Source of the DNA: Pirellulales bacterium
GTDB lineage: Bacteria; Planctomycetota; Planctomycetia; Pirellulales; PALSA-1355
Assembly: GCA_022844125.1 (NCBI GenBank)
Contig: JALHMI010000005.1
Coordinates: forward strand, 186,001-250,000
DNA length: 64,000 bases
Reading direction: 5' to 3'
Position 1 is the stretch's first letter. The number at the start of each line of letters is the position of its first letter. Shown here piece by piece: positions 1-64,000 of this stretch. Under the pieces are notes generated by a model, which had not been told where the DNA came from, made no database searches, and saw only the letters and a program-made list of their open reading frames with translations. Both the position numbers and the translations under genes were made by a program.

Positions 1-1304
1 ATGTTGCCGCCGATCGTGGGCGCGGGGTTGGCCGGATCGAACTGAAACGCGGTCGTGGCGATGATCCCGACGGGGTGCGCGGTCGACAGACCGCCGCCGG
101 GCTGCAGGTAGTAGGCCGTATAGACGGTCCGAGCGAGCGGCCACTCCTGCTCGTCGCGCCAGGAGCCGCCGTGGACTAGTTTGCCTTCGGAGTCCTTGCT
201 GCCGTCGCCCGAGCCCATCACGAAGATCCGCACGGGCGTGGCGAACGGCGCGGCCTTGCCCACGGTGTTGTCGATCCCCTTGAGCCAGTGGTCGTACCAC
301 TCCTTTCGCCAGGCGAGTTCATCGGGAATTGCTGCGTCGCGGCCGAACGTGACCTGTCCGTGCGCGTGGCCGCCTTGCGCACCGTGAATCCAGGGGCCCA
401 TGATCAGGTAGACCGGGCCTTTGATCGTCTTGCTGAGCGCCCGATAGTTGGCCGTGGTGTTGCCACCCCAGGAGTCGTACCAACCGCCGACGAGGTACAC
501 CGGCATGTCCTGGTACTTTTCCGGCGCGTCGATGATGTTGTTTTGCGTCCAGTATTCGTCGTTGCCGCCGTGCTGCATGGCGCCAATCAGCCAGGCTTCG
601 TACTCCGGCGCCAGCCGCAGCGGCGTCATTCCGCGCCGCGTCGGCAGGTTCTGCAAATAGTCGAACCGCTGGTCTGCCATCTCCTTGAGCACCGCGGCCG
701 TGCCGGGATCGCGCGCCGCGCGGCTGCCTCGACCAGCGTTCATGAAGATCCAGTTCCAGAATCGCATCTCGAAGGCCCCGGCATTGCGCATGCTCTGGTA
801 GCCCAGGTTCGACATTGCATCGACCGGGATCACGGTCTTGAGCTCCGGCGCGCCGGCCGTTGCCAGGGCGTGCTGCGTGCCGCCGACATACGAGGTGCCA
901 ATCATGCCGATCTTCGCATTCGACCAGGGCTGCCGCCCGATCCAGGCGGCGCAGTCGACGCCGTCGGGCCCATCGTCCGTGAGCATGTGCCAGACGCCTT
1001 CGGAGTCGTAGCGACCGCGCGTGTCCTGGGCGACGAACACGTAGCCATTGGTCGCAAAGTACTCGCCCGCGCGAGCCGCGCCGCTCTTGCCGTAGGGCGT
1101 TCGCGTGAGAATTACCGGCAGCCGCTCATCGGACGGCATGCCATCCTTTGTGGGTCGATAGACGTCCGTCGCCAGCCGCACGCCGTCGCGCATCGGAACC
1201 ATTACGCCCGCGTCGATCACGAACTCGGCGGCAACAGCAGCCGGCGACAGCAGCACCAGCCATGCCAGTGCGATCCGAAACAATAGAGGACTGCCCGATT
1301 TCAT
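1..1304 (-). CDS. CocE/NonD-type serine hydrolase (X-Pro dipeptidyl-peptidase family), 3' end cut by window edge
   Basis: The minus-strand frame stays open from 1304 to the window edge (434 codons), so the C-terminus lies outside. It begins with a signal peptide (MKSGSPLLFRIALAWLVLLS then an Ala-rich cleavage region). An alpha/beta-hydrolase body follows: MRDGVRLATDVYRP, TRTPYGKSG, DTRGRYDSEG, the nucleophile elbow GTSYVGG with the catalytic Ser, and LVGGWYDSWG. These are hallmarks of the CocE/X-Pro dipeptidyl-peptidase family, which cleaves esters, amides or acyl-peptides. Family members are usually 550-650 residues, so the C-terminal jelly-roll domain is probably the missing part. An in-frame ATG 18 nt upstream (1322) is an alternative start. 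The SGNH hydrolase gene ends 33 nt upstream on the same strand, so the two are probably co-transcribed. The substrate cannot be told. Confidence 0.85.
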   Translation of the reverse strand, partial: MKSGSPLLFRIALAWLVLLSPAAVAAEFVIDAGVMVPMRDGVRLATDVYRPTKDGMPSDERLPVILTRTPYGKSGAARAGEYFATNGYVFVAQDTRGRYDSEGVWHMLTDDGPDGVDCAAWIGRQPWSNAKIGMIGTSYVGGTQHALATAGAPELKTVIPVDAMSNLGYQSMRNAGAFEMRFWNWIFMNAGRGSRAARDPGTAAVLKEMADQRFDYLQNLPTRRGMTPLRLAPEYEAWLIGAMQHGGNDEYWTQNNIIDAPEKYQDMPVYLVGGWYDSWGGNTTANYRALSKTIKGPVYLIMGPWIHGAQGGHAHGQVTFGRDAAIPDELAWRKEWYDHWLKGIDNTVGKAAPFATPVRIFVMGSGDGSKDSEGKLVHGGSWRDEQEWPLARTVYTAYYLQPGGGLSTAHPVGIIATTAFQFDPANPAPTIGGN

Positions 1305-1337
1305 GGCGCGTCTCGGATTCATTGTGCGGCCGAGTAA

Positions 1338-2027
1338 CTAGTCGTGCGTGGCGTCCAGTTGACGCTTCAGGACCGGCTCCAGCAGAACCGCAAGCTGCTG
1401 CTGTCCGGCCGGGTTGGGATGCATGTCGTCCGTGAACAGCGAGTTGATTTCCCGCTCCTGAGCCAGCTCGGCGAAATGCTGGTAGACGTCCACCAGTGGC
1501 AGCTCGTGATGCCGGGCCAGGCTGCGCACCACTTCGACATACGGCCGCAATGTGGCGTTTCGCTCGGGGCCATAGGTTGGCGCGAGCGCCGGATTGGGCG
1601 TCATCAGCACCGCTTTGATTTCGTGTCCGATAAGTAGCTCGAGCATCGTGTCGAGATTCGCCCGATACTCGTGCACGGTCAGGCGCGACTCAGACTTGCC
1701 GGCGTCGATCCAGCTATCATTCAGCCCGAACATGATGACGACCACCTGCGGCTTGTGGTCCAGCACGTCGGCCTGAAACCGCTTGAGGCCGTCCTCGGTC
1801 GTGTTCCCGCCGATGCCGGCGTTGACCACCTCGACGGGCCGATCGGCCCCGGAAAGCTGTTGCTGGAGCAAGGCACAGAAGGTTTCGTGAGGCTCGACAC
1901 CCTTGCGGACCGCCTTTGTGACCGAGTCACCCAGGCACACGATGCGGACCGGCGCGGCAGCGATCGCCACGTGACAGGCAAGGACCGACCACGTGAGAAG
2001 CGTTAACTCGAACGCGAATCGTTTCAT
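1338..2027 (-). CDS. Secreted SGNH/GDSL-family hydrolase
   Basis: A 229-residue protein with an N-terminal signal peptide (about residues 1-25, ending AIAAA). The SGNH blocks are all visible: block I CLGDSVT with nucleophile Ser35, block II NAGIGGNT, block III GLNDS, and block V DDMHPN giving the Asp200/His203 pair. These enzymes are esterases, lipases or carbohydrate deacetylases acting outside the cytoplasm. I start at 2027 because the signal peptide begins there; an upstream in-frame Met (2135) would only add non-signal sequence. The next gene on the strand is the CocE-type hydrolase, so this looks like a small operon of exported esterases. The exact substrate is unknown. Confidence 0.88.
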   Translation of the reverse strand: MKRFAFELTLLTWSVLACHVAIAAAPVRIVCLGDSVTKAVRKGVEPHETFCALLQQQLSGADRPVEVVNAGIGGNTTEDGLKRFQADVLDHKPQVVVIMFGLNDSWIDAGKSESRLTVHEYRANLDTMLELLIGHEIKAVLMTPNPALAPTYGPERNATLRPYVEVVRSLARHHELPLVDVYQHFAELAQEREINSLFTDDMHPNPAGQQQLAVLLEPVLKRQLDATHD

Positions 2028-2267
2028 AGGACACACATGATCGAGCAAGTGTCTGCCAGGATGGCTGGATATAGTGCGACCGCCATCGTAACCAGCAGGA
2101 TCGTCCAGGTCTCGTCCCTGGACTCGTGTCGGCAATTTTTCATGTGCCTTTTGCGTCGCGATTGGCTATCCTGGCAGGAGGTCCAGGCATCCAGCATCCC
2201 CCTCGTCACGTTCGCCCCTACGGCGACAGGCCGAGCGCAGGGATGCCAATAGCAGCGAGAGGAAACC

Positions 2268-3848
2268 ATGGTCAAAAACCTGGCGGAACTGGCCGAACAT
2301 TCGGCCAAACGGTTGGGCGAACGGGCGTGCTTCGAGATCGACGGCGAGAAGTACACCAACTTGCAACTGCTTGATCTGGGACGCCGCTTGCACGGCGCCT
2401 TTGCCCGGCGCGGCCTGGGCCCGGGCCAAAAAGCAGTGGTGCTGATGATGAACCACGTGCTGGTTTATCCCGTGTTTCAGGGCATTTTCCGCTCTGGCGC
2501 CACGGCGATTCCGGTGATGCCGCAAGCTGCCGCGGCTGAGCTGCGCTTTGTGCTGGCCGATACCGAAGCCAACATGATCGTGACCGACGTCGAGCGCTTG
2601 CCCACGGTGCGCGAGGCGGCCGCCGGCTTGCCCCACGTGCGAATGATCCTCGTTCAGGGCGGTACCGATAACCCCGACGCGACGCCGCCGGAAGTCCGGC
2701 TGGATGAGCTGGCTGGCGAGGAGCCGATCATCGAACTGCCCGAGATCAACAGCAGCGACGTGGCGATCATGCTGTATTCCTCCGGCACGACGGGTCGGCC
2801 CAAGGGCGTGCTCCTCTCGCACGGCAACCTGGTGGCCAGCGCCGAGGCGGTTGTCGAAGCCGCGGTGCTCGATAGCTGGGAGGGTCCCCGCATAACGCTG
2901 AGCGCGATGCCGATCGCCCATATCTTTGGCGTGGCGATCATGAACGACCTGCTCATGGTCCCCGAGCGGCTGGCCGACAAGAGCAAACTGCTCCAAATGC
3001 GGTGGTTCGATCCCGAGAAGTTCATGGCCCTGATTGCCGAGAACAAATGCACGACGATCGCGGCGGTGCCCACGATCCTGGCCGTCATGCTGCATCATCC
3101 GGCCGCGGCCAAGTACGACCTCTCATCCCTGAAGGAAGTGATCTGCGGTGGAGCGCCGCTGCCGGTCGAACTCGGCATCGCGTTCATGAACCGCTATCCG
3201 TGCCGCATTCGCGAGGTGTACGGGCTGACCGAAGCCTCGGGCCTGGGCACCTCGAACCGTCGCACCGAGGAGTTCCGACCCGGTTCGGCCGGACGCGCTT
3301 ACTGTAACACCGAGGTCAGCATTCAGGACGACAACGACCAGATTCTGCCCACTGGCGAGCGCGGCGAAATCTGCCTCCGCGGGCCGATCGTCATGCTCGG
3401 CTATCACAACCGGCCGGATGAAACCGCCAAGACGATTCGCGATGGCTGGTTGCACACGGGCGACGTTGGTTACCTGGACAGCGAGGGCTATTTGTTCGTC
3501 GTCGACCGCAAGAAAGACATGATCATCCGCGGCGGCGAGAATATCTATCCGGCCGAGCTCGAAGCCGTGCTGCACGAGCATCCCAGCGTTGCCGAAGCGG
3601 CCGTGGTGGGCGTGCCGGACGAGATCTATGGCGAATCGGTCGTGGCGTTCGTCGTGGCCAAGCCGGGCACGCAACCAAGCGAAGCCGAGCTCTTTGAGCA
3701 TGTGACCAGCCAGGTGGCAAAGTTCAAGGCTCCCTCGCGAATCCACTTTTTGCCGTCACTTCCCAAGGGGGGCATCGGCAAGATCCTGCGGCGCGAGCTG
3801 CGGGACAAGGCCACCGCGATGCGCGCGGCGGCGGTGCCACAGGCGTAG
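2268..3848 (+). CDS. AMP-forming long-chain acyl-CoA synthetase-like ligase (ANL superfamily)
   Basis: A 526-residue adenylate-forming enzyme. The ATP-binding P-loop YSSGTTGRPKG lies near residues 168-178, the VYGLTEASG motif in the middle, the hinge VVDRKKDMIIRGGENIYP at about 410, and the C-terminal catalytic lysine region KGGIGKILRREL near 500. The full-length two-domain architecture matches fatty acyl-CoA ligases (FadD-like), which convert a carboxylic acid plus ATP and CoA to acyl-CoA. Chain length or an aromatic substrate cannot be read by eye. A GAGAGGAAA ribosome binding site precedes the ATG. The gene stands alone and ends at a strong hairpin terminator shared with the convergent FKBP gene. 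There is no signal peptide, so it is cytoplasmic. Confidence 0.9.
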   Translation: MVKNLAELAEHSAKRLGERACFEIDGEKYTNLQLLDLGRRLHGAFARRGLGPGQKAVVLMMNHVLVYPVFQGIFRSGATAIPVMPQAAAAELRFVLADTEANMIVTDVERLPTVREAAAGLPHVRMILVQGGTDNPDATPPEVRLDELAGEEPIIELPEINSSDVAIMLYSSGTTGRPKGVLLSHGNLVASAEAVVEAAVLDSWEGPRITLSAMPIAHIFGVAIMNDLLMVPERLADKSKLLQMRWFDPEKFMALIAENKCTTIAAVPTILAVMLHHPAAAKYDLSSLKEVICGGAPLPVELGIAFMNRYPCRIREVYGLTEASGLGTSNRRTEEFRPGSAGRAYCNTEVSIQDDNDQILPTGERGEICLRGPIVMLGYHNRPDETAKTIRDGWLHTGDVGYLDSEGYLFVVDRKKDMIIRGGENIYPAELEAVLHEHPSVAEAAVVGVPDEIYGESVVAFVVAKPGTQPSEAELFEHVTSQVAKFKAPSRIHFLPSLPKGGIGKILRRELRDKATAMRAAAVPQA

Positions 3849-3873
3849 GCACCTCGTGCGGCGCAGAAAAAGC

Positions 3874-3920
3874 ACCGTGCCACGGGTAATCAACGGTCAC
3901 CCGTGACACGGTTTTGTTTT
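3874..3920. terminator. Bidirectional intrinsic terminator between acyl-CoA ligase and FKBP genes
   Basis: The arms ACCGTGCCACGGGT (3874-3887) and ACCCGTGACACGGT (3899-3912) pair over 14 bp with one mismatch around an 11-nt loop. A T-rich tract (3913-3920) follows on the plus strand. On the minus strand the same hairpin is followed by the complement of the A-run at 3867-3871, so it can stop transcription from both convergent genes. Confidence 0.85.
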
Positions 3921-3939
3921 CTATCCAATTAACTTCGGA

Positions 3940-4689
3940 CTAGCGCGTCTTCGGAGCTGCCGTCGTGCGGCGAGCGGCGCCCGGAGTGCCGCCAGGAGCG
4001 GCTGGCGCGCCCGGCGCTGTTGCTTCCGCCTTGGCAATTTCGACGAGTTCGAGCTCGAATACAAGCGCCGAGTTGGGCGGAATGGCCGGCGGCGCGCCTT
4101 CGGCGCCATAGCCCAGCGCCGGCGGCACGACGATCTGCCACTTGGAGCCGACCGTCATCATTTGCAGGGCCTCTTGCCAGCCGGGGATGACTCCGGTCAC
4201 AGGCGTCGTGAACGGCTTGTCGCTGGTTGATTCGAACTGCGTGCCGTCGATGTAGCTGGCCTTATAGTGCACTCGCACCACGTCGCTGGCCTTGGGACGG
4301 GGGCCCTGCCCTTGCTTCAGGACGCGATACTGCAGGCCATTCTTGGTGGTCTGCACGCCAGGCCGCTTCATGTTGTCGGCCATGAACTGATTGCTCTTGG
4401 TCGCCTGCTTGGCGATCATTTCCTTTTCAAATTCCTGCATCGCCTGCATGGCCTGTTCTTCGGTCAGGATGGTCTTGCCCGCGGTAGCGTCGCGGATGCC
4501 TTGCAACAGCAGGTTGATGTCGATGTCGACACCCTGCTTCTTGAGCGTGGTGCCCATGCTCATACCGAAGCTATAGCTGGCCTTCTGTCGCAGGTCGCGC
4601 AACTGTCCGGCCGGCTGGGCAAATGCTGGCGAAACCGCAATCGCGGCGACTGCCGCGGCGGCGAGTGTAAACGTCCATCGAGCTTTCAT
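3940..4689 (-). CDS. Exported FKBP-type peptidyl-prolyl cis-trans isomerase (FkpA/Mip-like)
   Basis: A 249-residue protein. Residues 1-24 form a signal peptide ending SPAFA. Residues about 30-115 are an alpha-helical FkpA/Mip-type dimerisation domain (SYSFGMSMGTTLKKQGVDID and a following Glu/Gln-rich helix). Residues about 130-225 are the FKBP domain, with VRVHYKASYIDGTQFESTSD, VIPGWQEALQMM, and the active-site region ALGYGAEGAPPAIPPNS. The tail is Ala/Pro/Arg-rich and probably disordered. The family isomerises X-Pro bonds and assists folding of exported proteins, which suits a genome so rich in secreted proteins. It stands alone, convergent with the acyl-CoA ligase and divergent from the TetR operon. 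Confidence 0.93.
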   Translation of the reverse strand: MKARWTFTLAAAAVAAIAVSPAFAQPAGQLRDLRQKASYSFGMSMGTTLKKQGVDIDINLLLQGIRDATAGKTILTEEQAMQAMQEFEKEMIAKQATKSNQFMADNMKRPGVQTTKNGLQYRVLKQGQGPRPKASDVVRVHYKASYIDGTQFESTSDKPFTTPVTGVIPGWQEALQMMTVGSKWQIVVPPALGYGAEGAPPAIPPNSALVFELELVEIAKAEATAPGAPAAPGGTPGAARRTTAAPKTR

Positions 4690-4843
4690 GCTGGAAAATC
4701 CTTGGGTCCGGCCAGTTGCGACGGTCTCGTCACCGAAGTCTTGCCGGAGGCCACCTCCTGCAAGCGGGGCAAATCATAGCGAAAGGTGCCGATGCGACCT
4801 AGGCCGCTTGGGTCCTTCCGGGGGTTGCGCTAGGAGCCCGAGC

Positions 4844-4880
4844 TTGATTTCAAACATCTGTTTGATACAATCATTTGAAA
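4844..4880 (+). promoter_or_regulatory. Sigma70-type promoter with embedded TetR/CecR operator
   Basis: TTGATT (4844-4849) and TACAAT (4866-4871) are spaced by 16 nt. The spacer holds the perfect dyad CAAACATCTGTTTG (4851-4864). A wider repeat, TTTCAAA (4848-4854) and TTTGAAA (4874-4880), overlaps both elements. A repressor bound here would block RNA polymerase directly. The first downstream gene encodes a TetR-family regulator, so autoregulation is the natural inference. Confidence 0.65.
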
Positions 4881-4916
4881 CGGTTGTTTTGCTCGGTTTT
4901 CAGGCGGAAAGTAACA

Positions 4917-5558
4917 ATGTCCACAGAAACAGATGCCACTCCTCAGCGGATCATCGAGGCCGCCGGCGAGATCTTCGCCGCCAAGGGCTTTGAAGCCGCC
5001 ACGGTGCGCGAGATCTGCACCCGCGCCGAAGCCAACATCGCCGCGGTCAACTACCACTTCGGCGACAAGCAGCGGCTGTACATCGAGGCCGTCAAGAGGG
5101 CGCACCACGGCCGAGAGCTGTTATTCCCGATGCCGGAGTGGGGTCCTGAAGTCACGGCGGAAACGAAGCTGGCGGACTTCATCCTGACACTGCTCAAGCG
5201 AATGACGAGCCCCGACTCCGGCTGGGAAGGCGAACTCATGTCGCGCGAAATTGCCCGGCCGACGGAAGCCTGCGCGGAGCTCGCGCGCGAGTCGATCCGG
5301 CCGCACTTCGCGGTGCTCAACGAGATCCTTGCCGAGTTGATTCCCGCTGCGGACCAGCTCGAGCGACATCTGACCGCCTTCAGCATCGTGGGCCAGTGCC
5401 TGCATTACAAGTTTGCCGATCCGGTGATTCGCCAGCTCGTATCCGCAGAAGAATACGCGGGCTACCACGTCGAGCTGCTCGCCCAGCACATTACCGATTT
5501 TTCCCTGCGCAGCCTGCGGGCTCGCGCAGATAACCACAAGCCCCCGGCACGACGATGA
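4917..5558 (+). CDS. TetR-family transcriptional regulator, CecR/CerR-like
   Basis: A 213-residue protein. The N-terminal TetR helix-turn-helix spans residues about 5-55 (RIIEAAGEIFAAKGFEAATV, ANIAAVNYHFGDKQRLYIEA), followed by an all-helical ligand-binding domain resembling the CecR/DUF1956 C-terminal domain. I choose ATG 4917 because GGCGGAAAG sits just upstream and the TetR fold starts there; the in-frame ATG at 4875 would overlap the operator. Its stop overlaps the permease start by 4 nt (ATGA), so it is translationally coupled to an export system. E. coli CecR (YbiH) likewise sits with and represses an HlyD-ABC pump. The inducer is unknown. Confidence 0.9.
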   Translation: MSTETDATPQRIIEAAGEIFAAKGFEAATVREICTRAEANIAAVNYHFGDKQRLYIEAVKRAHHGRELLFPMPEWGPEVTAETKLADFILTLLKRMTSPDSGWEGELMSREIARPTEACAELARESIRPHFAVLNEILAELIPAADQLERHLTAFSIVGQCLHYKFADPVIRQLVSAEEYAGYHVELLAQHITDFSLRSLRARADNHKPPARR

Positions 5559-6691
5559 GTTGGGTTGCGCTTCGCATGCTGACCGGCAATCGCGCCAAGT
5601 TCATGGGCATCGTCCTGGGCGTGACGTTTGCCGCGCTATTGATCGCGCAGCAGGCGTCGATCTTCTGCGGGCTGATGCTGATGACCACCAGCCAGATTCG
5701 CGACATCCAGGGCGCGCAGATCTGGGTCATGGACCCCAACGTGCAGTTTATCGACGACATCAAGCCGATGAGCGAAGTGGAATTGTTCCGCGTGCGCGGC
5801 GTGCCCGGCGTGGAGTGGGCCGTCCGGCTGTACAAGGGGCTGAGCCGCGCAAAGCTCGACGACGGCACCTTCCAGCAGGTTATCTTGCTGGGCCTTGACG
5901 ACGCCAGTATGGTCGGCGCCCCGTCGGAGATGATCTATGGCAGCATCGCCGACTTGCGCCGTCCCGATGCGATCATCATGGACGAAAACGGCTATGGACA
6001 GCTCTGGCCCGGCGAGAAGTTCCAGCCCGGCAAGGTCTTCGAGATGAACGACCGCCGGGCGCAGATTGTGGGGCTGTGCAAAGCGCGCCCCACGTTCCAG
6101 ACGTTTCCGGTTGTCTACACGCGTTACAGCCAGGCTACGAAATTCGCTCCGCCCGAGCGGAAGATGATGTCGTTCGTGCTGGCGAATCCGCAGCCAAATG
6201 TTCCGGTCGAAGAAGCGTGCCGCAGAATCATCGACCAGACGGGTCTGCAGGCCATGACGAACGAGGCGTTCGCCTGGAAGACGATTAACTACTACATGCT
6301 CAAGACCGGCATCCCAATCAACTTCGGGATCACCGTGTTCCTGGGTTTTCTGGTGGGCACGGCGATCGCCGGGCAGACGTTCTACCTGTTCACGATTGAA
6401 AACCTCAAGCAGTTCGGCGCGCTCAAAGCAATGGGCGCCGGCAATCTCAAGCTGCTCGGCATGATCATGCTGCAGGCCGCCGTGGTGGCGTTCATCGGCT
6501 ATGGGCTCGGCGTCGGCGCCGCCGCCTTCTTCGGGCACATGACGGGCGGCACCTCGCAACTTGCGTACTTCATGCCCTGGGAAGTGCTGTGGGGCACCGG
6601 CGTCGCCGTAGTGCTGATTTCGATTCTCTCGAGCCTGCTCTGCATTCGCCGCGTGATGGTGCTCGAACCGGCTATTGTGTTTCAAGGTTAA
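5555..6691 (+). CDS. ABC transporter permease, FtsX/DevC-like
   Basis: A 378-residue membrane protein. TM1 lies at about residues 15-35, followed by a roughly 220-residue extracytoplasmic domain. Three C-terminal TM helices follow: about 250-272 (FLGFLVGTAIAGQTFYLFTI), about 300-325 (MLQAAVVAFIGYGLGVGAAA) and about 345-365 (GTGVAVVLISILSSLLCI). This is the topology of FtsX/MacB/DevC permeases, which work as mechanotransducers with an ATPase and an HlyD-type adaptor instead of forming a classical import pore. The start overlaps the regulator's stop and the ATPase follows after 6 nt. The substrate is probably a lipid, glycolipid or drug, by analogy with DevBCA and CecR-regulated pumps. Confidence 0.88.
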   Translation: MSWVALRMLTGNRAKFMGIVLGVTFAALLIAQQASIFCGLMLMTTSQIRDIQGAQIWVMDPNVQFIDDIKPMSEVELFRVRGVPGVEWAVRLYKGLSRAKLDDGTFQQVILLGLDDASMVGAPSEMIYGSIADLRRPDAIIMDENGYGQLWPGEKFQPGKVFEMNDRRAQIVGLCKARPTFQTFPVVYTRYSQATKFAPPERKMMSFVLANPQPNVPVEEACRRIIDQTGLQAMTNEAFAWKTINYYMLKTGIPINFGITVFLGFLVGTAIAGQTFYLFTIENLKQFGALKAMGAGNLKLLGMIMLQAAVVAFIGYGLGVGAAAFFGHMTGGTSQLAYFMPWEVLWGTGVAVVLISILSSLLCIRRVMVLEPAIVFQG

Positions 6692-6697
6692 GCAGCG

Positions 6698-7420
6698 ATG
6701 GCGACCGTCGACAAACAACCCGCGATTCGCTGCCGTAACCTGGTCAAGGAATACGGCTCGGGCAATTCGCTGGTCCGCGCGCTGCGCGGGGTGGACCTCG
6801 ACGTCTACGCCGGCGAATTGACGCTCATGGTCGGTCCCAGCGGCTGTGGCAAGACGACACTGCTTTCTGTCGTGGCCGGCATTCTCGAGCCCACGTCCGG
6901 TGAAGTTGACGTCCTGGGCACAGACATCGCCCGGATGGCGCAGTGGCGGAAGGTGAAGTTTCGCCGCGACAACATCGGCTTCGTGTTCCAGCAGTACAAC
7001 CTGCTGCCTGCGCTGACGGCGGCCGAAAACGTGAGCGTGCCGCTGATCCTGGCCGGCGTTCCCAAGCGGAAAGCCGTCGAGGCCGCGATCAAGATGCTGA
7101 ACCAGATGGACATGGGCTCCCGCGCACACGCGCTGCCGTCCAAGCTCTCCGGCGGTCAGCAACAACGGGTGGCCATCGCCCGGGCGCTGGTCCATCATCC
7201 GCAACTGCTGGTGTGCGACGAACCCACCAGCGCGCTCGACGCCAAGACCGGCCACACGATCATGGAGATTCTCCGGAACGTGGCCGTCGAAGGTGATCGG
7301 GCGGTGATCATCGTGACGCACGACTCGCGCGTGCTGGAGTTCGGCGATCGGATCGCCCGCATGGAGGACGGACACATTGTGAGCGTTTCGCCCGAGGCGG
7401 CGACAATCGCGGCGCATTGA
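6698..7420 (+). CDS. ABC transporter ATP-binding protein, DevA/LolD/MacB-like
   Basis: A 240-residue nucleotide-binding subunit. Walker A is GPSGCGKT (46-53), the Q-loop lies in FVFQQYNLLPALTA, the signature is LSGGQQQRVAIARAL, Walker B is LLVCDEPTSALD, and the H-loop lies in IIVTHD. The LPALTAAENV segment after the Q-loop is typical of the LolD/MacB/DevA branch, which pairs with FtsX-fold permeases. It is cytoplasmic and should energise the permease encoded just upstream. An HlyD-type adaptor gene follows 39 nt downstream. Confidence 0.95.
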   Translation: MATVDKQPAIRCRNLVKEYGSGNSLVRALRGVDLDVYAGELTLMVGPSGCGKTTLLSVVAGILEPTSGEVDVLGTDIARMAQWRKVKFRRDNIGFVFQQYNLLPALTAAENVSVPLILAGVPKRKAVEAAIKMLNQMDMGSRAHALPSKLSGGQQQRVAIARALVHHPQLLVCDEPTSALDAKTGHTIMEILRNVAVEGDRAVIIVTHDSRVLEFGDRIARMEDGHIVSVSPEAATIAAH

Positions 7421-7459
7421 CAGCAACTAAGAATCGTTCTGAATTCTGGTGTGTGAGCC

Positions 7460-8551
7460 ATGCAAAACTGGTTTTCAAAGTACATCCTGCCGCTGATAGC
7501 TGTCGGGCTGCTGATTTTCGCCGTGGTGTTTGTGAGTGGTCAGGACCGCAGCACTCCGCCTGCCGAACCGGCCATTCCGCCGCCGGAGTCACCGTTTGAG
7601 TACACCGTAGCCGGGGCCGGCCTGGTCGAAGCCGAGACCGAGAACATCTCAATCGGGTCGCCCACGCCAGGCGTCGTTACCCAGGTGCTGGTCAAAGTCG
7701 ATCAGCGAGTGACGACCGGCGATCCGCTGTTCAAGCTCGACCCGCGCATGCTGGAAACCGAGCTGGCCAATCGGCAGGCGACGCTCGCCGCGCGCCAGGC
7801 CGACCTGACGCGACTCGAGAACCAGCCACGGCCCGAGGAGCTTCGCATGAGCGCAGCCCAACTGGCCGAGGCTCAACACAGCGTCGTTGCCGAACAGGAT
7901 TTGTTTCGCCGGGCCAAGGAGCTGTACGAGAAGAAGGTCGAGACCGCCGAAAACCTGGTCGTTCGCAAGCAGGCACTCCTGGGAGCAGAAGCCAAGCTCG
8001 CGCGGGCGCAGGCCGACTACGACAAGATGGAGTCGGGGGCCTGGAAGTTCGATCTCGAGATTGCCCGCGCTGCCGTCGCCCAAGCCGAAGCCCAGATCAA
8101 GCAGACCGAGATCGAGCTCGACCGGCTGATCGTGCGGGCGCTGGTCGATGGCCGCGTCCTGCAGGTCAACGTTCGGCCGGGCGAGTTTGTCGGCGCGCCG
8201 CCGGGGCAGGCCCTGGTCGTGCTGGGCAGCATCGACCAGCTCCACGTGCGGGTCGACATCGACGAGAACGATATTCCCCGCTACCAGCCCGGCGCCAGCG
8301 GCGTGGCGATGGTCCGCGGCCAGAGCGATCGGGAATTTCCGCTCACGTTCGTACGCGTGGAACCGTACGTGGTGCCGAAAAAGTCGCTCACGGGCGACAA
8401 CACCGAGCGCGTCGACACGCGGGTGCTGCAAGTGATCTATGCGATCGACACCGGCGGCGAGCCGCTGTACGTCGGGCAGCAGCTTGATGTGTATCTGAAG
8501 GCGGGGGATATGCCAATGTCCACCCGCGTGTCGGGCAAACATCGGGGGTGA
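7460..8551 (+). CDS. HlyD/DevB-family periplasmic adaptor (membrane fusion protein)
   Basis: A 363-residue protein anchored by one N-terminal TM (YILPLIAVGLLIFAVVFVSG, about residues 7-27). A biotinyl-lipoyl half (ISIGSPTPGVVTQVLVKVDQ) follows, then an Ala/Glu/Arg-rich alpha-helical hairpin (about 95-215). The second lipoyl half (LIVRALVDGRVLQVNVRPGE) and a beta-barrel domain complete it. It would link the FtsX-like permease to an outer-membrane exit. No TolC-like gene is present in the window, so the outer-membrane partner must be encoded elsewhere. It is the last gene of the operon, and a complex palindrome lies 100 nt downstream. Confidence 0.9.
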   Translation: MQNWFSKYILPLIAVGLLIFAVVFVSGQDRSTPPAEPAIPPPESPFEYTVAGAGLVEAETENISIGSPTPGVVTQVLVKVDQRVTTGDPLFKLDPRMLETELANRQATLAARQADLTRLENQPRPEELRMSAAQLAEAQHSVVAEQDLFRRAKELYEKKVETAENLVVRKQALLGAEAKLARAQADYDKMESGAWKFDLEIARAAVAQAEAQIKQTEIELDRLIVRALVDGRVLQVNVRPGEFVGAPPGQALVVLGSIDQLHVRVDIDENDIPRYQPGASGVAMVRGQSDREFPLTFVRVEPYVVPKKSLTGDNTERVDTRVLQVIYAIDTGGEPLYVGQQLDVYLKAGDMPMSTRVSGKHRG

Positions 8552-8651
8552 GCAGGACGGACGTGCCGCGATGTCACGAGGCGCGCCGGTAGCGGCCCAA
8601 GATGGGATGGGTGGCGGCCGCAACGCGCGGGGGGATGACCTCTACATCGGA

Positions 8652-8704
8652 GCGGCACAAGCTCGTTCGCGAACGAAACTGCAGAGCTTCGGACCAAGTG
8701 CCGC
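8652..8704. repeat. Compound palindrome downstream of the export operon
   Basis: Outer arms GCGGCACAAGCTC (8652-8664) and GAGCTT (8684-8689) plus GTGCCGC (8698-8704) pair with an 8-nt bulge. The perfect 14-bp palindrome TCGTTCGCGAACGA (8663-8676) lies between. No T-tract follows, so it is not a standard intrinsic terminator. It could be an mRNA 3'-end stabilising structure or a small repeat element. Apart from this I see no gene in 8552-8764. Confidence 0.45.
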
Positions 8705-8764
8705 CGGCCGGCAGCTATCGCCGCTCGCTAGCACTTCCATTATTTTGGTAGCGCGATAACGCGA

Positions 8765-9601
8765 TCAGATCTGGAACACCCGTTTCGCATTCTCAAACAA
8801 AAACTTCGCCATTGCCGCCGGTTTCAGCTCCAAGGCTCGGGCCTGATCGGCGCATTGTTTCAAATCGAGCATGGCGAAGTTCGTGCCGAACAGGACCTTG
8901 TCCTGGCCATAGGTGTTCATGAAGTGCAGCAATTGCGGCGGGTAGTAGCGCGGCAGGTAGGCGCTGGTGTCGATGTACACGTGCTCGTGCTTCCAGGCCA
9001 GCGCGATCATTTCGTCCGTCCACGGATAGCCGATATGTCCGCCCACGATGCGCAGCTCAGGAAACGTAAGCGCCACTTCGTCGATGTACGGAATCGGCCG
9101 GCCGGTGTCCGAGGGCATAAGCGGCCCCGTGTGGCCGACCTGCGTGCAGAACGGAATGTCGAGCTCGATGCACTTCACATACAGCGGATAGTACAAGCGA
9201 TCGTTCGGCGGCAGCTTCCACAGCCAGGGAATCACGCGGAGGGCTTTGAAGCCCAACTCGCGCACGGCCCGATCCAGCTCCCGCACCGCCTGCACCGGCT
9301 TCTCCAGGTTCACGCCGGCGATGCCGACGAACCGCGTGGGATAGTCGCGAATGAACTCCGCGATCCGGTCGTTGGAGCAGATCTCTCGCCCCGGCGCGGT
9401 CCAGGAAGTGAGCAGCATCCGCTGGATGCCGGCCGCGTCCATGGCGGCCACGACCTCGGAGGGGCTCAAACCTTTCGCCAATCGCTCGCCGCCGCCAGAT
9501 TGCTCGAACAGCCGCTTGATCTCGGGAAGCTGCCGCGCCATTTCGGCCAGCGGCGGATTGGCCCAGGCATCAATGATGGGATAGGAAGTTGATTCGGCCA
9601 T
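8765..9601 (-). CDS. Amidohydrolase-2 family protein with degenerate metal site
   Basis: A 278-residue TIM-barrel protein of the amidohydrolase_2 (ACMSD-like) family. The core is recognisable as VGIAGVNLE, FCTQVGHTGP, RIVGGHIGYPW, HVYIDTSAY and VLFGTNFAM. The N-terminal HxH metal-binding motif is replaced by DAWANP, and the usual final Asp (GSD/GTD) is Asn in FGTNF. Metal binding is therefore reduced or different from that of ACMSD-type decarboxylases. There is no signal peptide, so it is cytoplasmic. It starts 3 nt after the DUF1080 gene, so the two are one transcription unit. A role in sugar-acid or aromatic metabolism is possible but unproven. Confidence 0.8.
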   Translation of the reverse strand: MAESTSYPIIDAWANPPLAEMARQLPEIKRLFEQSGGGERLAKGLSPSEVVAAMDAAGIQRMLLTSWTAPGREICSNDRIAEFIRDYPTRFVGIAGVNLEKPVQAVRELDRAVRELGFKALRVIPWLWKLPPNDRLYYPLYVKCIELDIPFCTQVGHTGPLMPSDTGRPIPYIDEVALTFPELRIVGGHIGYPWTDEMIALAWKHEHVYIDTSAYLPRYYPPQLLHFMNTYGQDKVLFGTNFAMLDLKQCADQARALELKPAAMAKFLFENAKRVFQI

Positions 9602-9604
9602 CGA

Positions 9605-10291
9605 TCACTCAATCTCTTTCAGCTTGATGTTCTTATACCAGCATTCGCCGCCGTGATCCTGCAGCCCGATATACCCGCGGCGTGGATGATCTTTATAGGC
9701 GACGTCGAACTTGTGCGCGCTGCCATCGGGGCGGCGATTGGGCTTCGTCCATTGATCGAGATCCATTCGATTGACGACTTCGCCGTTGATCGCCACTTCG
9801 ATGACGTTCTTATTGCAGGTCAGTTGGAGCTGATTCCACTCGCCGGCCGGCCGCATCGCGTTCTTGGCCGGCTTCAACAGGTCGTAAATCGCGCCCGTGT
9901 CGTGAAAGCCGGCGCTGGTGGTATCGTCGATCGCGACTTCAAGACCGTTGAAGCCGACGTCTTTATCCGAGCGGGGCGTGAGCGGCCAGGTGCGAAAGAA
10001 CACGCCGCTGTTTGTCTTCGGAGCGATTTTGAAATCGAGCTTGAGCACGAAATCGGACAGGGGTCGATCGTAGATCAGCATGTAGCCGCCGCACCGATGC
10101 GGATTGAGCGTCCCCTGTTCGACCGGCCGCTGACTCGGCTTCCCGCTGCTGGTTTGCCAGCCATCGAGCGTTTTGCCGTCAAACAGAAGTGTCCACCCGG
10201 CGGCCTGCTCCTCGGGCGACAAGCGGTTGTCGTCGGCCACGGCAGGCGCAACCAGACCCAGGCAGCAGAGAGCCGCACAAAAAAGTTTCAT
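9605..10291 (-). CDS. Secreted DUF1080 protein (3-keto-disaccharide hydrolase-like domain)
   Basis: A 228-residue protein with a signal peptide (MKLFCAALCCLGLVAPAVA) and one DUF1080 concanavalin-like beta-sandwich. Typical motifs are GWTLLFDGKTLDGWQT, FVLKLDFKIAPKTNSGVFFR, GLEVAIDDT, and the terminal GYIGLQDHGGECWYKNIKL. The family is greatly expanded in Planctomycetes, and some members cleave 3-keto-glycosides. I start at 10291, where the signal peptide begins, instead of the upstream in-frame Met at 10414. It is the first gene of a two-gene unit with the amidohydrolase. Confidence 0.92.
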   Translation of the reverse strand: MKLFCAALCCLGLVAPAVADDNRLSPEEQAAGWTLLFDGKTLDGWQTSSGKPSQRPVEQGTLNPHRCGGYMLIYDRPLSDFVLKLDFKIAPKTNSGVFFRTWPLTPRSDKDVGFNGLEVAIDDTTSAGFHDTGAIYDLLKPAKNAMRPAGEWNQLQLTCNKNVIEVAINGEVVNRMDLDQWTKPNRRPDGSAHKFDVAYKDHPRRGYIGLQDHGGECWYKNIKLKEIE

Positions 10292-10764
10292 GGTTCTTTG
10301 CCTGATCCTGGTTGACCGTGGTGTTCGCTCAAACGCAATTGCCGCCATCAATCTAGCGGGCGGGCGGAACCAAGGCAAAGCAGGTAAACATGAACCAGGC
10401 TTAGCTTTGCGCAAAACTTATTTGGCGATTCCGGGGACCTACCCTACAATGTCCCTCGAACGTAATGCCCAGCCGCCGCGATTTGGACGTTGGCAAGCAG
10501 TTTAAGGGTCCACGGCTGGGGCGTGCGATTCCGAGCGGCACTCCGCGGGGTTTCATTACCTTGGCGGGACATGTGCTGCTCGGTACTGTTCGCAAGTTAA
10601 ACGTACTCCGGCCGAGTTCCCGCCTGCGACGATTTCTGGAAATAGTTTTTCCCGAAGGTGAACCACTTCGAGTTCATTACGTATAGGGCGCGGCGAATCG
10701 ACTCGTAGGGATACGGTTTTACTTGCGGTCGACTGACACCTTCCTTCGTTATGGAGTTTCCACG
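10292..10764. other. 473-nt divergent intergenic region
   Basis: It separates the DUF1080 gene (minus) from the CxxC secreted protein (plus). A 73-codon frame at 10465-10686 has no recognisable features and I do not call it. The only clear signal is the candidate promoter at 10422-10450. From there to the ATG at 10765 would be an untranslated leader of about 300 nt, in which I see no convincing structure. Confidence 0.5.
10422..10450 (+). promoter_or_regulatory. Candidate sigma70-type promoter for the CxxC protein gene
   Basis: TTGGCG (10422-10427) and TACAAT (10445-10450) are separated by exactly 17 nt. It points toward the gene at 10765. Confidence 0.35.
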
Positions 10765-11331
10765 ATGAAAGCTTTCTGTTTGAGTGTGGCGGTGGCCCTG
10801 GCGTTCGCCGGCACCGCGCGTGCGGCCGAGTTGACCAGCGGTTTGCAACCAGGAGATCTGGTCGGCGCGTTCAACGTTGAGAAGTGCGGCGGCGCGGTCA
10901 ACGATGGCCGTGAAGTGGGTTCGAACTTCTGCTATCGCTGCATGCTCGGCAAGAAGCCGACCGTGATGGTCTTCGCTCGCAAGGCTGACGCCAACCTGGC
11001 GGCTCTGGCCAAGGAACTCGACAAGCATGTGGCCAAGAACTCGGACCAGAAGCTGTCCTCGTTCATCAACCTCATTGGCAGCGATCCGGCGAAACTGAAG
11101 ACCCAGGCCAAGGATTTCGCGGCGAAGAATGAGCTAGAGAACGTCGCGCTCGTCGTGCCCGATGACGTCGAGAATGGCCCGGAAGAATTCAAGATCAACC
11201 CGGAAGCCGAAGTGACCGTCACGATCTATCGCGACGGCAAGGTCGAAGCCAGCCATGCGGTACCCGCCGGCAAGCTCACCAAGCAGGAAATCGAAAGCAT
11301 CATCAGCGACACGGGCAAGATCCTGAAGTAA
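10765..11331 (+). CDS. Secreted thioredoxin-fold-like protein with a CYRC motif
   Basis: A 188-residue protein with a signal peptide (MKAFCLSVAVALAFAGTARA). A CYRC motif (CxxC) follows at about residues 54-57, then a strand-helix pattern (KPTVMVFARK, LAALAKELDKHV) suggesting a thioredoxin-like fold. The CxxC could be redox active in the periplasm. The C-terminal part (EVTVTIYRDGKVEASHAV, then KQEIESII) resembles the end of a thioredoxin-fold domain. The ATG at 10765 is chosen for the signal peptide and for GGAG 8 nt upstream. It is monocistronic, with a strong terminator at 11363. The CxxC is preceded by another Cys in EKCGG, so three cysteines are close together. Confidence 0.75.
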   Translation: MKAFCLSVAVALAFAGTARAAELTSGLQPGDLVGAFNVEKCGGAVNDGREVGSNFCYRCMLGKKPTVMVFARKADANLAALAKELDKHVAKNSDQKLSSFINLIGSDPAKLKTQAKDFAAKNELENVALVVPDDVENGPEEFKINPEAEVTVTIYRDGKVEASHAVPAGKLTKQEIESIISDTGKILK

Positions 11332-11362
11332 GCCCTTCGGACTGATTGCTGACCCAACCATG

Positions 11363-11405
11363 GCGGGGCGCGATTTCAACGGAATCGTGCCCCGCTTGTT
11401 TTTCG
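11363..11405 (+). terminator. Intrinsic terminator after the CxxC protein gene
   Basis: GCGGGGCGCGATT (11363-11375) pairs with AATCGTGCCCCGC (11383-11395) through 13 bp including one G-U, with a 7-nt loop, followed by TTGTTTTTC. Confidence 0.9.
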
Positions 11406-11427
11406 TGGGTGGCAGGGAGGCAAGGAT

Positions 11428-11700
11428 TTACCGCAGAGTACGCTGAGGTTCGCAGAGGGAAGACAGACGAAGAGAACCACAGATGGACACAAATTCACAC
11501 AGCTGAAATAGAAGATGGGGGGCTGAGTCGCACCGCAGGCGTCGGCTGCGAGATGGCCGCGCAGACGTCGGTTGTCGAACGATTTACGATTGCCCCCTAT
11601 CTGTATGCATCTGTGTCCATCTGTGGTTCTCCTCCCTTGAATCCATTGCTTTTTTCTCTGCCTTTCCCTCTGCGTAACTCCGCGCCCTCTGCGGTTAGTC
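11428..11700. repeat. Degenerate inverted repeat of the 'CGCAGAG/ACCACAGATG' type
   Basis: The left arm (11428-11510) contains ACCGCAGAGTACGCTGAGG, CGCAGAGGGAAGACAG and GAACCACAGATGGACACA. The right arm (11597-11700), read on the minus strand, contains AACCGCAGAGGGCGCGGAG, CGCAGAGGGAAAGGCAGAG and GAACCACAGATGGACACAG in the same order. The arms face each other around an 86-nt unique centre. A single related copy is at 58096-58190. A 149-codon frame across the element is an artefact of its sequence. The 460-nt gap 11332-11791 otherwise holds only the terminator and the ABC-F leader. Confidence 0.8.
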
Positions 11701-11791
11701 GATTCCCCTTCGATTCCAAGTCGACTCGCCAATCACCAGCCGCCGGGCTAAAATCCTGGTTTGCTAAGTTTCCGCACGATCCATCAACCAC

Positions 11792-13582
11792 ATGACCGTT
11801 CTCGTTCAGATCAAAGACGCTCACAAGAGCTATGGCGACCAGGTGCTGCTCGACGGCGCTGAGGCCATCCTCACCGACGATCACAAAATCGGCTTCATCG
11901 GCCGCAACGGCGCCGGCAAGTCGACCCTCTGCCGCATCCTGCTCGGCGAAGAGGAACTCGACGCCGGCGAGGTGATCTTCCATCCCAAGCTGCGGATGGG
12001 CTACCTCCGGCAGCACGATCCGTTTCTGCCGGGCGAGACCGTCATCGGCTTTCTGATGCGCGACAGCGGCCAGCCCGACTGGAAGTGCGGCGAGGTGGCC
12101 GGCAAGTTCGAAATCAAGTCTCCATTTCTGGAAGGTCCGATCGCGCAGCTCTCTGGCGGCTGGCAAACGCGAGTGAAGCTCGCCGCGCTGCTGCTGCACG
12201 AGCCGAACCTGCTGGTGCTCGACGAACCGACGAACTTTCTCGACCTGCGGACGCAGATTCTCCTCGAGCACTTCCTGCGCGAGTTTCGCGAAGCATGCCT
12301 GATCGTCTCGCACGATCGCGCGTTCCTGAACGCCACCTGCACGCAGACGCTCGACCTCTCGCGCGGGCAGCTTACCGTCTTCGACGGCAAGGTCGACGCA
12401 TTCCTCGCCAATCAAGAGGAACGCCGCCTGCACGATGAGCGCGTCAATGCGGCGGTCATGGCGAAGCGCCGGAGCCTGGAAACCTTTATCGACAAGAACA
12501 AGGCTCGGGCGAGCACCGCCAACCGCGCGAAGAGTAAGGCCAAGCAGCTCGAAAAGCTGCAGCCGATCGAAGTGGCCGGCGTCGAGGCGACCGCCAGCAT
12601 CCGCGCGCCGCAGGTTGAACCGCGCCGCGGACCGGCCGTCCGCTGCCGGGACCTGGCCATCGGCTATCCCGATCACGAAGTGGCCCGCGGTATTGACGTC
12701 GAAATCGAACACGGCAGCCGGGCAGCGATCGTGGGCGACAACGGTCAGGGCAAAACGACCTTCTTGCGGACGCTGGTCGACTCAATCAAGCCGCGCTCCG
12801 GCGAGGTTCGCTGGGGCTATGGCTGCGACGTTGGAGTCTACGCCCAGCACGTGTACACCAGCCTGCCCGATAAGCAAACCGTGCTCGAGTATCTCGAGTA
12901 CCAGGCTGCTCCGGGCACCAAGAACCAGGCGATTTTGGACACGGCCGCCAGCCTGCTGTTTCGTGGCGACCACGTGAACAAGAAAATTCGCGTGCTCAGC
13001 GGTGGCGAGCGGGCCCGCTGCTGTCTGGCCGGGCTTCTGCTGGGCACGAGCAATGTCCTGGTGCTCGACGAACCTGGCAACCATCTCGACGTGGAAACGG
13101 TCGATTCGCTGGCGCAGGCGCTGATCGATTACTGCGGCACAGTGATCTTCACCAGCCACGATCGCTACTTCATGCATCGCGTGGCCACTTCGGTGATCGA
13201 GGTTCGCGACTCGCGCGTGGTGAATTATCCTGGCGACTACGATTCGTACGTCTACTCGGTGAACAAAGAAGTCGACGAAGGCGAGCGTCTGGCTGCGGCC
13301 AAGGTAGCCCCGGGCAAGCCGCGCGCCGCCGTGGCCGCGCCGGTCGACGCCAAGAAGCGGCACCAGCAGCAGCGCGAACTGCGGAAGCAGCTCCAAACGC
13401 TCGAGCGGACGATTGAAAAGCTCGACGTCCGCAAGCGCGAAGTGAACGTCTCCCTGCTCGAGTCGACCGATCCGACGGAAGCAGTACGGCTGCACAACGA
13501 ACTAACCGCGATCGCCGCGGAATTGGCGCCGATTGAAGAACGCTGGTGCGAGCTCTCCGCCCAGATCGAAGACGACGAGTAG
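11792..13582 (+). CDS. ABC-F family ATPase (Uup/YheS-like ribosome-associated)
   Basis: A 596-residue soluble protein with two ABC domains and no TM segments. Walker A motifs are GRNGAGKST (37-45) and GDNGQGKTT (315-323), and signatures are LSGGWQTR and LSGGERAR. Walker B motifs are LLVLDEPTNFLD and VLVLDEPGNHLD; the second has Gly for Thr in the usual EPTNHLD. A basic interdomain linker (about 225-275, rich in Lys/Arg/Ala) and a C-terminal coiled coil (about 525-596) complete it. This is the ABC-F layout, whose members act on translating ribosomes (EttA, Uup, YheS). It is convergent with the OGT-like gene. Which ABC-F subtype it is cannot be fixed by eye. Confidence 0.92.
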   Translation: MTVLVQIKDAHKSYGDQVLLDGAEAILTDDHKIGFIGRNGAGKSTLCRILLGEEELDAGEVIFHPKLRMGYLRQHDPFLPGETVIGFLMRDSGQPDWKCGEVAGKFEIKSPFLEGPIAQLSGGWQTRVKLAALLLHEPNLLVLDEPTNFLDLRTQILLEHFLREFREACLIVSHDRAFLNATCTQTLDLSRGQLTVFDGKVDAFLANQEERRLHDERVNAAVMAKRRSLETFIDKNKARASTANRAKSKAKQLEKLQPIEVAGVEATASIRAPQVEPRRGPAVRCRDLAIGYPDHEVARGIDVEIEHGSRAAIVGDNGQGKTTFLRTLVDSIKPRSGEVRWGYGCDVGVYAQHVYTSLPDKQTVLEYLEYQAAPGTKNQAILDTAASLLFRGDHVNKKIRVLSGGERARCCLAGLLLGTSNVLVLDEPGNHLDVETVDSLAQALIDYCGTVIFTSHDRYFMHRVATSVIEVRDSRVVNYPGDYDSYVYSVNKEVDEGERLAAAKVAPGKPRAAVAAPVDAKKRHQQQRELRKQLQTLERTIEKLDVRKREVNVSLLESTDPTEAVRLHNELTAIAAELAPIEERWCELSAQIEDDE

Positions 13583-13585
13583 ACT

Positions 13586-13603
13586 CAGGGCAAGTTCGCC
13601 CTG
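13586..13603. terminator. Weak hairpin between convergent stops
   Basis: CAGGGC and GCCCTG pair around a 6-nt loop exactly between the ABC-F and OGT-like stop codons. No T-run follows on either strand, so terminator function is uncertain. Confidence 0.35.
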
Positions 13604-16105
13604 TTAGCCCTCGGCTTTGCCGGGGGGCTCTTGATTCGCGCGGCAATAGTCCGCCCACATCTCGCGATACACGTCTTCCAACCTCCGCGTGAAGCCCGCA
13701 AAATCCAGCAGCGGCGAGGCGGCCACGCGCGCGCGCAGCGTTCGGCGATACTGCCTTAGTCGCTCGCGATCGTTCGCCAGGGCTACCGCAGCCTCGACGT
13801 ACTCTTCGCGCGAGTGCGTGATCAGGTCCGTCAGTCCCAAGAGCGCGTGGCCGCTGCCGCCAAAGCGCGTGACGTACGAGTTGCCCGAGAGCGTCACAAC
13901 CGGCACCCCCTGCCACAGCGAGTCGCACGTCGTGGTATGGCCGTTGAAGGGAAACGGATCGAGGGCGACGTCCAAGCTTGAGATCAGCTGCAAATACTGC
14001 GGGCGCGGCAATCGGTTCACCAGTTCCAGCCGCTCTGGCGAGATTCCCTCGGCGGCGAACGTTTCGAAGAGTCGCTTCTCCAGCGAGGGCGTCATGTCCG
14101 CTCGAACCACGAGCTTCGCAGTCGGCACGCACCTTAAAATCTCGGCCCAGGTGGCGAGCACCTGCGGCGTCACCTTCGGAAACGCGTTGACCGATCCGAA
14201 GGTGACGTAACCGTTCGCGTCGGCCGGCAGCAGACCGATCGGCGGAGCATTGTCGGACGGCCGATAGCAAAAGTACGACTCGGGCAGCCGCACCAACCGC
14301 TCGGTATGGAGTGCCTCGGTCACACCCGGCGGATCGGAATAAGCATCCGTCAACCGGTAGTCCATCGCCTGCATGCCGGTTGTGTTCTGATAGCCGAGGT
14401 AGGTGACCTGAATCGGCGCGGGCTTCCTGGCGAACAACTGCATCCGGTTGCCGCCGCCGATATGACCCGTCAGATCGATCAGGATGTCGATCCGATCGGC
14501 CCGGATCTGCGCCGCGACTTCCTCATCCGACTGACCGTAGATATCCCGCCAGAGAGTGACGGTTCTCTGGAGCAAGCCGCTGGTATCATCCGGCCGGTCG
14601 TCGTCGAAATAACACAAGACGTCGAACCACTGGCGATCGTGCGACTGGAGAATCGGCTGCGTGAAAAAGTTCACCGCGTGCTCGCACAAGTGAGGCGAGA
14701 CGTAGCCGATCCGCAATCGCCGTCCAAGTGTGCGATCGATATCGTGTGGCGCCGCGGCCACGGTCAGCAGATCGGCGTGCCGGACTCCCCAGGCCCGGTG
14801 CTCAGCAAAGATCGATTGTGCGTCGTACCCCGGATGATAGTTGAGCGCGTACAGCAAATTGCTATGCAGCCCGCTGGCCTCGGGTTCGAGCTCGACCGCC
14901 CGGCGATGTTCGGCGATCGCCTCGTCGAGTAGCCCGATCGCCTGTAGTGAAACGGCCAGGTTGCTGTGTGCCTTGCCAAAGTCGGGCTTCAAAGCCACGG
15001 CCTGTCGCGCGGCGGTGATTGCTTCGTCGTGACGTCCCTGGGCTGCCCAGGACACGCATAGATTGTTATGCGCTACGGCCCATTCGGGCCTCAGGCGAGT
15101 CGCTTGCTCGCAGTGCGCGACGGCCAGATTCAATCGGCGTTCTTTCTGATAGATGAACGCCAAACCTAGATGCGCCTCGGCGTGCCCCGGATCGACCTCG
15201 AGCGCCCGCTGGAAATACTGCCTGGCTTCTTCCGCGCGACCTTGCTTGTGCCGAACAGCGCCGAGCGCGTGCCAGGCGGCCGCCAGGCGCGGATCCAGTT
15301 CGGCCGCCCGGGCGTAGAGTTCGGCAGCCTCGTCGTCGCGCTGCTGGCTTTGCCGCACGAGCCCCAGGTTGATGACCGCTGGAGCGAATTGCGGATTCAC
15401 GGTCAGACAGGCCGTGAAATGGCGTTCCGCGGCATCGAGCTCATCCCGGCCATGCCGAATCGTGCCCAGATTGTTGTGCGTTTCGACGTGCGCCGGTTCG
15501 TGCTCAATCGCGGCCTCGTACTCGCCAATTGCCTCGTTTGCTCGCCCCTGGCTTTGCAGCACGCTGGCCAGGCGAAACCGCGCTTCGGCCGAGTCACTCA
15601 GCTCGACGACGCCTCGAAAACAGACCTCGGCCTCGGCGAACCGATGGAGATGCTCGAGCACCATCCCCAGCTTTGAGAGCACGCGGGGATCCTGCGGTGC
15701 GAGCCGCCGCGCCTGCTCGAGCGCTGCCAGTGCTTCGTCCTGCCGTCCCATGTCGTGCAGGATGGAACCCAGCAACATATGCAGCGTGCTGTTGCCAGGA
15801 TTGATGGTGAGCGCTTGCTGGTAGGCCCGCGCGGCCTCGGCCGGGCGCCCGGCAAGTCGGAGGGCCTCACCCAGGTTGGCGTAGAACGGTCCTTGAACTC
15901 GGTCGACCTGGATCGCCCGGGAGATGAGTTCGATGGCGACGGGAAACTGCCCGGCCTGGAGGGCGAGAATGCCCAACTGGTGCAGCGCTGCTGGATGGCG
16001 AGGATCTGCCGACAGAATCTGGCGATACGCTTGCTCGGCCTCGGCCAACTGCCCCGCCTGATGTGCGCGCGTGCCGGCCGCCAGGATGTCATTCAGATTG
16101 CTCAT
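13604..16105 (-). CDS. TPR protein with O-GlcNAc transferase-like (GT41/SPINDLY) catalytic domain
   Basis: An 833-residue protein. Residues about 1-430 are at least eleven TPR units (repeating LGILALQAGQ-, YANLGEALRLAG-, LGLVRQSQQRDDEAAEL-like helices). Residues about 450-810 are a GT41 domain: RIGYVSPHLCEHAV, DLTGHIGGGNRMQLFARKPA, PIQVTYLGYQNTTG, FGSVNAFPK, DPFPFNGHTTTCDSLWQGVP and VVTLSGNSYVTRFGGS. Eukaryotic OGT and SPINDLY use this fold to glycosylate Ser/Thr with GlcNAc or fucose; bacterial homologues glycosylate proteins or act on unknown acceptors. The common LGYPGTTG is LGYQNTTG here. There is no signal peptide. A methyltransferase gene ends 46 nt upstream on the same strand, so the two probably form an operon. 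Confidence 0.93.
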   Translation of the reverse strand: MSNLNDILAAGTRAHQAGQLAEAEQAYRQILSADPRHPAALHQLGILALQAGQFPVAIELISRAIQVDRVQGPFYANLGEALRLAGRPAEAARAYQQALTINPGNSTLHMLLGSILHDMGRQDEALAALEQARRLAPQDPRVLSKLGMVLEHLHRFAEAEVCFRGVVELSDSAEARFRLASVLQSQGRANEAIGEYEAAIEHEPAHVETHNNLGTIRHGRDELDAAERHFTACLTVNPQFAPAVINLGLVRQSQQRDDEAAELYARAAELDPRLAAAWHALGAVRHKQGRAEEARQYFQRALEVDPGHAEAHLGLAFIYQKERRLNLAVAHCEQATRLRPEWAVAHNNLCVSWAAQGRHDEAITAARQAVALKPDFGKAHSNLAVSLQAIGLLDEAIAEHRRAVELEPEASGLHSNLLYALNYHPGYDAQSIFAEHRAWGVRHADLLTVAAAPHDIDRTLGRRLRIGYVSPHLCEHAVNFFTQPILQSHDRQWFDVLCYFDDDRPDDTSGLLQRTVTLWRDIYGQSDEEVAAQIRADRIDILIDLTGHIGGGNRMQLFARKPAPIQVTYLGYQNTTGMQAMDYRLTDAYSDPPGVTEALHTERLVRLPESYFCYRPSDNAPPIGLLPADANGYVTFGSVNAFPKVTPQVLATWAEILRCVPTAKLVVRADMTPSLEKRLFETFAAEGISPERLELVNRLPRPQYLQLISSLDVALDPFPFNGHTTTCDSLWQGVPVVTLSGNSYVTRFGGSGHALLGLTDLITHSREEYVEAAVALANDRERLRQYRRTLRARVAASPLLDFAGFTRRLEDVYREMWADYCRANQEPPGKAEG

Positions 16106-16151
16106 GGAGCGTCTATTCTCACAAGCCTCGCGAGCTCTGACAACGCGGGGT

Positions 16152-16898
16152 TCAGCCGACGCGCCCTACGCGCGTGTACAGCGGCCAGCGCACCAGGCGT
16201 TGCTCGTCGGGATCACCCCAGGCCGCGCTTAGATCGCTTTTCACGAGCGCGAGCGGGTCGCTCCCTTGTGCCGCCCGATACTTCTCCACGCTCGACCACG
16301 TGCCGAGATAGCCGACCAACTGTGCCAGCTTCCAATGCGCCGTCATCTCGAACGGCGGCGACGGGAGTTCTTCAAAGGGAAATTCGATCGTGGCATACCG
16401 GTCTTCTATCAGCTTTCGCTCCGGCGGCCAGTAGCGGCCCAGAATCGGCTCGTAGAACCGCGCGACGACTGCATCCACGGCAGGCGAGATCGTCGCCAGC
16501 CCATACGCCCACAGTGCGAGCACGCTCCCCGCGCGACCGACGCGGCGAACCTCGTCATAGAACCGCGGTCGGTCGAACCAATGCACGGCCTGCGCCACGG
16601 AGATCAGGTCGACCGAGCGCCCCGCGATGGGCGCATGTTCGGCGCTGGCGACGACATACCGCACACGGTCGTGCGGCTGGGCGTGCTCAATCTGCCGGGA
16701 GCTGGGGTCGGTCGCCACGACCTCCTGAAAGTGCTCGGCGAGGGCCAGGGCCGCCTGACCGCTGCCGGTCCCGCAGTCCCAGGCCAATGCGTGCCGTGCG
16801 GGCAGGCTCGCCAGGTAAGCAAATAGCTCTTGGCCGTAATGCGGTCGAAACTGTGTATAGCGATCGGCTTGCGCCGAAAAGTGATCGTGAAATGTCAT
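16152..16898 (-). CDS. Class I SAM-dependent methyltransferase
   Basis: A 248-residue cytoplasmic protein. SAM-binding motif I is LAWDCGTGSGQAALALAEHF (about 37-56), and the acidic residue of motif II lies in VVATDPSSRQI. Further motifs are VRYVVASAEHAP and the post-motif IV VAQAVHWFDRPRFYDEVRRV. The last is characteristic of the methyltransferase_11 group that includes UbiE-like and trans-aconitate-like small-molecule enzymes. The acceptor is unknown. It lies upstream of the OGT-like gene on the same strand, so sugar or cell-envelope modification is a reasonable guess from context only. Confidence 0.88.
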   Translation of the reverse strand: MTFHDHFSAQADRYTQFRPHYGQELFAYLASLPARHALAWDCGTGSGQAALALAEHFQEVVATDPSSRQIEHAQPHDRVRYVVASAEHAPIAGRSVDLISVAQAVHWFDRPRFYDEVRRVGRAGSVLALWAYGLATISPAVDAVVARFYEPILGRYWPPERKLIEDRYATIEFPFEELPSPPFEMTAHWKLAQLVGYLGTWSSVEKYRAAQGSDPLALVKSDLSAAWGDPDEQRLVRWPLYTRVGRVG

Positions 16899-17016
16899 GG
16901 TCGATCCTGCCTGGGATTCGGGCTCTGTATATTAAGAGCGTCCGAACGAAACTCGTTCGATTTTCCGGGAGATTTCACACCCGACGACTTTTTCCAAGAA
17001 TTCTGGCAGTTGGTCG

Positions 17017-17045
17017 TTGACAGTGCACGATGGGTGTAGTTACAC
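17017..17045 (+). promoter_or_regulatory. Candidate promoter for the PEP-CTERM leader transcript
   Basis: A consensus TTGACA (17017-17022) is followed after 17 nt by TTACAC (17040-17045), a weak -10. The spacing and perfect -35 make it the best promoter in the gap. It would start RNA near 17052, leaving a leader of about 270 nt. Confidence 0.45.
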
Positions 17046-17092
17046 TAAGCGAACGTTTTGCTGGACCCGCATAGATTCACGGAAACGCTAAT

Positions 17093-17253
17093 GCACGCTG
17101 AGTGAGCCTGTTTCACCGCATAGGTGAGCGACCCTCCAACCGACTTGGGCTCACAAAATCACGAAGCGTGCAACTAGGCGCAGGACACTTCTGTCCGGGG
17201 CGCTGTTCCACAATAGGGCACTGACGGCTCTCGTTGAGCCGCAAGGGCTTTTT
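17093..17253 (+). ncRNA. Candidate structured leader RNA (possible attenuator/riboswitch-like element)
   Basis: Nested helices are P1 GCACGCT/AGCGTGC (17093-17099, 17165-17171) and P2 GTGAGCC/GGCTCAC (17102-17108, 17148-17154). Within P2 are hairpin P3 TCACC-gcata-GGTGA (17113-17127) and a short CCAA/TTGG hairpin. A separate hairpin GGACA-cttc-TGTCC (17183-17196) follows. Then comes CGGCTC-tcgtt-GAGCCG (17225-17241), with five Ts at 17249-17253, resembling a terminator. GAGCC of P2 could pair alternatively with GGCTC of the last hairpin. I do not recognise a known riboswitch class. The pairings come from direct reading, not a folding calculation. Confidence 0.45.
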
Positions 17254-17320
17254 GGAAAAGAAGTTAGTGTCGTTTCTTGAATCTCAGCGTGCACAGCGAA
17301 AACACAACAGGAGTTGCTTC

Positions 17321-18031
17321 ATGCGTCTCAAGAGATTCTCGTTGATCGCTGCTGCTTGGCTTTTGGGAATCTCTGTGCTGACGGCATCAAACGCCGCGGC
17401 CGAGACGTTGCAAATCCAGTTCACGGGTCTCAATCTGCAATACGATGGGACCAACATCTTCGACGCTGGTGTCCACAATACGACAAGCTCGGGCAATCCG
17501 GCCGAAGCTGACGCGCTCACGGCGATGAACTTCTACCTCGACGGTTCGTTGGTAGGCTCGCTCACCTCGGACATCTACGCCGATGTCTACATCAAAGACG
17601 TCCTCAACATTCCGGCCGCAGGCGGGGTCATCGTTACCGGCGGTAATGGAGGCGCATTCGGCATCGACCTGTTGATGAAGGACCTGACGCCTGGCTGGGG
17701 TCTGGCCCTCGATATCGATACCATGCAGTTTTTCTACACTGGTTCGCGCATCGCGATTTCCGTGGCAGGGTTGGCCACGAATCTCGCCGCGCAGGATCTG
17801 CCATTCGCCCTGCAGCTTGATCCCGTGCAGCCGATCAGAATTGTTCTGTCGAGCGCCAGCCTGACCAACGTTACCACTGCGGCCGGCTTCGTTACCGGCT
17901 TCAATGCCTCGGGTACTGGCAACACTTCGGGCGAAGGCTTCGTCGTCATCCCGGAACCTGCCAGCTACGTGCTGGCCGGCCTGGGCATTGCGGCTCTGGC
18001 CGTGGTTCGTCGCCGCCGCAAGGCAGCCTGA
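17321..18031 (+). CDS. PEP-CTERM sorting-domain exported protein
   Basis: A 236-residue protein. The signal peptide spans about residues 1-27 (MRLKRFSLIAAAWLLGISVL then Ala-rich AAA), and a beta-rich Gly/Asn/Thr passenger follows. The C-terminal PEP-CTERM signal is VIPEPASYVLAGLGIAALAV followed by RRRRK. PEP-CTERM proteins are processed by exosortases and usually end up in the envelope or an exopolysaccharide matrix. No exosortase gene is in the window. The ATG at 17321 is fixed by AGGAG 9 nt upstream and the signal peptide; the longer in-frame start at 17234 is inside the leader hairpins. The passenger has no recognisable domain. Confidence 0.93.
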   Translation: MRLKRFSLIAAAWLLGISVLTASNAAAETLQIQFTGLNLQYDGTNIFDAGVHNTTSSGNPAEADALTAMNFYLDGSLVGSLTSDIYADVYIKDVLNIPAAGGVIVTGGNGGAFGIDLLMKDLTPGWGLALDIDTMQFFYTGSRIAISVAGLATNLAAQDLPFALQLDPVQPIRIVLSSASLTNVTTAAGFVTGFNASGTGNTSGEGFVVIPEPASYVLAGLGIAALAVVRRRRKAA

Positions 18032-18057
18032 CCACGGACCGCCTGACTTGGCAAACC

Positions 18058-18107
18058 AAAGCAGCGGCCGCCTCTCCCGACTCCGGCGAGGCGGCCGCTG
18101 CTTTTTG
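18058..18107 (+). terminator. Strong intrinsic terminator after the PEP-CTERM gene
   Basis: A perfect 17-bp stem, AAAGCAGCGGCCGCCTC (18058-18074) with GAGGCGGCCGCTGCTTT (18088-18104), encloses a 13-nt loop and is followed by TTTTT. Confidence 0.95.
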
Positions 18108-18136
18108 TCCCGCACCTTGCTCACGCCAACGTCCCC

Positions 18137-18164
18137 TTGCCGCGCCGATGCTGCGTGTTAAACT
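18137..18164 (+). promoter_or_regulatory. Weak candidate promoter for the tRNA-Met gene
   Basis: TTGCCG (18137-18142), a 16-nt spacer and TAAACT (18159-18164) lie about 50 nt upstream of the tRNA. The -10 is poor. Confidence 0.3.
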
Positions 18165-18212
18165 TTGGGACTGCCATGCCCGTGCTGCTCAGTTGCAGAG
18201 GGGGCTTCTTAA

Positions 18213-18286
18213 GGCGGCGTAGCTCAGTTGGTTAGAGCAACGGCTTCATAAGCCGTGTGTCGCCGGTTCGAGTCCGGCCGCCGCTA
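18213..18286 (+). tRNA. tRNA-Met (CAU), elongator type (could be tRNA-Ile with modified CAU)
   Basis: A 74-nt cloverleaf. The acceptor GGCGGCG pairs with CGCCGCT (G1-U72 wobble). The D arm contains AGCTCAGTTGGTTAGAGC, the anticodon stem-loop is ACGGC-TTCATAA-GCCGT, and the T arm is GCCGG-TTCGAGT-CCGGC. The anticodon is CAT. The paired first position argues against initiator tRNA, which has a 1-72 mismatch. CCA is not encoded. Deciding between elongator Met and lysidine-modified Ile2 needs comparison with the genome's other CAU tRNAs. Confidence 0.93.
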
Positions 18287-18425
18287 CTCTCTTCTTGCTC
18301 TCTGAGAGCGACTAAACTCCGCGTCGGACGTCGAGTTGCCCGCGACCCACCTGGGGGCAGGCAGCTCGCGCGGCGGCAGAGTTTCCCCAGTCGCGAGAAC
18401 GTGAACAGCCGTTCACAAAAAATTG

Positions 18426-18454
18426 TTGCGTGCGGAGCGGCCTGCCGCTATATT
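18426..18454 (+). promoter_or_regulatory. Candidate promoter for the serine protease gene
   Basis: TTGCGT (18426-18431), a 17-nt spacer and TATATT (18449-18454) would start transcription about 50 nt before the ATG at 18510. Confidence 0.45.
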
Positions 18455-18509
18455 GGCAACACGATATGGCCCATTGTGAGGGTTCCGCCTGATTTCCGGG
18501 AGATCACGC

Positions 18510-19937
18510 ATGCGATCCGCGACTGCGCGCTGTTGCTTTGCCTTTGCTCTGCTGGCCCATGCGGCGCGGGGCGCCGAGTTGGTCGAAGTCGTCAAGACGG
18601 TGGAGCCATCGGTCGTTCGAATCGATACGGACTCAGGCCACGGCAGCGGGGTCATCGTGGGTGAAGATGGGCTGGTAATCACCAACTATCATGTCATCGA
18701 GGGAGCCCGGGATGTCAGTGTTCAGTTGCGTGAAGGCAAGAAGTTCGCGGCCACGGGTTATTTGGTGATTGAACCGACGCATGACCTGGCCCTGATCAAG
18801 GTGAAAGGGTTGCCCAGCGGTCGCCTGCTTTCCCTGGCCCGCGACCTACCGCAGGTGGGTGAAAAAGTGGCGGCGTTCGGCAATCCGCATGGTTTCTCCT
18901 TCTCCACGTCCGAGGGCATTGTGTCCGCCGTTCGCGACGGAAAAGACACGCAAAAAGCCGTCGGCGAAGCAACCTATCGGGCCATGGGCTTTGCGATGGA
19001 CGCGACCTGGGTCCAGACCACCGCCGCAATCTCCGGCGGCAACAGCGGCGGGCCACTGGTCAACATGAACAGCGAGCTCCTGGGGCTCAACACCTGGGGT
19101 GACGACTCCGGTCAGCAACTGAATTTTGCGATCAGCGTGCGCGATATCAAACAGGTTCTCGCCAAAGTGACCTCCACCACGCCAGTTCAACATTTCAACA
19201 CCTTGCCCAACGCCCGTAGCGTCGCCTCGATCAGTCTCACGCCCGACGACGCCACATTTCAGTTGAAGCTGCCGACGGGGCGCGTTTTCACCTTTGATGT
19301 GTTCGATACGCGTTCGACGAGAAACTTGCTCGCCTCGCGCGAGGGAGTTGCAGGCGCGGTCGTGATTGCCCATCCCAACGGGGCTGTGTTCGCTGCCGCC
19401 GAGCACCAGGGCGGCGTACTGCATGGCCTGACGATGGCCCAGTACGACAACGAAAAACCCATGGTCCGAGCTACCTATGCCAATGGCCGCCGCCACGGAA
19501 TCCTCAAGACTTACGACGAGGCTGGCGACCCGATCCTGTTCAGCCAATACTTTGAGGGCCGGCGCACCGGTTTCACGGCGCTGTTCGGCGAGCAACTGGA
19601 ACTTGTCGCGCAATACAAGGCAGACAAACTCGAGTATCTACAATTGATGTCGGATGCCACGCCCCTGGAAGGCTTCGCTGGCGAAGAAGCGGCGCTCAAG
19701 CACCCCAAGGCCAAGCAACTTCTGGCGCGCCTTGAGACGTTGGACGCCGAGCTGAAAAAGAACGAGGTTCTGTTCCGCAAGCAGGTCAAGGAATTCGAAC
19801 TCGATCGCCGCCGCGAATTGGCTGCCAAACTGGCCCCAGAAAAACGCGCCCGGGCGGCGGAACGCTCACGCCAGCGTAAGGAAGCCAACAATGCCGCAAT
19901 CGAAGCCATCCGCCGCCGGGCCAATGGCGGACGCTAG
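18510..19937 (+). CDS. Secreted trypsin-like serine protease (HtrA/S1C-like) with MORN-like and coiled-coil C-terminus
   Basis: A 475-residue protein with a signal peptide (residues 1-21). The chymotrypsin-fold protease domain has the catalytic triad His61 (ITNYHVI), Asp92 (THDLALIKV) and Ser179 (SGGNSGGPL), as in DegP/HtrA. There is no PDZ domain. Instead, residues about 310-380 contain repeats with MORN-like spacing (ATYANGRRHGILKTYDEAGD, QYFEGRRTGF). Residues about 395-475 are a highly charged Lys/Glu/Arg helix predicted to be a coiled coil. GGGAG precedes the ATG. It probably acts in the periplasm on misfolded or specific proteins. It is convergent with the PilT-like gene, with only 9 nt between stops. 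Confidence 0.88.
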   Translation: MRSATARCCFAFALLAHAARGAELVEVVKTVEPSVVRIDTDSGHGSGVIVGEDGLVITNYHVIEGARDVSVQLREGKKFAATGYLVIEPTHDLALIKVKGLPSGRLLSLARDLPQVGEKVAAFGNPHGFSFSTSEGIVSAVRDGKDTQKAVGEATYRAMGFAMDATWVQTTAAISGGNSGGPLVNMNSELLGLNTWGDDSGQQLNFAISVRDIKQVLAKVTSTTPVQHFNTLPNARSVASISLTPDDATFQLKLPTGRVFTFDVFDTRSTRNLLASREGVAGAVVIAHPNGAVFAAAEHQGGVLHGLTMAQYDNEKPMVRATYANGRRHGILKTYDEAGDPILFSQYFEGRRTGFTALFGEQLELVAQYKADKLEYLQLMSDATPLEGFAGEEAALKHPKAKQLLARLETLDAELKKNEVLFRKQVKEFELDRRRELAAKLAPEKRARAAERSRQRKEANNAAIEAIRRRANGGR

Positions 19938-19946
19938 GTTCATCCG

Positions 19947-21278
19947 CTACCGGTAGTTCACCATCACGTCGGCCATTGTCTCGGGCGTGATGGCTCCCTC
20001 GTCGACCAGCCCCTGCAACGAGGTCTGCATCGAGACCATGCCATGTCGCTTGCCGGTCGAGATCACATTCCGCAGGTAGAACGTGCCGCGGTTGCGAATG
20101 ATGTGCTTGGCCGCCTGGTTCACCATCAGTATCTCTGAGGCGACGCGTTTGCCGCCGTCGCGCGTGGGGACCAGTTCCTGGTGAATCACGCCCACCAGCG
20201 TGTCGGCCAGCACGTAGCGGATATGCCCTTCGTCCTCGCTGGCCACAAAGCTCAACAGCCGTTCGATGATCTTGTCGATCGACATGATGTGCAGTGTCGA
20301 CAGCACCAGGCAGCCCGTTTCCGCGGCGGTGAGCGCGATCTTGATCGTCTCGAAATCGCGCATCTCGCCGATCGAAATCACGTCGGGATTCTGCCGCAGC
20401 GCTGCCCGCAACCCGCTGTGAAAGTCCTTGGTGTCGCGTCCCACCTGTCGCTGTCGCACGATGCCCGCCTTGTTAGCGTGCAGGTACTCGATCGGATCTT
20501 CGATGGTAATAATGTGCCGGGGTTGCGTGGCGTTGATTTCGTCGATGATGGCAGTCATCGTCGTGGTTTTTCCCTGGCTGGCGCTGCCGGTGAGCAACAC
20601 CAGGCCCTTGGTAGCGCTGGCCATCTCCCGCACGGCGTCAGGCAGCTTCAGTTCGGCCAGCGTCTTGGGACGCTGGGCAAGAATCCGGATCACGGTTCCC
20701 ACGTCGCCATCGAAATATCCGACGTTCACTCGGTAACGGCCGTAGTCATCGATCGCCATATAGTCGAAATCGAGATCGCGGCGAAACTGCTCCTGCTGGT
20801 GCTCGTTCAAGAGCTCCATCGACAACCGCTCGCTCTGCTTCGACGTCAGCGGACGATCCGTGGCGGGAGTCAGCCGCCGGGCGATTCGAAACATCACCGG
20901 CGCTCCGGGCGCCACGTGAATGTCGCTCACCTTGTGCGCCCGGCCGTGCCGGAGCACCTCGTGAATTGAAAGTTGGTCGGGCGGCGTTTGAATCAGGGCG
21001 ATCGTCGGGATCGCCGTGGGCCGCTCGGGCTGGGCCGCCGAGTCCTGCTCGGCGTCGAACACCCGGGCTCGCGCCGGCCGAGCGCCGGCCGGACCCACCT
21101 GGATGTTCGGCGGGGCAACCGTCACCGGAGCCATCGCGGGGGACACTGCCACCGGCGCGGCGGCCGGCACTTTCACCAGTCCCCGGCAGTGCACGCAGTT
21201 GACCTGCTGCTCGCGCGGTTGTGCTTCGACCTGAAACGTGCCCGCGCAGTGCGGACAGCGAAAGCGGATATTCGCCAT
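19947..21278 (-). CDS. PilT-like secretion ATPase with N-terminal MJ0042 zinc finger
   Basis: A 443-residue cytoplasmic ATPase. Residues 5-38 are an MJ0042-type zinc ribbon (FRCPHCAGTF, NCVHCRGLVKV), and residues about 40-95 are a Pro/Ala-rich linker. The rest is PilT/PilB-like: N-terminal domain LRHGRAHKVSDIHVAPGAPV, Walker A GSASQGKTTT, Asp box ITIEDPIEYLH, Walker B VISIGEMRDFETIKIAL, and His box LVLSTLHIMS. PilT ATPases retract type IV pili. The zinc finger is not part of canonical PilT, so the protein may serve a planctomycete pilus-like system or another role. No pilin or PilC gene is nearby, and it appears to be monocistronic. Confidence 0.9.
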   Translation of the reverse strand: MANIRFRCPHCAGTFQVEAQPREQQVNCVHCRGLVKVPAAAPVAVSPAMAPVTVAPPNIQVGPAGARPARARVFDAEQDSAAQPERPTAIPTIALIQTPPDQLSIHEVLRHGRAHKVSDIHVAPGAPVMFRIARRLTPATDRPLTSKQSERLSMELLNEHQQEQFRRDLDFDYMAIDDYGRYRVNVGYFDGDVGTVIRILAQRPKTLAELKLPDAVREMASATKGLVLLTGSASQGKTTTMTAIIDEINATQPRHIITIEDPIEYLHANKAGIVRQRQVGRDTKDFHSGLRAALRQNPDVISIGEMRDFETIKIALTAAETGCLVLSTLHIMSIDKIIERLLSFVASEDEGHIRYVLADTLVGVIHQELVPTRDGGKRVASEILMVNQAAKHIIRNRGTFYLRNVISTGKRHGMVSMQTSLQGLVDEGAITPETMADVMVNYR

Positions 21279-21475
21279 GGCAGAATCGGCCCCCAGACCA
21301 GCCGCGCCGTCGGCGCGCCGAATTCGAGTCCCCTGTTCCCGTAGCTCCAGTTTACACCGCGACGGGGCCCCATTGCAGCGGCCGGTGGTGCGCTCACTTT
21401 TCCCGCGTCCTGCACGATCGCAAGGGTTAAAGCGGCCCGTTTCACCCGCGATTCGCCGCGCGGCGGCAGCACGCC

Positions 21476-21504
21476 TTGAACTCGGCAGACTTTGACCCTA
21501 TAAA
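21476..21504 (+). promoter_or_regulatory. Promoter of tRNA-Leu
   Basis: TTGAAC (21476-21481), a 17-nt spacer and TATAAA (21499-21504) place the transcription start a few bases before the mature tRNA 5' end at 21516. Confidence 0.7.
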
Positions 21505-21515
21505 ATCCTTCGTGG

Positions 21516-21599
21516 GCCGAAGTGGCGGAATTGGCAGACGCGCTAGCCTCAGGAGCTAGTCCGGGTAACCGGGTGCAGGTTCAAGTCCTGTCTTCGGCA
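21516..21599 (+). tRNA. tRNA-Leu (CAG)
   Basis: An 84-nt class II tRNA. The acceptor GCCGAAG pairs with CTTCGGC. The anticodon stem-loop is CTAGC-CTCAGGA-GCTAG with anticodon CAG. The long variable arm is TCCGGGTAACCGGG, and the T arm is GCAGG-TTCAAGT-CCTGT. Discriminator A is at 21599 and no CCA is encoded. Confidence 0.97.
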
Positions 21600-21616
21600 T
21601 TCTTTGCGTATGTATT

Positions 21617-21660
21617 CGGGGTGGATGGTCTTTGCCTGACCATCCACCCCGTTTCTGTTT
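21617..21660 (+). terminator. Intrinsic terminator of tRNA-Leu
   Basis: A perfect 14-bp stem, CGGGGTGGATGGTC (21617-21630) with GACCATCCACCCCG (21638-21651), encloses a 7-nt loop and is followed by TTTCTGTTT. Confidence 0.92.
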
Positions 21661-21754
21661 GCCGCGGCGGCCGTTTACAATCGACCTCGAATCTCGTTCC
21701 ACTCCGGACCGATTTCCCCACGCCGGCTGCCCCCCCGGCTTAAACCTCCCTGCC

Positions 21755-22873
21755 ATGCAAATCACCGAAATCGTCTGCCAGATCCTGCGAATCCCCAATG
21801 TGGCCGCCAAAACGGCCAGCAGCCAGGACGCCGTGATCGTCCGCGTGCGGACGAACTCCGGGCTGGAAGGCGTCGGCGAGGCGGACGCTTCGCCTGAGGT
21901 GGTCAAGGCGATCGTCGACGCCCCGTTCAGCCATAACATCGCCTGCGGTCTGCGGCAGATCCTGGTGGGCGAAAACCCGCTGGAGACTGAGCGCCTGTGG
22001 CAGAAGATGTATCGCCGCACGATGTACTTCGGCCGCACGTCGGTCGGCATTGCCGCCATGGCCGCCGTGGATATGGCCCTCTGGGACCTCAAGGGGAAGC
22101 ACTACGGCGAGCCGATCCACCGCCTGCTCGGCGGCAAGCAGCACGAACGTATCCGGGCCTACGCCTCGATCCTGTTCGGCCGCGACGGTCGCGAGACGAC
22201 GGACATCGCCCGCCGCTGGCGCGACGCCGGCTACACGGCCGTCAAGTGCGGCTGGGAACCGATGGGTACCAGCGAAGCGGTCGACATCGACCTGGTGCGC
22301 GGCGCGCGCGAAGGTGTTGGCGACGGCACGCTGTTGATCGACGCCGGTTGCGTCTGGGACGCCCGCACGGCACTCCGCCGGGCGCATGCCTTTAACGACT
22401 TTGGCATCGAATGGCTGGAAGAGCCGCTGCGCGAGGACGATCTCGAAGGTTACGTCTGGCTCCGCGATCGCTCGCCGGTGCCGATCGCCTCGGGCGAAGG
22501 CGAATGCGGCCGCGAAGCATTCCGCCCCTGGATCGATCGCCGGGCGCTGGATGTCTACCAGGTCGACCTCTCGCGGTGCGGGTTCACCGATGCGGCGTTC
22601 ATCCGTTCGCGGGTCGAGGAGTACGGCGGCCGGCTCTGCAATCACTGCTACACCAGCCCGCTCACCGTGGCGGCCAGCATCCACTGGCTGGTCACCTGCC
22701 GCGATGCGTTCCTGTTTGAAGATTGCGTCGAGGATTCGCCGCTCCGCCACGAACTGACGCACGAGAAGGTTCAGGCCGTGGACGGTTGGATCAGCATCGG
22801 CGACGCGCCGGGCCTGGGCGTCACGCTGAACGAAGACTTCGTGAAACGATACCTGATCAGCGAAAGCAAGTAG
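21755..22873 (+). CDS. Mandelate racemase/muconate lactonizing enzyme family protein (enolase superfamily)
   Basis: A 372-residue cytoplasmic enzyme. An N-terminal capping domain (about 1-130) is followed by a TIM barrel with metal ligands Asp196 (LIDAGCVWD), Glu222 (WLEEPL) and Glu248 (ASGEGECG). Candidate bases are Lys164 (AVKCGW) and His297 (CNHCYTS). The layout matches the mandelate racemase subgroup almost residue for residue, but the second Lys of the KxK motif is Gly. Members racemise, epimerise or dehydrate acid sugars. The start is set at 21755, where the domain begins; an earlier in-frame ATG (21632) would overlap the tRNA terminator. The ceramidase-like gene starts 10 nt downstream, so the two share a transcript. 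Confidence 0.9.
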   Translation: MQITEIVCQILRIPNVAAKTASSQDAVIVRVRTNSGLEGVGEADASPEVVKAIVDAPFSHNIACGLRQILVGENPLETERLWQKMYRRTMYFGRTSVGIAAMAAVDMALWDLKGKHYGEPIHRLLGGKQHERIRAYASILFGRDGRETTDIARRWRDAGYTAVKCGWEPMGTSEAVDIDLVRGAREGVGDGTLLIDAGCVWDARTALRRAHAFNDFGIEWLEEPLREDDLEGYVWLRDRSPVPIASGEGECGREAFRPWIDRRALDVYQVDLSRCGFTDAAFIRSRVEEYGGRLCNHCYTSPLTVAASIHWLVTCRDAFLFEDCVEDSPLRHELTHEKVQAVDGWISIGDAPGLGVTLNEDFVKRYLISESK

Positions 22874-22883
22874 CGGCACTGCC

Positions 22884-24329
22884 ATGCATGTTCTCACGCC
22901 GCAAACCCAGTGTCTGGCCGGCGCGGCCCGGCGCGACATCACGCCCCCCGTGGGCATCTATCACCGGATGTGGGGCGCCGCCACTCACGATCGCTCGACG
23001 GGCGTCCACCGGCCGCTGCTTTGCACGGCGCTGGCACTGGCGCCGTACGACAGCAATCGCAACCCTAACCAGGCGCAAGTCATCGTCTCGCTCGACCACT
23101 GCCTGATGTGGAATGACGACCTCGAGCGGCTCCTGGCGACAATCTGCCGCGCGACCGGCCTCGAGCCGCGCCAACTGCAGATCGCGCTCACGCACACACA
23201 CGCCGCGGGGCTGCTAGATTCCAGCCGCAGCGACTTGCCGGGGGGCGGTCTGATCGGGCCGTATCTTGCCACACTTGCCGATCGCGCAACCGAAGCCGTT
23301 CGCGAGTCGCTTCAGTCGCTCGCCGCGGCCACGATTGTCTACGGCGCTGGCCGCTGTTCGCTGGCCGCACAGCGCGACTTCTGGGACGGGGACTCCCGGC
23401 AGTTCGTCTGCGGATTTAACCCTGCGGGCGACGCCGACGACACGCTGCTCGTGGCTCGCGTCTCTCGGCCCAGCGGTGAGATCATCGCCACTGTCGTGAA
23501 CTACGCTTGCCACCCCACGACACTCGCCTGGGACAACACGCTGATCAGTCCCGACTATGTCGGCGCCCTGCGCGAAACGGTGGAGGCGGCGACGAGCGGT
23601 GCGCCCTGCGTGTTCCTGCAAGGCGCCTCGGGCGATCTCGGCCCCCGACGCGGCTTTGTCGGCGATGTGGCAATCGCCGATCGCAATGGCCGCGAGGTTG
23701 CTCACGCCGCGCTGGCAGCGTTGGAAGCGCTGGCACCCGCGGGCACCGCATTCGAGTATGCCGGCCCGGTTATCTCGGGCGCCACGATTGGCACTTGGCG
23801 CGATCGCCCACTCACGGAAACCGAGCAGTCACAAGCCCGCGTGTGGCAATCCCGGATGATTGACGTGCCACTCCCCTATCGCGAAGACCTCCCCAGTCGC
23901 GAACTCTCTGAAGAAGAGATGGCGCACTGGATTCGGACCGAAGCCCAGTCGCTCGAGCAAGGCAACGCGGACGCCACGCGCAACGCCCGCGCTCAGGTCG
24001 AACGCATGGCCCGGCAACTTCGCCGCTTGCGGTTGCTTCCCACGGGCGACACTGTCCCGCTTCGTACAAGCATCTGGCGACTCGGCGGCGCCAGTTGGGT
24101 GTTCGTCGCAGGTGAGCACTACCAGTACCTGCAGCGCGCACTCAGGGCAACGTTTCCCGATTTGCCCATCATCGTTTCGACCGTGACCAATGGCTGGCTG
24201 CCGGGTTATCTACCCACGCAGGACACGTACGGCCGCGGGATCTATCAGGAATCGATTGCGATCGTGGCGCGCGGGTCGCTCGAACGGCTTTCCGAAGCGA
24301 TTGCCGCGGAGCTAGAAGTGCTCGCCTGA
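22884..24329 (+). CDS. Neutral ceramidase-like N-terminal domain protein, apparently cytoplasmic
   Basis: A 481-residue protein with hallmarks of the neutral/alkaline non-lysosomal ceramidase N-terminal domain: GAARRDITPPVG near the start, ALTHTHAAG, VVNYACHPTTLAWDNTLISP, and FLQGASGDLGPRRG. The conserved His and Asp residues in these motifs form the zinc site in characterised ceramidases. There is no obvious signal peptide, unlike the paralogue at 43638. Related 'ceramidase-like' proteins are common in Planctomycetes, and their substrates are mostly undetermined, so the ceramide name is by family only. It is downstream of and probably co-transcribed with the enolase-superfamily gene. Confidence 0.82.
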   Translation: MHVLTPQTQCLAGAARRDITPPVGIYHRMWGAATHDRSTGVHRPLLCTALALAPYDSNRNPNQAQVIVSLDHCLMWNDDLERLLATICRATGLEPRQLQIALTHTHAAGLLDSSRSDLPGGGLIGPYLATLADRATEAVRESLQSLAAATIVYGAGRCSLAAQRDFWDGDSRQFVCGFNPAGDADDTLLVARVSRPSGEIIATVVNYACHPTTLAWDNTLISPDYVGALRETVEAATSGAPCVFLQGASGDLGPRRGFVGDVAIADRNGREVAHAALAALEALAPAGTAFEYAGPVISGATIGTWRDRPLTETEQSQARVWQSRMIDVPLPYREDLPSRELSEEEMAHWIRTEAQSLEQGNADATRNARAQVERMARQLRRLRLLPTGDTVPLRTSIWRLGGASWVFVAGEHYQYLQRALRATFPDLPIIVSTVTNGWLPGYLPTQDTYGRGIYQESIAIVARGSLERLSEAIAAELEVLA

Positions 24330-24447
24330 GCCTCTGGACCGGCGCGCGTTTGCCAGTTGGAACGGCCGCGCAAATCGGGTATCCTACGAGTGTCAGCTTC
24401 CCGCCTTCCAACCTCCTCGTTCGCGACCTGCCTGGAGGAAATACCGT

Positions 24448-26772
24448 ATGTGGCCTGTGCCTCGCCTGGTCTCGCTGTTCGCTTTTCTCGCGCTGGCTAC
24501 CTTCGCAGTTGCCGACGAGCCTTACGGCCGTCATCAGTTCGACGACTCGTCACGGAGTCACTGGTCATTCAAGAAGCTCCAGCGGCCGGCCGTTCCCGCC
24601 ACGTCAACACGTTGGGGTCGCAATCCGATTGACGCGTTTGTGGCCGACGGACTGACCGCAGCTGGTCTCGAGCCTGCTACCCCGGCCGACCGCGTGACGC
24701 TGCTCCGCCGGGTTTACCTCGACCTGATCGGCCTGCCGCCGACGCCGGACGAAGTTGCCGCGTTCGTTTCCGATTCCAGCGAAACGGCCTTCGAGCGCGT
24801 GGTCGACGATCTGCTTTCCCGACCTCAATACGGCCAGCGGTGGGCTCGCCACTGGCTCGATGTCGTCCGCTACGCTGAAACGAACGGCTACGAACGCGAT
24901 GGTGCCAAGCCCGAGGCCTGGAAGTATCGCGACTGGGTGATCAATTCCCTCAACGGAGATCTGCCGTATGACGAGTTCGTGATCCAGCAACTCGCGGGCG
25001 ACGAGATCGAAGGCTCCAATGCCGATTCTCAAATCGCCACGACGATGCTTCGCCTCGGCGCTTGGGATGACGAACCGGCCGACCCGCTGGTCGACCGCTA
25101 CGACCAGCTCGACGACATTGTCGGCACGACCTCGGCGGCGCTCTTGGGCATGACACTTCGTTGTGCCCGCTGTCACGATCACAAGTTTGAACCGCTCACG
25201 GCCAAGGACTATGCCCGCTGGACGGCGATCTTCGCGCCGCTCGCGCGTCCGCAGCAGGGCCGCACCGAACTGACTCGCGATATCGGCCCACATGCAGAAG
25301 TCGCGGCCCATCAGACCAGGACGAAGCAGCTCGACGAACAGAAGGCGACGCTCGTCGCGCAATTGCAGGCCACCTCCTGGCAAGTGGTCAGCGCTGCCGC
25401 GACCGACGGCCGGCTGCCGATCGCGCAGCTTGCCGCCCTGGGCGATCAGCCCGCCCCGGCAACCGGTGTCGCGGTCAGCGACGAGATCGTGCAAATCGCC
25501 AAAGAGATCCCGGGCGGCGCCTTGACCGCGGCGACCATCGAACCCGACAAACGAAACGACGAACAGAAGAAGCTGATCGCCGAGCATAATGACAAGTTGC
25601 TCGCACTGACTAAGGTTGTGGCGCCCGGCGAGAAGCGCACGGCACTCGACGACCTCCAGAAGCAGTTGGCCGCTGTGCAGGCGGCGTATCCCGCGCCGCT
25701 GCCGCAGGGTTACATCTGGTTTGAGAAGGGCCCCACGACCGAGGTCAACCACGTCTTCGATCGGGGCGATCCGCGCACGCCGGCGGGCGAAGTGCTGCCC
25801 GGCGTCCCAGCGATTCTGGTGGACGAGCCTCCTGCCGCTCCACAACCCACGGGCCACTCGACCGGCCGCCGCCTGCAGCTCGCCCGCTGGCTCGTGTCGC
25901 CGGATCATCCGCTCACGGCCCGGGTGATGGTGAATCGCCTTTGGCAGCATCACTTCGGGGATGGGCTGGTCGCCAGCGAGAACGACTTCGGCGTGATGGG
26001 TGAGCCGCCGGCGAATCAGCCGCTCTTGGATTGGCTGGCCAGCGAGCTCGTGGCCGGCGGCTGGCGGATGAAGCGGATGCACCGCATGATGGTGCTCTCC
26101 GAGACCTATCGGATGAGTTCCGCCGCCAAGCGGCAGGCCATGCAAAAGGATCCGACCGGCGCGCTGCTCTGGCGCTTTCGCCCCCGCCGGTTGGAAGCTG
26201 AAGCCCTCCGCGATACGATCCTCGCGGTCACCGGTCAGCTCAACCGGAAGGCCGGCGGGCCGAGCGTGTTTCCGAAAATTTCCCGGGCGGTGCTCGAGAC
26301 GCAGTCTGTTCCAGGAAACGGCTGGACTCCTTCGGAGCCGGCCGAAGCCCAGCGCCGGAGCGTCTATATCTTCGTGAAGCGAACGCTGATCGTCCCAGAA
26401 CTCGATGTGCTCGACTTTCCGGCCACGGAAGAGAGCTGTGCCCAGCGGATCGTCTCGACCGTCGCGCCACAGGCGCTCACGCTGCTCAACGGCGAGTTCA
26501 TGCACGAACAGTCCGCCGCGATGGCCAGTCGACTGGCACGCGAAGTCGGTCGCGAAGACTCGGCCCGCATTGAACGGGCATACACGCTGGCCTTCGGTCG
26601 GCTTCCTAGTGAAAACGAACGCACCGCCTTGCTCGAGTTCCTCGACCGCCAGCGAGGCCAGATCGCCGCCGACTCGCCCGAGGAGGAGACCGTCAAATCG
26701 ATTGACCTCAAGGCGCTCACAGCCATGTGCCTGGTGATCTTGAATACCAACGAGTTCGCGTATTTGCAGTAA
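24448..26772 (+). CDS. Secreted DUF1549/DUF1553 protein (lacks the N-terminal cytochrome domain)
   Basis: A 774-residue exported protein with a signal peptide ending FAVADE. The DUF1549 (PSCyt2) domain spans about residues 55-265: VTLLRRVYLDLIGLPPTPDE, RPQYGQRWARHWLDVVRYAE. It includes a CARCH haem-type motif at C239-C242-H243. The DUF1553 (PSD1) domain spans about 480-770 (LARWLVSPDHPLTARVMVNR, LWQHHFGDGLV). Many family members start with a PSCyt1 domain carrying CxxCH; this one does not. GGAGGAAAT precedes the ATG. The DUF1501 gene follows 23 nt downstream, the standard partner in Planctomycetes. The biochemical role of the pair is not established. Confidence 0.92.
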   Translation: MWPVPRLVSLFAFLALATFAVADEPYGRHQFDDSSRSHWSFKKLQRPAVPATSTRWGRNPIDAFVADGLTAAGLEPATPADRVTLLRRVYLDLIGLPPTPDEVAAFVSDSSETAFERVVDDLLSRPQYGQRWARHWLDVVRYAETNGYERDGAKPEAWKYRDWVINSLNGDLPYDEFVIQQLAGDEIEGSNADSQIATTMLRLGAWDDEPADPLVDRYDQLDDIVGTTSAALLGMTLRCARCHDHKFEPLTAKDYARWTAIFAPLARPQQGRTELTRDIGPHAEVAAHQTRTKQLDEQKATLVAQLQATSWQVVSAAATDGRLPIAQLAALGDQPAPATGVAVSDEIVQIAKEIPGGALTAATIEPDKRNDEQKKLIAEHNDKLLALTKVVAPGEKRTALDDLQKQLAAVQAAYPAPLPQGYIWFEKGPTTEVNHVFDRGDPRTPAGEVLPGVPAILVDEPPAAPQPTGHSTGRRLQLARWLVSPDHPLTARVMVNRLWQHHFGDGLVASENDFGVMGEPPANQPLLDWLASELVAGGWRMKRMHRMMVLSETYRMSSAAKRQAMQKDPTGALLWRFRPRRLEAEALRDTILAVTGQLNRKAGGPSVFPKISRAVLETQSVPGNGWTPSEPAEAQRRSVYIFVKRTLIVPELDVLDFPATEESCAQRIVSTVAPQALTLLNGEFMHEQSAAMASRLAREVGREDSARIERAYTLAFGRLPSENERTALLEFLDRQRGQIAADSPEEETVKSIDLKALTAMCLVILNTNEFAYLQ

Positions 26773-26795
26773 GTGATTGCTTAGCGAGGGAGAGC

Positions 26796-28277
26796 ATGAG
26801 TCCGAATCAATCGCCCCGCCCAACGCAGCAGTTCACCCTTTGCGGGCGTAATCGGCGTGAGTTTATCTGGCAGGCCGGTGGCGGATTCGTCGGCACGGCG
26901 CTCACCTACCTGCTCGCCCAGGACGGATTCTTCAATCAGGCTCGTGCGAACACGCCAGGTAAAGTCTCATCGCTCGATCCCCAGCCGTCGCATTTCGCTC
27001 CCAAGGCCAAGAGCTGCATCTTCCTGTTCATGTATGGCGGTCCCAGCCACATGGACCTGTTCGACCCCAAGCCCGAGCTCACCAAGCGCGACGGGCAGCC
27101 GATGCCGAACCTGGAGAACGACCCGCGGTTTGATGCCGCCCGCACCAAGGGCAAACCGCTGCTCGGCAGCCAGTGGGAGTTCAAGAAGCACGGCCAGAGC
27201 GGGATCGAGATCTCGGCCCTGTTCCCCAAGGTGGCTGAGTGCGTCGACGACATGGCGATCATTCGCTCCTGCCACGCCGACAGTTTCGCCCACGGCTCGG
27301 GCCTGCTGCAGATGAACACCGGCATGCTCCGGCAAGGATTTCCCAGCCTGGGCTCGTGGGTCACCTACGGATTGGGAACGGTGAATCAGAACTTACCGGC
27401 GTATGTCGTGATGCTGGACCATCGCGGCGGACCGATCGGCGGAGCACCGAACTGGGGCGCAGGCTTCATGCCGGCCGGGTTCCAGGGCACGCAGTTCCGC
27501 ACCAGCGGCGACCCGATCATCGACCTCTCGCCGCGTGGTGGCATCACCCGCCAGCAGCAGCGGCAGCAGCTTGACTTGCTCGGCCAGCTCGATGGCATGC
27601 ACGCCGCCGAGCATCCGCTGGACAGCGAGTTCGGCGCCCGGCTTGACAGCTACGAGCTCGCGTTCCGCATGCAGCAGCACGCGCCCGAGGCGGTGGACCT
27701 CGCCCGTGAAACGCCGCAGACGCTCGACGCCTACGGACTGAACCAAGTGACGACCGAGAAGTTCGGCCGCCGCTGCCTGATGGCGCGCCGACTGGTCGAG
27801 CGCGGCGTCCGCTTCGTGCAAGTCTACTCCGGCGGCGGCCATCTGGACGAGAACTGGGACGCCCACCTCGGGATGAAAAAGAATCACGAGCTGCATTGCG
27901 GTGAAACCGACCAGCCGATCGCGGCCCTGCTGAACGATCTCAAACAACGGGGGCTGCTGGACGAGACCCTCGTCGTCTGGGGCGGCGAGTTCGGCCGTAC
28001 GCCCACCAGCGAAGGCGCGAACAAGGGTCGCGACCACAATCCGCGCGGCTTCACGATGTGGATGGCCGGCGGCGGCATCAACGGCGGCCAGACCTACGGC
28101 GCGACCGACGACTTCGGCTACGCTGCGGTCGAGAAGCCGGTCCACGTGCACGACCTGCACGCGACGATCCTGCACTTGATGGGCATGGATCACGAGGCCT
28201 TGACCTATTTCCATGCCGGCCGCGACTGGCGATTGACCGACGTGCACGGGCATGTGCTGAGTGAGTTGATAGCCTAG
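26796..28277 (+). CDS. Tat-exported DUF1501 protein
   Basis: A 493-residue protein. The N-terminal twin-arginine signal is NRREFIWQAGGGFVGTALTY. The sulfatase/alkaline-phosphatase-like DUF1501 domain follows: KAKSCIFLFMYGGPSHMDLF, PKPELTKRDG, RSCHADSFAHGSGLLQMNTG, RRLVERGVRFVQVYSGG, VVWGGEFGRTP, GRDHNPRGF, and HATILHLMGMDH near the C-terminus. The start at 26796 is supported by GAGGGAG upstream. It is the second gene of a DUF1549-DUF1501 pair and is convergent with another DUF1501 gene whose stop lies 20 nt away. The enzymatic activity is unknown; folded export by Tat suggests a bound cofactor. Confidence 0.93.
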   Translation: MSPNQSPRPTQQFTLCGRNRREFIWQAGGGFVGTALTYLLAQDGFFNQARANTPGKVSSLDPQPSHFAPKAKSCIFLFMYGGPSHMDLFDPKPELTKRDGQPMPNLENDPRFDAARTKGKPLLGSQWEFKKHGQSGIEISALFPKVAECVDDMAIIRSCHADSFAHGSGLLQMNTGMLRQGFPSLGSWVTYGLGTVNQNLPAYVVMLDHRGGPIGGAPNWGAGFMPAGFQGTQFRTSGDPIIDLSPRGGITRQQQRQQLDLLGQLDGMHAAEHPLDSEFGARLDSYELAFRMQQHAPEAVDLARETPQTLDAYGLNQVTTEKFGRRCLMARRLVERGVRFVQVYSGGGHLDENWDAHLGMKKNHELHCGETDQPIAALLNDLKQRGLLDETLVVWGGEFGRTPTSEGANKGRDHNPRGFTMWMAGGGINGGQTYGATDDFGYAAVEKPVHVHDLHATILHLMGMDHEALTYFHAGRDWRLTDVHGHVLSELIA

Positions 28278-28296
28278 TCGCTGGGACTTCGCCCCC

Positions 28297-29775
28297 CTAC
28301 CCCAGCACTTCCTTCACCACGCGGCCGGCCACGTCCGTCAGGCGGAAGTCGCGCCCGTTGTAGCGATAGGTGAGTTGCTCGTGGTTCATCCCGAGCAAAT
28401 GCAGGATCGTGGCGTGCAGGTCGTTGACGCTCACGCGATCGACCACGGCTTTGTGGCCGATCTCGTCGGTCTCGCCGTAGTGCACGCCCCCTTTCACACC
28501 GCCGCCGGCCAGCCAGGTGGTGAAAGCATGCGGGTTGTGATCGCGACCGGTGCCACCTTTCTGCACGATCGGCAGGCGCCCGAATTCGCCGCACCAGATG
28601 ATCAGCGTCTCGTCGAGTAGCCCCCGCTGTTTGAGATCGGTCAGCAGGCCGCCAATCGGAATGTCGGTCTCGCCGGCAAACTGGCTGTGATTGTCCTTGA
28701 TGTTCGTGTGTCCGTCCCAGCTCCGCTCGTTCTCCATGCCGCCGGAGTAGATCTGGACGAACCGCACGCCGCGCTCGACCAGCCGCCGCGCCGTAAGCAC
28801 TTGTTTGGCAAAGTGCTGACATTTCGGGTTGTCGATCCCGTACAGTTCGCGAATGTGGGCCGGTTCGCTCTCGATGTCCAAGGCCTCGGGCGCCGCCATC
28901 TGCATCCGGTAAGCGAGCTCATAGCTCTCGATGCGCGCGGCCAGATCGGCCTCGTCGGAATTCGGCTGATGGGCGTTCAGCTTCCGCAGCAGGTTGAGCT
29001 GGGCCACCTGCTGCTCGTCGGTCAGCCCTTCGCGTTTGTAAAGATTGTTGATCGGTGCGCCTTGCGCGTTGAGTGCCGTGCCTTGAAATACTCCTGGCAG
29101 AAAGCCCGCGCCCCAGTTCTGGGCGTGCCCCTTCGGCAGTCCACGGCCGAGCGTGTCGTACATGGCGACGAAGCCCGGCAGGTTGCGGTTTTCGCTCCCC
29201 AGGCCATAAGTGACCCACGCGCCCATGCAGGGAAAGCCCATCCGGCTCATGCCAGTGTTGATCTGGAACAGGGCCGGCGAATGGTTGTTCGTGGCCGTGT
29301 AACACGAGTGGATGAACGCCATGTCGTCGACGTGCTCGGACATCTTGGGGAAGATCTCCGACGCCCAGGCGCCGGACTGTCCGTGCTGGGCGAACTGAAA
29401 CGGCGACTTCATCAGCGGGCCGACCTGTTCGGTGAAGAAGCCCGTGTTCTTGTCGAAGCCTTCCAGCTCACGGCCGTCGCGCTTGGCAAGTTCCGGCTTG
29501 TAATCCCAGGTGTCGACCTGGCTGGGCCCACCGTTCATGAACAGCCAGATCACGCGCTTGGCCTTGGCCGGAAAGTGCGAGTCCTTGGGGGCCATCGGGT
29601 TGAGAGCTACACCAGGCGTGGCGGCATTGGCGTTCGCGCAGATCAGCCCTTGATCCGCGAGCAGCGACGCGAGCGCGAGCAATCCGGCTCCGCTGCCGGC
29701 CTGGCGCAGAAACTGCCGGCGCGAAGCGAAGTGCCCTGCCGGATCGGCGAACAAGTGCGGGAGCTGCATAGCCAT
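28297..29775 (-). CDS. Tat-exported DUF1501 protein (second module)
   Basis: A 492-residue protein with a twin-arginine signal SRRQFLRQAGSGAGLLALAS. The DUF1501 motifs are AKRVIWLFMNGGPSQVDTWD, YKPELAKRDG, HSCYTATNNHSPALFQINTG, RRLVERGVRFVQIYSGG, IIWCGEFGRLP, GRDHNPHAFT and HATILHLLGMNHE. It parallels the protein at 26796 motif for motif but diverges elsewhere (for example STEP-loop NNHSPAL versus FAHGSGL), so the two are paralogues, not recent copies. Its start is 4 nt after the large DUF1549 gene, so the two are co-translated. Confidence 0.93.
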   Translation of the reverse strand: MAMQLPHLFADPAGHFASRRQFLRQAGSGAGLLALASLLADQGLICANANAATPGVALNPMAPKDSHFPAKAKRVIWLFMNGGPSQVDTWDYKPELAKRDGRELEGFDKNTGFFTEQVGPLMKSPFQFAQHGQSGAWASEIFPKMSEHVDDMAFIHSCYTATNNHSPALFQINTGMSRMGFPCMGAWVTYGLGSENRNLPGFVAMYDTLGRGLPKGHAQNWGAGFLPGVFQGTALNAQGAPINNLYKREGLTDEQQVAQLNLLRKLNAHQPNSDEADLAARIESYELAYRMQMAAPEALDIESEPAHIRELYGIDNPKCQHFAKQVLTARRLVERGVRFVQIYSGGMENERSWDGHTNIKDNHSQFAGETDIPIGGLLTDLKQRGLLDETLIIWCGEFGRLPIVQKGGTGRDHNPHAFTTWLAGGGVKGGVHYGETDEIGHKAVVDRVSVNDLHATILHLLGMNHEQLTYRYNGRDFRLTDVAGRVVKEVLG

Positions 29776-29779
29776 GCTC

Positions 29780-32700
29780 TCAGTCGATGTAGATGAACTC
29801 GTTCAGTCCGAATAGCACCTGGCAGAAGTCGGCCAGCGCCTGGGCCTCCGGTTTTTCCACTCCGGCAGCCTTGTAAGCCTCGGTCGCCGCGCGAATAAAT
29901 TCGGCCGAATCGCGCCGCTCGACATCATCCGCCGGTCGAGCCAGGGCGATCTCGTACCCCAGATTCACGGTCTCTTCTGGCGAAGCGAGTCTGGCTTCGG
30001 CCAGGCGTTCGGCAAATGCCTGCGAGTAAGCGAGCACCTGGGGATTATTAAGCATCGAAAGCGCCTGCGGGGCGACGATCGTCGTCGATCGCTGACCGAG
30101 CCCCTGCAAGGAGTCTGGACCATCGAACAGCATCATGCTGGCGATGAGCTGGCTCCGCTTGATGGTGAAGTAAATGCTCCGCCGCTTGTGCGACTCGTCG
30201 AGCGAGCCCGGCCCATACATCGAGCGGTCGAGCAGCCCGCTGGTGGCCAGCATGCTGTCGCGAATCGCCTCGGCTTCCAGCCGCTGCCGATTGCGATGCC
30301 AGAGGAGCGCGTTGTCCGGGTCGATCGCCGTGCGCACCTCGTCCGTCTCCGAGGTTTGCATATAGGCCGCGCTGGTCATCATCAGCTTGTGCAGTCGCTT
30401 GAGTCGCCAGCCGCCTTGCACCAGTTCGCCGGCCAGGTAGTCGAGCAATTCCGGATGCGTCGGCCGTTCGCCCGAGGCCCCAAAGTCGCTGGGCGTGGCC
30501 ACGATCCCCCGGCCATGATGATGCTGCCACAACCGGTTGACGATCACTCGGGCGAGCAGGTTACCCGCGCCGGCCTCTTTGTCGGTGAGCCAATTGGCCA
30601 ACGCACTACGGCGAAACGACGTCCGCGCCCCTTCGGGCTTGGGCTCACGCCAGCGCTCCGTGCTGTCCGGCGTGAGCATCAGTACTTGCAGGAAGCCCTG
30701 CTGGGCGGCGCCGAGCTTCTGATTCAGGTCGCCCCGCTTCAGATAGTACGTCTCTTCGAAAAAATCGCCGCCTTGAGTATGGAAGCGAATCGCCGGCAGC
30801 CCCTCGCTGCAGATCATCACTTTCGTGAGTTCGGGCTTCGGCTCCGTCGCCGCATGATCGCTGACCGCTTTAGCAAGCTGCTGCCACTGGTCGTCGTGCT
30901 CGCGGTGCCAGTTGGCGATCGCGGACTGCTCCTCCGTCGTGCGGTCAGCGGCGGGCTTTGCCAGGGCCTCATTCACGGCCTTGACCGCAGCTTGCGGAGC
31001 TTCGTCGCTGGATTCGGCCGCCTCGCGGTCGGTCACCCCGCTTGTCGCCAGCCGCAACCGCCCGAGGTTGTGCTTCTTGTTGTTCTCGAACTTCAGGACG
31101 AACGTGAGCGTCGTTCCCTTGTCGCTTTGCAGCGGCGTCTCAAGGGCAAAGCTGGCCGCCTGGTTCTTGCCGATCTGTCCGTCGACTGCCCAGGCGCTTT
31201 GCTTGTTGTCGTCGACCGTCGCGGCGATCGGCAGCCCATCTTGCTCGAATGTGACCTTCGGATTCACAAGCTTCACGGGCGCGCCGGGAGCTTCGGTCCC
31301 TGCGGGAGCTGCCCAAAGCTGGAAGTCCGAGAGGGCAAAGTTGCCGTTATCCGCTCGGCCGGGCCCCTTCTTTGGCAACGACTGGTGGGCCAGGGCCTCC
31401 AGCCGCACGGCCGTAATCCGGCCCGGCCCGACGACAGCCGTAATCGTATACACGTCCGAGTCGGCGTTGTTTCCCTTCACCAGCACTGATTGATCGGGCA
31501 GCTTCTCGAACTCCACCCCGCGATCAGACTTCATCGACGCCGCATCCAAGAGCAGCCACGTTGGCGCAACCTCTTTCACATCGCTCGCGAGCCAGGCTTC
31601 GAGCTTGCCGGGCAATTGCTCGCGCTCATACGCCGTGAGCGTCGCGACCAGCGGAGCGTGTGCCAGCTCGTAGGCCTTGCGCTTGGCCTTGGTCTCTTCT
31701 GGTTTGAAATCGAGCTCAACGTCGGTCCGCACCGTGGTCGTGAATGTCGACAGCAGCCGGTAGTAGTCCCCCTGCGGAATTGGATCGAACTTGTGATCGT
31801 GGCAGCGAGCGCAGCCGATCGTAAGCCCGAGGAACGTTGTGCCGACGGTCGCCGCCATGTCGTCCAGCTCGTCGTAGCGTTCCTTCTCCACCTGGTTGGC
31901 CGTGATCTGCGTGGCATGTGTGCCAGCACCTAGAAAGCCAGTGGCCATCAAAGCCATGTTCGTGTCGGGCGCGAACTCGTCCCCCGCAACCTGCCAGCGG
32001 ACGAACTGATCGTAGGGCATGTCTTCGTTGAGCGCGCGAATCACGAAATCGCGGTAGTGATAAGCCGTCGGCCGATCGTAGTCCTGCTCGTAGCCGTGAC
32101 TCTCGGCGAATCGGGCCAGGTCGAGCCAGTGCCGACCCCAACGCTCGCCATAGTGCGGACTCGCCAGCAGCTCGTCGATCAGCCGGGCGTAAGCGTCGGC
32201 GGCGGTATCGGCCAGAAAGCGATTGACCTCCTCCGGCGTGGGCGGGATGCCGAGCAGGTCGAGATACGCCCGGCGAATCAGCCGGCGTTTGTCGGCCAGT
32301 CCGTTCGGCTTGAGCTGCTTCTCGGCGAGCTTCGCCCACACGAACTGATCGACCGGCGTGCGACACCAGCCGGCATCGTCGACCAGAGGCACTTCCGGAC
32401 TCGAGAGCGGCTGGAACGACCAGAACTGGCGATCCTCGGGCCGGACCTGCTTTTCGATCAGATCGGCGGCGGCATCCACCAGTGGTTTGTCATAGGCGGC
32501 GCCAGCCTCGACCCAATCGGCGATTCGCTGGATGTCTTCATCGGCCAGCTTGTCGGCGTCTTGCGGCATATGCGGCTCGCGCTCGTGCCGGAGCACCCCC
32601 AGCAGCAGGCTCTCGGCGGGCTTGCCGGCCACAGCGGCTGGGCCCAGGGCCCCGCCCTTGAGCAGCCCCTCGCGCGTCGAGAGGTCGAACTCGCCGTGCG

Positions 32701-32938
32701 TCTCCTCGCCGCCGTGGCAGTGCAGGCATTGCTGCGAGAGGATGTCGCGAACGCTCGACCTGAACAGCTCCATGCTGGCCGACATTTGCTCGGCATGGTC
32801 GGCCGGAAAGGCAGCGGCAGGGGCTGCCGGAGCGGGATCCTCCGCACGTGCTGCGGGCAGCGTACTGCCGGCGATAATCCCGAGAACTGCCAGAGCCGTC
32901 AGCCCCAGCATTGTCACCGTCGTGCGCCAGTGCATCAT
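29780..32938 (-). CDS. Secreted PSCyt1-DUF1549-DUF1553 protein with an F5/8-like insert
   Basis: A 1052-residue protein. A signal or anchor segment lies at about 8-32 (TMLGLTALAVLGIIAGST). The planctomycete cytochrome domain PSCyt1 has CLHCH (71-75). DUF1549 spans about 190-400 (RRLIRRAYLDLLGIPPTPEE, SPHYGERWGRHWLDLARFAE, with CARCH near 376). A beta-rich insert of about 200 residues (LVKGNNADSDVYTITAVVGP and following) resembles a discoidin/F5/8-type binding module. DUF1553 forms the C-terminus (LANWLTDKEAGAGNLLARVI, NRLWQHHHGRGI). Start 32938 is chosen for the hydrophobic N-terminus; an upstream in-frame Met (33100) would add a Gly/Pro-rich stretch. DUF1501 follows 4 nt downstream. Confidence 0.9.
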   Translation of the reverse strand: MMHWRTTVTMLGLTALAVLGIIAGSTLPAARAEDPAPAAPAAAFPADHAEQMSASMELFRSSVRDILSQQCLHCHGGEETHGEFDLSTREGLLKGGALGPAAVAGKPAESLLLGVLRHEREPHMPQDADKLADEDIQRIADWVEAGAAYDKPLVDAAADLIEKQVRPEDRQFWSFQPLSSPEVPLVDDAGWCRTPVDQFVWAKLAEKQLKPNGLADKRRLIRRAYLDLLGIPPTPEEVNRFLADTAADAYARLIDELLASPHYGERWGRHWLDLARFAESHGYEQDYDRPTAYHYRDFVIRALNEDMPYDQFVRWQVAGDEFAPDTNMALMATGFLGAGTHATQITANQVEKERYDELDDMAATVGTTFLGLTIGCARCHDHKFDPIPQGDYYRLLSTFTTTVRTDVELDFKPEETKAKRKAYELAHAPLVATLTAYEREQLPGKLEAWLASDVKEVAPTWLLLDAASMKSDRGVEFEKLPDQSVLVKGNNADSDVYTITAVVGPGRITAVRLEALAHQSLPKKGPGRADNGNFALSDFQLWAAPAGTEAPGAPVKLVNPKVTFEQDGLPIAATVDDNKQSAWAVDGQIGKNQAASFALETPLQSDKGTTLTFVLKFENNKKHNLGRLRLATSGVTDREAAESSDEAPQAAVKAVNEALAKPAADRTTEEQSAIANWHREHDDQWQQLAKAVSDHAATEPKPELTKVMICSEGLPAIRFHTQGGDFFEETYYLKRGDLNQKLGAAQQGFLQVLMLTPDSTERWREPKPEGARTSFRRSALANWLTDKEAGAGNLLARVIVNRLWQHHHGRGIVATPSDFGASGERPTHPELLDYLAGELVQGGWRLKRLHKLMMTSAAYMQTSETDEVRTAIDPDNALLWHRNRQRLEAEAIRDSMLATSGLLDRSMYGPGSLDESHKRRSIYFTIKRSQLIASMMLFDGPDSLQGLGQRSTTIVAPQALSMLNNPQVLAYSQAFAERLAEARLASPEETVNLGYEIALARPADDVERRDSAEFIRAATEAYKAAGVEKPEAQALADFCQVLFGLNEFIYID

Positions 32939-33100
32939 GCCACGCCTGTCGAGGAGGGAGGTTTTGGTGGGCGGAGCGGCAGCCCCTGGTCCGGGAGGGG
33001 CGGCCACACCTCCATTTCCCCCTACCGACACTGCCCTGTCAAGTGGCAAGACAGGCCCTCGCCCGGCAGCACCCCCGTGGCTTGTCCCGTCACGCTGCAA

Positions 33101-34099
33101 TCACAGCAGATTCTGCCGGCGGAAGCGATCGATATCTTCCACCTTGCCGAGTACCACCAGCGTTTCGCCGGCCGCCAGTCGCCGGTCCGCGTCTGGATTG
33201 AAGGCCATCTCGCCCGACGATTTTTTGACGGCCACAACCAGGAGTCCGCCCGACGCGCGCAGGTTTGCTTCGCGTAAAGACTTGTCGATCAAAGGGCTTT
33301 GAGGGCTTACCATAACCTCATCGACCTCGACGTCCAGCGTCGTTTTGCCCGCAGCCAGTTCGAGGAGCTCGACGGTCGAAGGCCGCGTGACGATCGCTGC
33401 CATTCGCAGGGCGCCAATTGCTGCCGGCAGCACCACGCGATTGGCGCCAGCCTGCAGCAACTTTTTCTCCGTCGACTGCTGCTCGCCACGGGCGATGATT
33501 TGCAGCCGCGCGTTGAGATTGCGCGCCGTCAACGTGATGAACACATTCGCTGCGTCGCTGGGGAGGGCGGTTACGAGTGTTCGCGCCTGGTTGACTCGCG
33601 CCGCCAGAAGCACCGACTCATCCGTGGCGTCGCCGAGCAAGACAAGGTAGCCCCGGCCTTGAGCATCGGCGATCGCCTCGGGATGATTGTCGATGATCAG
33701 GAGCGACAGTTTCTGGCGAGTCAACTCCTGGGCGAGCATCTGCCCGATCCGGCCGAAGCCACAGATGATCACGTGCGAGGAGAGTTTCTCGATGGCTTTC
33801 GTCGTGCGCCCCAGCGCCAAGGCACGATCCAACTCGCCTTCCATCGTCATCTGAATAAACCCTCCGAAGGTGAATACGGCGGCAGAAATGCCGAGCAAGA
33901 TCACGCCCATCGTCAAGAACTGCTCGAGAGGCTCGAGCGTGCTTGCCTCGCCGAAACCGACTGTTGAGATGGTGATCACGACCATGTAGATCGCGTCGAG
34001 CCAACTCCGTCCCGCAAAACGATAGCCCGCGACGGCGGCCGCGAACAGCGCACCGAGAATGATCGCCCCGAGTTGGACCCGCCGTAGCGAAACGCTCAT
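33101..34099 (-). CDS. Two-TM potassium channel subunit with RCK (TrkA-N and TrkA-C) domains
   Basis: A 332-residue protein. TM1 spans about residues 8-26, the pore helix and selectivity filter TVGFGE lie at 46-51, and TM2 spans about 62-84. The cytoplasmic RCK/TrkA-N Rossmann domain starts with VIICGFGRIGQ (GxGxxG, about 110-120) and has LLIIDNHPEA. A C-terminal TrkA-C domain (about 250-332) contains SPLIDKSLREANLR and LVVLGKVEDI. The layout matches MthK/Kch-type channels, in which RCK gates the pore with Ca2+, nucleotides or NAD(H). Its ATG overlaps the argJ stop by 4 nt, so expression is coupled to arginine biosynthesis genes, a curious arrangement. Confidence 0.92.
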   Translation of the reverse strand: MSVSLRRVQLGAIILGALFAAAVAGYRFAGRSWLDAIYMVVITISTVGFGEASTLEPLEQFLTMGVILLGISAAVFTFGGFIQMTMEGELDRALALGRTTKAIEKLSSHVIICGFGRIGQMLAQELTRQKLSLLIIDNHPEAIADAQGRGYLVLLGDATDESVLLAARVNQARTLVTALPSDAANVFITLTARNLNARLQIIARGEQQSTEKKLLQAGANRVVLPAAIGALRMAAIVTRPSTVELLELAAGKTTLDVEVDEVMVSPQSPLIDKSLREANLRASGGLLVVAVKKSSGEMAFNPDADRRLAAGETLVVLGKVEDIDRFRRQNLL

Positions 34100-35289
34100 G
34101 TATGGTAGTCAGCATTCAGTCTGACATATTCGGCCGTGAGATCCGTGGTCCAGAAGCGGACGCCCTGCGAACCTTCGCTGAACGTGAGCACGATGAGCGT
34201 GTCGCGATTGTCGCGAATCGCCTTCGACACCGCCTCGGCGTCGAACTCGACCGGCGCGCCGCGTTCATACAGCGAATATCCGTTGATCGAGAGGTTCACG
34301 CCGGCCGGATCGAACTCGATGCCCGCGTAACCCGCCGCCGAGACGACGCGACCCCAGTTCGGATCGGCGCCGGCGATGGCCGTTTTCACAAGCGCGCTGT
34401 TGGCCACGGTGCGAGCGATCGTCCTTGCCGCGTCGTCCGTAGCGCAGCCCTCGACGTCGAGCATGATCAGGTGCGTGGCCCCTTCGCCGTCGGCCGGAAT
34501 CGACCTGGCCAGCTCGCTGCACGTGGCCAGGAGCGCCACGCGGAATTTCGCCAGGTCCTCGCCCTTGAGCGGTTCGCCGCCGGCGGCGCCATTGGCCAGG
34601 AGCAGCACGGTGTCGTTCGTGCTCATGTGACCGTCAACACTGATGCAGTTGAACGTGGCGTCCACGATCTCGCTCAGAAGCTGCTGCGCGGTCTCGACCT
34701 CGAGCGGCGCGTCGGTGAGCACCAGCCCCAACATCGTGGCCATGTTGGGGCCAATCATCGCGGCGCCCTTGGCCATCCCCGCAATCCGAATTGTCCGTCC
34801 GGAAAGCTTCAGCTCCCGTCCGGCCAGCTTGTGCGTGGTGTCGGTCGTCAGCATCCCCCGCGCGGCGCTGACCAGATGATCTTCGCTGGCGCCGAGTTCT
34901 GCGGCCGCCTGGTCGATGCCGGCCAGGATCTTCTCCATCGGCAGAAACGCGCCGATAATCCCCGTGCTCAGCACCAGGGCTTCGGACTCCTTAGCACCAC
35001 ACGTCTTGGCCGCGGCCGCCGCCATCTTCTCGGTGTCTCGCATACCGCGATCGCCAGTGCAGGCGTTGGCGTTCCCCGAGTTGATCACCACGGCGCGAAT
35101 ATTAGCTGCCGGCGTTCGCGCGCGATCGAGTGCCACCGGCGCGGCAAACACGCGGTTTTGCGTATACACGCCGGCCGCGACTGCCGGCCGATCCGAAATG
35201 ACCAGCGACAGGTCGAGCTTCGATGTGTTTCGTTTGACGCCACAATATACGCCGGCGAGCCGGAAACCCTGGGGAACGCCACTGGACAT
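34096..35289 (-). CDS. argJ: Bifunctional glutamate N-acetyltransferase / amino-acid N-acetyltransferase ArgJ
   Basis: A 397-residue enzyme that transfers acetyl from N-acetylornithine to glutamate (and may use acetyl-CoA), closing the cyclic arginine pathway. The self-cleavage site is KGAAMIGPNMATML, with the nucleophile Thr185 becoming the first residue of the beta chain. Other family motifs are NSGNANACTG, GMLTTDTTHK and STNDTVLLLANG. I set the start at 35289, where homology begins; a longer frame to 35379 adds unrelated residues. argC lies 67 nt upstream on the same strand, and the channel gene overlaps the stop. Being cytoplasmic and autoprocessed, it is probably an alpha2beta2 tetramer, as in characterised ArgJ. 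Confidence 0.96.
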   Translation of the reverse strand: MSSGVPQGFRLAGVYCGVKRNTSKLDLSLVISDRPAVAAGVYTQNRVFAAPVALDRARTPAANIRAVVINSGNANACTGDRGMRDTEKMAAAAAKTCGAKESEALVLSTGIIGAFLPMEKILAGIDQAAAELGASEDHLVSAARGMLTTDTTHKLAGRELKLSGRTIRIAGMAKGAAMIGPNMATMLGLVLTDAPLEVETAQQLLSEIVDATFNCISVDGHMSTNDTVLLLANGAAGGEPLKGEDLAKFRVALLATCSELARSIPADGEGATHLIMLDVEGCATDDAARTIARTVANSALVKTAIAGADPNWGRVVSAAGYAGIEFDPAGVNLSINGYSLYERGAPVEFDAEAVSKAIRDNRDTLIVLTFSEGSQGVRFWTTDLTAEYVRLNADYHT

Positions 35290-35356
35290 CGATCGATCTT
35301 CCGCAAACAGGGAGAGTGAAGCTACCACCGTCCAAGCCCCGTGCTCGGCCGGCCAA

Positions 35357-36364
35357 CTACAGTGCCGTCGTCTCGGCAAAACCGTACATCAGGTTGAAGT
35401 TCTGCACCGCCGCGCCCGAGGCGCCTTTGATCAGGTTGTCGATGCAACTGACCGTGAGGATTCGCCCGCGAACCACGCGCGCGGTAATGTCGCAGAAGTT
35501 CGTAAAACTGCAATCCTTCGTCGCGGGCAGATTGCTCCCCACGCGGACGAACGGCTCGCCGCGATAGAACTCGCGCAGCACTTCCATCACCTCGGCTTCG
35601 GTGATGCTCTTGAGCGGCTGCGAGTACGTGGTCGAAAGAATACCCCGATCCATCGGCACCAGGTGCGGTGTGAAGATCACTTCCACCGGCTTACCGGCCG
35701 CCGTGCTCAGGATTTGCTCGATCTCGGGAGTGTGCCGATGCTTCCCCACGCCATAGGCCGAGAAGCTCTCATTGCACTCGGGATAGTGGAAGCTCAACTT
35801 GGGCGTGCGACCGGCTCCGGAGACGCCGCTCTTGGAATCGATGATGATCGACGTGGGATCGATCAGCCCCGCGGCCAGCAGCGGCGCGAGCGGCAGGATT
35901 GCCGAGGTCGGATAACACCCCGGATTCGCGACCAACTTTGCCGGCCTGATCCGCTCGCGGAACAGCTCGGGCAGGCCGTAGACCGTGTCGGCCAGCCGGC
36001 CCGGGTCGTCGTGCGTGTGGCCGTACCACTCGGCGTAAACGGCCGGGTCGTCGAGGCGATAGTCGGCGCTCAGGTCGATCACCTTCAGCCCGGCTTCGAG
36101 CAGGCTTGGCACGATTGCCGCCGTCACGCCGTGCGGCAGGCAGCCGAAAGCCACGTCCGCCTGCTTCGCAATCTCCTTGGGCCCCAGGTCGGCCATTCGC
36201 AGGTCGAGCCGACCGCGCAATTGCGGGTGCACACTTGAGACGTGCGGACTCTCCTCACTACGGCTGGTGAGCGTGGTGATCACGACCTCGGGATGCCGCA
36301 GAAGAATCTTGATCAGCTCGAGGCCGGTGTAGCCCGTGGCTCCGATAATGGCGACGCGAATCAT
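35357..36364 (-). CDS. argC: N-acetyl-gamma-glutamyl-phosphate reductase ArgC
   Basis: A 335-residue NADPH-dependent enzyme reducing N-acetylglutamyl-5-phosphate to the semialdehyde, the third step of arginine synthesis. The N-terminal Rossmann motif is [15 protein letters not shown], and the active-site Cys150 lies in VANPGCYPT. Further motifs are [11 protein letters not shown] and [14 protein letters not shown] with the catalytic His. Length and motif order match type I ArgC. It leads the argC-argJ-channel operon. The 104-nt gap to the next gene upstream leaves room for its promoter, but I see no clear element or ARG box. Confidence 0.96.
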
Positions 36365-36468
36365 GGCCGGTACTGGCGGGTGGGACGCGAGTTAAAAGTG
36401 ATTCGGAAGTATACCGAATGCTTGGGAAGTGAGATACGGCCCGGCCGCTCGGGGTTCGCCGGAAAACG

Positions 36469-37404
36469 CTACTTCCCGCGCCAGCCGAGCGTGTCGAGCC
36501 GGCGGAACTCGGCCTGAACGTCGTCACCCTCATAGAACGACAGCCAGCCGTGCAGCTCGCGCGTCTCGCCGGGCGGACAGTCCGGAAACTTGGGGTCCGA
36601 GTGCAAGCAAGGGCACGGCGCGTTGCCCCAGGCCCGATGGCAGGGCTCCCAGGCCGTGATCACCCAGCGGTTACCCTCGGCCGAGCGACAGGCCACGTAG
36701 GGTGCGGCGAAAACCTTGTTGTCGTTCGTCTGCTCGGCGAACCCTGCTAGTCCCTTGAGCATCACGCAGTTCTGCACGCGCAGGTCGCTGAGCGACGCGC
36801 TCGTGCCGTTGGTGAGCCACATTGACATCAGCACACCGTCTGTGCGCGGCGTAACCTTGGTGCCAAAGCGAATGCCGTTCGGCAGGCGGCGTTCGAACTC
36901 GAGCATGCCATCTTTGCCGTGCTGCCATTCGAGCTTCTCAAGTTCGACGCCCTGCCTCGACCAGATCGTGGGCACGTGCGTGTGCGCCAGGTACGTCAGC
37001 CCCAGGTTCGACCAGATCGCCTCGGGCACATCGGCCACGACGTAGCCGCCATACCGCCACGGGGCGAACACGCTGATCTTCGTCTCGCGTTGGGGATCGA
37101 CCGCGCCGTCGAGAAAGCCGATGCGTGGGTGACGCCCGCCGGGATAGGGAAGCACCACGAGGCGGTCGTCCGCCGAGCGCAGGGGAATGACCAAGGGACG
37201 GAGATTGAACTTCTTCAGGGCCGCGGCAGTCTCCGACGGCGACAATCCCGTCGCCGCTTGGACTTCCTCCAGTGTGAAACCGTGGTACGCAACCATGTTC
37301 GTCAGCCAGCGCTCGAGCTCGACGTCATCGGCCGGGCGGCGCGTCTCATCGGCCGAGGCAACGGAAACAACGAGTAGCGACAGCAGAAGTGCGGTAAATC
37401 GCAT
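36469..37404 (-). CDS. Conserved secreted protein of unknown function
   Basis: I do not recognise a family. It is a 311-residue protein with a signal peptide (MRFTALLLSLLVVSVASADE). Residues about 25-65 form a short helical segment ending in FTLEEVQAATGLSPSETAAA, reminiscent of a helix-turn-helix-like hairpin. A predominantly beta region follows, with FAPWRYGGYVVADVPEAIWS, TYLAHTHVPTIW and many aromatic residues. Seven cysteines are present, including CPCLHSDPKFPDC near the C-terminus, so disulphides or metal binding are plausible. It is the last gene of the series phosphodiesterase-quinoprotein-this, starting 3 nt after the quinoprotein stop. Confidence 0.75.
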   Translation of the reverse strand: MRFTALLLSLLVVSVASADETRRPADDVELERWLTNMVAYHGFTLEEVQAATGLSPSETAAALKKFNLRPLVIPLRSADDRLVVLPYPGGRHPRIGFLDGAVDPQRETKISVFAPWRYGGYVVADVPEAIWSNLGLTYLAHTHVPTIWSRQGVELEKLEWQHGKDGMLEFERRLPNGIRFGTKVTPRTDGVLMSMWLTNGTSASLSDLRVQNCVMLKGLAGFAEQTNDNKVFAAPYVACRSAEGNRWVITAWEPCHRAWGNAPCPCLHSDPKFPDCPPGETRELHGWLSFYEGDDVQAEFRRLDTLGWRGK

Positions 37405-37407
37405 TGC

Positions 37408-38814
37408 TCAATTCGCCTCGAAGGCATACAGCGCAGCAGCCGTGCGCACCAGCAGCCGGTTGCCGTCGATTACCGGCGTGGCAGCGATCCGCTCGCCAAA
37501 GTCGTACGACTCGCCAATCGCCAGCGGCGGTCCGGCCTGAAAGACGGTCACCGTGCCGCCACCACTGGCCACATAGATCTTGCCGTCACCAGCCACCGGC
37601 GACGCGTAGTAGTTGCCCTCGCCCCGGCTGCGTGCCTGTTTCACAAGCTTGCCGCTGTCCGCATCGAGCACGGTCATCACACCACCGTCTTTCACCAGGA
37701 CAACCTGGCCGCGATACACCAGTGGGCTGGCAACATATGGCAGCCCACGTCCGTACTCCCAGGCGATGCTCGGCGTGCCGCCATCTTGGCCCGGCACCAG
37801 CACCGCGAGCGTATTCTGTGCTCGCTCGAAGATCTCGGCATACTTCTCCCACTCGCCCTGCTCGAGCGAGTTACTGCCGTCGAGATCGATCCGAAAGAAC
37901 CGCGAACGAACCTCGCCCGCGGGCAGTTCGGCATTCTGCAGGCGGCCGTCCTTGTCGGCATCCCACATACCCAGCGCCACGTCCCAGGGTTCCATCGCGA
38001 TCCGGGCGTCCGAATCTCCGCCCGGTGACCAGGTGGCGACGAACAGTTTGCCATCGGCAATCGTCGGCGACGTGTTCACGATGCGCGCAAAGCCGTCGCG
38101 GGCCCAAAGCTGCCGGCCATCCGTCAGGTCGTAACCCACCAGTAGCAGCGAGCCCGCCACGACGAGCTGCGGCTTGCCGTTCACGTTCCAGATGACGGGC
38201 GTGGCGTAGCTGCGCGTGAAGCCTTCGCGCGGCGTTTGCCAGACGGTCTCGCCAGTCTGCTGGCTAACCGCGAGCAGGTAGCTGTCCAGGTCGTGGTCCT
38301 CGCAGAGGATCACCTTGCCGTCGGCCAGGATGGGTGAACTGGCCGAACCGAACTCATCGCGAAACGGCCCCAGCTTGCGCGACCAGAGGGGCTTGCCGTC
38401 CAGGTCATAGCACACGAGGCCAAAGCTGCCGAAGAACGCAAACACGCGCCCGTTGTGCACCGCAACGCTCGCCGCCGCGGGACTTCCCTCGGGATGAAAC
38501 TTCTCCAAGGTCTCGACGCCAATCGCCTGCCGCCAGAGTTCCTTGCCGCTCACGCGATCGAGGCAGATTGTCAGCAGACCCGAGTCGTCGTGGCCGGTCA
38601 GAAAGATCCGCTCGCCAGCGATGATCGGCGTCGAATGACCCGCGGGCAGTTCGGTCCGCCAGAGAGCCTGGTCTTTGCTCAAGTCGGCCGGCAACGGCCG
38701 CGCATCATCCGCCGCTACTCCCCGATCGTGTCGGAAATAGGCCGGCTCCTCGGCGACTACCGTCGAAACCAAGCTTGCCGCGCACAGCACCGCGACCAAC
38801 CGTCGCACGATCAT
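37408..38814 (-). CDS. Secreted quinoprotein-like beta-propeller (PQQ_2/BamB-like) with two EF-hand loops
   Basis: A 468-residue protein with a signal peptide (MIVRRLVAVLCAASLVSTVV). It has repeated propeller blades of the PQQ/BamB type: LWRTELPAGHSTPIIAGERI, LTICLDRVSGKELWRQ, LVCYDLDGKPLWSRKLGPF, SYLLAVSQQTGETVWQ, VGYDLTDGRQLWARD, and GVMTVLDADSGKLVKQ. Around residues 280-320 two canonical EF-hand loops interrupt the propeller, DADKDGRLQNAE and DLDGSNSLEQGE, indicating calcium binding. Such chimeras are frequent in Planctomycetes. Whether PQQ is bound is unclear. It sits between a secreted phosphodiesterase and a secreted unknown in a tight operon. Confidence 0.88.
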   Translation of the reverse strand: MIVRRLVAVLCAASLVSTVVAEEPAYFRHDRGVAADDARPLPADLSKDQALWRTELPAGHSTPIIAGERIFLTGHDDSGLLTICLDRVSGKELWRQAIGVETLEKFHPEGSPAAASVAVHNGRVFAFFGSFGLVCYDLDGKPLWSRKLGPFRDEFGSASSPILADGKVILCEDHDLDSYLLAVSQQTGETVWQTPREGFTRSYATPVIWNVNGKPQLVVAGSLLLVGYDLTDGRQLWARDGFARIVNTSPTIADGKLFVATWSPGGDSDARIAMEPWDVALGMWDADKDGRLQNAELPAGEVRSRFFRIDLDGSNSLEQGEWEKYAEIFERAQNTLAVLVPGQDGGTPSIAWEYGRGLPYVASPLVYRGQVVLVKDGGVMTVLDADSGKLVKQARSRGEGNYYASPVAGDGKIYVASGGGTVTVFQAGPPLAIGESYDFGERIAATPVIDGNRLLVRTAAALYAFEAN

Positions 38815-38831
38815 GCCGAACCTGCTTTCGG

Positions 38832-39902
38832 TTACTGAACTTTTAGATCTTGCGCGGCGTTGATCGTCGAAGTTGGAATCGCCGGCAAGCCCAAGAGCGA
38901 GAGCGCCAGGTTGCCGCCGTCGCCGTTGCGGATCGGCTGCTTGCCGGTCTCGGTGTAGTCTGGCCGACCCGTCTCGGGATTCACGCGCGACGCGGTGTTG
39001 AAGCTGTACAGATCATTCGTTGGCTTCACGCCCGCGCCCCACACATAGAACGGAATCGTGTAGTTCAGCGGGTTGGTGTTGAAGCCGTGATTGAAGTCGA
39101 TCCCCCCGTGATCGGCTGAGATGATGATCGCCGTCTTGCCGCGAAAACGCTCGTCGCCGTCGATCATCGCCAGGATCTTGGCCAGCAAGCCATCGACCTT
39201 CCGCAGGGCCTCGTTGTATTCGGGGCTTCCCCACTTCTTCGAGTGGCCGGCCGAATCGGTGTCGGCAAAGTGCAGGAAGGTGTACTGGAACGGATTGGCC
39301 TGCATCTCGGCGATGAACTTGTCGGTCATCGTCTCGCAGCCTTCCTTCACATACACGTCGATCTTGTCGCGGCCATTGTCGTCGCCCGTCGTGTCCGGCG
39401 CGCCGTTCCGCTCGTCATACGACTGGTCATACAGCGAGAACTTGCTCTTGGAAACGAACATCCCGGTCCGCAGCCCGTGGTCGTGAGCCACGTCGAACGC
39501 GCTCGGCACGTACTCCTTGCGGTTGCTGTGCAGGTTGCGCTCGCCCGGATCGGTGTTGATGGTCCAGGTGTGCCCGGAAATCGCGGCGGGCGAGGCAGCC
39601 TTGTCGCGGACCGGCCGGCCCGTGACCATGCAGGTGTGGTTCGGCAGCGTGATCGTGAAATCGAAATCGGTGCGGGCATTGTGCGTGTAGGCCGCTTCCT
39701 GCTGGAAGCGTTTGAACGTCGGCAGCTCGCCGGCATCGACCAGGGCCTGCAAGTAGCTGGAGCCCATCCCGTCGATGCTCATTTGCAGGACGTACTTGGC
39801 AGCAGCTTCGGGCTTGGCGGCCTCGGGCTTGGCATCCTCGGCACGGGCGGCGGCGATACAAACCATCAGGCCGGCCAGCGCCAGCATCGAAATCCGAATC
39901 AT
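38832..39902 (-). CDS. Secreted type I phosphodiesterase/nucleotide pyrophosphatase-like (alkaline phosphatase superfamily)
   Basis: A 356-residue protein with a signal peptide (about 1-21) and a short Ala/Glu/Lys spacer. The alkaline-phosphatase-fold core has SIDGMGSSYLQALVDAG (metal ligand Asp44), TITLPNHTCMVTGRPVRD (probable nucleophile Thr90), TFLHFADTDSAGHSKKWG, and IISADHGGIDFNHG. This is the layout of the NPP/phosphodiesterase family, hydrolysing phosphodiesters in the periplasm. Start 39902 is preferred because the signal peptide begins there. It is the first gene of a three-gene unit (spacings 17 and 3 nt) with the quinoprotein and the conserved unknown. The natural substrate is not predictable. 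Confidence 0.9.
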   Translation of the reverse strand: MIRISMLALAGLMVCIAAARAEDAKPEAAKPEAAAKYVLQMSIDGMGSSYLQALVDAGELPTFKRFQQEAAYTHNARTDFDFTITLPNHTCMVTGRPVRDKAASPAAISGHTWTINTDPGERNLHSNRKEYVPSAFDVAHDHGLRTGMFVSKSKFSLYDQSYDERNGAPDTTGDDNGRDKIDVYVKEGCETMTDKFIAEMQANPFQYTFLHFADTDSAGHSKKWGSPEYNEALRKVDGLLAKILAMIDGDERFRGKTAIIISADHGGIDFNHGFNTNPLNYTIPFYVWGAGVKPTNDLYSFNTASRVNPETGRPDYTETGKQPIRNGDGGNLALSLLGLPAIPTSTINAAQDLKVQ

Positions 39903-40033
39903 CGTGAACCTCAAGTTCCGCTGGGAAAATCGAGCAATTTCGACCTCTAGCCGCGCTTGGCTGAGATCGACAAACCTCCATGATAACCCGCCGCCATGCG
40001 GTCTTAAACCCAGTGGGCCGGCACTTCGGGCGC

Positions 40034-41353
40034 TTAGACTCCCGCGGGCACTGCCCAATGCCCCTCGCGGTACTGCCGCCGAACCAGAGCCGAGGCTTCT
40101 TCACTGTTCGTGATCTTCTCGGCGACCGGGTCGAATGCGAGTGCCGTCTGCGTTCGCGTGGCGATGTTGCCCAGGTGGCAGAGCGTCGTCGAGAGGTGAT
40201 TGATCTCGATGTCGGCGTTCGGCCGGGCGCCGGTGCGGATGCACTCCAGGAAGTTGGCATGATGAGCCGCCAGATCGGGCCCGCCAAAAGTGCCTTCCTC
40301 GATCAGCTTGTTCCGCGGCCCCGTGATCTTGTAGCCGCCGCGTTTGCCGAAGACCATCATCCCCTCGGTGCCATAGTAGGCGTCGCCGTTCTCCCAGCCT
40401 TCCTGCACGTAGGGCGACCAGATCCGCTGTTCGAAGATGAGCTGTCGCTTCTGGCCGACACTCCCGTCGCCCGGCCACTCGTACGCCACGTACTGCGTAT
40501 CGGGAAACTGTTGATCGTCGTCGAAGAACAGCTTGTCACCCAGGGCGACGACTTTCGAGGGATGCGTCGTGACGCCAAGGCCCCACTGCGCAATGTCGAT
40601 ATCGTGCACGCCGTCGTTCCCCATGTCGCCGGCGCCGAAGTCGAACCACCACCGCCAGATGCTCGGCAGCAGATTCGAACGATAGGGCACCATTGGCGCG
40701 GGACCCACCCACAGATCAAAGTCCAGCGTCTCGGGCGGGTTGCTGGGCTGCGTCTTGCCGATCGAACCGCGGCGCTGGCTGTTCCAGGCTTTGGCCACAA
40801 GCACTGTGCCGATGATCCCGTCCTTGAGTTTCTTCATCGCCTCCTGAGCGCCGGCCGTGCTGCGGCTTTGCGTGCCAACCTGCACCACGCGATTGTTGCG
40901 CCGCGCGGCCTCGATCATCAGCCGCCCTTCGCGAATGTTGTGCGAGCAGGGCTTTTCGACATAAACGTGCTTGCCGGCATGGCACGCCAGGATCGTCGCC
41001 GGCGCGTGCCAATGGTCGGGCGTCGCGATCCAGACGGCGTCGACCGACTTGTCGTCGAGCACCTCGCGCAGGTCCTGGGTCTTTTTCGGAGCCCGGCCGC
41101 TGAGTTCCGTGGCGAGCGAAGCCGCCTTGTCCAGCCGCTCCTGATCGACGTCGCAAACCCAGGCCAGGTCGACGGCCTGATTCTTGCCGAGCTGATTCAA
41201 GTGCCCCGTGCCCATCCCGCCGGGGCCGATCAGCGCCACGGTGATCTTCTCGTTCGCGCCCGCGGCACGGGCCGTAGCGGCTAGTGCCGTGGCTCCGAGG
41301 GCGGCCGCGCCAGTCGCGCTTCGCTTGAGAAACTCGCGTCGATCGGTACTCAT
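40034..41353 (-). CDS. Tat-exported Gfo/Idh/MocA-family oxidoreductase
   Basis: A 439-residue protein with a twin-arginine signal (DRREFLKRSATGAAALGATA). The NAD(P)-binding Rossmann fold is TVALIGPGGMGTGHLNQLG (GxGxxG), with VWIATPDHWHAPATILACHA and the conserved EKPCSHN (Lys-Pro 134-135). The C-terminal Gfo/Idh/MocA domain contains WWFDFGAGDMGNDGVHDIDI and other sugar-oxidoreductase features. The family is hugely expanded in Planctomycetes and may act on exported or surface-bound sugars. The minus-strand frame continues upstream to 42346 but overlaps the peptidase gene, so I start at the Tat signal (41353). The S9 peptidase gene ends 56 nt upstream. Confidence 0.94.
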   Translation of the reverse strand: MSTDRREFLKRSATGAAALGATALAATARAAGANEKITVALIGPGGMGTGHLNQLGKNQAVDLAWVCDVDQERLDKAASLATELSGRAPKKTQDLREVLDDKSVDAVWIATPDHWHAPATILACHAGKHVYVEKPCSHNIREGRLMIEAARRNNRVVQVGTQSRSTAGAQEAMKKLKDGIIGTVLVAKAWNSQRRGSIGKTQPSNPPETLDFDLWVGPAPMVPYRSNLLPSIWRWWFDFGAGDMGNDGVHDIDIAQWGLGVTTHPSKVVALGDKLFFDDDQQFPDTQYVAYEWPGDGSVGQKRQLIFEQRIWSPYVQEGWENGDAYYGTEGMMVFGKRGGYKITGPRNKLIEEGTFGGPDLAAHHANFLECIRTGARPNADIEINHLSTTLCHLGNIATRTQTALAFDPVAEKITNSEEASALVRRQYREGHWAVPAGV

Positions 41354-41409
41354 GGCGGGAACTCCTGGCAGGTGATTTGGAGGGCGGGCAGGTTTCGCTG
41401 GCGACTGGT

Positions 41410-43371
41410 CTACGACTTGACTCCCAGCAAAAACTTCTCGACGAACAGGATCGTCGCATAGAACTGAAAGTCCGAGTTCTTCTTCTTGGCAAAGCCGTGG
41501 CCTTCGTCCTTGGCCATCAGGTACCAGACCGGCGTGCCCTTGCTCTTGAGCGTCTCGACGATCTGCACCGATTCGCTCAGCGGCACGCGCGGATCGTTGG
41601 CGCCTTGCACCACGAACAGCGGCTTCGTGATCTTGTCGGCGTGGTTCAGCGGGGCGATCTTCTCCAGGAAGGCTCGCATTTTTGGATCGCGCTCGTCGCC
41701 GTACTCCACGCGGCGCAAATCCCGGCGATAGCTCTCGGTCCGCTCGAGGAACGTCACCAGGTTCGACATGCCGACGACGTCCAGAGCACAGCGAATCCGG
41801 TCGGCATAGTTCACCGCCACGGCCAGCGTCATGTGCCCGCCATAGCTGCCGCCGGTGACCATGATCCGCTCGGCATCCAAATCCTTCTGCGTGCCGATCC
41901 AATCGAACAGGGCATTGATGTCCTTGTACGTCCCTTCGCGCAAGAAGCCATTGTCGAGTTGCAGGAACGATTTGCCGTAGCCGCTCGATCCGCGCACGTT
42001 GGGAAACAGCAGCGCGATGCCCAACTCGTCGATGAAGTAGTTGTTCTTGCCCAGAAACACGGGTCGAGACTGCCCCTCCGGACCGCCGTGGATGATCATC
42101 ATCACCGGCCGCGGCCCCGGGAACTTCTCCGCGTTGGGCCGATAGAGAAAGCCCGAGATCGCGCGGTCGTCGAACGACTTCCACTGGACGAGTTCTGGCT
42201 GGGCGAACTTTTCGGCGTTTAGTCCGCCCGTCTCGCTCGTTGTCCAGCGATCGATCTTGCCGCTCTCGACGTCCAGCGAGTAGACGTCCGCGGTCGCCCG
42301 AGCTGAAGCGAGCACGAAGCCCAGGTCGCGGTTGTTCTCGTGCCACTCAAGTCCGCCGAGCACGCCCACCGGCACGCCTTCGACGGGCGTCCGCTTGCGG
42401 GTTTGCGTGTCGAAGAGGTGCAGCTTGCTGATACCGTTCTCGTTCGTCGCCAGCGCGATCCGCTGGCCGTCGTGCGACAGCGCCGCGGACTCGACGTCCC
42501 ACGGAATGTCCGTCACCAGGTACGTGTGCTGCTTCGTCGCCAGGTCGATGTACGCCAGGCGCATGAATTCGCTCTCGCGATCGGTGAGCACGTAGACGCC
42601 TTTGCCGTCCTTGCTGAACGCCACTGGTGTATAGGCCACCTTCTCCTCGCTCTCGCGCGGCGTGAACGCGGTCTTCTTGCCACTGGCCACATCAAGTAGC
42701 CACAGGTAGCTCTCGTTGATCGACACGTACTCGCCTACCAGCAGCGTCTGATCGTCGGGCGACCAGTCGGCGACGCCCCAGCCACCGCCTTTGTTCTCGG
42801 CCAGCAGCTTGTCGGTCCCCTTCGGATCGGCGGGGTTCATCGTCCAGAAGTCCACGTCCGCGCCGGTCCGCCGCGTCGAACCATAGACGATCCGGTCGCC
42901 CGCGTTCGACCAGCGGGAAGCCGTGTTGCGCGACTTACCGTCGGTGAGCAGTGTCGACTCGCCCGTGGAAACGTCGTAGCGATGGATCTGATAGAACTCG
43001 TTGCCGCCGGAGTCCTGGCCGAACAGGAAGTAGTCGCCCACGTGCGGCCGATACGAGGCACTCAGCACGCGATCTGCAAAGAACGTGAGCTGCTCGCGCG
43101 CTCCGCCCGGAATGCTCACCTTGTGCACCTGGGGCGTGTCGGCGAAGCGCGTGCCGATGAGCATCGATCGCTCGTTGGGATGCCAGCTCCAGAGCCCCGC
43201 CGAGCGGAACTCGGTATAGCGAGCTGCCCGCTCGGCAATCGACTCGGCTATCGGCGGAATCCCCTCGGTCACCAGGTTGTCTCCTGGTGTGACGACGGCC
43301 TCGTCAGCCAGCGCGCGATTGCCGATCAGAACGGCCAACAAGCAGGCAGATGCCAACACGCGACGGATCAT
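41410..43371 (-). CDS. Secreted S9 prolyl-oligopeptidase family peptidase
   Basis: A 653-residue protein with a signal peptide (MIRRVLASACLLAVLIGNRA). An N-terminal beta-propeller spans about residues 40-400 (WSWHPNERSMLIGTRFAD, DWSPDDQTLLVGEY, ALSHDGQRIALATNENG). The C-terminal alpha/beta hydrolase has Ser509 (VTGGSYGGHMTLA), Asp593 (GANDPRVPLSES) and His625 (DEGHGFAKKKN) as the catalytic triad. The GGSYGG elbow and propeller place it in the S9C/acylaminoacyl-peptidase or DPP-like branch, cleaving short peptides that enter the propeller. It is the first gene of a pair with the oxidoreductase and divergent from the second ceramidase-like gene. Confidence 0.94.
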   Translation of the reverse strand: MIRRVLASACLLAVLIGNRALADEAVVTPGDNLVTEGIPPIAESIAERAARYTEFRSAGLWSWHPNERSMLIGTRFADTPQVHKVSIPGGAREQLTFFADRVLSASYRPHVGDYFLFGQDSGGNEFYQIHRYDVSTGESTLLTDGKSRNTASRWSNAGDRIVYGSTRRTGADVDFWTMNPADPKGTDKLLAENKGGGWGVADWSPDDQTLLVGEYVSINESYLWLLDVASGKKTAFTPRESEEKVAYTPVAFSKDGKGVYVLTDRESEFMRLAYIDLATKQHTYLVTDIPWDVESAALSHDGQRIALATNENGISKLHLFDTQTRKRTPVEGVPVGVLGGLEWHENNRDLGFVLASARATADVYSLDVESGKIDRWTTSETGGLNAEKFAQPELVQWKSFDDRAISGFLYRPNAEKFPGPRPVMMIIHGGPEGQSRPVFLGKNNYFIDELGIALLFPNVRGSSGYGKSFLQLDNGFLREGTYKDINALFDWIGTQKDLDAERIMVTGGSYGGHMTLAVAVNYADRIRCALDVVGMSNLVTFLERTESYRRDLRRVEYGDERDPKMRAFLEKIAPLNHADKITKPLFVVQGANDPRVPLSESVQIVETLKSKGTPVWYLMAKDEGHGFAKKKNSDFQFYATILFVEKFLLGVKS

Positions 43372-43637
43372 GGTTCGTGTCTCTCTGGGCGGGAACTTGA
43401 GGGCGGGCCGAATTTACCCGTGAGCTTACGAGCGGTTCTCCCGAGAAGCAAGCAAAACCAGGGCGATTCAGCACGCTCCGCCGCGTTTACAAGCTCATCG
43501 CGGCAAACTATGTTAAGCGAGGTAGCTTTCACGTTGCGGCCGGCGCCCGACTGCCGCCGCCCCTCCCGTAAAATCCAGCCCGGCCGAGCGCAAGCTCAAT
43601 GCGACTGGCCACGGCACAAAGAGATTCGAGAATCATC

Positions 43638-44966
43638 ATGAGGCGGAACGCACTCATCGCTTGTATCGTGTTGTCGCTCGCCGCGGTCGCTCAGGCTGCC
43701 GAGGGTCCCTTCCTGGTAGGATTCGCCAAGCGCGACATCACGCCACAGGCCGCCACGCCAATGTGGGGCTATGGCGACCGGCATAACGCGCTTTCGACCG
43801 GCGTCCTCGAACCGCTCATGGCCAAGGCTATCGTCATCGAAGCCGGTGGTGAGCGTCTGGCGATCGTCGGCATGGACATCGGCCGCGGTCCCACGCCCGA
43901 GATGATGAAGCAGATTCGCGAGGCCGTGGCCGACAAGGCCAAGGTCGGCACCGTGCTGATTGCAGGCAGCCACACGCATCACGGCCCCGTGATCGAGCTG
44001 ACCGACGCGCCGGATCACGGCCAGGGTACGTACGACGACGCCGTGGCTTACTCGAAGCGTCTGCCGGAACTGCTGATCGAAGCTATCACCGAAGCTGCCG
44101 AAAAGCTTGAGCCCGCCAAGATCGGCGTGGCCAAGGCGGACGTCAAACGCAACCGCAACCGCCACACCAAGCAGCCGGTCAAGCCGACCGATCCGATGCT
44201 GGCCGCGATCCGTTTTGACTCGCTGGACGGCAAGCCGATCGCCGTGCTCGTGAACTTCGCCGCCCATCCCGTGACGCTCCCCAGCAGCCTGCTCAAATTC
44301 TCGCCCGACTATCCCGGCCACATGCAGAACCGCGTCGAAGCCGAGCTCGGCACGAATTGCGTGTTCATGCAGGGAGCATCGGGCGACTTAAGCCCTGACC
44401 GGGGCGATCTCGACACCAAGGCTTTCGGCGAAGCCCTGGGCGACGACGTGATCAAGCTCGTGAAGGATCTCGAAACCAAGATCCCCGAGAAGCCGTCAAT
44501 CAAGTCGAAGGTCGACACCTACGACTTCACCACCCGGGTCGACTTCAACAACCGCATCCTGGTAATGACCTTCCAGAAGGCGTTCTTCCCCGAACTGGTG
44601 AACAACTTCGTGAAGGAGTACGGCGGCGGGATCAAGCCCGAGTCGACCACGGTGCTGCTCAACGGCAACCTGGCCCTGGTGAGCGGTTCCGGGGAATTCT
44701 TCTGCAACCACTCGAACCGGCTCAAAGAGCGGGCGTATGTTCCGGACACACTTTTCTTCGGCTACTGCAACGGCCACCACATGTACTTCCCAACGATCGA
44801 AGCCGCCAGCGAAGGCGGCTACGGTGGCGATCCAACCGTCTCGCCCGTGGCCATCGGCGCCGGCGACAAGATGATGAACCAGGCCCTGATCAACATTTAC
44901 ACATTCCTCGGCCGTTTCCCCAAGAACACGATCGAGCAGCCGAGCCCGACGACGGCGGCGAAGTAA
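43638..44966 (+). CDS. Secreted neutral ceramidase-like protein
   Basis: A 442-residue protein with a signal peptide (MRRNALIACIVLSLAAVAQA). The N-terminal neutral/alkaline ceramidase domain has GFAKRDITPQAATPMWGYGD, LIAGSHTHHGPV (zinc-site His pair), LVNFAAHPVTLPSSLLKFSP, and FMQGASGDLSPDRGDL. It ends with a C-terminal segment (GYCNGHHMYFPTIEAASEGG). The catalytic region is closer to characterised neutral ceramidases than the copy at 22884 because of the intact SHTHHGP. It would hydrolyse amide bonds of ceramide or similar lipids in the periplasm or outside. The start is placed at the signal peptide instead of the upstream in-frame ATG at 43599. Confidence 0.88.
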   Translation: MRRNALIACIVLSLAAVAQAAEGPFLVGFAKRDITPQAATPMWGYGDRHNALSTGVLEPLMAKAIVIEAGGERLAIVGMDIGRGPTPEMMKQIREAVADKAKVGTVLIAGSHTHHGPVIELTDAPDHGQGTYDDAVAYSKRLPELLIEAITEAAEKLEPAKIGVAKADVKRNRNRHTKQPVKPTDPMLAAIRFDSLDGKPIAVLVNFAAHPVTLPSSLLKFSPDYPGHMQNRVEAELGTNCVFMQGASGDLSPDRGDLDTKAFGEALGDDVIKLVKDLETKIPEKPSIKSKVDTYDFTTRVDFNNRILVMTFQKAFFPELVNNFVKEYGGGIKPESTTVLLNGNLALVSGSGEFFCNHSNRLKERAYVPDTLFFGYCNGHHMYFPTIEAASEGGYGGDPTVSPVAIGAGDKMMNQALINIYTFLGRFPKNTIEQPSPTTAAK

Positions 44967-44989
44967 GCCACCGAGGGGCGGCGAAGCTG

Positions 44990-45070
44990 TTCATCCTCGT
45001 GTCACAATCCGACGCGCGAGCGAGGATGAATTGCATAACGGTGTATGGGTTCCGCTCGCTTACGCGTCGG
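44990..45070. repeat. Intergenic inverted-repeat unit
   Basis: CCGACGCGCGAGCGAG (45009-45024) and CTCGCTTACGCGTCGG (45055-45070) are inverted with 14 of 16 positions matching across a 30-nt spacer. An overlapping perfect 10-bp repeat, TTCATCCTCG (44990-44999) with CGAGGATGAA (45021-45030), allows a competing hairpin. No T-tract follows, so it is not a typical terminator. It looks like a small palindromic repeat element in the gap between two genes. Confidence 0.55.
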
Positions 45071-45093
45071 GCTACCGTTAAGGGTCACACGCA

Positions 45094-45480
45094 ATGAAGT
45101 TCGCTCGCTGGGTCTTCCTGATTGCGGGTATTTACGGCCTGCTGGTGCTGCTGCCGATGTACTTCACGGCCGAGCAGTTCGGCCAGCAGAACCCGCCGGT
45201 CGTCACGCATCGCGAGTTCTACTACGGCTTCGTCGGCGTGGCCGTTGCATTTCAGGTGCTGTTCCTGCTGATCGCCCGCGAGCCGTTCCGTTTGCGCCCG
45301 GCGATCATCCCCTCGATTATCGAAAAGCTCTCGTTTGGGATCGCCGTGCTGATTCTGTATGCGCGGGGTGAGGCCCCGCTCAGCATGACGGCGGGCGGCG
45401 TGATCGACCTGGTGCTGGCGGTGTTATTTGCTGTCGCCTATGTGCGGTTAGGGCACGAAGCACCGAAACTCGCGCTATAG
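45094..45480 (+). CDS. Small integral membrane protein of unknown function
   Basis: I do not recognise a family. It is a 128-residue protein with four hydrophobic helices: WVFLIAGIYGLLVLLPMYF (about 6-25), YGFVGVAVAFQVLFLLIA (45-63), a helix in IIEKLSFGIAVLILYAR (76-92), and VIDLVLAVLFAVAYVRLG (102-120). There are no charged catalytic motifs. Related four-TM proteins occur scattered in bacterial genomes. It follows the secreted ceramidase-like gene after a palindromic repeat, so co-transcription is uncertain. The start at 45094 is the first Met before the first helix. Confidence 0.75.
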   Translation: MKFARWVFLIAGIYGLLVLLPMYFTAEQFGQQNPPVVTHREFYYGFVGVAVAFQVLFLLIAREPFRLRPAIIPSIIEKLSFGIAVLILYARGEAPLSMTAGGVIDLVLAVLFAVAYVRLGHEAPKLAL

Positions 45481-45524
45481 CCGCACGCCTTTTGACGTTC
45501 TTCCGCGACTCCCGCGACCAGGTT

Positions 45525-45553
45525 TTGCACGCTTTGCTTCGCCAAGCTATAAA
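45525..45553 (+). promoter_or_regulatory. Promoter for the secreted protein gene at 45689
   Basis: TTGCAC (45525-45530), a 17-nt spacer and TATAAA (45548-45553) give a good sigma70-like promoter, with a leader of about 130 nt. Confidence 0.6.
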
Positions 45554-45688
45554 TTGGTTGCGCCCCATCCCCCCTGGCGGTTTGCGACCTTCATCGCTCG
45601 ATTGAAAACACGCGGTTCATAGCCCCGGCATTGCCGGCGGGTTCTTCAAGCCGCCACTCACCATCCACATCGGTAAGGAATTCAACTC

Positions 45689-46669
45689 ATGCGTACGACA
45701 TCGCTGTTTCGGGCGCTGCTCGCCGCCGCTCTTTTGTTCATCTCGTTCGCTCACTCGCACGCCGACGAGCTTCGCTGGAAGTTCAAAGCGGGCGAAACGC
45801 TGGAATACGTCCTTTCACGCGGTGTCGAAGGCAAGATCAACCTATCGGGCTCGGATATCGCCTTTAATCTGCAGATGATCTTCGACACGACCTGGAAGCC
45901 GACCGCGGTGGCGGAAGACGGCACGGCCGACGTCGAACTCACCGTCAATCGAATCCAAATTGCGATGGACTCGCCGCTGTTCGGCCGCATGTCCTACGAC
46001 TCGACGAATCCCAAGGAACCCGAGGGGCCGATCTGGGCGCAGATGAAGCCCACGATGACCGGCATGCTCGGCGAGGCCTTCAAAGCCAAGATCACATCGC
46101 TCGGCGAAGTCAAGGAAATCGCACTCCCTGAGAAGCTGGCCGAGGCTCTCAAGAAACAGGAGGTCGGGGAGAATCGTCGGGCGGGATTCGGCATCGGCGG
46201 CAATGCCTTCAACGAAAAGGGAATCAAGGAACTGCTCTCCAAATCGGTGCTGCCGCTGCCCGAGACCACAGGCGACGACGTCACTTGGACGCAGTCGTTC
46301 GAAAACGTGATCCCGCAGATGGGCACGCAGATTTCCGAAACGACGTTTTCCGTGGCAGGTGCTGAAGAGAAAGATGGCAAGAACCTGACCAAAATCACGG
46401 CCGAGACGGAGATCCTCTTCGAGCCGGCCGAAGATCCTCGGGCCGATTTGGAGATCACCGAACAGTCGGCCGGCGCGACCTACTTCTTCGACGCCACGGC
46501 CGGCCGCATGACAGAAGCCGGCGGATCGCAGGCGCTGACGATGCAGATCACCGGCCCGCAGGAAATCACACAGGACGTGAAGGAAACGATGTTGATGACC
46601 AGCGGCAAGAGCCCGGCGGATAAATCCGTGACGGATGTGAAGCCGGCGGAGAAGAAGGCTGATGATTGA
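45689..46669 (+). CDS. Secreted conserved planctomycete protein (possibly DUF6263-like)
   Basis: A 326-residue protein with a signal peptide (residues about 1-26, ending SHAD). The body alternates beta strands: LRWKFKAGETLEYVLSRGVE, FNLQMIFDTTWKPTAVAED and VELTVNRIQIAMDSP. It also has a Lys/Glu-rich segment and a charged C-terminal tail (SPADKSVTDVKPAEKKADD). The 'RWKFKAGETLEY' opening is typical of a group of secreted planctomycete proteins of unknown function that I associate, without checking, with DUF6263. AAGGAA lies 9 nt before the ATG. A hairpin that may end the transcript follows at 46676. No enzymatic motif is visible. Confidence 0.72.
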   Translation: MRTTSLFRALLAAALLFISFAHSHADELRWKFKAGETLEYVLSRGVEGKINLSGSDIAFNLQMIFDTTWKPTAVAEDGTADVELTVNRIQIAMDSPLFGRMSYDSTNPKEPEGPIWAQMKPTMTGMLGEAFKAKITSLGEVKEIALPEKLAEALKKQEVGENRRAGFGIGGNAFNEKGIKELLSKSVLPLPETTGDDVTWTQSFENVIPQMGTQISETTFSVAGAEEKDGKNLTKITAETEILFEPAEDPRADLEITEQSAGATYFFDATAGRMTEAGGSQALTMQITGPQEITQDVKETMLMTSGKSPADKSVTDVKPAEKKADD

Positions 46670-46675
46670 CAGCAG

Positions 46676-46718
46676 GCCGCACGTGTGAGCCGCCATACTA
46701 CGTGCGGCGTTTCTTCTT
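46676..46718 (+). terminator. Candidate terminator of the secreted protein gene, overlapping the DUF1016 3' end
   Basis: GCCGCACGT (46676-46684) pairs with ACGTGCGGC (46700-46708), followed by GTTTCTTCTT. The right arm lies in the convergent DUF1016 coding sequence, so part of the signal is constrained by codons for a Lys/Arg tail. Confidence 0.5.
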
Positions 46719-47927
46719 CGGTCCAACAGTTTTGGTCGGCTTCGTCCACTTGACGTTTCGCCGTGGCGCCCGCTTTGGCGCCATGGATGGCGGCGCGGAA
46801 CTGTCGGCCAGTTCTGCCTCGATCTCCTCGACGGTTGGCAGAGCTGATTTCAGTTTCGCTGGTAAAGCGCGAGTTAGCTCGTATTGCGATACGCCGATGG
46901 GACTATTCACGCGCTGAAGTGCATACTCGGCGACCACGTGGTTGCGATCCTGGCAGAGGATCAGCCCGATGGATGACGCATCGCGCTGATCGCGAAGCTT
47001 GTCATCCACGACGGTGAGATAGAAATTCATCTTGCCGGCGTACTCGGGCTTGAACTCTCCTGTCTTCAGGTCGATGACGAAGAAGCAACGCAGCTGCAGA
47101 TGGTAGAACAGCAGGTCAAGGTAGTAGTCCGTATCACCTGCTTCGATGCGGTATTGTCTTCCGACAAAGGCAAATCCCTGGCCGAGTTCCAACAGAAAAT
47201 GTTGGACGTCGTCAATCAGACTGGTTTCCAGCTCGCGTTCGTGGAAGGGTTCGTCGAGCGTGAGGAAATCAAAGATGTAGGGGTCCTTGAGAGTCTGTCG
47301 CGCGAGATCGGATTGCGGTGGTGGCAATAGCCGGCCAAAGTTGGTTACGGCGTTTCCGTGCCGGGCATGTGCCCCGGATCGGATCATCGAGAGCAAGACG
47401 TTGCGGCTCCAGCCGGCCGCGAGCGTTTGCTGCATGTACCACAGGCGGGCATTAACGTCTTTGACCTTTTCCATTAAGATGACGTGATGGAACCAGGGCA
47501 CCTGCCAAAGTAGCGAGTCCATCAATTGTGCCGCAGGCTGCGGCACGATTAACGAACCTCCTGTCTGTGCCGCAGCCTGCGGCACACTTTCGAGTGCCGG
47601 TGGTTCCTTCGGAGTCGGTGACGAAAATACACCAGGCTCACGATAAGCACGATAGAAAGCCAACATTCTCTTGATGTTGCGCTCCGAGAATCCCTTCACC
47701 TCGGGCAGTTCATTTCGCAGATCGTGGGCCAATCGTGGAATCACGCCGGCGCCCCATCCCTCCTCCTGCTGCCGCTCGGCGATCAACCGGCCGATGTCCC
47801 AGTAAACCTTGACGAGCTCCGCGTTGACGGCCTGAACCGCTCGCGTCTGAGCGAGTTGAATGCGACGCTTGATGTCTTCCAACAGCGTCGGGAAGCCAAC
47901 AGGCAAATTCGGTTTCTGGCTCTTCAT
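46698..47927 (-). CDS. DUF1016/YhcG-family PD-(D/E)XK nuclease-like protein
   Basis: A 409-residue protein. The N-terminal DUF1016_N domain (about 10-100) contains VNAELVKVYWDIGRLIAERQ and GFSERNIKRMLAFYRAY. A linker at about 115-133 is encoded by two palindromes. The C-terminal YhcG PD-(D/E)XK domain (about 210-360) contains DTDYYLDLLFYHLQLRCFFV, the DLKTGEF catalytic Asp-x-Lys, and MNFYLTVVDDKLR. A basic tail (PKRAPRRNVKWTKP) may bind DNA. YhcG-type proteins are found scattered as accessory genes, often near defence or restriction loci, although none are recognisable here. There is no clear ribosome binding site, and the gene follows the giant redox gene after 127 nt. Confidence 0.9.
   Translation of the reverse strand: MKSQKPNLPVGFPTLLEDIKRRIQLAQTRAVQAVNAELVKVYWDIGRLIAERQQEEGWGAGVIPRLAHDLRNELPEVKGFSERNIKRMLAFYRAYREPGVFSSPTPKEPPALESVPQAAAQTGGSLIVPQPAAQLMDSLLWQVPWFHHVILMEKVKDVNARLWYMQQTLAAGWSRNVLLSMIRSGAHARHGNAVTNFGRLLPPPQSDLARQTLKDPYIFDFLTLDEPFHERELETSLIDDVQHFLLELGQGFAFVGRQYRIEAGDTDYYLDLLFYHLQLRCFFVIDLKTGEFKPEYAGKMNFYLTVVDDKLRDQRDASSIGLILCQDRNHVVAEYALQRVNSPIGVSQYELTRALPAKLKSALPTVEEIEAELADSSAPPSMAPKRAPRRNVKWTKPTKTVGPKKKRRT
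47528..47585. repeat. Two 19-nt palindromes inside the DUF1016 gene
   Basis: GTGCCGCAGGCTGCGGCAC (47528-47546) and GTGCCGCAGCCTGCGGCAC (47567-47585) differ only in the central base, making them reverse complements of each other. They are separated by 20 nt and keep the reading frame, encoding VPQAAAQ and VPQPAAQ (about residues 115-133). The location is a non-conserved linker between the two domains. Confidence 0.85.
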
Positions 47928-48054
47928 AGGACAACCGCCTGGCCGCCAGGGCGAGCAGCGCCATGTATGTCACAAGTCGAGCCTCTGTTCATCGAGACTC
48001 AACGAGCCGGAGTGAACATCACAAATCATCATCCGGAAGTCGCCGTCTCTTGCC

Positions 48055-51000
48055 TCAGTGCCCATGGCCATGGCCGACACCGCCCTTGTACACCTCATGC
48101 TCCGCGCTACCCTTCGCAAGGATGTACGCGACCAGGTCGAGGATCTCTTCGCGCGATAGCTTGTCGAGCAAACCCTTGGGCATGATCGAGGCAGGGCTCT
48201 TCTGCCGAACCTCGACTTCAGCAGGCTTAATCTCGGTCGGGGTCGCGCTGACCACCGGATTCTCGACCACCCTGATCACTTCCGGTGTCTCTTCCACGAT
48301 CAGTCCCGTCACCACCTTGCCCGAGTCGAGCTGAAAGATGTGCGACTGGAACTTCTCGTTGATCCGCTTCGAGGGATCGATCAACTCGCCGAGAATCTCG
48401 AGCGACGTCCACTTGGGATCGAGTTCCGTCAGGTTCGGACCAAGCTGGGCGCCGACCCCTTCGAGCTTGTGGCAGGCCACGCAGCCGGCCACGCTGAAGA
48501 TCTGCTTGCCGCTACCGTGCGAGCGGCCCACGAGCTGGCTTGCCGGTCCGGCCAGGTCGTCGTACTTCCACTCGGTGCGCGGACGCCGATCCTTCAGCAG
48601 TTCGTCGCGAATTGGCAGCGGGTTCGACGCCAGGTACTGCTCCGGATTCTCCAAGTACGCGTCCAGATCGGCCACGACGTACAGCGCGCCGTACATCCGC
48701 CGCCAGTGGCCGGGATACGTGCACACGTACGGATACACGCCCGGCTGGGTGGGCGCGGTGAAGCTCAGCTTCTGCGACGTGCGCGGCTGCAGCAGCTTGC
48801 TTCCCAAGAGTACGAACGGCGAATTGGGCACGAAGTCGCGCTTCGCCGCATCCGGCTGCTGCGCGGTCGCTTCACCAAGCAGGCCGACCTCTTCCAGGGC
48901 GCCCGACTTGAGGATCACGAAGTTGTGCGGCATCAGGTCCGAGTTCTCGAACACGAACTCCACCGGCTTACCTGCGCCGACGGCGATCGTGTCCTGGTCG
49001 TAGCTCATCCGCTCAAACAGCGTGCCGACCTTGATCACGCGCACGCCAAGCTCGCCCAGCGCCGCGCGGGCTTGCCGCGCCTCGGAGCCCGGCAGCAGCG
49101 ACGCCAGGGTGTAGGCAAAGTCCATCGCGCTGAGCGCATCTGGTGAAGTCCGGCTTTCGACCGGCACCTTGCGAATCGCCGCCGTCACCGTATCGAACAG
49201 CGGCTTCGCCTGATCTTTCGGCCAATCCGCGGTCGAGATCCGCTGCAGCGCCCGAATCGTCGCCGCGCGGTCGCGGTCGTCCGCCAGGTGCGGCGCAAGT
49301 AGCGCAAAGGTATTCGCTTCCTTCCCGCGCGCCGAGGTCAGCGCCAGCATCGCGGCATGCCGCACGGCCGCGGCCGGATCGCCACCGCTCACGGGCAAGC
49401 GCACGAACTCGCGCGGAGCTTCGATCTTTTCCTGCTTGAAGACTTCTTGCCGATTAGCGTCGAGTACCGTGAGCGTGAAACCGTTCAGTCGACCGCCCAG
49501 GAAGCCCTCGTTGCGGTTGTAGACGACGACGGACTCGATCGGCTGCTCGCTCCCCAGGTCGACTTCCCACCACGGCTTGCGGTCGGCCTCCTCGCTATGG
49601 GTCTGCCCACCGTCGCCGAACGAGCCGCTTTTGTTACCGTCGATGGCCCGAGCCGCGACACCGCCGTTCGAAGTGGTGCTCTGCGAGGCCTGTCCGCTGC
49701 GGGCGACATTCGCATCGCCGCTCATGACTTCCACCTCGGCCAGCGTCAAAGTACCGCGTTTGGGCAGCTCAATCCGCACGTAGCGGCCCGTCGTTCCCGC
49801 TTCCGTCGATTGCAATTCGGCCGGCAAACCATCCACGAGCGGCACGATCCGGTCGTACAGACTGGCCCGCAGGCTGCCGTCGCTCACCAGCGGCATCGCA
49901 TTCACAAAGTCGCGCAGCGAGCTGACGCTCTTAGTGGCCAGCTTCCAGGCCGCATCGGCTGACTTGTCGATGTTGATCAACGACACATAGCCGATCTGCC
50001 GCAGCACCGGCTGCTTCGCACTCGTGGCGAGCTGCTCGAGCCGCGCCCGGGCCGGAGCAAGTTCCTCCGCTGGGCGCGAAGTGAGCTGCCGTACCAGGTC
50101 GAAAACCAGGCTCGGATCGGCCTCGGTCGCCCCGCCGTCGAGCGCTTCGATCGCCGCAAAGATCACGTCGAGCTGCGACTTGGCCTCCAGCTTAGCCAGT
50201 TCCGCAATCGCGGTCGCCCGATCAGCGTCCAGGATGCCCGGCCGACGGAGAATCTCGCGGCAAACCTCGGCCGAGCGGTCCATCGCCAGCAGCTGAGCGT
50301 TGCCCGCCGCGCCAATCCAATAGCGCTTGCCCGCGTCGGTCTTGAAGGCCACGGCGCGCCCCGCCCCGATCGCTTCCTGCCAGTAGCGGTCGAGCGTCTT
50401 GCGTGTTTCCTGGTCGACGAACTTCAAGTACTCGTCCTGCGGAAGTTCCGCCGCGACCACGGCGATCTCCATCGCCTCGGCATTTGTGAAGAAGCTCGCC
50501 GCGCGAACCGCCTCCAGCCGTACGCGCGGATGTTCATCGGACGCCAGTTGCAAGAAGCGATCCTGGGTATCGCTCACCTGGTCGCGCTGCCAGACCAGCA
50601 CACGCACCGCGGCCGCGCGAGCGCGGAAGTCCTTCGACGCCAGCACCCGATCCAGAAGCGGCAAGTTCATCCGGTTGTGCTGCTGGTGGAGCCAGAGCGC
50701 TTCGAGCAGGTGATGCTCGTGCTTGGGATCAGCCGGGTCGAGCCCCTTCACCCAGGCGTCGGCGGCGGCCAGCACGTCGTCCGTCGGCCGGGCGCTCAGC
50801 TCGATGCGAGCTCGATAGCGGACGCGCGACTCCTCCTCCTTCAGTAGATCGAGCAACTTGGCGATCGGCTCGCCGGCAATCGGCTGGGGCGTGACCAGCG
50901 GCCGCCCTTCGTACGTAACCCGATACACGCGGCCATGCGTTCGGTCGCGGCTCGGATCGCGCAGGTTGTGTTGCATGTGGCCGATAATCGGATTCTGCCA

Positions 51001-52998
51001 GTCCGAAAAGTACAGCGCGCCGTCGGGGCCAACTTCAAAGTCGGTCGGGCGGAAGTTAGGGTCGCTGGACGAGAGCATCGGCTCGAGTTCCGTCGCCGTG
51101 AAGCTCGCGCCCTTGTCTTCGACCTTATAGCGCAAGATGCCCTGAAAGCCGATTACGTTGCCCACGAGCAGGTCGTCCTGCCACTCCTCAGGGAAGTGCT
51201 TGCTGGAGAGATACTCCATGCCGGGGCACGGCCGGGTCCGCTGCTGATAGACGGTGGGCGGCTGCGGATGCTTCTGGGGAAACTCGATATGCCCTGAGAA
51301 CAGCGCCGCGTGATACGGTACGGCGCCGGTGCCGTCGACCACGATGTCCTGCCCCCAGCGATCGAACACATGCCCGTGCGGATTGGCAAAGCCGTAGGAC
51401 ACATAGACGTCGAACTTCTGGGTTCGCGGCTCGTAGCGAAACACGCCCGCATTGGCCAATCGCGTCGACGGCTTCTGCGGCGACTCGACCTGCGAGTGAT
51501 GGAACGTCCCTTCCTGAAAATAAAGCCCGCCGCCCGGATCGAACGTGAAGCTGTTCGAACCGTGATGCGTGTCGGCCGAGTCGAGGCCGCTGATCACGTG
51601 CTCAATCGTGTCGGCCCGATCGTCGCCATCAACGTCCTTGATGAACAGCAGCTCGGGAGCGCAGGCGACGTACACGCCGCCGTTCCAGAATTCGAACCCG
51701 GTCGGATTGTGCAGCCCCTCGGCAAAGCGGATGCACTTATCGGCCTTGCCGTCGCCGTTCGTGTCTTCCAGAATCAGCAGCTTGTCGTTCAGCTCCTCTT
51801 TTGGCTTCCAATGTGGATAGCTCTCCCACACGGCTACCCACAACCGGCCCTTGGTGTCGAACGCCATCTGCACCGGATTGACCATCTCCGGAAAGTCCTC
51901 TTCCGAAGCCACCAGGTTTACCTTCAGATTCTTGCCAAGCGTCATCTTGTCGATGGCGTCGTCGCCCGGCAGGAACACGTGCTTGCCGCCCGGCAACGGG
52001 CCGGGCTTGTTCGTGATCACGTCGATAAACGGCGGCGTGTTCGAGTCGTCGACCGGAATGTCGTCGCCCAATGCGATCGCCCAGATTCGCTTGTCGCGGT
52101 TGGCAGTCATGACGTCCAGAATTTCGAGCTCACGCTGCATTACCACGCGATTGGTCTGGTCGTTGACGAACTTCAGGTCCGCTCGGCCGCCGAAGATTGA
52201 GTAGCCATCCGTCGTGCGATAGCGATTGAACCAATGGAAGTTTTTGTCAAGCACGGCCGAGCGGAGCTTGGCATACCGCGCGGTGTCCAGAGGAGCGGGG
52301 TTGTTACCGAACAGGGCCGTCATGATCTCGCCGGCAACCAGCTCGTCGCCATGCTCGTTGAGGTGGACGCCGTTGATGGTTAGCGGTGCCTTTTCCGCTT
52401 CGTAGAGCTTCAGCGTCGGATGATAAAGATCGACGAAGGCGACCCCCTTGGCCTTGGCCACCTCGGCCATCGCCTGGGTATACATCTCCAGCCGCGTGTT
52501 GTGCGCCTTGCCATCGGGCAGGTTCACGTCGCCAAAGTTCTCGAACGCGATCGGCGACACCAGCACCAGCCGCGGCGCGCTTTCGCCGTTGTACTTCTGC
52601 GCCAGCGTGTGATCGACAAACTCGGCGAGGTCCTTCTTGAACTTCTCAAGCCCCGCCGCGCCGGCGAAGGATTCGTTGTAGCCAAACATCGCCAGAATGA
52701 CGTCGGCCTTCACCCGGGCCAGATGCTCGTCCGGCGTGCCAAAGCCCTGCGAGCGCAGCCGGAGCGTCAGTTCGTCGCCCGAGAAGCCGAGGTTGCGAAT
52801 CGAGAGCTGCTGCTTCGGAAATCGCGCTTGCAGCAGGGTCTCCAGGTGCCCGTGGTGCTGCATCCGCTCGGCCAGCGTGTTGCCGAGGATGGCAATCGAG
52901 TCGCCCTGCTTGAGCTGGAGTTCAACCGCCTTGGCCGGCATCAGCCAACCGCAGACCAGAAGCAAAAACACGGGGAGCGAGCAACGGCGGACCGGCAT
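48055..52998 (-). CDS. Giant secreted SGNH / PVC-type dehydrogenase / cupredoxin / cytochrome c fusion protein
   Basis: A 1647-residue exported protein; the signal peptide spans about residues 1-24. An SGNH-like esterase domain (about 25-245) has LQLKQGDSIAILGNTLAERM and GVHLNEHGDE. A PVC-type membrane-bound dehydrogenase propeller (about 350-700) has two Ca-like loops (DTNGDGKADK, DVDGDDRADT). HEAT-like helices (about 730-1010) and an F5/8-type module (about 1070-1190) follow. An auracyanin/azurin-like cupredoxin domain has ligands His1358, Cys1426, His1431 and Met1435. A PVC cytochrome c domain with CVACH (1506-1510) and a His-rich tail (GVGHGHGH) complete it. Electrons could pass from propeller to copper to haem within one chain. 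Start 52998 matches the signal peptide. The substrate is unknown. Confidence 0.9.
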   Translation of the reverse strand: MPVRRCSLPVFLLLVCGWLMPAKAVELQLKQGDSIAILGNTLAERMQHHGHLETLLQARFPKQQLSIRNLGFSGDELTLRLRSQGFGTPDEHLARVKADVILAMFGYNESFAGAAGLEKFKKDLAEFVDHTLAQKYNGESAPRLVLVSPIAFENFGDVNLPDGKAHNTRLEMYTQAMAEVAKAKGVAFVDLYHPTLKLYEAEKAPLTINGVHLNEHGDELVAGEIMTALFGNNPAPLDTARYAKLRSAVLDKNFHWFNRYRTTDGYSIFGGRADLKFVNDQTNRVVMQRELEILDVMTANRDKRIWAIALGDDIPVDDSNTPPFIDVITNKPGPLPGGKHVFLPGDDAIDKMTLGKNLKVNLVASEEDFPEMVNPVQMAFDTKGRLWVAVWESYPHWKPKEELNDKLLILEDTNGDGKADKCIRFAEGLHNPTGFEFWNGGVYVACAPELLFIKDVDGDDRADTIEHVISGLDSADTHHGSNSFTFDPGGGLYFQEGTFHHSQVESPQKPSTRLANAGVFRYEPRTQKFDVYVSYGFANPHGHVFDRWGQDIVVDGTGAVPYHAALFSGHIEFPQKHPQPPTVYQQRTRPCPGMEYLSSKHFPEEWQDDLLVGNVIGFQGILRYKVEDKGASFTATELEPMLSSSDPNFRPTDFEVGPDGALYFSDWQNPIIGHMQHNLRDPSRDRTHGRVYRVTYEGRPLVTPQPIAGEPIAKLLDLLKEEESRVRYRARIELSARPTDDVLAAADAWVKGLDPADPKHEHHLLEALWLHQQHNRMNLPLLDRVLASKDFRARAAAVRVLVWQRDQVSDTQDRFLQLASDEHPRVRLEAVRAASFFTNAEAMEIAVVAAELPQDEYLKFVDQETRKTLDRYWQEAIGAGRAVAFKTDAGKRYWIGAAGNAQLLAMDRSAEVCREILRRPGILDADRATAIAELAKLEAKSQLDVIFAAIEALDGGATEADPSLVFDLVRQLTSRPAEELAPARARLEQLATSAKQPVLRQIGYVSLINIDKSADAAWKLATKSVSSLRDFVNAMPLVSDGSLRASLYDRIVPLVDGLPAELQSTEAGTTGRYVRIELPKRGTLTLAEVEVMSGDANVARSGQASQSTTSNGGVAARAIDGNKSGSFGDGGQTHSEEADRKPWWEVDLGSEQPIESVVVYNRNEGFLGGRLNGFTLTVLDANRQEVFKQEKIEAPREFVRLPVSGGDPAAAVRHAAMLALTSARGKEANTFALLAPHLADDRDRAATIRALQRISTADWPKDQAKPLFDTVTAAIRKVPVESRTSPDALSAMDFAYTLASLLPGSEARQARAALGELGVRVIKVGTLFERMSYDQDTIAVGAGKPVEFVFENSDLMPHNFVILKSGALEEVGLLGEATAQQPDAAKRDFVPNSPFVLLGSKLLQPRTSQKLSFTAPTQPGVYPYVCTYPGHWRRMYGALYVVADLDAYLENPEQYLASNPLPIRDELLKDRRPRTEWKYDDLAGPASQLVGRSHGSGKQIFSVAGCVACHKLEGVGAQLGPNLTELDPKWTSLEILGELIDPSKRINEKFQSHIFQLDSGKVVTGLIVEETPEVIRVVENPVVSATPTEIKPAEVEVRQKSPASIMPKGLLDKLSREEILDLVAYILAKGSAEHEVYKGGVGHGHGH

Positions 52999-53137
52999 AA
53001 CGGAAACCTTTAAGAAGGTGAGGGTTGCGGGCGTCAGGGAGGTCGGGTGGAGGGCGCCTCCCATTCTGAACGATGGGGCGGCGGCTTTCAAGCGAGTCAT
53101 ACCACCGCCAGGGCGAGCTTCCCGGGCCGCGCACTGC

Positions 53138-54397
53138 CTATTCGTGCAGCGACTCCCGGAAGAACGAGTTGCTGATCAGGATACCGCACACCAGCGCCAT
53201 CGCGATCAGCACCATGTGGAACGCCGTGTCCACGCCGACGGTAATGTCGTGCGACAAAAGCGATGCCAGGCTCCGCACGCCAAACGAACCAGGCACGAGC
53301 ATCGCCAGCCCCGGCACCGTAATCATCTGCGAGGGCTGCCGGAACGCGATCGCATACAAATTCGCGGCCGACCCTAGAAGGAACGCCGCCGCGAACGGAC
53401 CAGCGAACGGTCCGAGGTAATGCGTCCCCAGTCGGGCTGCCCCCAGCGCCAACGTCGACGCGCCGAGCGCCGCCCAGAAGTCGCGCCACCGAGCACGAAA
53501 GCGAATCATCGAGCCGAACGCCACGGCCACCAGCGCCGGGCCAATCCACCAGGCTTCGGCGTGCTTCGGCAAGTTGCCGACATAGTCGGTCTGACTGCTC
53601 GGATCGACGAGCACGGTGCCCAACACGGCGCCGAAGCCCATCACCAGCAGCGCTACGCCCACGCCGGCCAGGCGCGAACCGCCCGACGCCAGATGCCCAT
53701 GCGCGAGCTCATCCAGCCCGTCGACCAGCGCGAGCCCCGGGAGCAAGATGATCAAGCCCGAGGCGAGCGGAATCCAACCGATCAGGTCGACATCGACGCG
53801 ATAGGCCACGTTGGCGATTGACGCCGCCGCGGCCGCCGCAAACAACTGAAACAGCAGCGTTCGCGTCCGGAGCTGCTGCATCGAGACCGCGATCAGGCCC
53901 ACCGCCAACCCTACGCAAACCGCCGTGAAGATCTCGAGCTGCGCGCCGCCAAAGAACACGCTGAATGCCCCGGCACTCAGCACGTAGGCCGCGACGGTTG
54001 CCGCGTTGCCCCAGTGCGGACGGGCGCCCATCACGAAGTCGATCCGCCGCTTCGCCTCGGGCGCATCGAGCTGACCTCGCACAATCCCCCGGGCGATCGC
54101 CATCAATCGCGCGAGCCGCTCCAGATGCGATCCGCTCGGCTCGACGCGCAGGAGCATCGTCACCGGGCTCGTCTCCGGACCGACGGCCACCATCAGGCCT
54201 GTCGGCAGGGCGAATACGTGCGTGGGCGTTCCCAGTCGCTCGGCCGTCTGCGCGAGCGTCGTCTCCAACCGATGGGCCGGCAGCCCGGCCGAGTGCAGCG
54301 ACTTGGCGAGCGCGGCGATCAGCTCGACATCCGCGCGAAACGCTTCTTCCTCGACCTCGGCTCGCGACTTCCAGCGCTGTTCGTCCGGTGGTGACAT
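53138..54397 (-). CDS. ThrE-family threonine/serine exporter (fused ThrE/ThrE_2)
   Basis: A 419-residue protein. An N-terminal soluble segment (about 1-135) resembles the ThrE DUF1212 amidase-like domain (FRADVELIAALAKSLHSAGL, HVFALPTGLMVAVG). Roughly ten TM helices follow: VAAYVLSAGAFSVFFGGAQL, VCVGLAVGLIAVSMQQ, LLFQLFAAAAAASIANVAYR, LASGLIILLPGLALVDGLDE, then five more to the C-terminus. ThrE exports threonine and serine using the proton gradient. The two halves, separate genes in some bacteria, are joined here. The gene starts 18 nt after the ELWxxDGT protein gene, so they may be co-transcribed. Confidence 0.87.
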   Translation of the reverse strand: MSPPDEQRWKSRAEVEEEAFRADVELIAALAKSLHSAGLPAHRLETTLAQTAERLGTPTHVFALPTGLMVAVGPETSPVTMLLRVEPSGSHLERLARLMAIARGIVRGQLDAPEAKRRIDFVMGARPHWGNAATVAAYVLSAGAFSVFFGGAQLEIFTAVCVGLAVGLIAVSMQQLRTRTLLFQLFAAAAAASIANVAYRVDVDLIGWIPLASGLIILLPGLALVDGLDELAHGHLASGGSRLAGVGVALLVMGFGAVLGTVLVDPSSQTDYVGNLPKHAEAWWIGPALVAVAFGSMIRFRARWRDFWAALGASTLALGAARLGTHYLGPFAGPFAAAFLLGSAANLYAIAFRQPSQMITVPGLAMLVPGSFGVRSLASLLSHDITVGVDTAFHMVLIAMALVCGILISNSFFRESLHE

Positions 54398-54415
54398 AAG
54401 TACGCGAGGAGCCTT

Positions 54416-57400
54416 TTATTGTTTGCGGCCGCGCCATCTGCCGGACACCGACTCTTCGCCGTCCGAATCGTCATCGCCGAGCGCGAGGGCGAATGCCAGG
54501 TCGGCTTGACCGCCTGCAGCCCGGCGATCATCCGCGTCCGACAACGCGGACGAATGTTGCTCAAGAAGAATGTCGGCGAATTCATCCACGTCGATCATCA
54601 TCAGAATCCCGGCATTGTGGCGCGCGATCAATCGATCGGCCGCGCTCACCATCCCGTCGCGATTGAAATCCAGCACGTGGGTAATCGCCAGGTCGACGCC
54701 CACGGCAAACCGCGCCGCCAACTCGTCCCGGGCGTTGGTGGCTGTGGCCAGTGCCGTCGCTCCTTCGAAGCTGTCGCCCACGCGGCTGCCAAAGAAGAAT
54801 ACGTCACTCTCGGCGAGGCCGGTGTTGGTACTGAATTCCCCGAGGGCGTCGTTCCCTTTGACCGTCACTTGCAGCCAGGTGTTCTTGATTGCGCCGCCGG
54901 CCCAGTTGATCGTGACGCGGTCCGAACCGCCTACGCCCTCCCCTGCTCGCATGGCAACTTCCAGCGGCGCAGGCGCAAGCGTCCAGGTGTCTGGCGAACC
55001 GGTCGTTCCGACGCGGAAGATAAAGTCGTCCGCCGTTAGCTCGCCTTCAAGTCCCACAATATCGATGATCAGGCCGTTGATGCCATGCACATAGCTCGAC
55101 ACGCTGGCCGTGGTGGCAAGTCCCATGCCCGGCAAATGTGCGATCTTATCCGGCGCGATCGCGCCATCATCGGCGGCATTCGCCCCGGCATCGTCCCCGT
55201 CGAATGACGAGTCGTTGTAGAAGAGGTGGCGACCGACGACCTGCGGCGGCACGCGCAGCACCCAGGGCTCGGTTCCGATGACCGGGTCGCGATTGATGAT
55301 GTAGAGCGTGTTACCGACCGCGTAGAGGTTGTCGACCTGCAGGGAATCGTCGACCAGCACGGTGCCGTTTTCGGTGCCGTCTGATTTCCAGAGAGCATCA
55401 TCCGAGCGGAACAACAGCGTGCCGTTGACGTTTCTCAAATAGCTGGGACGAACGCCGCCGGCGCCACTGGCTTTTACGAGTGCCGTGCCTTCGACGGTTC
55501 CATCCGTTTTCCACAAGCCGCCGCCGGTGAAAAAGACCGTGCCGTCGACGTTGGTGAGCTCTTGCACATAACCAGTACGGATTGCCTGCGTGCCCGCGAC
55601 AGTTCCGTCCGTGACGAACGACTTCCGAGTCGATCCGTCCGTTGCCTGAAATATTAACTGACTGCCAATCGCCTCAGATCGCCAGTAGTCAACCATAGGC
55701 ACGAGTGGAACGGTACCTTGCTCAGTGCCGTCACTCGTCCATAGAATCTGCGTGGCGCCGACCGCCTGTACCAAATACAACCGTCCTTCGGCTGGCACAA
55801 CTCGCAAGATATTGTCATCCGACGTGCCGGGCAGCAGATCCATCACAAGCGCCGTGCCGGCCGCAGTCCCGTCACTCTTCCAAAGACTGGCCCCCGCGGA
55901 ATCTTCGATTGCGAAGTACAGAGTGCCCTGAAAGTCGACTAAACTCGACAAATGCGATGGACCATTCCGGGAAAGGTCGGTCACCGGCCAGGTTCCATCG
56001 GTTGTACCATCGCTGCGCCACAATTGTTCTCCACCGTCCGCCATCCTACCAGGAAAGTAGGCAACGCCATCAATCACCTTGATTTCGTCCGAGTAGTCGA
56101 ATAACTGAATCGCGAAATCATAAACCAGTTGCGTGCCGCTCGCTGTTCCGTCACTTCGCCACAACCCGGTCGCATAGCTGTTATCGTCGTCCGTGGCATA
56201 GAGGACTTCGAAGATCAAGATCCCATTGACGTTGGCCATGTTTCCGATGTACGAGTCGCGGGTGCCCGGAGTCAGATCTTTCACGAGGACCGTGCCACTC
56301 AAAATCCCATCCGTTCGCCACAGCTCACGGCCGTGCCAGCCATCGTCTGCCAGAAAGAACGTGGTGTCGCCAGTCGCAATGAAATCACCCGTGTTTGAGT
56401 TGCTGGCGGTTGGCGTCGAATTGATATCTTTAAGCAAGTACGTGCCTTGTGCCGTGCCGTCGGTGCGCCACGCCTCGGAACCGTAGGTGCCGTCATCGGT
56501 AACGAAAACACGAATGTCGTCAACGCCCAAATCGATCCCCTGGTTGAGGCCCATTAGTCCGCGTGAAAACTCCTTTACCAACGAAACGACGCCGTCCTCG
56601 ACGCGCCAGATGGATCTTGACTGCAGGTAATCAGCGCTGACGAATAACATTCCGTCGCCAACTGTCGCCCACGGCGCCGCGATCCAAATATCTGTGGCGA
56701 GCCCTAGATCGGCAACCAGTGCCGTTCCGATTTCGGTGCCATCGGATTGCCAGAGACCAACGTGATCACTGCTGGTGGCTTGGAAGTAAAGCAGGTCATT
56801 GTGAGCCTTGAACATGACCGGCTTAGAGCCACCAGTGGGATTGATGTCCTTAACGAGCACTGTTCCCTCGCTCGTTCCATCACTCTTCCACAATTCGAGG
56901 TTCAGGTTGCTCGATCCGCCGGCGAAATACAATTCACCATTGAAGTTGACGGTGCTGCCAATCTTGATCTGCTTGACACGTTCGGTCCCCGCGGAAGTTC
57001 CGTCGCTTTTCCATAACCAAGAGTTCGAGTTTTCGTCCGTAGCCCTGAAGTACAGGCGCCCGTCGACTTCCGTAAACAACCCTGGACTCGAGCTGCCGCT
57101 GCCATCGCGGATGTCAGCCACAAGCACCGTGCCGGCATCGGTACCGTCCGATCGCCACAGTTCCCAGCCGTGCGAACCATCGTTGGCGGAAAAGTACGCC
57201 GTATCGCCCACGAGTATAAACTCGTCTAAAGAGTCGGCAGGGCCGGGCGAAATGTCCTTGACCATCTGCGTGCCTGCCGCCGTGCCATCGCTGGTCCACA
57301 ACTCATCTCCATGCACTGAGTCTTTGGCCACGAAGAGCAGTGAATGGGACGTCGACTGCAAATAACTTGGCGACCAATTCTCACTCGTCGGTGATTCGCG

Positions 57401-57796
57401 GACAACGACCGTCCCCGCCGCAGTGCCATCGGTTGCCCACAACTGATGAAACGCGACGCCGGAAGTCGCAAAGTACAGCCGGTCATTGTAAACCGCGCCA
57501 TCGCTTGCGAAGCGGGTGCCGACGTCGGCAACGAACACTGTGCCTTCGAGCGTGCCGTCCGACTTCCAAAGTTGGCCTGACGAAGTGGTAAAGTACGCCT
57601 CGCCTCGATAAACGCCGATCACGTCCGGTCCCGAGCTCGCAGTCGTGGCGTTGATGTCCTTCAGCAGTTCGGGCACACCCGCCAGCAACCGCCGCTCTTC
57701 CAACGATTCAAATGCGGCGCGACGCGAGCCATATCCCTGAAGCGTCGAACTCGTTGAATTCAAACGATGCGTTCGCCGCACTCTGCGTCCTTGCAT
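54416..57796 (-). CDS. ELWxxDGT-repeat surface protein with planctomycete LEERRLLAG N-terminus
   Basis: A 1126-residue extracellular protein. The N-terminus carries SLEERRLLAG (about residues 33-42), a signature of large planctomycete exported proteins. About fifteen repeats of the type ELWKSDGT or QLWATDGT follow, each at about 45-50-residue spacing, then VLVKDINPT or TALVADLGL-like strands. This is the TIGR04534-type ELWxxDGT repeat, probably a beta-propeller. The C-terminal third contains FYNDSSFDGDDAGANAADDG, a beta-sandwich, and a dockerin-like DFNRDGMVSAADRLIARHNA motif. I start at 57796; the frame runs to 57880 but its extra 28 residues are Arg-rich and unlike a signal. It is probably surface-anchored or secreted. 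Confidence 0.87.
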   Translation of the reverse strand: MQGRRVRRTHRLNSTSSTLQGYGSRRAAFESLEERRLLAGVPELLKDINATTASSGPDVIGVYRGEAYFTTSSGQLWKSDGTLEGTVFVADVGTRFASDGAVYNDRLYFATSGVAFHQLWATDGTAAGTVVVRESPTSENWSPSYLQSTSHSLLFVAKDSVHGDELWTSDGTAAGTQMVKDISPGPADSLDEFILVGDTAYFSANDGSHGWELWRSDGTDAGTVLVADIRDGSGSSSPGLFTEVDGRLYFRATDENSNSWLWKSDGTSAGTERVKQIKIGSTVNFNGELYFAGGSSNLNLELWKSDGTSEGTVLVKDINPTGGSKPVMFKAHNDLLYFQATSSDHVGLWQSDGTEIGTALVADLGLATDIWIAAPWATVGDGMLFVSADYLQSRSIWRVEDGVVSLVKEFSRGLMGLNQGIDLGVDDIRVFVTDDGTYGSEAWRTDGTAQGTYLLKDINSTPTASNSNTGDFIATGDTTFFLADDGWHGRELWRTDGILSGTVLVKDLTPGTRDSYIGNMANVNGILIFEVLYATDDDNSYATGLWRSDGTASGTQLVYDFAIQLFDYSDEIKVIDGVAYFPGRMADGGEQLWRSDGTTDGTWPVTDLSRNGPSHLSSLVDFQGTLYFAIEDSAGASLWKSDGTAAGTALVMDLLPGTSDDNILRVVPAEGRLYLVQAVGATQILWTSDGTEQGTVPLVPMVDYWRSEAIGSQLIFQATDGSTRKSFVTDGTVAGTQAIRTGYVQELTNVDGTVFFTGGGLWKTDGTVEGTALVKASGAGGVRPSYLRNVNGTLLFRSDDALWKSDGTENGTVLVDDSLQVDNLYAVGNTLYIINRDPVIGTEPWVLRVPPQVVGRHLFYNDSSFDGDDAGANAADDGAIAPDKIAHLPGMGLATTASVSSYVHGINGLIIDIVGLEGELTADDFIFRVGTTGSPDTWTLAPAPLEVAMRAGEGVGGSDRVTINWAGGAIKNTWLQVTVKGNDALGEFSTNTGLAESDVFFFGSRVGDSFEGATALATATNARDELAARFAVGVDLAITHVLDFNRDGMVSAADRLIARHNAGILMMIDVDEFADILLEQHSSALSDADDRRAAGGQADLAFALALGDDDSDGEESVSGRWRGRKQ

Positions 57797-58306
57797 CTCT
57801 CGATTCTCGCCGGCCGTGGCTGCTGTCCGATGCCTCCACTCCTCATGGGGGAGCCGTCGCAGTCTAGTTGCTTGCCGCAACCACGGTCAATTGCACTCCT
57901 CAATCCCCACTCCCGCGCTGGCCTTTCGTCGCCCGAACCAATGGACGCTCCCCCGCACCCATCCGTTCATCTGCGCTCACGCTGTGGTTCTCTCTCAACT
58001 CCACCAGCGCCGTCGGCGATCCCTTCTATACTTCGCGAGCGCGTCGCTCTGGCCGCATCTCCGCCTTCACATTCGCAGCCATCTGCTCCTCCTTCCATTC
58101 CCAATCTGTGTGCATTCGTGTTCATCTGTGGTTCCGCCTTCTTCCCTCTGCCTGTTCCTCTGCGCCCCTCCGCGTCCTCAGCGGTTCATCTTCCTCACCC
58201 TCCCGCGCGGCTCCGAACCCCGGATTGAAAGGGAGCCTCCTAACTGGTCTACTGGTCGATTCTTGTGGCCGCTCGCTGTCCTTCTGTTAACCCGATTGCT
58301 CGCACC
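57797..58306. other. 510-nt divergent intergenic region containing one repeat copy
   Basis: It separates the ELWxxDGT gene (minus) from ileS (plus). The right half holds the CGCAGAG-type element at 58096-58190. Frames with cysteine- and proline-rich translations (for example around 57816-58487) come from this element and are not genes. A weak echo, ATCTGCGCTCACGCTGTGG, occurs near 57968. I see no convincing promoter or T-box for ileS. Confidence 0.55.
58096..58190. repeat. Single copy of the CGCAGAG/ACCACAGATG intergenic element
   Basis: On the minus strand it reads AACCGCTGAGGACGCGGAGG, GCGCAGAGGAACAGGCAGAG, GGAACCACAGATGAACACG, then ATGCACACAGATTGGG. The order of blocks is the same as in each arm at 11428-11700. 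Confidence 0.75.
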
Positions 58307-61300
58307 ATGTTCCGTCCCGTCCCCGCGTCGGTTCGCTTCCCCGAACTCGAACTCGAAATCCTCAAATTCTGGAAGGCCCAGGACATCTATCAGAAGTCCC
58401 TGGCGGCCCGGGCCGGCGCCCCCAAGTTCGTCTTCTACGAAGGCCCGCCCACGGCTAACGGCATGCCGCACCCCGGCCACTGCCTGACCAGGGCAATCAA
58501 GGACCTGTTCCCCCGCTACCGCACGATGCGGGGTTACCTGTGCGAGCGCAAGGCCGGCTGGGACACGCACGGCCTGCCAGTCGAGGTGGAAGTCTCCAAA
58601 GACCTGGGCATCCACAGCAAGGAAGAGATCGAGAAGTTCGGCGTCGAGCCGTTCGTCCACAAGTGCATCGAAAGCGTCTTCCGCTACATGCAGGAATGGG
58701 AGCGGCTGACCGAGCGGATTGCCTTCTGGATCGACTTGAACGAAGCCTATGTGACCTATCACCAGAGCTACGTCGAAAGCGTCTGGTGGGCGCTCAAGAA
58801 CCTGTTCGACCGCGGCCTGCTCTACCAGGGGCATAAGATCGTCTGGTGGTGGGCTCAGGGCGGCACGGCCCTCAGTAGCGGCGAAGTGGGCCAGGGTTAC
58901 CGCGAAGTGGCCGACCCCAGCGTGTACGTGCGCTTCCCGCTGGTCGACGACGCCGGCAAGGAGACCGACGCCGCCCTGCTCGTCTGGACCACCACGCCCT
59001 GGACGCTGCCGAGCAATCAGTTCGCCGCCGTGCATCCGGAGCTGGAATATAGCGTCGTCGAAGATGCTGAAGACAAGAAGCTTATCGTGGCCAGCGCCCT
59101 GGTCGAGACGCTGGCCGGAAAGGTGAAGCAAGAGCTCAAGGTGCTGAGCACCATGCAAGGGAGCGAACTGCTGGGCAAGCGTTACCAGCCGCCGTTCGAC
59201 TATTACTACAAGACCTTGGGCCCGATCACCGGCACGCTCAAGGCCGGTGGCCAGCAGCACATCGCCTGGCGCGTTGTGGCGGCCGATTTTGTCACGACCG
59301 ACAGCGGTACCGGCGTCGTGCATCAAGCGCCGGCCTTCGGCGAGGTGGACTTCGACGTCCTCGAAGCCGAGCGAGATCGTTTTATCGACGGTGTTGGTCC
59401 CGATCTGATCTGCGCCGTCGGGCCGGATGGCAAGTTCACCGCCGAAGCCCCCGACTATCAAGGCCGCTGGGTGAAAGAAGCCGACAAGGACATTTCACGC
59501 GAGCTCAAACGCCGCGGCCTGCTGTTCCTTCAGGAGCAGTACCTGCACGAGTACCCGTTCTGCTGGCGAGCCGACGAGGATCCGCTGATCCAGTACCCGC
59601 GCAAGAGCTGGTTCATCCGCACCACAAAGTATCGCGACGCGATGTTGGCCAATAATCAGCAGATCAACTGGCTGCCCGCGCATATCAAAGACGGCCGCTT
59701 CGGGAACTTCCTCGAGAGCAACGTCGATTGGGCTCTCTCGCGCGAGCGCTACTGGGGCACGCCGCTGCCGATCTGGATTTGCGATAAGACCGGCCAGGCC
59801 GAAGCGGTCTCCGGTTACGAGGAGCTGAAGCAGAAGCCCGGCGCAAAGGGTTTCGAAGTCTGGGACAAAGCCAAGGCCGCGCAGCCTGAGCTTTCCGAGC
59901 ATCTCAAGGTGCACAAGCCGTACATCGACGCGATTACGTACACCTCGCCGTTCGATCCCAAGGGCACCATGCGCCGTGTGAGCGAAGTGATCGACGGCTG
60001 GTTCGATTCCGGCGCGATGCCGTTCGCCCAGTGGGGCTATCCGCACACGGGGCGCGAGCAGTTCAAACATCAGTTCCCGGCCGACTTCATCAGCGAAGCG
60101 ATCGACCAGACCCGCGGCTGGTTCTACAGCCAGCTCGCCGTGAGCACGCTGCTGTTCTCGGACACGGATAGTAAAGACGCCGACCGGCCGGCGGAGCCCT
60201 ATCCACATCCGTTCCGCAACTGCATCGTGTTGGGTCTGATGCTGGGCGAAGACGGCCAGAAGATGTCCAAAAGCAAGCGGAACTATCGCGAGCCGACGGA
60301 AATTTTCGACCGCTACGGGGCCGACGCGCTGCGCTGGTACTTCTTCGCCAATCAGCCGCCGTGGACGTCGATCCGCTACAACGAGCAGGCGATCAAGGAC
60401 AGCATCCCGGAGTTCCTGCTGCGGCTGTGGAACGTCTACAGCTTCTTTGTGATCTACGCGAACATCGACGGCTTCGATCCGGCCGCACAGCTTGGCGGCG
60501 CAAAACTCGCTCAGCTCACGCCGGCCGAGCTCGCCACAGCGAAGACATATCGTCCCGTGGCCCAGCGTTCGGAACTCGACCGCTGGATCCTCAGCGAGCT
60601 GCATCGCACCACCGCGGCGGTGATCCAGCACATGGACGCCTACGACAATTTCGCCGCCTGCGGAGCGATCACCGAGTTTGTCGACGCGCTCTCGAACTGG
60701 TATGTCCGCCGCAGTCGCGATCGCTTCTGGAGCGAGGACAAGAACGCGCCCGACAAGCTCGACGCCTACTGGACGCTGTACGAGTGTCTGCTCTCAACGG
60801 CCAAGCTGGTCGCGCCGTTCGTGCCGTTCCTGTCCGAAGCGATTTGGCGGAACCTGGCCGCGGCGGAGTTTGGAAAGCGCGTGCTGGAGAGCGTGCATCT
60901 GGCCGATTTTCCGCAAGCGGACGCAGCAGCGATTGACAGCAACCTTTCCGAGCGAATGACCCTCGTCCGCGAAATCGTGTCGCTCGGCCGTGCGGCCCGC
61001 ATGGGCGCCAAGCTCAAGGTTCGCCAGCCGCTTGCCAAAGTCGAGGTGATTCTCGCCGATCGCACGCAGCAGCCCTGGCTACAAGATCATGCCGGCCTCA
61101 TCGCCGAAGAGCTCAACGTCAAGCAGGTCGAGTTCAACGAAAAGGCCGACCAGTACATCTCGTATACCGTGCTGCCCGATCTCAAGAAGCTTGGCCCACG
61201 ACTGGGCAAGCAGCTTCCCGAGCTGAAGAAGTACCTGGGATCTGCGGACGCGGCCGCGCTGCTCGCCGAGATGGAAAAGAGCGGCAGCGTAACGATCAAG

Positions 61301-61696
61301 CTCCCCGGCGGCGACGTGGTGCTCGACGGCCAGGACCTGCAAGTCCGCCTGCAAGCCAAGCCCGGCTGGGCCGCGGCGCAAGGCGCGCTGTGTGTCGTCG
61401 TGCTCGCCACCGAGCTGGATGACGTGCTCGTGGCCGAGGGGCTGGCCCGCGAGCTCGTGCACTCGATCCAAACCGCTCGCAAGGACTTGAATCTCGACTA
61501 TACCGACCGGATCGAGATCGCAATCGTCACTGAGGACGCAGCCCTAAGCGCCGCGGCCGAGCGTTTCCGCGACTACATCCAGGGCGAAACGCTGGGCGTG
61601 AAGCTCGGCTTCGAGCCCTTGCCCGGCGTGACGCCCATCGAGCTCAACGTGGGCGGCGTGAAGGCTTCGCTGCAAGTGAAGGTGGTGAAGTCGTGA
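58307..61696 (+). CDS. ileS: Isoleucyl-tRNA synthetase
   Basis: A 1129-residue class I synthetase charging tRNA-Ile. The HIGH-type motif HPGH lies at 55-58 in [20 protein letters not shown]. The CP1 editing domain contains [20 protein letters not shown] and [24 protein letters not shown] lies at 652-656 ([11 protein letters not shown]), followed by an anticodon-binding domain and a long C-terminal extension (about 900-1129). The length and sequence style suit a type 2 (eukaryote-like) IleRS, a class often resistant to mupirocin; that subtype call is tentative. The start is at the typical MFRPVP; an earlier in-frame ATG (58265) adds 14 residues. purN overlaps its stop (GTGA). Confidence 0.97.
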
Positions 61697-62337
61697 ACGC
61701 CACTGCCTCCCACAAGCCACTGTCGATCGCCGTGCTGATCTCCGGCGGCGGCACCACGCTCAAGAACATCCTCGAGAAGCGCGCGGCCGGGAAGCTCCGC
61801 GTGGACGTGAAACTCGTAATCTCGAGCAACGCTAAGGCGCGCGGTCTCGACATCGCCGCCGCGGCCGGCATTCCCACGAAAGTGCTCCGCGGCCGAGACT
61901 TTGCCGCCCCGGAATTGTACAGCGAGGCGATCTTTAGCGCCTGCCGCGAGGCCGCGCCCGACTACGTGGTAATGGGCGGCTTTCTCAGCTACGTGCCGAT
62001 CCCACCTGACTTCGAGAATCGGGTGATCAACATCCATCCCGCCCTGATTCCCGCGTTCTGCGGCAAGGGCTATTACGGCCATCACGTGCACGAAGCCGTC
62101 CTGGAGTACGGCGTCAAGATCAGCGGCTGCACGGTGCACTTCGTCGACAATGAGTACGACCATGGGCCGGTCATCCTGCAGCGCACAGTGCCGGTGCTCG
62201 ATGATGACACGCCCGACACGCTCGCCGCGCGCGTCTTCGAAGCCGAGTGCGAAGCCTATCCGGAAGCACTGACGCTGCTCTCCAGCGGGCGTGTGAGCGT
62301 TGAAGGGCGCCGCGTGCGGGTGTCGCCGAGGGGGTGA
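61693..62337 (+). CDS. purN: Phosphoribosylglycinamide formyltransferase
   Basis: A 214-residue enzyme transferring formyl from 10-formyl-THF to GAR in purine synthesis. The N-terminal phosphate loop is [11 protein letters not shown]. The catalytic residues are Asn113 and His115 in [11 protein letters not shown] and Asp156 in DNEYDHGPV. The start is GTG at 61693 (the initiator codes for Met) and overlaps the ileS TGA, so translation is coupled. The folate site is conventional, but the loop reads [20 protein letters not shown] instead of the usual PAFxGxxxHxxAL arrangement, so check for neofunctionalisation. The 3' end overlaps the antisense broken toxin gene by about 80 nt. Confidence 0.92.
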
Positions 62338-62646
62338 TTTCTAATCAGTGCCCTTAGGAGCGACGGCAAGTCGCGAGCGGCTTCGACGACACGCATTACG
62401 TAAAGACCCACTTCGTCAACGCGATAGAAAACGAGCCATCGCTTGTGCCGAAGATAGTACCAATCTTTCGGTGCATCGGGATGGCTATGGTGAATGAGCG
62501 AGCCCTTGGATAGCCGCCCAACCTGATCCACGAGCTCCATCGTAGACCTTGCGACCGGCGGAGGGCTCTTGATGATCCGCGATGATGTAGCGAACGATTG
62601 CTTGAACGTCGGCTCGTGATGTGCGAGTCCAGACGATGGGCAGCAT
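62256..62646 (-). pseudogene. Frameshifted ParE/RelE-type toxin
   Basis: The first frame starts with ATG (62646-62644) directly after the antitoxin TAG. It encodes MLPIVWTRTSRADVQAIVRY and, by residue 35, AGRKVY, before drifting into a short tail and a TAG at 62485. A second frame offset by one base (62540-62256) encodes ELVDQVGRLSKGSLIHH, DWYYLRHKRWLVFYRVDEVG and VVEAARDLPSLL, which are the middle and C-terminal strands of a ParE toxin. An extra base near 62541 (TAC-G-ATG) reconciles the two. The second frame runs about 27 codons past the usual toxin end, into antisense of purN. It is probably inactive, unless this is an assembly error or programmed frameshift. Confidence 0.75.
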
Positions 62647-62907
62647 CTATTGGATGGCCCCTTCTCGCATTAGCTGCTCTCGCATCTCGTGCCAGAACTG
62701 CTCACGATCGAGAGGTTCCATGCGCCCGTTGGCGAAGTCGTCTTCGGCCATTCGATTCCGCTCGTTCCAGCGTTTTCGCTTCTCGCTCTCAATTTGCACG
62801 AGCGCGGCGATAGCGTGGCGGATTACGTCGTCTTCCGATTGAAAACCGCCCGCCTGCAAGAAGGCGTCGAGTCGTGCCTGGATGTCGCTGGGGAATTGGT
62901 AGCTCAT
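62647..62907 (-). CDS. ParD-like ribbon-helix-helix antitoxin
   Basis: An 86-residue protein. The N-terminal part (about 5-45) fits a ribbon-helix-helix fold: YQFPSDIQARLDAFLQAGGF then SEDDVIRHAIAALVQIE, the pattern of ParD/CopG antitoxins. The C-terminal half is charged and acidic (NRMAEDDFANGRMEPLDREQ), suited to wrapping a toxin. Its stop TAG is immediately followed by the toxin ATG. The toxin frame is broken, so this may be an orphan antitoxin or an autoregulator. It lies 48 nt downstream of the GNAT gene on the same strand. Confidence 0.85.
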   Translation of the reverse strand: MSYQFPSDIQARLDAFLQAGGFQSEDDVIRHAIAALVQIESEKRKRWNERNRMAEDDFANGRMEPLDREQFWHEMREQLMREGAIQ

Positions 62908-62955
62908 ATTGGAAATTGTAACTAGTCGGCGCTGCGTTGGAACAACGACGTGAGC

Positions 62956-63459
62956 TCAGCCCACCTCCACATACCCCCGCTTTGCATACATCCTCCCCGC
63001 TTCGGCCCAGGCCTGATGCGTCTCGAGCCAGACCTGCCGCTCGCCGGTGTCCCACACGGCCGCCTCGAGCGTGTCCATCAGGAGCTCACCCACTCCGCGT
63101 CCGCGAAACCGCGGCAGAACGGCCAGCCAGTGCACCACGGGCTTATCGTTCGAAGCGCTCTGTCGCCTGGCCAGCGTCACGGTGCCGACGATCATCGAAG
63201 GATCCTCAACCGTTTCGGCAAACCACATGCACTCCGGCCGCCACCAGGGCTTGCTCAGAAACTCCCGCTCAAAGTCCTCCGCCGTCCAGCCGCCCACGCC
63301 CAACTGCTGCCGGGCAAACGCTCGACTCCGCAGTTCCAACCACGCGGCAATATCGGCGTTTCCCGCAAAATGGCGCAGCCGAATCCCACCCACCTGCTGC
63401 GGCTCGGGGCGCGACGTAAGCTTCTTCGTAAGTTGCCGAACGGTTGCCATGCGGGGCAT
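62956..63459 (-). CDS. GNAT-family N-acetyltransferase
   Basis: A 167-residue cytoplasmic enzyme. The acetyl-CoA pyrophosphate-binding motif A is VLPRFRGRGVGELLMDTLEA (RxxGxG), preceded by motif D-like strand VGTVTLAR and VVHWLAV. The C-terminal AGRMYAKRGYVEVG is motif B. The N-terminal region carries RLRHFAGNADIAAWLELRSR. The acceptor is unknown. Start 63459 is used; the alternative Met4 (63450) is also possible, and neither has a strong ribosome binding site. It is divergent from the DeoR gene. Confidence 0.9.
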   Translation of the reverse strand: MPRMATVRQLTKKLTSRPEPQQVGGIRLRHFAGNADIAAWLELRSRAFARQQLGVGGWTAEDFEREFLSKPWWRPECMWFAETVEDPSMIVGTVTLARRQSASNDKPVVHWLAVLPRFRGRGVGELLMDTLEAAVWDTGERQVWLETHQAWAEAGRMYAKRGYVEVG

Positions 63460-63548
63460 TCTTTCGCTAAGAAGCCCGCTTGACCAGGGGTCACGCCCCA
63501 GCGCGCAACCTACTACCCGCCAATGACTTGCCGCAATCCAGCACGAGT

Positions 63549-63614
63549 AGTGACAGAATCTAACCAGATTCTATCACTATCGTGATTGAAGTATGCCAAT
63601 CTGGTGACCATAAT
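63549..63614 (+). promoter_or_regulatory. Dyad operator and promoter of the DeoR-family gene
   Basis: AGTGACAGAATCT (63549-63561) and AGATTCTATCACT (63566-63578) form a 13-bp inverted repeat with one mismatch around a 4-nt centre. A second dyad, ATCACTATCGTGAT (63573-63586), overlaps its right arm. The promoter TTGAAG (63586-63591), 17-nt spacer, CATAAT (63609-63614) starts where the dyads end. Transcription from about 63621 would leave a leader of about 16 nt. The dyads are well placed for a DeoR or divergent regulator to bind. Confidence 0.7.
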
Positions 63615-63636
63615 TACTCTGTACTAAGGCAGATTC

Positions 63637-64000
63637 GTGCGTACTTCTGAAGGCTTCGTTCCCTTGCTTGTCGAAGAACGCCGCAACCAGTTGCTCGAAC
63701 TGATTCGCACGCGGGGCTTTGCGTCCCTGCCGGAGCTGGCGGAAACCTTGCAAGTCTCGGAGTCCACGATTCGCCGCGACCTCGATCACCTGGAAGACGT
63801 CGGCTCCGCAAAGCGCACCCATGGCGGCGTCTTCTACACCGGCCCCTCGCCGAAGCTCCCGCACTTCGACGAGCGCCAGCCGGCCCAGTGGGACAAGAAG
63901 AAACAGATTGCCGCGGTGGCCGCAAACCTCGTCGACGACGGCGACACGATTTTGCTCGACGGCGGCAGCACCACCTATGAAGTTGCCCGGCTGTTGGTCG
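63637..64000 (+). CDS. DeoR-family transcriptional regulator, cut by the right window edge
   Basis: 121 residues are visible. The start is GTG at 63637, with AAGG 7 nt upstream. Residues about 10-65 are a DeoR winged helix: ERRNQLLELIRTRGFASLPE, LAETLQVSESTIRRDLDHLE, then RTHGGVFY. The start of the DeoR C-terminal sugar-phosphate sensor domain follows (DDGDTILLDGGSTTYEVARL). DeoR regulators repress sugar utilisation genes and release DNA when phosphorylated sugars bind. The target genes probably lie beyond the window. Upstream dyads are listed separately. Confidence 0.93.
   Translation, partial: MRTSEGFVPLLVEERRNQLLELIRTRGFASLPELAETLQVSESTIRRDLDHLEDVGSAKRTHGGVFYTGPSPKLPHFDERQPAQWDKKKQIAAVAANLVDDGDTILLDGGSTTYEVARLLV

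Follow-up and report, generated by a model that had tools for sequence, protein, structure and literature searches.

A leader hairpin arm conserved between two paralogous PEP-CTERM genes of a Pirellulales bacterium and its likeness to a dispersed phased repeat

Several families of short inverted repeats are scattered through bacterial genomes with some of their copies in transcribed leaders or trailers, among them ERIC, Correia/NEMIS and REP/REPIN. RNase III cleavage has been proposed for NEMIS RNA, and ERIC appears to affect mRNA stability (PMC2229807). Two REP superfamilies, with GTAG or CGTC tags, are reported in Planctomycetes too (PMC3733652). For PEP-CTERM genes, a site consisting of a 17-nt motif ending in TTTACA and a sigma-54 motif has been described, which among the species of that study occurred in Proteobacteria only (PMC1569441). 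No planctomycete PEP-CTERM control site is evident in literature titles and abstracts.

In this study, we analyzed the leader of a PEP-CTERM gene in a window of 64,000 nucleotides from a Pirellulales bacterium. As in the proteobacterial sigma-54/PrsR system, conserved DNA is found in non-coding sequence of more than 200 nt ahead of the gene. The sigma-54 motif that forms part of the proteobacterial site is not seen here, however, and the sigma-54 consensus with up to two mismatches gave no match in 16899-17320. The folded 5' leader, in which a hairpin and a T-run precede the gene, is also reminiscent of the riboswitches and attenuators in Rfam, but it has neither an Rfam match (E up to 5) nor a workable alternative fold. 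A dispersed repeat that part of the leader fits, here called the ACGCTAATnn repeat, shares the short, scattered inverted-repeat form of ERIC, NEMIS and REP. It differs from them in that each arm carries an 8-letter word at 10-base steps and the spacers pair little above expectation; moreover, its arms begin near GGAA, in contrast to the tags of the two REP superfamilies.

The gene of interest (17321..18031, plus strand) encodes a PEP-CTERM protein of 236 aa with PF07589 above its cut-off, and a likely ribosome-binding site, AGGAG, inferred from the sequence, precedes it at 17309..17313. On the other side of the leader stretch lies a divergent methyltransferase gene (16152-16898, minus strand). 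The TTGACA promoter named in the first-pass annotation was located at 17017..17046 (plus strand) as a sigma-70-type site in which TTGACA is followed 18 nt on by TACACT; it is a consensus match only, with 10 of 12 letters. The consensus scan found two promoter-like sites within 16900-17400, compared to an average of 0.2 in shuffles. Transcription likely starts at 17052, judging from the position of this site.

The unit at 17093-17171 (79 nt) folds with a predicted energy of -29.4 kcal/mol (z -2.9; 1 of 200 shuffles equally good), and a second estimate gave z -3.1. A wider stretch, 17080-17185, was weaker (z -2.2; 5 of 200 shuffles). Since 79-nt segments taken at random from the window attain as low a z in 14 of 1200 cases, and as low an energy in 275, the leader fold beats chance but is not rare. 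The annotation had described three stacked helices, and all of them are present in the letters: GCACGCT at 17093 with AGCGTGC at 17165, GTGAGCC at 17102 with GGCTCAC at 17148, and TCACC at 17113 with GGTGA at 17123. The outer helix, formed by TGCACGCT (17092..17099) and AGCGTGCA (17165..17172), is firm, with pairing probabilities of 0.56 for its first pair and 0.88-1.0 for the seven named ones. The middle helix (17102..17108 with 17148..17154) holds less well, at only 0.44-0.48, because of a competing inner fold; the inner hairpin at 17113..17127 belongs to the predicted fold. A structured leader downstream of the promoter-like site is thus supported by the folding model. The neighboring stretch 17178-17256 (minus strand), which spans the terminator-like hairpin discussed below, has a z of -4.7, fourth lowest among the 1200 random stretches.

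The source genome has three copies of this PEP-CTERM gene. The product of the copy on contig C13 is 65% identical to that of 17321..18031, and the leaders of these two genes share a conserved 29-nt block. The block reads CGGAAACGCTAATGCACGCTgAGTGAGCC at 17080..17108 (241 nt upstream of the start codon) and CGGAAACGCTAATGCACGCTaAGTGAGCC in the C13 paralogue (219 nt upstream of its start codon), with 28 of 29 bases identical. BLAST and pattern searches found it at these two places only in the source genome, each ahead of a paralogous gene. At fourfold sites the two genes are saturated (23 of 65 identical, 35%), so that the conservation of the block far exceeds drift. The chance of 28/29 by drift is 4e-12 for one 29-nt stretch, uncorrected for the approximately 240 such stretches that the leader offers. 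The 110 nt 5' of the block show no likeness between the two leaders (151 of 500 shuffles equally good), and between the block and the ribosome site there is a weak elevation of the global score (4 of 500 shuffles) but none of the local one (352 of 500). The leader of the third paralogue, on contig C24, resembles neither of the others more than its shuffles do. In the C13 leader, in which the scan finds no promoter-like site, the block again serves as the 5' arm of a predicted hairpin (-38.0 kcal/mol, z -4.2; 0 of 200 shuffles equally good). That hairpin has a different loop, and its 3' arm has been rearranged by insertions and deletions with pairing to the block retained. These counts were made without the MAFFT alignment of the two hairpins, which misplaced the 3' arms.

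The block would then be either under selection or recently copied. Recent copying is disfavored because the loop and 3' arm, which would be expected to come along, differ. The first 12 nt of the block (17080-17091) are outside the main hairpin and mostly unpaired locally. They are nevertheless identical in both leaders, suggesting that the sequence, and not the shape alone, is read; a DNA site would account for this equally well. Given its conservation before a paralogue, a cis-regulatory role for the block is plausible. Inspection of the shared helices showed no compensatory substitutions, a comparison of little power because there are only two leaders and, where both pair, their 5' letters are identical.

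Counterparts of the leader were sought in other genomes. As a DNA query, it gave no match in the other three genomes of the family. In a homologue search of the class, 12 of 397 genomes gave a total of 18 matches, of which 3 lie in the source genome. Inspection by eye, together with a word search allowing up to one mismatch, revealed no like leader upstream of 12 of the 15 foreign homologues; the remaining three loci (L057, L066 and L069) were left out as no ORF was obtained. The word with up to one mismatch does occur upstream in L058, L059 and L060, which is about the chance level for so short a word, and L060 comes from the genome richest in the dispersed repeat. The clear hairpins matching the 5' arm outside the two leaders belong to that repeat.

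The dispersed repeat appeared when 296 genomes of the order were searched with the leader unit: most matches were due to chance, but some loci carried ACGCTAAT at 10-base steps followed by the inverse. The exact pattern CGCTAATnnACGCTAAT is present in 31 of 293 genomes of the order, with 57 matches in the richest, as against a single match in one genome for the reversed control. Across the phylum it was found in 6 of 392 genomes, and the control had none among the matches listed. Many copies form hairpins whose arms each hold two to three words, and some have no inverse arm nearby; examples among the order genomes, often with three words per arm, are L097, L136 and L166. The words are conserved; the spacers between arms pair in a fraction of 0.45-0.57, only slightly above the expected 0.40-0.50. 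These fractions are rough, as single elements enter the 137 arm pairings in several registers. Position relative to ORFs of 150 codons was tested in the 23 of 30 loci that reach 2900 bases: 21 of 23 copies are outside such ORFs, whereas 771 of 1150 random positions of the same loci lie inside. The strict motif was also found on four contigs of named genomes. On two of these, L106 from an Opitutae MAG and L107 from a Planctomycetota MAG, the motif forms a hairpin with inverted words. No inverted arm lies within 200 nt of the motif in L104 or L105, and we judge these two to be chance matches. Three words with no inverse arm visible occur on two viral contigs, L108 and L109, which share their flanks. 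The flanks of L224 and of several of L119-L129 and L163-L169 contain periodic words such as CGCAAAG, CACAGAG and CACGAA, with inverse copies beyond the hairpin; by eye, these look like one superfamily of phased inverted repeats with varied words.

None of the literature titles and abstract openings listed names this repeat, six of its words matched no paper, and a search of PMC2267715 gave no planctomycete name. Rfam searches of the window, of the leader (E up to 5) and, at gathering thresholds, of nine loci, most of them carrying the repeat, returned no RNA family except tRNA. A Y1 transposase, beside whose gene REP repeats with RAYT lie, was considered as the mover of the repeat. The gene is present in 24 of 25 searched genomes, so its presence does not discriminate, and the 30 Y1_Tnp loci fetched, a part of many matches, had no repeat arm (best 9.1 bits). 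The candidate was therefore rejected.

The match between block and repeat is confined to the first part of the arm. A 22-nt profile built from 124 distinct repeat arms gave 21.6 bits at 17081-17102 and 25.3 bits in the paralogue, compared to 12.1 for the next best site in the window, and 0 of 7677480 simulated positions reached 21.6. The repeat's own arms have a minimum of 12.9 and a 10th percentile of 23.2, placing 17081-17102 below the latter. The first two ACGCTAAT words stand at 10-base steps in the 5' arm of both leaders, and in neither is there a third word in phase. Owing to this loss, the leaders score low on a 38-column profile (9.1 and 10.0 bits, within the simulated range with its maximum of 11.5), where the repeat's own arms reach at least 22.9. 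The 3' arms pair in both leaders, but their inverted ATTAGCGT words are degraded. BLAST matched the paralogue block only weakly to two repeat copies of one genome (E 0.007 and 0.013), with two loop matches ranking above or between them. In the 293 genomes, the paralogue hairpin (E up to 0.05) had 10 matches beyond the two leaders. Three fall on the block, two of them in one repeat-rich genome and one in another repeat-bearing genome, and the seven elsewhere are probably due to chance.

The exact CGCTAATnnACGCTAAT pattern is absent from the source genome, in which the two-word pattern fits just two places. With two mismatches allowed, it gave 11 matches there against 26 for the reversed control, which gives no indication of further copies. 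A sister repeat with the word ACACAGAT and the same 10-base step, which also forms hairpins, is abundant in the source genome: allowing up to one mismatch, the word pair ACACAGATnnACACAGAT has 50 matches and the reversed control one. The window contains a sister-repeat hairpin at 11477-11626 and a site at 58131 (minus strand); two sister-repeat sites of the window reach 10.1 and 10.9 bits on the 38-column profile, above both leaders.

We propose, tentatively and at slightly less than even probability, that the leader hairpin derives from the interspersed repeat and was kept as a cis-regulatory site of the two paralogues. A copy of a dispersed inverted repeat of 8-letter words at 10-base steps, either already present or newly inserted, would have occupied the leader of a PEP-CTERM gene prior to the duplication of that gene. 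After duplication, the 5' arm at 17080-17108 would have been kept nearly letter for letter, while the loop and 3' arm changed but still paired. The arm may be the recognition site through which an RNA- or DNA-binding factor jointly controls both genes. It would most likely function as a stem-loop of the 5' untranslated RNA that affects processing, stability or translation and does not sense a ligand. Because the block lies approximately 30 nt downstream of the likely start at 17052, we would guess at a factor binding leader RNA first, and at a DNA-binding regulator next. Descent from the repeat would not be simple, as the leader spacers pair while those of the repeat barely exceed expectation. 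The restriction of the element to two leaders and the lack of visible covariation also count against this proposal.

The first-pass annotation saw in the leader the classic on/off arrangement of a riboswitch or attenuator of no recognized class. Rfam (4227 families) indeed gave no match to the leader, and the leader is stable, with a terminator-like hairpin and five T (at 17249) in 17216..17253 (plus strand), as the annotation had it. The hairpin, at 17216-17250, has -17.0 kcal/mol and z -3.0, with 0 of 200 shuffles equally good. It does not have the form of a consensus terminator: the strong stem stops at 17241, 7 nt upstream of the T-run, and the hairpin is missing from the hits of the consensus scan. 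In the paralogous leader, whose longest T-run is four, the same scan detected no terminator either, so that an expression platform is not seen to be conserved. The switch itself was to come from pairing of GAGCC (17104-17108) with GGCTC at 17226-17230 instead of 17148. GGCTC is present at both places, but this 5-letter pairing has a probability of 0.0, and forcing it costs 15.3 kcal/mol relative to the free fold (-58.1 instead of -73.4 kcal/mol). The same arm has, besides its local complement of 8 bp, a distal one of 11 bp: CTCAGCGTGCA at 17283..17293 (plus strand), 38 nt upstream of the start codon, is complementary to 17092-17102 at 11 of 11 positions. The paralogue too has both kinds, with GCGTGCACA 39 nt upstream of its start codon. 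A second switch through this complement was considered and set aside, as this pairing lies 8.8 kcal/mol (here) and 6.7 kcal/mol (paralogue) above the free fold, with probability 0.0, although the word is common to both leaders. No two mutually exclusive folds of like stability were thus found; these energies are thermodynamic, computed without ligand and without folding during transcription. With the alternative pairings disfavored, no Rfam match, and no such leader before the 12 readable homologues elsewhere, we do not accept a riboswitch or attenuator, and regard a ligand riboswitch or transcription attenuator, even by way of 17283-17293, as highly improbable.

The conserved 29 bp could instead be a double-stranded DNA site, either a transcription-factor operator or an alternative-sigma promoter, with the RNA hairpin incidental. 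The block is contiguous and promoter-sized, and it is conserved also where it is mostly unpaired. In the repeat, phased words with spacers that pair between arms little above expectation are what DNA sites would show, and the leader has more copies of the word at 17165-17172 and 17283-17293. We nevertheless consider this rather unlikely: the block is downstream of a good promoter-like site here (though the scan finds none in the paralogue), the leader has no sigma-54 consensus match, and the pairing 3' arm was kept in both copies despite its rearrangement. Promoter spacers, moreover, are seldom conserved letter by letter. Also to be weighed is a functionless, decaying copy of the dispersed repeat. 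The leader does match a repeat that sits mostly outside long ORFs, and the source genome is rich in sister-repeat sites. Neutral decay, however, should strike both arms and the unpaired part alike, and one arm is identical at 28/29 bases against 35% at fourfold sites. Two recent insertions would have had to strike both paralogous leaders at one and the same position, and would be expected to have loop and 3' arm in common, whereas these differ. A decaying copy is therefore improbable in our estimate.

A bolder form of the favored reading, descent from the repeat with retention as a cis-regulatory site, seems distinctly doubtful to us. According to it, an unreported kind of dispersed hairpin repeat, with 8-letter words repeated every helical turn in both arms and free spacers, would have been tamed into a leader element coordinating two paralogous cell-surface PEP-CTERM genes, with one factor reading the phased words in both. 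What appears to be new is the conservation of the block between paralogues and its link to a phased repeat, which we did not find named in literature titles and abstracts. An element of 29 bases common to two paralogues at saturating distance provides a handle on the control of PEP-CTERM genes in planctomycetes. The phased repeat, the seeming source of this leader element, is frequent in the order, which raises the question of which protein reads the phased words.
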